Notes under the pieces: model-generated
Seen by the model: the letters and a program-made list of their open reading frames with translations, nothing else
Told to the model about the DNA's origin: nothing
The model's database searches: none
Translations under genes and position numbers: made by a program
IMG/VR virus record: IMGVR_UViG_3300031957_001610
Coordinates: 1-28,619 of that record
Reading direction: 5' to 3' (one strand)
Source of the DNA: a virus
Length of the DNA stretch: 28,619 bases
Shown: one piece after another, positions 1 to 28,619 of the stretch
How the letters are laid out: each line of letters opens with the position of its first letter
Numbering within the stretch: the first letter of the stretch is position 1

Positions 1-1042
1 TCCTATAAGCTTCCCAGAACCTAAGGGTTTCTTCAGGAACATATGACTTCCAACTTTGAATGTTGCTCACAAAATTCTGAGTATGAGTATATCCGATATA
101 GTCTTCAGATAGATCGGAAGATAATTGACTCTGGCGGTTTGGCATGTATCCTGTAGGATACTGATATACTACACAATCATGATGGTATAGTTGAGCCACA
201 TATCCTCCCCAAACATCACCAACCCTACCAACATAAGGAAGAGATGTAAAATGTCCTATTGCTTCCCTGTCAATAATGGTATTATCTCCAGTAATTGGCC
301 CCATATTGTGGGATCTAAAAATGTTATTTCTATTATCCAAATCAAACATCACAGATTCTTGTCCATTTAAAACTCTACAAATAGAATCTAAATCTGCTGC
401 ACCATCTGAAAGACTGTATTGAATCTTTGGAGTAACTCTTTCAATTCCACAATATTGTGGATTATTTTTATGCTTTACTTGTTGGATTGGAAATCCCCTA
501 TGCCAAAGGTGACTCTGATTAGTTGTAGAATATGGATCAAATACCTCCGTAGAAGATTCCCATAGAGACGCACCTGGACGAACAGATCCACCTTCTTGAC
601 CTGTATTAGTATATAAGTCTTCCCCCCAAAGACCATATGGAACAAATCCATTTCTGACAGATGCTATAGCATGGGCACCCATCTCATAGGAATAGACGTA
701 ACCAATGTTTCTACGATGAATAGTATTCCATCCAATAGAATCAGATAGCTCTTTATATCTTTCCTCTTGTTCATCTGGAGAAAGATATTTAAATCTGTTT
801 GCACCTAAACTTGGTAACTTAGAAATTTGATCTTCCAATTCATAAAACAATTCATGATACGTTGTCTTGTCTCCTACGACTACAACATTCCAAGCTGTCC
901 AAAATTCGACAAAACTTTTAATAGTTTGTGAGATATTTTTATCTGCATAGATTACAATAAAACCTATAAATGTTTGTCTAGATATAAACTCATCATCGTG
1001 ATTGTGGTCATGATGATCATGGTCATGGTGATCGTGGCTCAT
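1..1042 (-). CDS. STELLO/DUF288-like glycosyltransferase, C-terminus cut by window edge
   Basis: The frame runs open from an ATG at 1042 to the window edge, giving at least 346 residues. Its order of short motifs resembles the STELLO (DUF288) glycosyltransferase family: RRNIGYVYSYEMGAHAI, then FDPYSTTNQ and LWHRGFPIQ, then a DGAADLDSICRV segment, then MGPITGDNTI and GDVWGGYVAQ. In STELLO proteins the GYLYAI..GA segment is followed by an acidic DDD-type motif. Here that place reads ASVRNG, so the usual metal-binding acids look absent. The first 18 residues are almost only His and Asp (8 His), which is unusual for this family. The ATG overlaps the kinase stop by 4 nt (ATGA), so it is probably translationally coupled as the most distal visible gene of the sugar cassette. 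The family call comes from remembered motifs and is moderate. Confidence 0.6.
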   Translation of the reverse strand, partial: MSHDHHDHDHHDHNHDDEFISRQTFIGFIVIYADKNISQTIKSFVEFWTAWNVVVVGDKTTYHELFYELEDQISKLPSLGANRFKYLSPDEQEERYKELSDSIGWNTIHRRNIGYVYSYEMGAHAIASVRNGFVPYGLWGEDLYTNTGQEGGSVRPGASLWESSTEVFDPYSTTNQSHLWHRGFPIQQVKHKNNPQYCGIERVTPKIQYSLSDGAADLDSICRVLNGQESVMFDLDNRNNIFRSHNMGPITGDNTIIDREAIGHFTSLPYVGRVGDVWGGYVAQLYHHDCVVYQYPTGYMPNRQSQLSSDLSEDYIGYTHTQNFVSNIQSWKSYVPEETLRFWEAYR

Positions 1043-1848
1043 TTTAATTCTCCAATGTCTTTTTGTGTAATTTTATATGTACCTGAATGCATAACTGATT
1101 TAGTAGCAAGATGAACTGCCCTTTCAATTGCCAATGGCAAATCTTTCTTTTTTCTACAAAAGAATGCTAAGGTGGCAAGAAAAACATCTCCTGCACCACT
1201 AACATCATACACATCAACCCTCGGTGCTGGAAATTGAATTCCATTCCATTCAGCTCCTTCAGATCCTTTAGTAATAATTAATTCAGACTCACTGTCAAAA
1301 CAAAGTGATTGTTCTGCCTCATATTGATTAATTTTAATTATAGATCCACTATAACACGACAGATCTAATTTTTTTGAATCTACAAAAATAGGAATAGTGT
1401 GATTGAATCCTCTGATATCCTTACAAAGTTCTTTGGCTGTAGTCCAAGGAATTAATCCCTTGTCATAATCAGAAAAAATAACTGCATCATACTCCAAATT
1501 TAAAACCATTGGCATGGGATTGACAGTTTTTCCAACGTCCTCTCTCATGATTTGTTGGCGAGATTTTTTATCTACAAATCTTCTTTTCGTAAGTTGCTTG
1601 GGATTATTTGTAATGAAATCTACTTCAATACCAAATGACTCCAAATTTTGTTTGACATTGGCTGCCATTCCAGGAAATTCTTTTGTCTCGGAAAAATCGA
1701 ATACAGGAACAGGGGCCTCAGGACTTAACCTGTTGACATCTCCGTATCTGTACTCATCAATACAAGACTCACCTATCAGTAATACTTTTAATGATTTCTG
1801 TGGTTGAATAGTTTCCGATTCTGTCGAAAAACTTAACTTCTTTTGCAT
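1039..1848 (-). CDS. HldE domain I-like (RfaE kinase) PfkB-family sugar kinase
   Basis: Ribokinase/PfkB-fold kinase resembling the kinase half of HldE (D-glycero-D-manno-heptose-7-phosphate 1-kinase). The N-terminal VLLIGESCIDEYRYGDVNRLSPEAPVPVF matches the HldE signature (residues about 22-51), PGMAANVKQNL follows, and the C-terminal DVSGAGDVFLATLA carries the GAGD catalytic loop. At 269 residues it is shorter than HldE kinase domains (about 320). The gap seems to lie after AANV, where the usual lid segment is missing. The ATG at 1848 has AGAGGT about 13 nt upstream. The gene begins inside the 3' end of the nucleotidyltransferase gene, an 80-nt overlap in another frame. The substrate could be heptose-7-phosphate or another phosphosugar; the heptose assignment is inferred from family and neighbours. 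Confidence 0.8.
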   Translation of the reverse strand: MQKKLSFSTESETIQPQKSLKVLLIGESCIDEYRYGDVNRLSPEAPVPVFDFSETKEFPGMAANVKQNLESFGIEVDFITNNPKQLTKRRFVDKKSRQQIMREDVGKTVNPMPMVLNLEYDAVIFSDYDKGLIPWTTAKELCKDIRGFNHTIPIFVDSKKLDLSCYSGSIIKINQYEAEQSLCFDSESELIITKGSEGAEWNGIQFPAPRVDVYDVSGAGDVFLATLAFFCRKKKDLPLAIERAVHLATKSVMHSGTYKITQKDIGELK

Positions 1849-2167
1849 AATCAGATCCCACTACCTCTTTACCTTTCCAATCGGAACCAACCATCATTAT
1901 ATCAGGTTTAATTTTTTTTACAAGAGCTTGCAACTCTTCTTTAGTATCAAAAACGATAACTTCATCTATGTATCTAATTGATTCCAAAATAATTTTGCGA
2001 TTGAAAACGGGATTTATTGGCCTTTTAGATCCCTTCATTTCTTTTATTTTTCTATCAGAATCAATAGCAACAATTAATCTATCTCCCAAATTTCTAGCGT
2101 TCTCAAACATTTTAATATGACCAGGATGTAAAATGTCGAAGCATCCGTTTACAAATACTGTTTTCAT
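1769..2167 (-). CDS. HldE domain II-like (RfaE) nucleotidyltransferase
   Basis: Small cytidylyltransferase-fold enzyme like the C-terminal half of HldE, which makes ADP-heptose from heptose-1-phosphate and ATP. The start MKTVFVNGCFDILHPGH carries the HxGH nucleotide-binding motif, followed by a long helix with VAIDSD. The end, GNYSTTEIIKSI, holds the ISSTxI-like motif. I chose the ATG at 2167 because the fold begins immediately after it; a longer reading to 2215 would add 16 unrelated residues inside the upstream gene. The ATG overlaps the upstream TAA by one base (TAATG). In bacteria HldE is normally kinase then nucleotidyltransferase in one chain. Here the two parts are separate genes, transcribed nucleotidyltransferase first. 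Confidence 0.85.
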   Translation of the reverse strand: MKTVFVNGCFDILHPGHIKMFENARNLGDRLIVAIDSDRKIKEMKGSKRPINPVFNRKIILESIRYIDEVIVFDTKEELQALVKKIKPDIMMVGSDWKGKEVVGSDYAKEVKFFDRIGNYSTTEIIKSITDR

Positions 2168-2901
2168 TAGTGATAAATCCAAGGTAGTTTGTGTAGTGGT
2201 TTGACAACGCTCCAATCGCCAGATCTATGCCAAAGATGTAAAGGTTTTTCTTTAACACTATCAAACATCTCTGGACTCTCAAGAATATAATTGATAGATG
2301 TTTCAATCATATAGATTTCTTTTGCATTGATTAGAACCTTACACCAATCAAATAGAGAGAACCCCTCAATTATATCATGATCTATTACTTTGATGGAAGT
2401 AAACTCTGGGATACCTCTATACACTTCTTTAGTAGGCCTAGTTTGCCAGTGTCTATTGCAATAGATGTATTCCTCACCATCTTTTAAACCTAGAACATCA
2501 TAGTAAAGTTCGTTTTCTTTTTCAATATTCCTATTAAATTTTAGATAATCTCTCCAATCTCTCCAATCTGCCTCAACAACATTATACTTACGTTGCATTT
2601 CTGGCCCATATTCAAGATTGCCATGACCATTGTAATATAGAAAATTATTTTCCTCAAAAATAGGAGTAGTATTGCTGTAGTATTCTTTACCAACAAAATC
2701 TACATCTGGAAGAGGTTTGCCAATATCCCAATTTTCCAATACAACCCAGTTTATATTTGGGATATATTCTTGCAACCAAGAAAATTCATGAAAAATAGGC
2801 CAAGTCACCTTGTACCCATCTTCCATGAATAAGTGAGCCAATTTTTGCATAAACAAAATATCTCCCAATCCACCTGGAAGAAAAATTAGAGCATCCTTCA
2901 T
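2167..2901 (-). CDS. GT9 (heptosyltransferase)-like protein, paralogue B
   Basis: 244 residues beginning MKDALIFLPGGLGDILF. The GGLGDILF glycine loop is typical of the N-terminal Rossmann domain of GT9 ADP-heptose:LPS heptosyltransferases. The C-terminal part has YMIETSINYILES, matching the GT9 pattern in which a conserved acidic/Ser-Thr segment contacts the sugar nucleotide. It is clearly paralogous to the protein at 4662-5387: both share GxLGDILF, a W-DW--YLK-NRN-E-E segment followed by an ILG/LGLKDG-type turn, and the (E/D)TSI-Y(I/V)(L/I)E motif. It is shorter than canonical heptosyltransferases (about 330), so a single-acceptor or degenerate transferase is possible. It lies directly upstream of the split HldE genes, which supports a heptose-related role. 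The transferase fold is fairly sure; the donor is inferred. Confidence 0.6.
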   Translation of the reverse strand: MKDALIFLPGGLGDILFMQKLAHLFMEDGYKVTWPIFHEFSWLQEYIPNINWVVLENWDIGKPLPDVDFVGKEYYSNTTPIFEENNFLYYNGHGNLEYGPEMQRKYNVVEADWRDWRDYLKFNRNIEKENELYYDVLGLKDGEEYIYCNRHWQTRPTKEVYRGIPEFTSIKVIDHDIIEGFSLFDWCKVLINAKEIYMIETSINYILESPEMFDSVKEKPLHLWHRSGDWSVVKPLHKLPWIYH

Positions 2902-3530
2902 AGCAACTCTTCAAACAAGTTTCTAGTTTCCGCTGTCATAGATGCCGTGTTTAGTGTTGGATCAATGCCAATAAATCTTTTCCAAGTATCGGATGGCATC
3001 AAATCTTCTTTAATATACCAATCCTCAAACTTAAGATCATCATGACTTACATCTGGAATTAGAAGAGTGTATCCATGGCTCTGCAAAATCTCTCTGGATT
3101 TTTCTCTAATCTCAATAGTATCTTCACCACGATAAACATCGTGCTCAAACGTAATAACACGGAAAGAGTGCCTATCAAAATCAATATTCTCAAGAACCTT
3201 AAAGGTAGAGGACGCTGGATCAATATCCAACTGAAGGAAATCAACTACAGTGGGAAGGTTATTATCTTCAATCAATTCATTCAGATCTACCTTAGTTGCA
3301 TCACATGTAATACAAGCGTTAGAGCGAATTCCATTCCACTGAGAACTAAATCTCTCAAAGAGTTCCAGACTAATACCAGTCCAGCCAAACTCTCTTTCGA
3401 GCATGAATGTATTGCTCCACTCAATCGGAAGGTATCCACCAACCTCAACGTAAGTTCCGTTTTGTTTACTGTCAAGAACTGCTAGTACAAATCTGTCTTG
3501 ATTTTCTCTTGCCTGTGAATTGTATTTCAT
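2898..3530 (-). CDS. FkbM-family SAM methyltransferase, tandem copy 2
   Basis: 210-residue FkbM-like O-methyltransferase. It begins NSQARENQDRFVLAVLDSKQNGTYVEVGGYLP, where YVEVGG is the SAM-binding glycine loop. Later come GWTGISLELFERF (the acidic residue that contacts the ribose) and VDFLQLDIDPASS (motif IV region). The C-terminal DWYIKEDLMPSDTWKRFIG is shared almost word for word with the next gene upstream (3527-4174), so the two are a tandem duplication that has since diverged. FkbM enzymes usually methylate hydroxyls on sugars or secondary metabolites; within this cassette a glycan is the likely acceptor. Its ATG overlaps the stop of the preceding FkbM gene by 4 nt. Confidence 0.75.
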   Translation of the reverse strand: MKYNSQARENQDRFVLAVLDSKQNGTYVEVGGYLPIEWSNTFMLEREFGWTGISLELFERFSSQWNGIRSNACITCDATKVDLNELIEDNNLPTVVDFLQLDIDPASSTFKVLENIDFDRHSFRVITFEHDVYRGEDTIEIREKSREILQSHGYTLLIPDVSHDDLKFEDWYIKEDLMPSDTWKRFIGIDPTLNTASMTAETRNLFEELL

Positions 3531-4174
3531 GAGTCATACCACCAATTAAATTGATAACCGAACTGAGAAAGATGCTCAATTAATTCTTGCCTAAGTCTTT
3601 GTGCAGGAACATTGCTTCTAACAAACTGTTTCCATGTATCAGAAGGCATCAGATCTTCTCTTACATACCAGTCTTCATATGATAAATTACCATCACAAAG
3701 ATCAGATACAACAAGGGTATATCCATGGCCTTGAATAATTTCTCTAGATTCTTTTCTTGCAGCATCACCACCACACCACTGGTCATGTTCATATGTGATT
3801 GTTGCAAATTTATACCTATCAAAATCAATATTCTTTAAACACTTTAAAGTGTTCCAATATGGATCAACATCGACTTGAAGATAATCAATGACGGTTCCAA
3901 GTTTATACTGTTTTGACACAGCAGTAAAATCCTGAGTAGTGGCATCTCCACCAACAACAGGATTACTTCTCACTTTTCTAAACTCATCATTTCTTTCTTC
4001 ATCAATCTCATAAGAAACACCCTTCCACCCAAACTTTGATTCTAGAAGATAAGTATTATTATTTTCTGCAGGAAAAGAGGATCCAATCTCCCAATACTTT
4101 CCTTTCTCTTTTCGATCAAGAACAGCTAAAACAAATAAATCTTGTGCCGATTGTGAATACGATGTTAAATTCAT
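3527..4174 (-). CDS. FkbM-family SAM methyltransferase, tandem copy 1
   Basis: 215-residue FkbM-like methyltransferase, begins MNLTSYSQSAQDLFVLAVLDRKEKGKYWEIGSSFP. The glycine loop (YWEIGSS), the GWKGVSYEIDEER segment and VIDYLQVDVDPYWNTL follow in the order expected for this family. It is paralogous along its whole length to the protein at 2898-3530; the shared C-terminal block is EDWYVREDLMPSDTWKQFV. It overlaps the gene before and after it by 4 nt (ATGA). The acceptor is unknown. Two consecutive near-relatives suggest methylation of two positions or two sugars in the same glycan, but that is inference. Confidence 0.75.
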   Translation of the reverse strand: MNLTSYSQSAQDLFVLAVLDRKEKGKYWEIGSSFPAENNNTYLLESKFGWKGVSYEIDEERNDEFRKVRSNPVVGGDATTQDFTAVSKQYKLGTVIDYLQVDVDPYWNTLKCLKNIDFDRYKFATITYEHDQWCGGDAARKESREIIQGHGYTLVVSDLCDGNLSYEDWYVREDLMPSDTWKQFVRSNVPAQRLRQELIEHLSQFGYQFNWWYDS

Positions 4175-4665
4175 TTTTCTCCCATTGCCATAAATGCGTT
4201 GTTTAGATCTACTCCAGAGACAAATATATTTTTGTATCCCTTATCAAACATATAAGACTCAATGATCTCTGGAGTGAAAATATGTTTGTGCTTTCTATTG
4301 TTCCATGGCCTCCAGTAAACCTGACTAAAATCTGGTAGATACAAGAATAGAGTTCCACCATGCCGAAGTGTCTCATACCAATAGTCCATCGTTTCTACCC
4401 AGTCTGGAACATGTTCTAGACAATGACTAGAAAAGATATAATCTGGTTGAACATTTGGTGGGAGATTGTTTGCTTCCCATTCATTATCAAATGACAAATC
4501 AATAGGAACTGCATTGGGAAAGGCCCATTCTTTTTTCATGCACCCAATGTCATACCCATATCCTTTGCAGACGTGTTTTGCAAAAGGAATAGCAAATTGA
4601 GATGCATTACCTTCAGTTTGAAATTTGGGATAGTAATGCCTTTTGTATTCAATGGTTTCAATCAT
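4171..4665 (-). CDS. class I SAM-dependent methyltransferase (methyltransferase-11 type)
   Basis: 164-residue Rossmann methyltransferase. AFAKHVCKGYGYDIGCMKKEWAFPNAVPIDLSF contains a modified motif I (GYDIGC) and the acidic end of strand 2. IFSSHCLEHVPDWVETMDYWYETLRHGGTLFLYLPD is the classic methyltransferase-11 strand 4 to strand 5 stretch (SxHxLEHV, then LRxGGxLxLxxP). It is short for the fold (usually 200 or more), with the C-terminal cap reduced. Four-nt overlaps tie it to both neighbours. It probably modifies a sugar or lipid in the cassette; the substrate cannot be read from the sequence. Confidence 0.75.
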   Translation of the reverse strand: MIETIEYKRHYYPKFQTEGNASQFAIPFAKHVCKGYGYDIGCMKKEWAFPNAVPIDLSFDNEWEANNLPPNVQPDYIFSSHCLEHVPDWVETMDYWYETLRHGGTLFLYLPDFSQVYWRPWNNRKHKHIFTPEIIESYMFDKGYKNIFVSGVDLNNAFMAMGEK

Positions 4666-5387
4666 TCTGCCTCATCAGGTGCTAGTTGTCTCCAAGTATC
4701 TCTATCTACCTCCATCCATTGCCATGGTTTCTTAAACAGTTTAGAAACACATGGAGTGGTCTTGTAATGTCTTGGGTGAACTACAAGTTTTGTATTTGGT
4801 AGATCCAATGTTTCAATTACATACTGAATGGAAGTATCTACAGTATGAATCTCCTCTGCATTTTCAAGTATAGCACACCAATCAAAAATTGTAGCTTCGT
4901 TGAAAATTTGTAGTTCTACAAGTTTGCCTTGATAATTTTCAGGCAGTCCTTGCTTCACACCTTTATATATCTGATGTGAACCATAGTATTCATTGTAAAC
5001 AATGTACCTATCACCATCCTCAATACCTAAGAACTCTTGAAGTTCTTTTTCTCTTTGAGGATTTCTTTTATACTTAAGATAACTAGCCCAATCTTCCCAC
5101 TCAACACCAGCAACTCTATATTTTTCGATCATGATATTTGGATCATGACGACTAGTAAGATCTGTCAATTTTAGATTGGTTGCTCCACTGATATGCTGTG
5201 GAAACTCTGGACCAACATGAACATTGTCTGGAAACTCTATTCTTGACACTCCACTTTGCCAAAATGTGGGTGCGATTCTCCAATAAACTTCTCCAATTTT
5301 TGAGAGTTCATGTGCAATCTTTACAGAAAAAAGAATGTCACCTAGAGATCCTGGTTGATCAATACAAAATTTTTCTCTTAACTTCAT
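4662..5387 (-). CDS. GT9 (heptosyltransferase)-like protein, paralogue A
   Basis: 241 residues, starting MKLREKFCIDQPGSLGDILFSVKIAHELSKIG. GSLGDILF is the GT9-type nucleotide-sugar loop. The middle segment EWEDWASYLKYKRNPQREKELQEFLGIEDGDRYIVYNEYYG and the later EIHTVDTSIQYVIETL match the paralogue at 2167-2901. The C-terminus PWQWMEVDRDTWRQLAPDE lies where family members end. The two GT9-like genes flank a block of one methyltransferase and two FkbM genes. Which sugar is transferred is not visible. A short, single-domain relative that has lost transferase activity is an alternative. Confidence 0.6.
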   Translation of the reverse strand: MKLREKFCIDQPGSLGDILFSVKIAHELSKIGEVYWRIAPTFWQSGVSRIEFPDNVHVGPEFPQHISGATNLKLTDLTSRHDPNIMIEKYRVAGVEWEDWASYLKYKRNPQREKELQEFLGIEDGDRYIVYNEYYGSHQIYKGVKQGLPENYQGKLVELQIFNEATIFDWCAILENAEEIHTVDTSIQYVIETLDLPNTKLVVHPRHYKTTPCVSKLFKKPWQWMEVDRDTWRQLAPDEAE

Positions 5388-6523
5388 AGCATTATAGAAA
5401 ATACTGCAACTCTTGGATCAGGTTCTCCCCAATTGATTCGTCCATCACACCGATCTTTTACAGAGTCATCAATAACATACACATCGTATCCCATATCTAA
5501 AAGTTCCAAACAAAGACGATATGATTGGCTTTCTGTAAGGATATCTGTGCCTGCCTTGTATGCAATAGAATCAAAAACAAATGGGAGAGAATCGTAATTA
5601 TGAGTGACGCACCACTCTAAGAGATACTCATGATGTTCATTGTTAAACTGGTCAATGACTTCTCCTAAGTTATACTTAAGTCCCAACTTCTTTGCAGTTG
5701 CAGCGAATGCTCTATTGTCTCTTGGAAGACATGGACCACCGAAACCAAATCCATAACTAAGATATTTTTTACCAACTCTACTGTCCGAACCAATTGCATT
5801 CAAGACATCATCAATTTCATCTTCCATGCCACTCTTTTCCATGACCTGACCAATCATGTTGGCATAGGAAATCTTTGTGGTGAGGAAACAATTAACAGCT
5901 AACTTAACTAATTCTGCTGCTTTCGTACTCATCGTATGAATAGATGGTTTAATATCTTGGATATCATGATAGATCTTTTTAATACGATCTAGATGATTAC
6001 CCTCTCCACCAATCAGAACCATGTCCGCATTCTTAAGATCACTAACAATAGATCCTTGTGCAATGAACTCAGGATTATAATAAACACTAACGCCATATGG
6101 TGTTAGATGGTTTTGGAAATCTTGACAGTCTCCAGGATTTGTGGTACATCCTACTACTAAACTCTTGCCAAAGGCATGTGACTTACATTTTTTAATGTCT
6201 TTAATGATTTGACGAATACAACTCACATCATAACTGCCATCGGGTAGAGATGGAGTTGCAACAAATGTGAATAACAAATCACACTGCATAATAACATCAA
6301 TGTTATTGGTTTCAAACTTAATTGATGGCCGGAACTGGCGGGGGCTTGTTGCATCCAGAAGCATTTCTTCGACATATGGTTCCTGAGTCTCAATTACACC
6401 TTGGCGTAAATTTGAAACATAGTCACTACGAATATCAGAAGCAACGACTTCGTAACCAACACGGTCGAGCAAAAGAGCAAAGCAGAGTCCTAGTCTACCA
6501 GCACCAAGAATTCCAATTTTCAT
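5384..6523 (-). CDS. UDP-glucose/GDP-mannose 6-dehydrogenase family protein
   Basis: 379-residue NAD-dependent nucleotide-sugar dehydrogenase. The Rossmann loop GILGAGRLGLCFA starts at residue 4 and ends in the acid of VASDIRS, as in NAD-using members. Other family marks are NPEFIAQGSIVSDL, KAAELVKLAVNCFLTTKISYAN (conserved Lys and Asn) and FGFGGPCLPRDN, whose Cys265 is the expected thioester nucleophile. The C-terminal domain is present (FVFDSIAYKAGTDILTESQS) but shortened relative to the usual 430-450 residues. The reaction would be four-electron oxidation of a nucleotide hexose to a uronate, using two NAD+. It lies two genes downstream of an NAD synthetase. UDP-glucose versus GDP-mannose (or another sugar) cannot be settled by eye. 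Confidence 0.85.
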   Translation of the reverse strand: MKIGILGAGRLGLCFALLLDRVGYEVVASDIRSDYVSNLRQGVIETQEPYVEEMLLDATSPRQFRPSIKFETNNIDVIMQCDLLFTFVATPSLPDGSYDVSCIRQIIKDIKKCKSHAFGKSLVVGCTTNPGDCQDFQNHLTPYGVSVYYNPEFIAQGSIVSDLKNADMVLIGGEGNHLDRIKKIYHDIQDIKPSIHTMSTKAAELVKLAVNCFLTTKISYANMIGQVMEKSGMEDEIDDVLNAIGSDSRVGKKYLSYGFGFGGPCLPRDNRAFAATAKKLGLKYNLGEVIDQFNNEHHEYLLEWCVTHNYDSLPFVFDSIAYKAGTDILTESQSYRLCLELLDMGYDVYVIDDSVKDRCDGRINWGEPDPRVAVFSIML

Positions 6524-6524
6524 T

Positions 6525-7157
6525 TTATTTTACCCAAAGTGTTCTGTGTGGTTCAACTGATAAATTTTTAGTGGGCTCTTTTGTATAATACCAAAGAGAA
6601 ATATTTTTTCTATACCCCGATGTCACTTCACTCACACCATGATATGTATTATTATTTGTAAGAAAAAGAATACAACTGTTCAGATTGGGTGGAATAGACT
6701 TCTTTAGTTCTAAATTAGTGTTGTACATATCAAAATTTCCACCCTCACAGTCATCATTGAGATAGTAAAGTAAATTGACAGCGCGATACATTCCTAAGTC
6801 ATTATTATAGTTGAAGTCAATATGTTTTGTCAAGAAACTACCTGGTGGATGCATGAATAATCCACCACCGTAAAGATTTTGATCCGTGTATAATTTATTA
6901 ATACCTGTAATGCTTTCTATTTTTGATACAAACTCATCACTTTGTAAGTAATCAATAAAATTAGAAATAGACTTTGGCATGACAGCCGTATCAGTCAACA
7001 TTTTCTTATTGGTATATTCATTGACATAAAGTTCACCACTTGAATTCCAAACTTCAGAGTCCCAAGAAGGAAACTCATCTTTCATTTGAGTGGCATATTC
7101 TATATCAACTAAATTATCTGTAAAACCATGAGGCCATGGATCATCAATTATTTTCAT
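6525..7157 (-). CDS. 2-oxoglutarate/Fe(II)-dependent oxygenase
   Basis: 210-residue double-stranded beta-helix oxygenase. The iron-binding triad is visible: H112-x-D114 in TKHIDFNYN and H173 in NTYHGVSEV. R183 in GYRKNISLWYY would bind the 2-oxoglutarate carboxylate. Between them the RAVNLLYYLNDDCEGGNFDMYN segment is typical of prolyl-4-hydroxylase-like members. It sits in the sugar cassette between a methyltransferase and the nucleotide-sugar dehydrogenase, one base from the latter. A hydroxylation or oxidation step on the glycan or on a virion protein is possible. The substrate is unknown. Confidence 0.8.
   Translation of the reverse strand: MKIIDDPWPHGFTDNLVDIEYATQMKDEFPSWDSEVWNSSGELYVNEYTNKKMLTDTAVMPKSISNFIDYLQSDEFVSKIESITGINKLYTDQNLYGGGLFMHPPGSFLTKHIDFNYNNDLGMYRAVNLLYYLNDDCEGGNFDMYNTNLELKKSIPPNLNSCILFLTNNNTYHGVSEVTSGYRKNISLWYYTKEPTKNLSVEPHRTLWVK
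6804..6833 (-). promoter_or_regulatory. weak candidate internal promoter in the oxygenase gene
   Basis: Minus strand TTGACA (6833-6828), 18-nt spacer, TATAAT (6809-6804). It lies inside the 2OG oxygenase gene, where the HIDFNYN codons create the -10, and would read into the dehydrogenase gene 280 nt on. Both hexamers are consensus, but the location and 18-nt spacer make chance likely. Confidence 0.25.
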
Positions 7158-7927
7158 TTTAATTTAGCAGTAATAAGTAAATGCCAACCTAGATTTTTTT
7201 CAAGAGTCCTAAACATTTCTGGTGACATTTCGGCAAACCATGGTTGCTTAACATACCCACCTTTTTTGTATGACTCTATCTGATATGGGAAGATATGATC
7301 CTGATCAATAGAGAGGACTTCATACCCATCAAGTAATTCTACCACATCTTCTTTAGTATATGTATTAGCAATTGGACAACCATATTGAGCCTCTGGTTGA
7401 TCTAGTCCTGCCTCGATCATATAATTTTTCCAAGAGTCCTTTGCATAAAGCATGATCTTGAGAACACTATTCTCATTCATATACTTTTTAATTTCAGAAA
7501 GAATTTTCTCTGGATATGGACTGTGGTGAATCACACCAAAAGAATAGATTAGATCGTATGTTTCTACAGGAACAAATGTACTAAGTTCTTCTGCGTTGCC
7601 ACAATAAAATTTTCCCGATTGATTATAAAGATCAAATCGTTTTTTGGCCAGATCTAAACTTTCCTTTGACAGTTCAACTCCAGTATAATCTGCACCACCC
7701 ATTGCAAACTCAAAACCAGCAGTAGCAAGACCACATCCAACTTCAAGAACCTTTTTAGATTTCCATGATAAAAAATCAGTGAAATCAATAATATGTGGTT
7801 CTACGAAGAACTTCTTAGCAGTAACTTCATTAAAGTATTCTTTTGTTCCTACTTCTTTACTGGAGTGCCTGACGTTACAAGGACGATCATTCCAGAACTT
7901 TTTTACATCTTCAATCGTTGCAGTCAT
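7154..7927 (-). CDS. class I SAM-dependent methyltransferase
   Basis: 257 residues. Motif I is KVLEVGCGLATAGFEFAMGGADYTGVELS, the ribose-binding acid is the E of GVELS, NAEELS gives the adenine-contact turn, and LIYSFGVIHHSPYPEKILSEIKKYM is the strand-4 HHxP segment seen in methyltransferase-11/25 proteins. The N-terminal VKKFWNDRPCNVRHSSKEVGTKEYFNEV is typical of the family in which a conserved FWN-RPC precedes the Rossmann core. It is full length for the fold and overlaps NadE upstream and the oxygenase downstream by 4 nt each. The substrate is unknown; a sugar or lipid acceptor is inferred from context. Confidence 0.8.
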   Translation of the reverse strand: MTATIEDVKKFWNDRPCNVRHSSKEVGTKEYFNEVTAKKFFVEPHIIDFTDFLSWKSKKVLEVGCGLATAGFEFAMGGADYTGVELSKESLDLAKKRFDLYNQSGKFYCGNAEELSTFVPVETYDLIYSFGVIHHSPYPEKILSEIKKYMNENSVLKIMLYAKDSWKNYMIEAGLDQPEAQYGCPIANTYTKEDVVELLDGYEVLSIDQDHIFPYQIESYKKGGYVKQPWFAEMSPEMFRTLEKNLGWHLLITAKLK

Positions 7928-8667
7928 AGTTTGAATGTGGGGATAGGGGACATTTTATGTGCATTAAGTGCCCGAAACTTCTCAAGTGTTCTCATTCCAG
8001 GGCCTTCAGTGCCATTTTCCATGGCATCTTCAATTTGTTCGTAAGTAGCTCCGAGTTGATCTTCATCTGTTCTTCCATCATCCCACAATCCATCAGTAGG
8101 AGAAGCATTAATAATATCTTCGTTTATTCCAAGATGTTTACCAAGTTCCCATACCTCAGTCTTGTATAGATCAGCAATGGGAGCAATATCAACTCCACCA
8201 TCACCATACTTAGTGTAAAATCCTACACCATAGTCTTCAACTTTGTTTCCAGTACCAACAACAATACCATCTACAGATCCAGCAACTTGATAAAGTGTCA
8301 TCATACGCAATCTTGATCTTGTGTTTGCAAGAGCATGTGTATTTGTTCCAAAGTCTCTCATTGATTCTTTGAATTCTTTAAAAGTATCATCAAGATAAAA
8401 CTTTAGCCAAGTAACATTATCATAATTATCCATCAAATACATCGCATGAGTATCTGAAAGATGATCTTGATGCGTTGCTTGACAAATTGGCATACCCAAA
8501 ACATAAGTTGGAAGTCCAGTTTCTGCACAAAGAGTAGAGACTACAGCAGAGTCAATTCCACCAGAAATTCCAACAACTAAAGACTTTATATTGTTGTCTA
8601 TAGTGTATTTTTGGATCCAAGTAACGATGCTGGTTTCTAACTCCCAGTATTTTTCGATTCTATTCAT
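7924..8667 (-). CDS. nadE: NH3-dependent NAD+ synthetase
   Basis: 247-residue N-type ATP pyrophosphatase. The P-loop is SGGIDSA (from residue 35). NTHALANTRSRLRMMTLYQVAG, VVGTGNKVEDYGVGFYTKYGDGGVDIAPIADLYKTEVWELGKHLG and PTDGLWDDGRTDEDQLGATYEQI follow in the order of bacterial NadE. There is no glutaminase domain, so ammonia is the expected nitrogen donor. The enzyme amidates nicotinic-acid adenine dinucleotide to NAD+. It is embedded in the sugar cassette by 4-nt overlaps, two genes upstream of an NAD-using dehydrogenase. A second possible NAD-pathway protein, an NMNAT-like fold, lies far upstream at 26750-27730. Confidence 0.88.
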   Translation of the reverse strand: MNRIEKYWELETSIVTWIQKYTIDNNIKSLVVGISGGIDSAVVSTLCAETGLPTYVLGMPICQATHQDHLSDTHAMYLMDNYDNVTWLKFYLDDTFKEFKESMRDFGTNTHALANTRSRLRMMTLYQVAGSVDGIVVGTGNKVEDYGVGFYTKYGDGGVDIAPIADLYKTEVWELGKHLGINEDIINASPTDGLWDDGRTDEDQLGATYEQIEDAMENGTEGPGMRTLEKFRALNAHKMSPIPTFKL

Positions 8668-9551
8668 TGGAAATAATTTAAATAAATGAAATCTTCTGCG
8701 GTTTGAGTGTGAAGAACACGCTCATAATTGTCTTTGACTGCATCAAGATGATCATAATAATACTCTTCAGTAAGAACTTCAGAGTCAAACATTAATCCAT
8801 TTTCATCTTCTTGCATCACAATTATACCATCAATATTATAATAATTGCCGATGTCAGGAGCACCAAGATAGATGGGAATAGTTCCAGTTAGAAGACAGTC
8901 ATGAAGTTTTTCAGTAAAATATGATTCATACCTAGAGTTTTCCATAGCAAAGGAGAACATATAGTCCTTTAATGCATCTAACTTTCGTGGAATATAGTCA
9001 AATGCTTTTCCATACATATCAACTTGACCTGTATCAGCTAGTTGCTGAGCAATACCTAGACGGAACTTATGTCCATCACTCATTTCCAATCCAGAAACAC
9101 AACAAGAAACTAATTTTGATTTTTCAAAGATACCAGTCTCTTCTATAATACTTCCTTGACCAAATACAAATTTGAATTTTGGATCTAAGTCAAGGAGTTC
9201 TTTGTCATGTGTGAAAATTGCATCATATGCTTCGATGTATGGCTGTGGATTACTTTTAATCTCAGCAGCCATTGGATTATACCACCGAGGTTCAATTAAC
9301 CAAGCATATTTCTTTGCACTTACATTATCACGAAGACCCAATCTAATAAGTTGCTCAGTGTAGAAGGTCTCATCTGTACTTTCTAGATTATTGAAAGTTT
9401 TCTGAAACTGTTTCCATCCCTCATGAACCCACTCAACATGCTTCGGAAATCTATTTAAAGCTAGATATCCATTTTGAGTTCCAAGATCACATGTCCCAGT
9501 ATAACTGAAAGTGTCATCAATTAATTTAAACTGTTTCATACTTTTACCCAT
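8664..9551 (-). CDS. glycosyltransferase family 10 (fucosyltransferase-like)
   Basis: 295 residues. The family-10 C-terminal signature is plain: DYMFSFAMENSRYESYFTEKLHDCLLTGTIPIYLGAPDI (residues about 197-234), equivalent to the FxFAFENS..xDYVTEKL....G.VPVYxGxP block that binds GDP-fucose in alpha-1,3-fucosyltransferases. The N-terminal half (WLIEPRWYNPM, YDAIFTHDKELL) fits the acceptor domain. The ATG at 9551 overlaps the upstream gene by 8 nt; a second ATG at 9539 is possible. Known members use GDP-L-fucose. Next to a GDP-mannose epimerase-like gene, a related GDP-hexose donor is plausible. Confidence 0.82.
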   Translation of the reverse strand: MGKSMKQFKLIDDTFSYTGTCDLGTQNGYLALNRFPKHVEWVHEGWKQFQKTFNNLESTDETFYTEQLIRLGLRDNVSAKKYAWLIEPRWYNPMAAEIKSNPQPYIEAYDAIFTHDKELLDLDPKFKFVFGQGSIIEETGIFEKSKLVSCCVSGLEMSDGHKFRLGIAQQLADTGQVDMYGKAFDYIPRKLDALKDYMFSFAMENSRYESYFTEKLHDCLLTGTIPIYLGAPDIGNYYNIDGIIVMQEDENGLMFDSEVLTEEYYYDHLDAVKDNYERVLHTQTAEDFIYLNYFQ

Positions 9552-10215
9552 TTGATGTTTCTATTTTTTCAAAAAATGCATCTCCCCAACTACCATCTCC
9601 ACTGACAGCTGGATTTCCTACATGAACAAATCCAAATTGTTTTAGATAATCATACAGATCATCAAAATAAACTCCATTCTCATAATCATGTACAGAAAAA
9701 GTGGCTTCAGCATTGATGTATTTTACTTTTTCTAAGATTTTTTTTGCTCCAGATAGAATTAATAATTCCGAACCTTGAGTATCTATATTGATAAAGTCGA
9801 TATCAAAATCCAAATTATCTCTTTCAAACAAAGTATCTACAGTAACACTTTTTAATTCTATAGTTCCTTTATAATAAGTTTTTTCATTATATTCTGCACT
9901 TTCTCTACCTGCACTACCTGAAATTTTTTTCAATATAGAAGACATACCTCTATTATCTTGATAATGATAGCGATGAAAATCTGTGTCTTCATCATCTTTA
10001 TCTGTAACTAGTTCATTAAAAAGAATACTTTCAAAAGAATATTCTCCGTTGCTAATATTATTAACTAGTTCTTTATAAATTTCTGGATCAGCTTCTATCC
10101 AAACTACCTTTTCAAATCCCCAAGAATTATATGCGGGTGCTTCTCCACCATTATAAGCTCCGATATGCAAAACATTTTTAATAGGTTTTTTATCAATAAA
10201 TTTGGAAAGTGTCAT
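9544..10215 (-). CDS. FkbM-family SAM methyltransferase
   Basis: 223 residues. KNVLHIGAYNGGEAPAYNSWGFEKVVWIEADPEIYKEL gives the SAM glycine loop and the ribose-binding acid. FDIDFINIDTQGSELLILSGAKKILEKVKYINAEATFSVH is the strongly conserved FkbM strand 4-5 region (IDTQGxELxVLxG). Unlike the tandem pair at 2898-4174 it keeps the canonical IDxQGxE motif, so it belongs to another FkbM branch. A clear Shine-Dalgarno sequence, GAGGAA, lies about 8 nt before the ATG in the 12-nt gap after the epimerase gene. Probable sugar O-methyltransferase; acceptor unknown. Confidence 0.82.
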   Translation of the reverse strand: MTLSKFIDKKPIKNVLHIGAYNGGEAPAYNSWGFEKVVWIEADPEIYKELVNNISNGEYSFESILFNELVTDKDDEDTDFHRYHYQDNRGMSSILKKISGSAGRESAEYNEKTYYKGTIELKSVTVDTLFERDNLDFDIDFINIDTQGSELLILSGAKKILEKVKYINAEATFSVHDYENGVYFDDLYDYLKQFGFVHVGNPAVSGDGSWGDAFFEKIETSNG

Positions 10216-10227
10216 TAAAAGTATTCC

Positions 10228-11274
10228 TCAGTTTAACTTGGTTTGATTGTGAATCCATTCGTATGTTTTGCGAATACCTTCTTCAAGAGTTTGTTGATAA
10301 TCCCATCCAAGTTTCTCACGAATAAGATCATTGTTTGAGTTACGTCCACGCACACCAGTTGGTGCATTCAATTTGTATAATTTTTGAACTACCTTACCAG
10401 ATACTTTAGAAGCAATATCTACAAGTTGATTGATAGTGACCATCTCCTCAGAACCAATGTTCACAGGACCCATAAAGTCACTGTCCATCAGTCTTCGAGT
10501 TGCTTCAATGCATTCGTCAATGTACAGGAAGGAACGAGTCTGTAAGCCATCTCCCCACACCTCGACAGCTCCACCTGTCTCTGGGAGGTAAGAGACTTTA
10601 CGGCAGATTGCAGCTGGTGCCTTCTCTCTTCCACCGTCCCAGGTTCCTTCAGGACCAAAGATGTTGTGGTAGCGAGCAACCCTAACAGGAATACCGTAGT
10701 TGCGATTGTAGGCAAAGTAGAGACGCTCAGAAAAGAGTTTCTCCCATCCATATTCACTATCTGGGTCAGCTGGATATGCGGATTCTTCACGGCAATCTGG
10801 GTTATCAGGATCGAGTTGATTATGCTCTGGATACATGCAAGCAGATCCAGAATAGAAAATTTTAGTTCTGTTTCCTACTGTCTCATTAAACTTACGCTGC
10901 TCATCAAGAACATTCAAGTTGATGGTGACGGAGTTGTGCATGATGTCTGCATCATTCTCACCAGTAAAAACAAAACCTGCACCACCCATATCAGCCGCAA
11001 ACTGATAGATTTCATCAAATGGTTGCATAAACTTCTCAGCAATCTGCTGATAGAAGTTTCCAAGATATCCAGAGAAACGAATGCAACGACGAACAAAATC
11101 TACATCACGCAAATCACCCTGAATAAATTCGTTTGCCTCGGTTTCAGAAAACTCAGGACGCTTAAGATCTACACCACGCACCCAGTATCCTTCGGCACGA
11201 AGTCTCTTTACCATATGGCTACCGATAAATCCACCAGCACCTAGAACTAGTGCTGTCTTCTTGTATTCAGACAT
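10228..11274 (-). CDS. gme: GDP-mannose 3',5'-epimerase-like SDR enzyme
   Basis: 348-residue extended short-chain dehydrogenase/reductase. GAGGFIGSH (from residue 12) binds NAD, and Y175-GWE-K179 is the YxxxK catalytic pair. Many stretches match plant GDP-D-mannose 3',5'-epimerase: QFAADMGGAGF, GSACMYPEHNQL (Cys146 corresponds to the catalytic Cys), HNIFGPEGTWDGGREKAPAAICRK (Lys of GREK is the second catalytic residue), EVWGDGLQTRSFLYIDEC and GVRGRNSNNDLIREKLGW. The known enzyme converts GDP-mannose to GDP-L-galactose and GDP-L-gulose. An insertion after residue 60 is the main visible difference. It is the first gene of the sugar cassette, directly behind a sigma70-like promoter at 11301-11329. 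Confidence 0.87.
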   Translation of the reverse strand: MSEYKKTALVLGAGGFIGSHMVKRLRAEGYWVRGVDLKRPEFSETEANEFIQGDLRDVDFVRRCIRFSGYLGNFYQQIAEKFMQPFDEIYQFAADMGGAGFVFTGENDADIMHNSVTINLNVLDEQRKFNETVGNRTKIFYSGSACMYPEHNQLDPDNPDCREESAYPADPDSEYGWEKLFSERLYFAYNRNYGIPVRVARYHNIFGPEGTWDGGREKAPAAICRKVSYLPETGGAVEVWGDGLQTRSFLYIDECIEATRRLMDSDFMGPVNIGSEEMVTINQLVDIASKVSGKVVQKLYKLNAPTGVRGRNSNNDLIREKLGWDYQQTLEEGIRKTYEWIHNQTKLN

Positions 11275-11300
11275 TGAATAATTTTAATTCCTTTCTATGT

Positions 11301-11329
11301 ATCATACAAAAAAAACCGCTTGTTGTCAA
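11301..11329 (-). promoter_or_regulatory. sigma70-like promoter embedded in a terminator, drives the sugar cassette
   Basis: On the minus strand TTGACA (11329-11324), a spacer of exactly 17 nt, and TATGAT (11306-11301). The -35 hexamer lies in the loop and stem of the terminator hairpin at 11308-11335, and the spacer contains the terminator's 3' arm and T-run. The -10 box is 26 nt upstream of the epimerase ATG, leaving room for a short leader with AAGGAA. One mismatch from consensus in twelve positions. Confidence 0.7.
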
Positions 11330-11335
11330 GCGGTT
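11308..11335 (-). terminator. intrinsic terminator after the 77-aa gene
   Basis: On the minus strand AACCGCTTG, loop ACAA, CAAGCGGTT, then six more T residues: a perfect 9-bp stem with a U-tract. The TGA stop of the gene at 11326-11559 sits inside the hairpin (11328-11326), so the gene's last codons form the 5' arm. It closes a two-gene unit that begins at the promoter at 11797-11825. Confidence 0.85.
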
Positions 11336-11559
11336 ACACGATCTTTTCTGTATGCAGGCACGCCATCTGGATCTAACCAGCAAGTGTAATCATGATCTTC
11401 CATAGCAGTGAGTAGCTGCATTTGGTTATCGCATAGATACATGTCTTTGTATCTACCTGTGTAGGAATCAATCTTTTGGATCCTACAATCGGGGGACCCG
11501 TTTTCTAGAGTCCCCACTTCAACATAACGATAAGGAAAACGTTCAAGAAGAATATTCAT
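11326..11559 (-). CDS. hypothetical protein, 77 aa
   Basis: A soluble, mixed-charge protein (MNILLERFPYRYVEVG..., ending KDRVTA) with two Cys, no membrane segment and no motif I recognise. WLDPDGVPAYRKD near the C-terminus looks like a beta-hairpin. The ATG overlaps the upstream gene by 4 nt. It is the second gene of a small unit bounded by a sigma70-like promoter and an intrinsic terminator, an arrangement that fits an early-expressed accessory gene. Function unknown. Confidence 0.72.
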   Translation of the reverse strand: MNILLERFPYRYVEVGTLENGSPDCRIQKIDSYTGRYKDMYLCDNQMQLLTAMEDHDYTCWLDPDGVPAYRKDRVTA

Positions 11560-11774
11560 TTACTCATTGGTTCAAGTTCTACAGAGAGAGTATTCATAAT
11601 AATTTCATAATCTGCCCACGGTTCTCCATCTAAAGAAGCACCGTATTCATTTTGCACATAACGAACTAATTTTTTATAGAGTTTTGGATTTTTAACATCC
11701 AATAAAAAATCTCCATTGAAGGCCGCTTGGATTACTCCAAGATCTTTTTCCTTAAAACGTTCAGTGAGAGACAT
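11556..11774 (-). CDS. hypothetical protein, 72 aa
   Basis: Starts MSLTERFKEKDLGVIQAAFNG. Mostly helical and acidic, with KLYKKLVRYVQNEYGASLDGEPWADYEIIMNTLSVEL. No known motif. It is the first gene behind the sigma70-like promoter at 11797-11825 and is coupled to the next gene by a 4-nt overlap. Function unknown; small size and an early-type promoter are features seen in phage host-takeover genes, but nothing in the protein itself shows such a role. Confidence 0.7.
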   Translation of the reverse strand: MSLTERFKEKDLGVIQAAFNGDFLLDVKNPKLYKKLVRYVQNEYGASLDGEPWADYEIIMNTLSVELEPMSK

Positions 11775-11796
11775 TGCTTTGATTGATTACCCTAGT

Positions 11797-11825
11797 AGTA
11801 TAGCACTGCTGAACTGTGGTGTCAA
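11797..11825 (-). promoter_or_regulatory. sigma70-like promoter for the 72-aa/77-aa gene pair
   Basis: Minus strand: TTGACA (11825-11820), 17-nt spacer, TATACT (11802-11797), with TG one base before the -10 box (TGC-TATACT), that is, an extended -10. It lies in the only gap between 11775 and 11842, 22 nt before the ATG at 11774. The spacer and flank contain an imperfect inverted repeat (CTGCT / AGCAG), which could be an operator, though that is only a possibility. Confidence 0.75.
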
Positions 11826-11842
11826 GCAGCTGCTAGTATATA

Positions 11843-12151
11843 TCAGGCATCTTCTCCATATTCTTCTTTGAAACGCTCGCGTTGATCTTCCATTCGTTCT
11901 TGCATTGTATTAAATCCAGACTCAAGATCTCCTAAACGTTTAGCCCATGTATCACCCCCATCGCTTCCACGCATAGGATTGATGCAGGTATCATCTCCAA
12001 GTTTATTGCAAACAAGGCCGGCAAGATCTGATTCATTTCCTTTATTTCCTGTTCCAGACCAGTAGTGCTGTCCGTTAATCCAGACAGCCGCACACTTAGG
12101 ACACTCTGCCCTGGTGAGTTTAAGATCAGAAATTTCTTTGTCTGATTCCAT
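11843..12151 (-). CDS. hypothetical protein with N-terminal Cys pair, 102 aa
   Basis: MESDKEISDLKLTRAECPKCAAVWINGQHYW has a CPKC pair like half a zinc ribbon. Two more Cys at VCNKLGDDTCINP could complete a four-Cys site. The C-terminus from about residue 70 is a charged helix, probably coiled coil (LGDLESGFNTMQERMEDQRERFKEEYGEDA). The first ATG is used; its A overlaps the upstream gene's stop. Function unknown; a small zinc-binding phage protein is a fair reading. Confidence 0.72.
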   Translation of the reverse strand: MESDKEISDLKLTRAECPKCAAVWINGQHYWSGTGNKGNESDLAGLVCNKLGDDTCINPMRGSDGGDTWAKRLGDLESGFNTMQERMEDQRERFKEEYGEDA

Positions 12152-12354
12152 TAGTCTTTTTTCCGTGATAGAAGGTCATCAAAGTCGCGTTTCATTTGTT
12201 TTTCAAGTTTTCTTTTCAAAAACCACATTCTAATTTTGACAAAAAAATAGCGCACTTGAATATCAAGATACGCTACCAAACGCATAGTATTTTCCCACCC
12301 TGCATAAGAAACACAGAATGCTAGTAAAATAACAATGACATAGAAAAGAGTCAT
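12151..12354 (-). CDS. small membrane protein, 67 aa
   Basis: A single hydrophobic segment, LFYVIVILLAFCVSYAGW (residues about 3-20), is followed by a basic amphipathic region (VKIRMWFLKRKLEKQMKRDFDDLLSRKKD). Predicted N-out/C-in anchor with a positively charged cytoplasmic tail. No family recognised. It overlaps the downstream gene by one base and starts 5 nt after the upstream stop. An inner-membrane role in lysis or superinfection exclusion is possible but not shown. Confidence 0.68.
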   Translation of the reverse strand: MTLFYVIVILLAFCVSYAGWENTMRLVAYLDIQVRYFFVKIRMWFLKRKLEKQMKRDFDDLLSRKKD

Positions 12355-12359
12355 AGTGG

Positions 12360-12560
12360 CTATTTAACAAGTTCCATGTGGGATAAATTTTCTTTCATAT
12401 TATAGTACAGTTTGTAGTTTTCTGTGACAACATAATACCCTTTTATGTTTGAACCATCACACCACCATCCATAACCTCTAACAATCTCCTGTAATCCATT
12501 GATATTAAAGGTTTTTGAGCCGTTTAGGTAAGAGTGGTAGCGTTCATCCAAGTTAATCAT
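12360..12560 (-). CDS. hypothetical protein, 66 aa
   Basis: MINLDERYHSYLNGSKTFNINGLQEIVRGYGWWCDGSNIKGYYVVTENYKLYYNMKENLSHMELVK. (Its parts: a helix, a WW/Cys turn, then two aromatic-rich strands.) No membrane segment or known motif. The ATG overlaps the upstream Cys-rich gene by 4 nt, so it is probably co-translated. Function unknown. Confidence 0.65.
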   Translation of the reverse strand: MINLDERYHSYLNGSKTFNINGLQEIVRGYGWWCDGSNIKGYYVVTENYKLYYNMKENLSHMELVK

Positions 12561-12805
12561 CGGGTTTCAAAATCGAGTTTACGAACCTTTCTTTTGCGTC
12601 GGTTCTCTTGGTATTCTAGGTCAGCATTTGATAACATGCCACCTTTCTTTAGATTCTTTTCAGAATTGGTTAATACAACTTCACTGAGATCATTGGCAGA
12701 AATTTTATCATCAATAATGGACATTTGATTCTCACATCCACAACATTGAGATTTTGATGAGCTGTATAACTCTACATTACAAATTTTGCATCTGGCGGAT
12801 AACAT
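12557..12805 (-). CDS. small zinc-ribbon-like protein, 82 aa
   Basis: The N-terminus holds CKICNVEL and CCGCENQM, giving a CxxC...CxxC arrangement over about 20 residues, as in rubredoxin-like zinc ribbons. The rest is charged and ends in a basic cluster (ENRRKRKVRKLDFETR) that could contact nucleic acid. The ATG is 2 nt from the upstream oxygenase stop. Function unknown; a transcription-related or nucleic-acid-binding role is a guess from the zinc ribbon plus basic tail. Confidence 0.7.
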   Translation of the reverse strand: MLSARCKICNVELYSSSKSQCCGCENQMSIIDDKISANDLSEVVLTNSEKNLKKGGMLSNADLEYQENRRKRKVRKLDFETR

Positions 12806-12807
12806 TT

Positions 12808-13377
12808 TTAAACGACTTTAACATTAAAAGAAATAGTAATTCTAGGATTATCTGGAGTAAGATCACTTGCTGGAACAAAATGATCTAAGTAACTTGGAAA
12901 AATTAATAAATCTCCTTCAGAAATTTTTGGTGTATACGTTGTTGGTTCTGTATGGTATGTTAGAGCTCTCAATTTTTCTATAGGATCAAAGAAAACAACT
13001 GGTTTATGTTTATCTCTGTCAAAGTTTACAAAATGAATGCAAGAAAAATGATTTTCTAATTCTCCAGTTCCTATGCTTATGTGATTGTGAATTTCTTGAA
13101 ATTCACCATTTCCATAACAGTTTAACCATATATGATTTATCTGAGTATATAGATCAGTTATATTAAAAATTTCTTCTTCATACTTGCTAATAGAATTTTT
13201 AGCAAGTGTATTATATGTTTTTGAAATATCTGAAAAAGTAGTGTAGCAATTATTAGTTCGCCAACCATTTGGTATATCAATATGGTTGGTTCTATAGAGT
13301 CTTTTTGCTTTAGTTACAACACTCTCATCAACACCTATATTTTTTTGGTAAATGTTTGTTCCAAAAATATTAGCCAT
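12808..13377 (-). CDS. 2OG-Fe(II) oxygenase-like protein (PF13759 type)
   Basis: 189 residues with the layout of the small phage/marine 2OG-Fe(II) oxygenases. H97-N-H99 in EIHNHISIGTG corresponds to the HxH/HxD metal pair, a jelly-roll follows (HFSCIHFVNFD, KPVVFFDP), then EGDLLIFPSYLDHFVPA with H166 as the third ligand, and PRITISFNVKV with R179 for 2-oxoglutarate. This family is common in cyanophages; substrates are not established. It overlaps the upstream talC gene by 8 nt. The family call is good, the activity inferred. Confidence 0.72.
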   Translation of the reverse strand: MANIFGTNIYQKNIGVDESVVTKAKRLYRTNHIDIPNGWRTNNCYTTFSDISKTYNTLAKNSISKYEEEIFNITDLYTQINHIWLNCYGNGEFQEIHNHISIGTGELENHFSCIHFVNFDRDKHKPVVFFDPIEKLRALTYHTEPTTYTPKISEGDLLIFPSYLDHFVPASDLTPDNPRITISFNVKVV

Positions 13378-14023
13378 TATTTTTTACAATTTTAGCAGCA
13401 TCACGATCAAAGATATCAAGACCAGCATCAGTCAGAATGTGATCATACATTCCTTCAAATACTTTAGGTGGCATTGTACAGATCTCAGCTCCGTTGTACC
13501 AAGAACGAATTGCACGTTGAACACTACGGATTGAAGCAGCAAGAACCTTAGTTTTCACACCGTGGACACGGTACAGTTCGGAAATAGATCGTACAACCTC
13601 CAGGCCTGCCACTGATTGATCGTCCAGTCGTCCTACAAAAGGTGAGACATAGGTTGCCCCTGCCTTTGCTGCTAGGACTGCCTGAGCAGCACAGAAGATC
13701 AATGTGACGTTGGTACGGATCTTCTCCTTAGAGAGTTCCTTACAGACCAATAGACCATCACGGGTCATAGGAAGTTTGATTGTACTTACACTACCAAACT
13801 TATCAACCAATCGGAGTGCTTCAGTCAACATAGTCTGAGCATCACCCATGACTTCCATACTGATGTCTTGCACACCAATGTCTTTGATCTCTTGATAAAC
13901 CTCTTCAGGATCAAATCCCGTCTTCATCATCAGTGATGGATTAGTTGTAACACCATCAACTAGTCCAGTCTCAAAATAATTGCGAATGAGTTCTGTGTCA
14001 GCAGTGTCAAGAAAGATTTTCAT
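13370..14023 (-). CDS. talC: transaldolase, TalC/fructose-6-phosphate aldolase-like
   Basis: 217-residue TalC-type (beta/alpha)8 enzyme. MKIFLDTADTELI opens it, DGVTTNPSLM is the N-terminal signature, and VSTIKLPMT carries the Schiff-base Lys83. The family's IRTNVTLIFCAAQAVLAAKAGATYVSPFVGRLDD and AASIRSVQRAI follow. Length is typical of the short class. Cyanophages carry this gene as an auxiliary metabolic gene thought to redirect host carbon from the Calvin cycle to the pentose phosphate pathway. The reaction is transfer of a dihydroxyacetone unit from sedoheptulose-7-phosphate or fructose-6-phosphate. It lies directly downstream of the tRNA cluster, with a possible weak -10 box (TATACT) in the gap. 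Confidence 0.93.
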   Translation of the reverse strand: MKIFLDTADTELIRNYFETGLVDGVTTNPSLMMKTGFDPEEVYQEIKDIGVQDISMEVMGDAQTMLTEALRLVDKFGSVSTIKLPMTRDGLLVCKELSKEKIRTNVTLIFCAAQAVLAAKAGATYVSPFVGRLDDQSVAGLEVVRSISELYRVHGVKTKVLAASIRSVQRAIRSWYNGAEICTMPPKVFEGMYDHILTDAGLDIFDRDAAKIVKNNG

Positions 14024-14049
14024 AGCTTAGAATAGTCTATAGTATATAG

Positions 14050-14121
14050 AGCGAGATACCGGACTCGAACCGGTGACATTCAGCTTGGAAGGCTGACGTT
14101 CTACCACTGAACTAATCTCGC
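14050..14121 (-). tRNA. tRNA-Gly(UCC)
   Basis: Minus-strand cloverleaf: acceptor GCGAGAT pairs with ATCTCGC, D-arm GTTC..GAAC, anticodon stem TCAGC/GCTGA with loop CTTCCAA (anticodon TCC), T-arm ACCGG TTCGAGT CCGGT, discriminator T. The CCA is not encoded. It reads GGA codons. Last of three clustered tRNAs, just upstream of talC. Confidence 0.95.
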
Positions 14122-14133
14122 TTAAAAACGAAG

Positions 14134-14154
14134 TTCCACTTGTTCAAGGTGGAA
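14134..14154 (-). other. hairpin in the spacer between tRNA-Thr and tRNA-Gly
   Basis: On the minus strand TTCCACCTTG, AA, CAAGTGGAA forms a stem with one bulge, followed by CTTCG and then five T (14128-14124). It may be a tRNA-precursor processing element or a weak terminator/attenuator between the tRNAs. The U-tract starts 5 nt after the stem, so termination would be inefficient. Confidence 0.4.
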
Positions 14155-14227
14155 AGCCATTCACAGGACTTGAACCTGCGACCTGAGCTTTACAAAAGCC
14201 CTGCTCTACCAACTGAGCTAGAATGGC
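14155..14227 (-). tRNA. tRNA-Thr(UGU)
   Basis: Minus-strand cloverleaf: acceptor GCCATTC/GAATGGC, D-arm GCTCAGTTGGTAGAGC, anticodon stem GGGCT/AGCTC with loop TTTGTAA (anticodon TGT), T-arm GCAGG TTCAAGT CCTGT, discriminator T. The CCA is not encoded. It reads ACA. Confidence 0.93.
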
Positions 14228-14231
14228 GAGG

Positions 14232-14487
<256 letters not shown>

Positions 14488-15147
14488 TTAATTTGAAGGA
14501 AAAAAGATCACTTGAGTGTATCTCATTTCATTTTTAAATTGGTCTGTAGGAGTATGTTGTCCATGCAGCCAATCGCAAGAAGAAAGAACTGCTCGATTTG
14601 ATTTTCCTTGTACAAAATAATTTACTGATAAATCTTCAGTATCAAAATTGTACAAATTAAAACCTTCTCCTTCATTGTACTCTTTATTCAAAAAAACTAC
14701 AATAGCCACTCCTCCAGGACTGTGAGTATCAGTATGAGGTTTGTAATATTTAGAGTTATCAAACTGATCACCAAAAGAAAAACAATTTACAAGAACTTCT
14801 TTTGTTAAGTTATAGTCAAATGTACTGGGATGTGTCTGACAAATTTCGCATACTAAGTTAACGATAGTATACTCTTCACTTTTGACTCCTTTCATTGGAA
14901 CATATGGTAAGTATGTGCCTGCCATATTCATAATCCAAGATTTACGGCCGTCAAAATATCTAGGATCTGTTGATGTTTTTACAATTGGTAATTTAGATAT
15001 TTCTTTATTTACTGCATCAATATTTTCGTAAAAATTATCAATTACAGTAACATTTGAAATCCCAGTATAAGTAGTTGACCAATTTAGATCTGCAGATAAT
15101 TTAAAAACTTCAGGATAAAATAAGTTTTTTGGTGTAATCATATGCAT
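14488..15147 (-). CDS. 2OG-Fe(II) oxygenase-like protein
   Basis: 219 residues with a jelly-roll oxygenase pattern. Metal ligands would be H138-T-D140 in YYKPHTDTHSPGG, and H195 (or H198) in SCDWLHGQHTP. R209 in MRYTQVIFFPS would bind 2-oxoglutarate. VAIVVFLNKEYNEGEGFNLYNF is the central sheet (YLN..GG-like). It resembles phage proteins with a DUF6445-like architecture, though that name is from memory. It starts inside the end of the lysozyme gene; ATGs at 15147 and 15141 are both possible. Third oxygenase-like gene of the window and not closely similar to the other two. Confidence 0.7.
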   Translation of the reverse strand: MHMITPKNLFYPEVFKLSADLNWSTTYTGISNVTVIDNFYENIDAVNKEISKLPIVKTSTDPRYFDGRKSWIMNMAGTYLPYVPMKGVKSEEYTIVNLVCEICQTHPSTFDYNLTKEVLVNCFSFGDQFDNSKYYKPHTDTHSPGGVAIVVFLNKEYNEGEGFNLYNFDTEDLSVNYFVQGKSNRAVLSSCDWLHGQHTPTDQFKNEMRYTQVIFFPSN

Positions 15148-15688
15148 ACTGTTGACGATATCCTTTAATACCCCATCCCAACCAGTAATATGCTGGAACC
15201 ATGTACTGACTTACTGTCTTACCAGAACCCTCAAACTCAGGGAGATAACGTTGGAAGACATCTTCGTTAATCATATATGCAGTCTGACCTTCAAGACTAG
15301 AAGGATCATAACCATACTTCACAGCAAACTTACCAAGATTTTTATAACGACCAATGGAAGTCCACTGAATAAGACCATAGCCACCAACATGACACTGGTT
15401 ATAATTTACCCTAGCACCACCTTCGCAGATATTGGGGATAAAGTTACTTTCGGACTTAATGTTTCCCAAAATGGTAGCAAGGGCATTACGATCTGTAATT
15501 CTTGTTTTTTCTTGAAGTTGTTCAAGAACATACTTCTCATTTGGAGTACATCCTGGACACTTCCATGTTGCCTTGTATGGTTCAACTGCAATAGGATGAA
15601 CTGATGGTGATGGTGTAGGATTTGGTTGGAATAAAAAGGAATTAGATGTTAATAAAGTTGCGCTAGCAATTAGAGTTGGAACAATCAT
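15110..15688 (-). CDS. membrane-targeted tail-lysozyme-type hydrolase
   Basis: The C-terminal domain is the phage tail lysozyme type (PF18013-like): NALATILGNIKSESNFIPNICEGGA with the catalytic Glu of SES, then HVGGYGLIQWTSIGRYKNLGKFAVKYG, and YYWLGWG near the end. The start at 15688 gives MIVPTLIASATLLTSNSFLF, a signal peptide or N-terminal anchor, then a Pro-rich linker (QPNPTPSPSVHPIAVEP) and KCPGCTPN. An upstream in-frame ATG at 15751 with a GAGG site would add 21 residues. However, a near-consensus promoter (TTGACG-17-TATAAT) covers that ATG, so transcripts from it could only use 15688. It degrades peptidoglycan, probably from the periplasm. Confidence 0.8.
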   Translation of the reverse strand: MIVPTLIASATLLTSNSFLFQPNPTPSPSVHPIAVEPYKATWKCPGCTPNEKYVLEQLQEKTRITDRNALATILGNIKSESNFIPNICEGGARVNYNQCHVGGYGLIQWTSIGRYKNLGKFAVKYGYDPSSLEGQTAYMINEDVFQRYLPEFEGSGKTVSQYMVPAYYWLGWGIKGYRQQYAYDYTKKLILS

Positions 15689-16133
15689 GAAAATAATCTT
15701 TGCGGTAGTACCTGCCGAGAACGTTGCTATTATAGTACGCTGGCGTTCCATCGTCAAGAGCCTCGGTCAGTACGTTATTTATGAACAACTGACGAGTCTC
15801 TTCATAGTTCACACGGCCGGGAGTTGTGTGGAGTGAAAGGATCTCTCTAGTAAAAACGTTTCGTCCGTACTTTGCAACATCTGCCTTAAGTTCATCAGAA
15901 CTTCCATAGTAGTTGCGCCAGTTGCTTTCAGACGTAACTCTTCTCCGTTTTCCAGTCTTAGAACTATTTCTAGGCTTTCGTTTTTGCCAGAAATACTTTC
16001 TTCCGATGTACGCACGGTTGGTGGTGCTACAGGTAATTTTGTAAACAAAACCATAGTTGTCCCCAATAAGGCTCCCGTCAAAATCGGTGCCCATATATTG
16101 CCAGGGATTTGGATACTCTTTAGTTTCTGCCAC
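15663..16133 (-). CDS. GIY-YIG-like nuclease-fold protein
   Basis: 156 residues. GFVYKITCSTTNRAYIGRKYFWQKRKP (residues 28-54) is a GIY-YIG core with FVY for GIY and an intact YIG followed by a basic arginine/lysine run. NWRNYYGSSDELKADVAKYGRNVFTREIL matches the family's W..Y.GSS..L..D...G...F.R.IL segment, where the final Glu would be the metal ligand. Similar short proteins in T4-like phages are annotated as putative homing-type endonucleases. It overlaps the lysozyme start by 26 nt. Another open frame starts 2 nt upstream (see rejected items). Nuclease activity is inferred. Confidence 0.72.
   Translation of the reverse strand: MAETKEYPNPWQYMGTDFDGSLIGDNYGFVYKITCSTTNRAYIGRKYFWQKRKPRNSSKTGKRRRVTSESNWRNYYGSSDELKADVAKYGRNVFTREILSLHTTPGRVNYEETRQLFINNVLTEALDDGTPAYYNSNVLGRYYRKDYFHDCSNSNC
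15729..15757 (-). promoter_or_regulatory. sigma70-like promoter for the lysozyme gene
   Basis: Minus strand TTGACG (15757-15752), 17-nt spacer, TATAAT (15734-15729), a consensus -10. It lies inside the 3' part of the GIY-YIG-like gene. The predicted start at about 15721 leaves a 33-nt leader before the ATG at 15688. A late-like box CATAAATA lies 19 nt further upstream (15776-15783), so the gene may be transcribed both early and late. Confidence 0.75.
15776..15783 (-). promoter_or_regulatory. possible late promoter box CATAAATA upstream of lysozyme
   Basis: Minus strand CATAAATA, one mismatch from the T4 late consensus TATAAATA; cyanophage late boxes are described as NATAAATA. It lies inside the GIY-YIG-like coding region, 88 nt before the chosen lysozyme ATG. 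Could be chance in AT-rich sequence. Confidence 0.35.
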
Positions 16134-16157
16134 ATAATAAGTACAATACTAAGTTAT

Positions 16158-16331
16158 CTAGTCAGGATATCCGTCATCATCATCAAAAACTTCATCATAG
16201 TCTGCCATGACAGATGGATTAAATCTGTCAGGAGTCGTATACGATTCTGGATCTGAATAGATTTCAGACTCAAGCTCTTCAATAATTTCTTTGAGTGCCA
16301 TTACAAGCACTTTAAGCTTAGCTTTGTTCAT
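16158..16331 (-). CDS. hypothetical acidic protein, 57 aa
   Basis: Begins MNKAKLKVLVMALKEIIEELESEIYSDPESY and ends MADYDEVFDDDDGYPD: a helical N-terminal half and a strongly acidic tail. The ATG at 16331 has AGAGGGGG about 5 nt upstream, one of the best ribosome binding sites in the window. A longer reading to 16388 would pass through the terminator and has no support. A sigma70-like promoter (16360-16388) lies 29 nt before the ATG. Acidic small early proteins in phages sometimes act as DNA mimics or host-factor inhibitors, but nothing here proves that. Confidence 0.72.
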   Translation of the reverse strand: MNKAKLKVLVMALKEIIEELESEIYSDPESYTTPDRFNPSVMADYDEVFDDDDGYPD

Positions 16332-16359
16332 AGCCCCCTCTCGATCCTTGACAAGCCAG

Positions 16360-16388
16360 ATTCTACATAAAAAAAGCGGGGCAGTCAA
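16360..16388 (-). promoter_or_regulatory. sigma70-like promoter embedded in a terminator
   Basis: Minus strand TTGACT (16388-16383), 17-nt spacer, TAGAAT (16365-16360). The -35 hexamer is exactly the hairpin loop of the terminator at 16369-16396, and the spacer holds its 3' arm and T-run. It leads to the 57-aa acidic gene. Same design as at 11301-11335. Confidence 0.62.
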
Positions 16389-16396
16389 GCCCCGCT
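16369..16396 (-). terminator. intrinsic terminator after the 900-aa virion-type gene
   Basis: Minus strand AGCGGGGC, loop TTGACT, GCCCCGCT, then a run of T: a perfect 8-bp GC-rich stem with a U-tract. It starts 10 nt after the TGA/TAA stop at 16406 and should stop late structural transcripts from entering the accessory region. Confidence 0.88.
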
Positions 16397-16405
16397 GTTA
16401 CTTAT

Positions 16406-19108
16406 TCACTTGATGGAACCTTTCCCATACTTCGCCTGAATTTGTGATCTTACAACATCCATTGCAGAAGCACCCTTACCATACTTTTTCTCCATCTCCT
16501 TTTGAGCCATGGTCTTACCGCTACCAAACTTTTTGGTATTGCTCTTAGGAGCACGACGATAATCTACATTACCATCAACACCACCACGTTCCTGACGACG
16601 ATCTCTTGCACGATCTGATGCTTCTTCGGCCACCTCACCTTCTGGTTCATAAGAGTTTCTCATAACAGCAGATGCTGAACCTGGGGATCGAAGGCCCTTT
16701 TTGTATTTGTTGAGATCTCTATTAGACGGATCAAATGATCCTACTGCAGATGCTGAACCTGGGGATCGAAGGCCCTTTTTGTATTTGTTGGGATCTCTGT
16801 TAGATTTATCCAACTCTCCTGCAACAAATTCAATCATATCATCACCTTCTTGATCATAAGATTCCATCCCGCTTATTCTATCCAACATCATTTTTCTGTC
16901 ACCAAGTCTTCCAGCCAGTCCTTTGTTTCCAGTTGGTTTTTTTATTTGCTTTTTAGCAAAAGGGTTCTTAATGTTTAGATTAGGATGACCAATGTATCCA
17001 TCTCCAGGTTTTCCACCAACAACTTCAATCATATCATCTTCTGATTCAAAACCTGCCTTTACACAGTTGTCAACTGTTTTGCCACCTTTCTTCTTGGTGC
17101 CAGCAAGTCTGTAACCTTTCCAGCAAGCTTTGCCGTCAAGTCCTTTCTCTTTTTCATCTAGTTCTGGACGATCCATAATATCTATTACTTGATCTGCAAG
17201 AATATCAAGGGCTTCACTATCCATTTCACCAAGAAGTTCGATAGCTTCTTCGCGAGTTTCTGCTTCTCCCATTACAACTAGGTACTCTTCCATACCTTCT
17301 GCAATATAGCAGAGTTCTAAAATCTCAGAAATCCATGTCTCAGACATGGTGCTGACCATGATGGATGCATCATCTACATTATCAGTATATCCTTCATAAA
17401 TTAGGAAGTTAATTAGCATTTCAAATTCACTACTACCTTCGGTAGTATTTTTCTTTCCATACTTAGATGTATGCAGTTGATAATCTGCATAGTTCTTACC
17501 TTCACCTTCAGAACGCTTGGTTCCTTTTCGTCTCTTGTCTGCCTTTGCAGAATCACGCTTTCTATCAGCGGCAGCTGCTCTTCTCATTTCAGAGTCTTGA
17601 CCCATGACTGCTTCAGTCTTGGTCTTTTTCTCCTTTTCAATACGAGCAGACATCTTTCTAATCGCATCGATGCTCATATTACCGACACCAGTGAATCCTG
17701 CCTTGGAAGGATCAGGTTGCTTCTTAGAGTCATCCTTGTATCGACCAGCAGCACGGGCAGCACGACGATTCTCATCAACCATCTCACCCTCTGGTTCAAA
17801 AGAATTGTTCTGTTGAACTAATGGCTTTCTCGGAGGAACTGTTTTAGATTGAAGGGGAGGTTGTCTCCTAAGATTTGGAGTAGTCTTATCAGTACCACCT
17901 TTGGTCATGACAGAGGTTGATGTATTCAAACCTCTACCAGTCTGTTGACCGTGAACATTCTCACCTGGCTTACGAAGTCTTCCTTGAGTGGTGTACTTGG
18001 TGTTACGGTTCCAGGGGAGAGCGTCAGTGACATTTCTCATCATTCGTCTGATATCTTCGGTCATCTCACCTTCATCAATTACGTTATCTGCGTAGTGATG
18101 GAACTCTTCGCCATGAGATCCCTCAGTAACGACAGTTACCTCAGAGATGGGAACATTGAACTCCACACCATGACTGAATAGCATGTCATAGTGACTGACA
18201 AATCCGTTCTCATCGGGCTCAGAGTGTTGTCCAAAGATGCACTCACCTTCACCCCACTGTTCGGAGCAAACTTTCTTAGCACAGTTATGCTTAGTTTTCT
18301 TTTCTTTCTTGATGCAATCTGCTTCAGCAATTGCCTCCTCTCCCATACGCCTAGCGAGTTTGTCAGATCCTCTAGAGACTGCTCTAGCAGCGCCACCAAT
18401 ACCTTTCTTGAGTCCTTTCTTGAGGAGTCTTCCTACGCTTCTCAGAGCGCCGCCTACTGCCTTACGGGTTGATCCTGCCTTAGAGGTCTCTCCAGAGGAA
18501 GAGGAGGAGGAAGACGAGGAAGAGGAAGAGGAAGAGGAAGAACTAGGTCTGTCATCTGAGGAAGTTACAGTGGCTCCACCACCGCTTCCTTTAAGACCAC
18601 GCTCTCTACCCTTTGCAAATTCAGATTTAGCACTTGATCCTGCCCGTTGAGCAACACCGGATACATATCCTGCAGCTCTCACAGCACCCTTACCTGCTGC
18701 CTTGGCACCAGCCTTAATAGCACTACCTGCTTTCTTAGCAGCAGACTTCATGCGATCCATTCTGGAAGGACCAGCAGAATCAGAAGAAGACGCTGATGCT
18801 TTCTTCATTGCAGCACCAGTTGCAAGTCTGTCTTTTGCCTGGTCTCTACGACGCTGAGTTTCTCTAGGGTCAACTCTCTCAGTAATTGTTAGTGCATCGA
18901 GAGCATCAACCATTTCGGTGATGTCTTGCTCTTCCGACATATCAATGAGGATTTCCTCCATAACTTCTTGAAGTTCATCATCACTGAGAGTATCGATAAT
19001 ACCTAACTGTGCATATTCACTTTTAGTGAAGGAAAATACTTCATTCTCAACGACCTGCATCTGTGTGTAGGTTTTCATTAATTCAAGAAACTGACTAGAA
19101 GGCTGCAT
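16406..19108 (-). CDS. large low-complexity virion-type protein, 900 aa
   Basis: Modular and mostly disordered. The helical N-terminus (LSDDELQEVMEEILIDMSEEQD) is followed by an Ala/Lys-rich amphipathic stretch (about residues 125-155), a poly-Ser tract of about 18 (near residues 190-210), a second Ala/Arg region, and a Cys-containing block (KHNCAKKVCSEQWGEGEC). Then come a SHYDMLFSHGVEFNVPISEV module, an EFEMLINFLIYEGYTDN..ASIMVSTMSETWISEIL module and a GLDGKACWKGYRLAGTKKKGGKTVDNC module. The last three recur in cyanophage structural proteins as I remember them. GLRSPGSASAV occurs twice near the end. (N/S)(S/Y/F)EPEGE(M/V) also repeats and might be a prohead-protease-type site. A late promoter box lies 22 nt before the ATG and a strong terminator follows. 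Role unknown; an internal head or other virion protein is inferred. Confidence 0.7.
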   Translation of the reverse strand: MQPSSQFLELMKTYTQMQVVENEVFSFTKSEYAQLGIIDTLSDDELQEVMEEILIDMSEEQDITEMVDALDALTITERVDPRETQRRRDQAKDRLATGAAMKKASASSSDSAGPSRMDRMKSAAKKAGSAIKAGAKAAGKGAVRAAGYVSGVAQRAGSSAKSEFAKGRERGLKGSGGGATVTSSDDRPSSSSSSSSSSSSSSSSSGETSKAGSTRKAVGGALRSVGRLLKKGLKKGIGGAARAVSRGSDKLARRMGEEAIAEADCIKKEKKTKHNCAKKVCSEQWGEGECIFGQHSEPDENGFVSHYDMLFSHGVEFNVPISEVTVVTEGSHGEEFHHYADNVIDEGEMTEDIRRMMRNVTDALPWNRNTKYTTQGRLRKPGENVHGQQTGRGLNTSTSVMTKGGTDKTTPNLRRQPPLQSKTVPPRKPLVQQNNSFEPEGEMVDENRRAARAAGRYKDDSKKQPDPSKAGFTGVGNMSIDAIRKMSARIEKEKKTKTEAVMGQDSEMRRAAAADRKRDSAKADKRRKGTKRSEGEGKNYADYQLHTSKYGKKNTTEGSSEFEMLINFLIYEGYTDNVDDASIMVSTMSETWISEILELCYIAEGMEEYLVVMGEAETREEAIELLGEMDSEALDILADQVIDIMDRPELDEKEKGLDGKACWKGYRLAGTKKKGGKTVDNCVKAGFESEDDMIEVVGGKPGDGYIGHPNLNIKNPFAKKQIKKPTGNKGLAGRLGDRKMMLDRISGMESYDQEGDDMIEFVAGELDKSNRDPNKYKKGLRSPGSASAVGSFDPSNRDLNKYKKGLRSPGSASAVMRNSYEPEGEVAEEASDRARDRRQERGGVDGNVDYRRAPKSNTKKFGSGKTMAQKEMEKKYGKGASAMDVVRSQIQAKYGKGSIK
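16668..16804 (-). repeat. 59-nt near-perfect direct repeat within the virion-type gene
   Basis: Two 59-nt units (16668-16726 and 16746-16804) differ at only two positions, with a 78-bp period (26 codons). Each encodes SNRD(P/L)NKYKKGLRSPGSASA. Recent tandem duplication in a disordered part of the protein. Confidence 0.9.
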
Positions 19109-19129
19109 TTTTCTAACAACTTTTTTATG

Positions 19130-19137
19130 TATTTATA
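19130..19137 (-). promoter_or_regulatory. late promoter box TATAAATA for the 900-aa gene
   Basis: Exact T4-type late consensus TATAAATA on the minus strand, starting 3 nt after the U-tract of the terminator at 19140-19164 and 22 nt before the ATG at 19108. The leader would be only about 15 nt. Confidence 0.8.
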
Positions 19138-19139
19138 AT

Positions 19140-19164
19140 AAAAAAGGACCCATTAAGGGTCCTT
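19140..19164 (-). terminator. intrinsic terminator at the end of the nrd block
   Basis: Minus strand AAGGACCC, loop TTAAT, GGGTCCTT, then T residues: an 8-bp stem plus U-tract. The TAA of the small Cys-rich frame falls in the loop (19155-19153). It separates the nucleotide-metabolism block from the late structural gene. Confidence 0.87.
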
Positions 19165-19296
19165 GTATGCATCATATCCATTGTAATCTCCAAACAGATA
19201 AGAATCAGATTTTGCTGCTTCTTTGTAAACGTTTAAAACGTCTTCTGTTTTAAGACAATTGCATTTGCATTTTCCCTTACAGTGAGAAATTTGCAA
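19153..19296 (-). CDS. possible small Cys-rich protein downstream of nrdB (start uncertain)
   Basis: The frame contains CKGKCKCNC followed by LKTEDVLNVYKEAAKSDSYLFGDYNGYDAYKDP, and its TAA sits in the terminator loop. The part after the nrdB stop reads like a real protein. The start is unclear: no in-frame ATG exists near the nrdB end. I give the TTG at 19296, but an in-frame ATG at 19437 deep inside nrdB, or a non-standard start, is possible, and it might be a remnant. The clustered Cys suggest a metal site or redox role; it is not a glutaredoxin (no CPYC). Confidence 0.45.
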   Translation of the reverse strand: MQISHCKGKCKCNCLKTEDVLNVYKEAAKSDSYLFGDYNGYDAYKDP

Positions 19297-20461
19297 AGGT
19301 ATCTGATTTAACGTCTTGCTTGATTCCTCCGACAACGTAGGATTCAACTTCTGTTTCTTGGGGTGCCACTTGAAGACCTTTAGAAGAGATCCAGTGCTCT
19401 GTCCAAGGTAGTGGGTTATTCTTTGCAGAAATGTCATAGATCGGCTTGAGTCCAATTGCTTTCATTCTACGGTTAGCAATCCACTCGACATACTGTTGCA
19501 ATAATTTGTCATTCAATCCGATCATAGAACCATCTTTGAACAGATATTCTGCCCAAAGTTTTTCCTGATCTACCGCCTTTTTAAAAGTTTCATAAACCCA
19601 CTGCTCTTCCTCTTTGGCAATTTTTGCCATTTCAGGATCATCACCTGCTGCCCACTTATTCAGGATGTTTTGTGTGATGACCAAGTGTTGATTTTCGTCC
19701 CTGGCAATAAGAGAAATGATCTTTGCCGATCCTTCCATGAGCTTAAGTTCGCCAAATGCAAACGAACACGCGAAGGAGACATAGAACCTAATTCCTTCCA
19801 AGATATTGACGTTGGCAACTGCCCGGAAGAGTTTTCTTTTGAGTTCATAAAGGTTGTACTTTGCGGTGGGAACTTCATCTAGGACATGTTGCCATTCGCT
19901 GCCTGATGCGTACATCGCAGCGTCTTGGATGAAGTCGTCATAAGATTCTGTGACAGAGGTGGCTCTCTCAAGAATCTTAGGGTCCTCTAGTATAGTATCA
20001 AAGATGTCAGATGGATTAGAGTAGACATTCTTAATAATGTATGTATAACTACGGGAATGTATCATCTCCATAAACTCCCATACTTTCATACACGCTTCCA
20101 ATTCAGGAAGAGAACAATATGGGGCAAATGCCATACCAGGACCACGGCCTTGAACAGAATCTAACATGACCTGATACTTCAGGTTAGATGTGAAGATATG
20201 TTTCTGTTCTGGGCGCAACAGATGATAATCACTCCTATCTTTTTGGAGAGATACTTCCTCGGGACGCCAGAAGTATCCTAACTGCTGAGTGGTCAGTTTG
20301 TCAAATACTGGATACTTATAACTGTCATATCTTTGAACACCAAGAGGCTTCCCAAAAAACATGGGTTGCTTCTTGGTATCTACTTGATCTGAATTAAAAA
20401 CTGTGAATGATTTCACACTATTAGATTCCTGAACATTTTTTTTAAATTTTACAAGACTCAC
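19277..20461 (-). CDS. nrdB: class Ia ribonucleotide reductase, small (radical) subunit
   Basis: About 394 residues. It makes the tyrosyl radical that lets NrdA reduce ribonucleoside diphosphates. All di-iron ligands are visible in family positions: D in MLDSVQGR, E and H in EMIHSRSYTYI (whose Tyr is the radical site), E in FACSFAFGELKL, and E and H in ARDENQHL. The C-terminal DTFANFSL is the tail that docks on NrdA. The start is a GTG at 20461, which has a perfect AGGAGG six bases upstream inside the nrdA coding end. A second GTG at 20416 with CAGGAA is an alternative. It overlaps nrdA by 20 nt. Confidence 0.95.
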   Translation of the reverse strand: MSLVKFKKNVQESNSVKSFTVFNSDQVDTKKQPMFFGKPLGVQRYDSYKYPVFDKLTTQQLGYFWRPEEVSLQKDRSDYHLLRPEQKHIFTSNLKYQVMLDSVQGRGPGMAFAPYCSLPELEACMKVWEFMEMIHSRSYTYIIKNVYSNPSDIFDTILEDPKILERATSVTESYDDFIQDAAMYASGSEWQHVLDEVPTAKYNLYELKRKLFRAVANVNILEGIRFYVSFACSFAFGELKLMEGSAKIISLIARDENQHLVITQNILNKWAAGDDPEMAKIAKEEEQWVYETFKKAVDQEKLWAEYLFKDGSMIGLNDKLLQQYVEWIANRRMKAIGLKPIYDISAKNNPLPWTEHWISSKGLQVAPQETEVESYVVGGIKQDVKSDTFANFSL

Positions 20462-22736
20462 AGTCTTCCTCCTCTGCTGCTTCTAGTTGCGAAATTAATG
20501 ATTCCAGTTCTTCTACTTTATCATTTAATTCATCAGATTTCAAGTCATTAGTGTTCTGATAATAAGACGTTTTCCAACCATACTTATAAGTGGAAAGAAG
20601 ATCTTGAGCCATAACAGAAACTGGAACTTCATTGTCAGGATAATTCTCAGGATTGTAAGACCAATTTCCACTAATTGCTTGATCAAAGAACTTCTGCATC
20701 ACTGCCACAACATTGATATAACCTTTATTAGAAGGCATATCCCACAGCAGAGTGTAGTTGTTCTTTAGTGCATTATATTGAGGAACAATCTGTTTAAGAG
20801 GCCCCTTCTTCGATTTTTTAACGGACAGATAGTCTCTAGGTGGTTCGATTCCGTTGGTTGCATTTGACACAACGGAGCTGCTCTCTGAAGGCATTTGTGC
20901 GGACAGTGTGCTGTGTCGCAATCCGTGCTCCAAGATAGACTGTCTAAGACTCTCCCAATCATGCTCATATTTGATACAAGAGATATCATCCACATCACTC
21001 TTGTATGTATCGATTGGAAGAATTCCATCGGCATACTTAGTGCGAGAGAAGTTACCACAAGCACCTTTTTCTTTAGCCACCTGATTTGATGACTTCAGTA
21101 GATAATATTGGAATGATTCTGATAGACCATGAACGGCATCCCATGCCTCCTGTGAGTCATATTTATACCCCAGTTTAGCGAGATAATGAGCAAGACCAAT
21201 AAAACCAACTCCAAGGGATCTACGCGCTTTTGTGGCTTCCTCTGCTGCTTTAATTGGATACTCTTGGTAATCAATCAGTTCCTCTAGACCACGGACAGCA
21301 AGGTCACATAGTTCTTCCAACTCTTTGTCTGAACGAACCTTACCAACATTGACAGCAGAAAGAATGCATAGAGCGATCTCTCCACTTCCATCAATATGAT
21401 GTAGAGGTTCAGTTGGTAGAGTGATCTCCTGACAAAGATTACTCATACTAATCTTGTCTTTGAAGGAAGAGTGAGAGTTGCAATGATCGATGTTCATGAT
21501 GTACAAACGACCAGTCTCTGCACGTTCTTTCAAGATGTCCAGAATGAGTTCTTGAGCTCCGATAACTTTTCTTGGAATAGACTCATCTCGTTCAAAACGA
21601 ACATATAGATCATCGAACCTATCAGTACCAAAAGCGTCATATAGACCTGGTACGTCATGCGGTGAGAAGAGGCTAATCTCTCCATTTTGGATGAAACGTT
21701 CGTAGAAAAGTTTTGAAATCTGGATTGAGTAGTCAAGTTTGCGAACCCTATTATCTTCTGTACCTTTGTTGTTCTTAAGAACAATAATATCTTCTATCTC
21801 TTGGTGCCAGATAGGAAAGTGAACTGTAGCAGAACCACCTCTGATGCCGTTTTGTGTGCAGCATCGGACAGTTGCTTCAAACTTTTTAAGGAAGGGGACC
21901 ACACCTGTGTGCTGTACCTCTCCGCCTCTGATTTTGCTGTTGATGCCACGGATTCTGCCAGCGTTAATGCCGATACCAGCCCTCTGTGCGACATACCTGC
22001 CAATAGCCATATCGCTGCTAAAGATACTATCGAGGGAGTCATCAACATCAACGAGAACACAAGATGCAAATTGACGGAGTGGTGTTCGCACTCCCGCCAT
22101 AATGGGCGTTGGAATGTTGAGCCTGTGCTTTGAGATCGCATTGTAGTACCTACGAACGTAGTTTAGACGTGTCTCTTTAGGATACTCAGCGAAGATCGTC
22201 AACGCAATCATCATGTACATAAACTGTGGTGTTTCGTACACAACACCACTGCTACGATCCTGTACCAAGTATTTATCTACGACTTGACGTAATCCAGCGT
22301 ATGTGAATAGTAAATCACGGCTATGATCTACAAAAGAATTTGCGATGTTTAGTTCTTCTTTTGTATACTTTACTAGAACTTCTTTATCATAAACACCAAT
22401 ATTGATGCAGTTATTAATGTGTTCTAAAAGATCTGGAAACTCTCTGATCTTTCCATAGATTTGTTTACGAATAGCAAATAGAAGTAGTCTTGCAGAAACA
22501 AATTGATAGTTGGGATTATCGAGATCAATTAGATCCGCAGCAGATCTAATTAAAATTTCTTGAATCTCTGCTGTAGTAATACCATCGTAAAATTGAATTC
22601 CAGATTGAATTTCAACTTGACTAGCAGAGACTCCAGCAAGTCCTTTGGTTGCTTCTTCAACCATGACATGCATTTTTTCTAAATCTAAAGGCTCAATTGT
22701 ACCATTTCTCTTTTTTACTTTTGTTCCGTTGGTCAT
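20442..22736 (-). CDS. nrdA: class Ia ribonucleotide reductase, large (catalytic) subunit
   Basis: 764 residues from the ATG at 22736, which overlaps the primase TGA as ATGA; the extra four codons up to a TTG at 22748 are not needed. An N-terminal ATP-cone (VKKRNGTIEPLDLEKMHVMVEEA...) binds the allosteric nucleotide. Catalytic Cys are seen in FASCVLVDV, SNLCQEI (with the N-x-C-x-E set) and EIALCILSAVN. The radical-transfer tyrosines are in KTSYYQNTND and the redox-active C-terminal pair in CESCKI. It supplies dNTPs for phage replication, and it lies in the primase-nrdA-nrdB operon typical of T4-like cyanophages. Confidence 0.96.
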   Translation of the reverse strand: MTNGTKVKKRNGTIEPLDLEKMHVMVEEATKGLAGVSASQVEIQSGIQFYDGITTAEIQEILIRSAADLIDLDNPNYQFVSARLLLFAIRKQIYGKIREFPDLLEHINNCINIGVYDKEVLVKYTKEELNIANSFVDHSRDLLFTYAGLRQVVDKYLVQDRSSGVVYETPQFMYMMIALTIFAEYPKETRLNYVRRYYNAISKHRLNIPTPIMAGVRTPLRQFASCVLVDVDDSLDSIFSSDMAIGRYVAQRAGIGINAGRIRGINSKIRGGEVQHTGVVPFLKKFEATVRCCTQNGIRGGSATVHFPIWHQEIEDIIVLKNNKGTEDNRVRKLDYSIQISKLFYERFIQNGEISLFSPHDVPGLYDAFGTDRFDDLYVRFERDESIPRKVIGAQELILDILKERAETGRLYIMNIDHCNSHSSFKDKISMSNLCQEITLPTEPLHHIDGSGEIALCILSAVNVGKVRSDKELEELCDLAVRGLEELIDYQEYPIKAAEEATKARRSLGVGFIGLAHYLAKLGYKYDSQEAWDAVHGLSESFQYYLLKSSNQVAKEKGACGNFSRTKYADGILPIDTYKSDVDDISCIKYEHDWESLRQSILEHGLRHSTLSAQMPSESSSVVSNATNGIEPPRDYLSVKKSKKGPLKQIVPQYNALKNNYTLLWDMPSNKGYINVVAVMQKFFDQAISGNWSYNPENYPDNEVPVSVMAQDLLSTYKYGWKTSYYQNTNDLKSDELNDKVEELESLISQLEAAEEEDCESCKI

Positions 22737-23701
22737 ATTTTTTTCCAAGTGTTAAATTTGAGTAGTGCTTCTAGGTCAGAATATACATTTGATTCTATCA
22801 CAGATTGAACATCATGTCCAGATAAAACCATATCATTTATATCCTTCTGATTTATTCCTTTTGGCCAGATGACGACTTTTTGATTTCGTTTGATACATCG
22901 TTCAATCCTTGCAACAATTTCTCTATTGCGGGGCTCGTTATCGTAAACAAAAATAAGGTCGCTTCCCTCAAGACAACCCATGTCGCCATCACTGCCACAC
23001 AAAGCCACGCTATTGCTAATGAAAGTGCTGTCAAAGGGTCCTTCGACCACATAGATTGGTAATTTCTCATTGATTGTATCGAGTCCATATATCTTTGGTG
23101 CATTGTCCGTGAGCATAATGGTGATATATTTAATCGACTTAGAATTTAGAGATCTTCCTTGGAATCCTATCAGATCTTTTTCATAGTAGAGTGGAATGAC
23201 GATTCTAGGCTCTTGACGTAGATTTTTGTCATGAAGTTCCTTGAAAGATCGCACAAACTCACTAAAGTCTTCCGCCCAATAAAACTTTTCGGGATCAAGT
23301 TTACGATCCTGTAGATAGGTTCTAGCAACTTCCACCTCACTGCATAGAGGAAGTAAGATTTTCCTCCTGAATTTAGGCCTCTCAAAATGTAACTCAGGTT
23401 TTGGAGTAGGGAAGTTCTTACCAGCATGACCACGTTTAAACTTTTCAATAGTATACTGCTTGTGTAGAATTGGATCAAGCTCCTTCATAAAATTATTGAA
23501 GGACATGCTACTGCCACAGTTATGGCACTTGAAGTTGGTATTAGTTTTTACTTGATAGAGGTATCCTCTCGTCTTATTTTTATTCTTCTTTGAGTCTCCA
23601 CATAGAGGACATCTAAAAGTATAGAGACTGTTCTTTACTTTCTTGAACTTATCTAAACGCGGCGATAATAGACCTATAAATTTACTGTCAATTAGATCCA
23701 T
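22733..23701 (-). CDS. 61: T4 gp61-like DNA primase
   Basis: 322 residues. An N-terminal zinc ribbon (C31-PLC34 and C59-HNC62) precedes a TOPRIM-type catalytic core: IYVVEGPFDSTFISN has the first acid (E220), and LIFVYDNEPRN has the DxD-like acids near residue 254. RIVIPLYYEKDLIGFQGRSL is the strand pair seen in DnaG/gp61 primases. It makes RNA primers for lagging-strand synthesis with the gp41 helicase. Neighbouring nrdA is coupled by ATGA, and the coiled-coil protein gene overlaps its start by 14 nt. A possible promoter lies upstream at 23728-23756. Confidence 0.92.
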   Translation of the reverse strand: MDLIDSKFIGLLSPRLDKFKKVKNSLYTFRCPLCGDSKKNKNKTRGYLYQVKTNTNFKCHNCGSSMSFNNFMKELDPILHKQYTIEKFKRGHAGKNFPTPKPELHFERPKFRRKILLPLCSEVEVARTYLQDRKLDPEKFYWAEDFSEFVRSFKELHDKNLRQEPRIVIPLYYEKDLIGFQGRSLNSKSIKYITIMLTDNAPKIYGLDTINEKLPIYVVEGPFDSTFISNSVALCGSDGDMGCLEGSDLIFVYDNEPRNREIVARIERCIKRNQKVVIWPKGINQKDINDMVLSGHDVQSVIESNVYSDLEALLKFNTWKKI

Positions 23702-24071
23702 TTACTAGAGGAGCCGTCTGTCCACCTAGTCTAGAAGAAGTTTGCCCAATTGTCAAGATGTTTGGGATTTGTAAAGCAATTACCAGAGACATCCCAATAC
23801 CAGCAACAGTCCATCTAAATTTTGAGAGTTGATCAACTTTTTTCTCTAAGTCTTCTAAGTTATGCTCAACTCTTTTAATAAGAGATAAGATTGCTTCATT
23901 CGCTTTTGCACCTTCATCAAGACGATTCTCGTGACGCTCCAAAACAATAGCAATTTTATTGCTATTGTCAGAGATAGTCGTGACTGCACGTTCAAGTTTA
24001 TCGAGCATCTCTTTTGAGAGCTCCTCATAGATATCTAACTTTGATTCAAGAACCTGAACTCTTCCGAACAT
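23688..24071 (-). CDS. coiled-coil protein with C-terminal membrane segment, 127 aa
   Basis: Residues about 5-80 form a long heptad-like coiled coil (VQVLESKLDIYEELSKEMLDKLERAVTTI..., RVEHNLEDLEKKVDQL). It is followed by a hydrophobic segment (RWTVAGIGMSLVIALQIPNIL) and a short Gly/Thr tail. The layout resembles small holin- or spanin-like or tail-associated phage proteins, but no family can be named. It overlaps the primase start by 14 nt and the upstream gene by 26 nt. Function unknown. Confidence 0.72.
   Translation of the reverse strand: MFGRVQVLESKLDIYEELSKEMLDKLERAVTTISDNSNKIAIVLERHENRLDEGAKANEAILSLIKRVEHNLEDLEKKVDQLSKFRWTVAGIGMSLVIALQIPNILTIGQTSSRLGGQTAPLVNGSN
23728..23756 (-). promoter_or_regulatory. 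weak candidate sigma70-like promoter upstream of primase
   Basis: Minus strand TTGACA (23756-23751), 17-nt spacer, TAGACT (23733-23728). It lies inside the coiled-coil gene, 27 nt before the primase ATG. The -10 box is poor (4/6), so this is a candidate only. Confidence 0.3.
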
Positions 24072-24291
24072 TTTTCTTAATTGATTTTACAGTGTCCTTG
24101 TAGAACATACTCAGTCTTTTATACTTTTTCTTTCTACCATCATATCCCAAAGCAGGATCATAACCTGCAGTAGGGGTTCCACTATCAGTGGGTCCACTTC
24201 CTTTATATCCGGCACCGCCTCCACCAAGAGACATGGCCATTTCTTCACGAATACCATTAATTATTTTATCCAACTTATTCTTATTCATCAT
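24046..24291 (-). CDS. hypothetical Gly-rich protein, 81 aa
   Basis: A short helical start (KLDKIINGIREEMAMSL), a Gly/Ser/Pro-rich flexible middle (GGGGAGYKGSGPTDSGTPTAGYDPALGYDG) and a strongly basic C-terminus (RKKKYKRLSMFYKDTVKSIKKNVRKSSGS). No enzyme motif. Similar GYDP-type linker proteins occur between structural and replication genes in cyanophages, as far as I remember. It starts with two ATGs in a row. Function unknown; nucleic-acid or capsid contact by the basic tail is possible. Confidence 0.68.
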   Translation of the reverse strand: MMNKNKLDKIINGIREEMAMSLGGGGAGYKGSGPTDSGTPTAGYDPALGYDGRKKKYKRLSMFYKDTVKSIKKNVRKSSGS

Positions 24292-24659
24292 ATCCTATCT
24301 AATTCCTCCAAACATTTTTGATCTAATGGAATATCACTAAGTGAAGACCTTGGATACTCTGGAAATCTATTAAGAAATACCAAAAACGTTTTAACTATAG
24401 GCCAAAGTTCTTTTTCCAATTTAAAAAACAACAGAGGAACTGTCGCTTCACCAAATACATTAAACAAAATGATTAAATGATTCAAGATCAAATTGATCTT
24501 TAGAACCTCTGTTGTTTGATACCTTTTAAAAAGTCTTTTTACATATTTAAACCTTTTTAAATCGTCATAGAAGTCATCCTCAGTTACTGACTGAGGATTA
24601 TCATAATATTTAATTGCAAAAAGGAGATAATTCTTATCATTCAATTCATTAAACTTCAT
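24288..24659 (-). CDS. conserved-looking phage protein of unknown function, 123 aa
   Basis: Helical and rich in Leu/Phe. It begins MKFNELNDKNYLLFAIKYYDNPQSVTEDDFYDDLKRFKYVKRLFKRY, with LILNHLIILFNVFGEATVPLLFFKLEKELWPIVKTFLVFLNRFPEY in the middle. The hydrophobic central helices look buried rather than membrane-spanning. The DDFYDDLKRFKYVKRLFKRY segment is familiar from T4-like phage proteins without known function. It lies 3 nt downstream of the virion-type gene stop and is coupled by 4 nt to the next gene. Confidence 0.72.
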   Translation of the reverse strand: MKFNELNDKNYLLFAIKYYDNPQSVTEDDFYDDLKRFKYVKRLFKRYQTTEVLKINLILNHLIILFNVFGEATVPLLFFKLEKELWPIVKTFLVFLNRFPEYPRSSLSDIPLDQKCLEELDRI

Positions 24660-24662
24660 TTA

Positions 24663-25259
24663 TCATGCAGGAGGATAGGCTCTATTACCAGTTTGAATTC
24701 CAGATCCAGCAACTAGGACTTCGGCTTTCGTTCTTAGATTACCTTCCCAGTCAAGATAGGTTGTAACGCCAACCCATCCAGCGTGAGCTACGGCATTTAG
24801 AAGTTGACCACCTACACCAGTTCTACCGGTATCTGAACCATCTCCAGTTGTTCCTAGAGTGTCCTCAGAAATTCCATATACTAGTGAGGTATATCCACGT
24901 TGAGCATTGGATGAAGATGGTGCAAATGCAGGATCAAATTCAGCAGAGATTGGTTGCTCGCTAAAAATCATATAACTGGTATCATAATCATTTCCAGCAT
25001 CCCAGTTGCCATTATCAATGGCAGTGGTTGAGATTGTCATAGAAGTGCTGGAAGCGATTGAAACAATCACCCCAAATCCACCGGTTTGACCTTGACCAAC
25101 AGTGATTACGTCTCCAGCCTCTAGATTAGTAAAGGTGTGGACGCCTACACTGCCGCTAACGACCCCGGCAGAGGTGACGCTTACGACTCCAGCGGCTGTT
25201 TCCACTAGAGCGTTGATAGACGCAATTCCAATGTTGTCGTTATTACCCCATAGAGCCAT
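24663..25259 (-). CDS. probable virion structural protein, 198 aa
   Basis: Gly/Ser/Thr/Val-rich beta protein without charged clusters (GVVSVTSAGVVSGSVGVHTFTNLEAGDVITVGQGQTGGFGVIVSIASSTSMTI...). FDPAFAPSSSNAQRGYTSLVYGISED and AGWVGVTTYLDWEGNLRTKAEVLVA follow. Composition and the exact late promoter box 37 nt upstream fit a virion protein made in quantity. Proteins of this type precede the replication genes in several cyanophages. Exact location in the particle unknown. Confidence 0.7.
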   Translation of the reverse strand: MALWGNNDNIGIASINALVETAAGVVSVTSAGVVSGSVGVHTFTNLEAGDVITVGQGQTGGFGVIVSIASSTSMTISTTAIDNGNWDAGNDYDTSYMIFSEQPISAEFDPAFAPSSSNAQRGYTSLVYGISEDTLGTTGDGSDTGRTGVGGQLLNAVAHAGWVGVTTYLDWEGNLRTKAEVLVAGSGIQTGNRAYPPA

Positions 25260-25295
25260 AGCTGCTGCCCTGTAAATTAAACTTTTGTATAATGA

Positions 25296-25303
25296 TATTT
25301 ATA
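25296..25303 (-). promoter_or_regulatory. late promoter box TATAAATA
   Basis: Exact TATAAATA on the minus strand in the 60-nt gap before the 198-aa structural gene, 37 nt upstream of its ATG. Confidence 0.78.
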
Positions 25304-25319
25304 AGGTAGAATATTTAAC

Positions 25320-25517
25320 TCATTCCCTTGCTCTAATAGCAGCAGAAACTGCTTCTAAAAGTTGATCATCCATTTCAGTCTTAGTAAGTTGCACTGCTTT
25401 ACCAAGAATCATCAAGCAAATTTCAATCAGTTTTTCGCCAAGCTCCTCGTTGTCGGGAATCTTAGCGACAGCATCAGTAATAATTTTTGATGCTAGTGGA
25501 AGAAGAAATGATAGCAT
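25320..25517 (-). CDS. hypothetical protein, 65 aa
   Basis: MLSFLLPLASKIITDAVAKIPDNEELGEKLIEICLMILGKAVQLTKTEMDD... The first 18 residues form an amphipathic/hydrophobic helix, and a second helix lies at ICLMILGKAV. Too short and too polar between helices for a classic holin, but membrane association is possible. I recall similar small proteins in cyanophages; no function is known. A hairpin (CCTAT-ATAC-ATAGG) lies in the 30-nt gap before it. Confidence 0.68.
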   Translation of the reverse strand: MLSFLLPLASKIITDAVAKIPDNEELGEKLIEICLMILGKAVQLTKTEMDDQLLEAVSAAIRARE

Positions 25518-25525
25518 GATACTAG

Positions 25526-25541
25526 GAAGAACTCCTATGTA
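25526..25541 (-). other. hairpin in the leader of the 65-aa gene
   Basis: Minus strand CCTATATACATAGG (5-bp stem, 4-nt loop) without a U-tract, directly before AGGAG that lies about 15 nt from the ATG. It might bring the Shine-Dalgarno site into range or be a processing site. Weak. Confidence 0.3.
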
Positions 25542-25547
25542 TATAGG

Positions 25548-26744
25548 TTATTGCTTCCCTTGTTCAGGATTAATAGTAATTTTATTATTAACTTTTTTCT
25601 CAGTAACCTTATCAATTTTATCTCCCATCTCCTCCATGAAGATTTCTCTCCAGTTAGAGAACTGGGATTCTTCTTTCTTGGTGTGCTTTTTCTTTTTCTT
25701 GCTCCCATCCTTATCAGGGAACTTACCATCTACTTCACCAGGTTCATAACCCTTGCCGTCACCATCATCATCCCACCAACGCTTGGCTTTTGCCTCTTCT
25801 GAGCGCAGTGCCTTACGACGTTTCTTCTCAATCTGCTTACGAGTAAGAACTTCTCCTTGACCACGATTAGCATCAGGGTCATAGTTGCTAGGAGGAGTAT
25901 AGTTACTTCCAAAGGACTTAATGTTGGATCTTACACGAGCAGTATGTTGCTTATTGCTCATACGACGTGAATCTTCATCAATGACTTCTTCACTACGAAG
26001 TGCTTTACGACGACGCTTCTCTGCTTGCTTAGGACTTACGGTAGCACCTTTACCACGATTGGCATCGGGATCCCAGTTTTTGGGTGGAGTATGTTCTATG
26101 TTACCTTTTTTGAACATCGCAATTCTATCACGAATACTCTGGTCGCGCTTACCCATTTCGTCAAGATACTCTTCTTTTTTCATCTTTGGATCCTCTTTTT
26201 TGGTAGGTTTCTTGTTGTCTTTTTTAGCCTTTGGTGCTTCTTTAGTCTTTCCTGCATCATCGTCATCACCCTCATATGCCTTACCAGCATCAGACATCTC
26301 AACACCTTGAGCACCGATAGAGGGATTTGATCTCAACTTAGAGATCTTTTCTCTATTAGCCCACCGAGCATATTTTCTACCAGAAACTTTATCCGTTACA
26401 CGAATACGATACTTTCTATCTCTACCTGTTCCCTTTGCTCTCTCCTCCAGAGTATCGGACCAAATCTGTTGAGAAATTAGACCATATCCCTCACCAAACA
26501 ACTTAGCCTTGACCGCATCCTTCTCAGGAGTAGTCATGGTAGTGTTGCTAAAGTATTGAGACATTGCCAGTTCTAATTCAACATCTTCACGCTTAGCGCG
26601 ATATCGAATGTCATATACTGCCTGTCTTACTTTCTTTGCATCTACACCACCCTCATTACTGTCTACACCATCAGGAGTTCCATCGGCAGGAACATGAGCG
26701 GGTTTCTTTCTGGCTGGCAGGTCCTCAAAGAATGATTTCTTCAT
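25548..26744 (-). CDS. Lys/Arg-rich virion-type protein with internal repeats, 398 aa
   Basis: The start MKKSFFEDLPARKKPAHVPADG is chosen at the ATG (26744), with GAGAA close upstream; a TTG three codons earlier is less likely. Residues about 40-130 are a conserved-looking domain (VRQAVYDIRYRAKREDVELELAMSQYFSNTTMTTPEKDAVKAKLFGEG, GRKYARWANREKISKLRSNPSI). The rest is basic and disordered, with two copies of a (W/Y)DPDANRG-G----K--EK-RRKALRSEE block and an acidic DDDGDGKGYEPGEVDGKFPDKDG turn resembling a calcium-binding loop. A virion or scaffold protein is likely; function unknown. A CATAAATA box lies 41 nt upstream. Confidence 0.68.
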   Translation of the reverse strand: MKKSFFEDLPARKKPAHVPADGTPDGVDSNEGGVDAKKVRQAVYDIRYRAKREDVELELAMSQYFSNTTMTTPEKDAVKAKLFGEGYGLISQQIWSDTLEERAKGTGRDRKYRIRVTDKVSGRKYARWANREKISKLRSNPSIGAQGVEMSDAGKAYEGDDDDAGKTKEAPKAKKDNKKPTKKEDPKMKKEEYLDEMGKRDQSIRDRIAMFKKGNIEHTPPKNWDPDANRGKGATVSPKQAEKRRRKALRSEEVIDEDSRRMSNKQHTARVRSNIKSFGSNYTPPSNYDPDANRGQGEVLTRKQIEKKRRKALRSEEAKAKRWWDDDGDGKGYEPGEVDGKFPDKDGSKKKKKHTKKEESQFSNWREIFMEEMGDKIDKVTEKKVNNKITINPEQGKQ

Positions 26745-26749
26745 TGTTC

Positions 26750-27730
26750 TCAACTTTTGGCGGATTTACGCTTTTTTATACTTTTATTTATGAAGGACTG
26801 CACCTTCTCTCTCGGAGTCATTCTTTGAATATATTCTCGATATGAGTCTGTTCCAATTTCATTTACCTCATTGAGGTCTCTAGCCCATGATTTAAACAAA
26901 TATCCTTCTTTTGTGAGGCAAATAATATGGTTTGCACCTCTACGAATGACTTTTCCAATCATCCCAGTATTCAAACTCTCAACTAACGCACCAACTTGAA
27001 AGAGATCACCATTCACAAAATTGTCACGCAATCCTTTCCAATCAAACTTAGGAGCAATCTCCCAGAGACCCTTAACATCTTCTGCACCAATCACTTTACG
27101 AACATGATCGTAGAGTTTTTTAGTATCACGATCACTCAGAGAGGCAGAAATACCCTCACGAAAGGTCTTATAGTCACCTTCATAGGCAGCTTGACGGAGT
27201 TTTGATGCAGACATACCCTCTACACCATCAGAGTCTGGATCACGTTTGCCTGCAGAAACAACCTCAATGGACTCAAATGAGTACAAAGAACCGTTGTACT
27301 TCTCTACAAGATTAGCAAACTCTGCCTTACGGTCCTCACCAACTACAAGCTTGATCGTGGTATAACCTTTAGTATATGCAGACTGCAAAACATCAAAGAT
27401 AGTCTTCATATCGCTGTTCTTTACGATATGAGAGGCATGTTCGGGGTACATCTTACGCATGTAAGAGACCTTAGTGTCAAAATCTAGTGGATTTTTTTTA
27501 GAATCTTGTGATTGAGAGGGGTAAATATGATACTCGCCACCGTCAGCCGTCTCTTGAATCTTGTCAAGAAGCAGTTCGTGACCTACAGTTGGGGGATTGA
27601 ACCGTCCAAAACCGACTGTGAGTTGATCGCTGTAGCGTACTTGCTCGGTGACTTGCTCGGTAACATGCTCGGTGACTTGCGCGGTCGGAGCAGAAACAAA
27701 ACGAGTCATGAAGGACTGGAACGTTTTCAT
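26750..27730 (-). CDS. nucleotidyltransferase-fold protein (NMNAT-like) with C-terminal extension
   Basis: About 326 residues from the ATG at 27730 (MKTFQSFMTRFVS...); a GTG at 27778 would add 16 unrelated codons. LTVGFGRFNPPTVGHELLLDKI is the (H/T)xGH nucleotidyltransferase motif. VEGMSASKLRQAAYEGDYKTFREGI matches the ISSTxIR-like end of the fold. The C-terminus (FQVGALVESLNTGMIGKVIRRGANHIICLTKEGYLFKSWARDL) looks like a small SH3/KOW barrel. Cyanophage relatives are called cytidylyltransferase or NMN-adenylyltransferase-like; the substrate is unproven. A GATAAATA box lies upstream. Confidence 0.75.
   Translation of the reverse strand: MKTFQSFMTRFVSAPTAQVTEHVTEQVTEQVRYSDQLTVGFGRFNPPTVGHELLLDKIQETADGGEYHIYPSQSQDSKKNPLDFDTKVSYMRKMYPEHASHIVKNSDMKTIFDVLQSAYTKGYTTIKLVVGEDRKAEFANLVEKYNGSLYSFESIEVVSAGKRDPDSDGVEGMSASKLRQAAYEGDYKTFREGISASLSDRDTKKLYDHVRKVIGAEDVKGLWEIAPKFDWKGLRDNFVNGDLFQVGALVESLNTGMIGKVIRRGANHIICLTKEGYLFKSWARDLNEVNEIGTDSYREYIQRMTPREKVQSFINKSIKKRKSAKS
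26785..26792 (-). promoter_or_regulatory. possible late promoter box CATAAATA
   Basis: Minus strand CATAAATA, 41 nt upstream of the ATG at 26744, inside the end of the nucleotidyltransferase-fold gene. One base from the T4 consensus; position relative to the start supports it. Confidence 0.45.
27641..27688 (-). repeat. 12-bp tandem repeat, four units
   Basis: Four imperfect 12-bp units (plus strand ttgctcggtgac and variants) encode a repeated V-T-E-(Q/H) in the N-terminal linker of the nucleotidyltransferase-fold protein. The first two units differ by one base. Confidence 0.85.
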
Positions 27731-27780
27731 ATGGCTAGTATAGCACCTATAGGAAACATAATGTGGGGTTGTGGCCACTT

Positions 27781-27788
27781 TATTTATC
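27781..27788 (-). promoter_or_regulatory. late promoter box GATAAATA
   Basis: Minus strand GATAAATA, overlapping the last codons of the gene at 27784-28619 and 50 nt before the ATG at 27730. Fits the NATAAATA late consensus of cyanophages. Confidence 0.6.
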
Positions 27789-28619
27789 GGGCCGCCTTTA
27801 CCTTATTGAACTTAACTGCAAGGTTTGCGAACTGTCCCATCTTGTGAAGAGACCCAACTTTGTTAGTTCTAGTAGTAAAATCAAGTTCTAAGACAGATCC
27901 ATCACTTAATGTCATGTGCCAACCTTGTTTTGAGGTTCCAGATTTAGGATTTGGTGATGCAACTATACTCCTAACTGAAGCCAATGCTTCTGTCAATAGA
28001 TCACTAGACTTGTCTCTTCTCGCAGTAATAGAAGTAGTCTTGACAACAACTAAAGGAACCTCTCTATCCTGATTTGAAAGGTTCTCAAGCAACCACTTCT
28101 TTGTTTTTTGCATATTACTATTCAAAAGACTAGTAAGTTCTTGCTTAATAATCAAAAGATTTTGATCATATAGAGAATCATATTCTTCTGGATTTGATTG
28201 TTCAAAAGCATATGTCTTATCAGCAAGTTCTTTCTTGCCCCATTTTGTTTTGTCCTGCTCAGTAATTCCAGGAATCTGCATGTACTGAGGCCAAAGTTTA
28301 TCTTTCAGCCCATCAAATTTTCTTGCTTCCCCATAAGACTCATAAATCTTTTTCACATAAGTGTTTAGTTTTGGTTCGTCGGTATTAGTGCCTCCGGCCT
28401 TCAAACTAACCCCAAGCATCCCTCCATTTTGGAATTGAAGAAAAATATCTCCGGGGTGATTTGTCCTGACTCCAGGCGGTTTTGCTCTATATCCCCAGAA
28501 AACATTTGAGATAGGATGCTTTTTATTTACTGCTTCGATCCATCTCAACACATTAATTGCATTTCTTACTTTCTCATCAAACTTTCCGTTGGGTGCCTTG
28601 TCAATAAATTCTGCTCCAG
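27784..28619 (-). CDS. unknown phage protein with a PD-(D/E)XK-like pattern, N-terminus cut by window edge
   Basis: The frame is open to the right edge (at least 278 residues); the GTG at 28551 is internal, since GAEFIDKAPNGKFDEKVRNAIN continues upstream. GDIFLQFQNGGMLGVSLKAGG resembles the D...(x)SLK core of PD-(D/E)XK nuclease-like folds, which I recall in cyanophage proteins with a -ISLKK- motif. The remainder is helical and charged (LADKTYAFEQSNPEEYDSLYDQNLLIIKQELTSLL). The C-terminus (GWHMTLSDGSVLELDFTTRTNKVGSLHKMGQFANLAVKFNK) is beta-rich. The nuclease idea is tentative. Confidence 0.6.
   Translation of the reverse strand, partial: GAEFIDKAPNGKFDEKVRNAINVLRWIEAVNKKHPISNVFWGYRAKPPGVRTNHPGDIFLQFQNGGMLGVSLKAGGTNTDEPKLNTYVKKIYESYGEARKFDGLKDKLWPQYMQIPGITEQDKTKWGKKELADKTYAFEQSNPEEYDSLYDQNLLIIKQELTSLLNSNMQKTKKWLLENLSNQDREVPLVVVKTTSITARRDKSSDLLTEALASVRSIVASPNPKSGTSKQGWHMTLSDGSVLELDFTTRTNKVGSLHKMGQFANLAVKFNKVKAAR

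Follow-up and report, generated by a model that had tools for sequence, protein, structure and literature searches.

A predicted sigma70-type promoter nested in a terminator hairpin ahead of the sugar cassette of a T4-like cyanophage

Composite promoter-terminators of T4-like phages have been named PeSLs (promoter early stem loops; Arbiol 2010 and Comeau 2014, as referred to in citing papers), and a role as recombination points at which gene modules are shuffled has been proposed for them. In the PeSLs of phages RB49 and phi1, a terminator stem-loop is joined with a sigma70-like promoter in one small intergenic unit. PeSLs have already been considered in a cyanophage, S-PM2, in which a host-like early promoter and stem-loops were named as candidates (Puxty 2015, PMC4503421).

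The DNA analysed here, referred to as the window, comprises positions 1-28,619 (28,619 nucleotides) of IMG/VR virus record IMGVR_UViG_3300031957_001610, from a marine cyanobacterial virus. Its relatives at the site described below are T4-like myoviruses of the Kyanoviridae (e.g. S-T4, Bellamy and S-SM2), and its ribonucleotide reductase gene has matches of 78-86% identity in 80 viral contigs. A cluster of tRNAs (Gly-TCC, Thr-TGT and Arg-TCT; 14049-14305, minus strand) adjoins the transaldolase gene. A 12/12 match to the sigma70 consensus (TTGACA-18-TATAAT) is present at 6833-6804 on the minus strand, within an ORF at 6525-7157.

Anatomy of the nested elements in the window

The sugar cassette is encoded on the minus strand and begins with a gene for an NAD-dependent nucleotide-sugar epimerase (10228-11274), followed by genes for an FkbM-type methyltransferase (9544-10215) and a family 10 glycosyltransferase (8664-9551). 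Upstream of the epimerase gene, on the same strand, lie two small genes of unknown function, which encode proteins of 72 aa (11556-11774, PHROG 552) and 77 aa (11326-11559, PHROG 481); the former has a promoter-like site of its own (TTGACA-17-TATACT, 11825-11797). Between this pair and the epimerase gene, a terminator hairpin, AACCGCTTG-ACAA-CAAGCGGTT, with a 9-bp stem and a 4-nt loop, was identified on the minus strand at 11314-11335 by scanning, RNA folding (-12.8 kcal/mol, z -3.7) and covariation at orthologous sites. It is the top minus-strand terminator within the first 15 kb of the window and has the features expected of an intrinsic terminator, namely a G+C-rich RNA hairpin, compensatory changes in its stem and a T-run (TTTTTT, 11308-11313) directly after it.

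The same bases carry the hexamers of a predicted promoter. A -35 hexamer, TTGACA (11324-11329), runs from the 5' arm of the hairpin into its loop, and a -10 hexamer, TATGAT (11301-11306), lies 17 nt past it. The intervening spacer (11323-11307) contains the T-run of the terminator, which is separated from the -10 hexamer by a single G at 11307. TTGACA-17-TATGAT scores 11/12, and the hexamers fall within the 16-18 nt separation of sigma70-type promoters and are conserved. The TGA stop codon of the 77-aa gene (11326-11328) is itself part of TTGACA. The first-pass annotation had described a hairpin with TTGACA across its 5' arm and loop followed by a T-run, TATGAT at exactly 17 nt, and the upstream TGA inside the hairpin, and all of these were confirmed on the minus strand between 11335 and 11301. 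Its broader proposal, that a terminator and a sigma70-type promoter share common bases, is borne out by the predicted features and by their conservation at related sites. An Rfam search of the window returned only the three tRNAs, and thus no known RNA family at the element.

Two other minus-strand hairpins in the whole window score highly, and one of them is also nested. The second element consists of the hairpin AGCGGGGC-TTGACT-GCCCCGCT followed by a T-run (16375-16396; scan and fold, -18.0 kcal/mol, z -5.2); its -35 hexamer, TTGACT, makes up the entire loop (16388-16383), and a -10 hexamer, TAGAAT, lies 17 nt further on (16360-16365). It is located between a gene for a 900-aa protein and a small gene of 57 aa (16158-16331, PHROG 878). 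The 900-aa protein (16406-19108, minus strand) contains serine-rich segments of low complexity and matches several PHROGs in part; one of these is annotated as cytidyltransferase. The third terminator (19144-19164, minus strand; scan and fold, -14.0 kcal/mol), after the nrdB region, leads directly into TATAAATA, the box of a T4-type late promoter. Thus, each of the three best coding-strand terminators of the window bears the next predicted promoter.

We consider it probable (about 85%) that the element ahead of the epimerase gene is a composite transcription-unit boundary, in which the terminator of the small upstream genes and the promoter of the sugar cassette occupy the same DNA. Polymerase arriving from the small genes would make the hairpin and halt in the T-run. 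The same DNA would serve as a sigma70-type promoter for host RNA polymerase, with the T-run inside the 17-nt spacer and the -10 hexamer right behind it. From the position of the -10 hexamer, transcription is predicted to start at 11293-11295, near 11294 and about 20 nt ahead of the epimerase ATG. A start at this point lies beyond the hairpin; therefore the transcript of the small genes would carry the hairpin at its 3' end, and the new transcript would lack it. For the same reason, the idea that the hairpin belongs to a regulatory leader of the sugar cassette RNA was rejected. The element would work like the nested PeSLs of vibriophages.

Conservation at orthologous epimerase sites

A hairpin together with a -10 hexamer was found before the epimerase gene in 42 loci. 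In 40 of these a hexamer in the hairpin is nested exactly 17 nt before the -10, the hexamers being TTGACA (20 loci), TTGCAT (7), TTTACA (5) and others; we assume that hexamers of the TTGCAT type still work as a -35. The remaining two loci (L005 and L006) have the hairpin further upstream and a separate TTGACA after it. Counting loci that have a hairpin and loci that do not, 85 of 87 carry the -10 hexamer. A conserved hairpin lacking the -10, the observation that the first-pass annotation had set against its own proposal, occurs in none of the cyanophage epimerase loci; two hairpins of this kind were seen, both in loci of bacterial MAGs.

In a set of 18 hairpins from this site that have identical geometry, six of the nine stem pairs show substitutions at both positions in one sequence or more (25 cells), and the covariation score was 0.535, compared with 0.221 in shuffles. 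Complete (100%) pairing and an invariant TTGACA in this set hold by construction, because the sequences were selected as hairpins with TTGACA, while the spread of stem sequences and the retained -10 are not products of that selection.

The presence of the hairpin depends on the gene upstream. It was found in none of 27 loci with an epimerase-like sugar gene upstream (a family named from the sequence start GSTGFIGG or GGTGFIGG, rather than by profile search) and in 43 of 63 others (Fisher p 1.5e-10, a value that overstates the difference because related sequences are not independent). This neighbour dependence fits a terminator that may be deployed only between unrelated transcription units, as an insulator. 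The constant part of the site would then be the promoter of the sugar cassette; where an unrelated unit lies upstream, a hairpin would enclose the -35 of this promoter and so insulate the cassette. Upstream genes at this site are diverse (16 families among 72 loci), as are the gene boundaries at which PeSLs are found. In several hairpin-free loci (L003, L008, L009, L012, L017, L022, L034 and L040) the -35 often overlaps a TGA (TAT TGA C). This TGA looks like the stop codon of the upstream gene and may represent an alternative packing of promoter and gene end.

Recurrence and relation to PeSLs

Recurrence was analysed in 169 cyanophage-like contig loci with one script and fixed thresholds, a nested promoter being counted at ≥10/12 hexamer matches; the contigs are related to each other. 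The 2.26 Mb of cyanophage-like contigs contain 309 strong terminators, and 58 of these carry a nested promoter; in bacterial genome loci totalling 1.39 Mb, 2 of 87 do. The first-pass annotation had suggested looking in other cyanophages for hairpins with a TTGACN loop followed by a T-run and TANNNT at 17 nt. TTGAC lies in the loop of 44 hairpins, and 40 of them have TAnnnT exactly 17 nt on; among hairpins without TTGAC, TAnnnT is present at the same offset in 10 of 188. The reverse complement, GTCAA, was not seen in any loop among the 162 strongest hairpins. A search for the pattern with the hairpin constraint removed gave unspecific matches. Only 39 of 640 TTGAC-17-TAnnnT promoters are located in terminators, and the scan found no nested element in phages Syn9 and S-CRM01; as most cyanophage promoters lie outside hairpins, nesting is optional.

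Among named phages, S-T4 carries both sites of the window with other stems, at 84486 before the epimerase gene and at 89398 before the small gene. The second site, before the PHROG 878 gene, has the same element with a different stem in S-T4 and in two contig loci (L014 and L054); few loci were reached by way of the 900-aa upstream protein, and the small downstream gene is the better query. Nested elements also precede hli (high light inducible) genes in Bellamy (184220, after pstS), S-SM2 (167143) and S-PM2 (124302, hli03). The upstream genes differ in all three, and the promoter therefore seems to travel with hli. The upstream stop codon falls within TTGAC in S-PM2 (124302) and in nt-1 (185638). 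As a general rule this does not hold, with no case among 55 nested elements of viral contigs under our ORF rule; a stop codon within the -35 is thus occasional.

The element of the window resembles PeSLs in joining a terminator stem-loop and a strong sigma70-like promoter as a unit (9-bp hairpin, T-run, 11/12 match) in a T4-like phage. The arrangement differs from that of RB49, phi1 and Aeh1, in which the promoter follows the hairpin (in RB49 and phi1 the -35 lies mostly +10 to +19 nt from it), whereas in the window the -35 is inside the hairpin. No nested element at ≥10/12 was found in RB49, phi1 or Aeh1, in which tandem ones are present. The vibriophages KVP40 and nt-1, on the other hand, contain 4 and 7 nested elements, respectively, with copies of similar sequence within each phage. 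These elements, AGGGTTGAC-NNNN-GTCAGCCCT followed by a T-run and TATTAT, are like that of the window in having TTGAC in the hairpin, the T-run in the spacer, the -10 at 17-18 nt and a location at gene boundaries, and the one at 185638 of nt-1 likewise has the TGA of the upstream gene inside TTGACA. Therefore the order of promoter and hairpin varies within the PeSL kind. Novelty in kind is not supported, given the PeSLs described in T4-like phages and the nested ones in KVP40 and nt-1. For the nested form in cyanophages, no description was found in the open-access literature searched, a search that did not extend to the primary PeSL papers. The candidates of S-PM2, a phage of the same family as the window virus, have promoter and stem-loops at separate places, and the nested element at 124302 before hli03 is absent from the coordinates quoted for S-PM2 (PMC4503421).

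Copies within one genome also differ between the two groups of phages. The vibriophage copies are near-identical and mostly have an 18-nt spacer, while in cyanophages the stems of the copies are unrelated and the spacer is 17 nt long. Identity among copies was 84% over the core in nt-1, with common words of up to 44 nt, compared with 48% in the window and 54% in S-T4, in which the longest common words were 7-8 nt. Similar copies in one genome, as expected of recombination cassettes, were thus not found in the window or in S-T4. On the basis of this copy comparison, and of the scan of RB49, phi1 and Aeh1 against KVP40 and nt-1, we classify the element as a putative PeSL of nested form, to which the recombination role is not extended.

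Alternative explanations and significance

Several other explanations were weighed against a composite boundary. Promoter-like matches are frequent in A+T-rich DNA (63 in 15 kb, compared with 57 expected from shuffles), and terminator and promoter-like sequence might have come to overlap by chance. However, the 17-nt spacing is kept in 40 orthologous hairpins, and when the window was shuffled 400 times with dinucleotides preserved, a single nested element arose once and two, the number in the real window, never did. Together with the recurrence in other contigs, these results refute chance overlap, to which we assign a negligible probability, and it was rejected. Operators are also commonly laid out as inverted repeats centred on a -35, and the hairpin could instead represent a DNA operator for a dimeric repressor. 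Inverted repeats that surround TTGAC and are accompanied by a -10 number 41, and ten of them have no downstream T-run, as an operator would allow. The other 31 have a T-run on the 3' side, however, and only one of the 41 has an A-run on the 5' side. In addition, the stems differ widely and covary across orthologous sites, which is not expected for the operator of one protein, and loci whose upstream gene is part of a unit of the same kind have no hairpin. The polarity of the T-run and the covarying stems in particular disfavour an operator, which we regard as very improbable.

Two further readings concern what the element would do in addition to bounding transcription units. A main role in recombination, with gene modules shuffled at the element as proposed for PeSLs, would be consistent with the 16 upstream families among the 72 epimerase loci and with the occurrence of the same element type before hli with three different upstream neighbours. 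Copies in one cyanophage genome have no long common sequence, unlike those of the vibriophages; recombination of the PeSL type is therefore not supported, and we judge it improbable. Polymerase releasing its RNA at the T-run of the proposed boundary might stay on the DNA over the promoter and restart there, a physical coupling that we hold to be unlikely but not far-fetched. The transcript end and start would be about 13 nt apart, and the locked 17-nt geometry would place the promoter under the terminating enzyme. There is a precedent in E. coli RNA polymerase, which in single-molecule assays is retained on DNA after intrinsic termination and re-initiates nearby (PMC6978380, PMC11347151). That precedent, however, concerns the E. 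coli enzyme and not a cyanobacterial polymerase, and compactness alone would yield the same shared geometry. According to the same literature, lytic phages with their own polymerase would gain little from such recycling (PMC6978380, PMC11347151). T4-like phages, however, use the host enzyme.

Terminators running into a T4-type late promoter appeared as a parallel class to the nested elements. Of 178 occurrences of TATAAATA in the contigs, 46 lie 3-10 nt (mostly 3-7) behind a terminator stem, compared with 0.3 expected. S-T4 has a terminator with TATAAATA at 90923, directly behind nrdB like its counterpart in the window, and T4 itself has three terminators with TATAAATA ≤10 nt from the stem, one of them between genes 35 and 36. 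These resemble the element of the window in packing a terminator and the next promoter together, but the late box lies behind the T-run and outside the hairpin, whereas the nested element is of the sigma70 type and is predicted to be early; termination, initiation and timing at the latter we infer from its sequence features. If the coupling described above were true, the units of a lytic cyanophage would be chained by recycled host polymerase, and the terminators that lead into late promoters would be the equivalent for late transcription.

Nested promoter-terminators appear to be a regular part of the genomes of T4-like cyanophages, accounting for about one strong terminator in five in our sample, and they also precede host-derived photosynthesis-related genes such as hli. 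The promoter is constant, whereas the hairpin is present or absent according to which gene lies upstream. A hexamer in a hairpin with a -10 at 17 nt may serve as an annotation rule for transcription units of uncultured cyanophages, and the elements offer natural templates on which to study whether a polymerase, once released by a terminator, begins again at the promoter beneath it.
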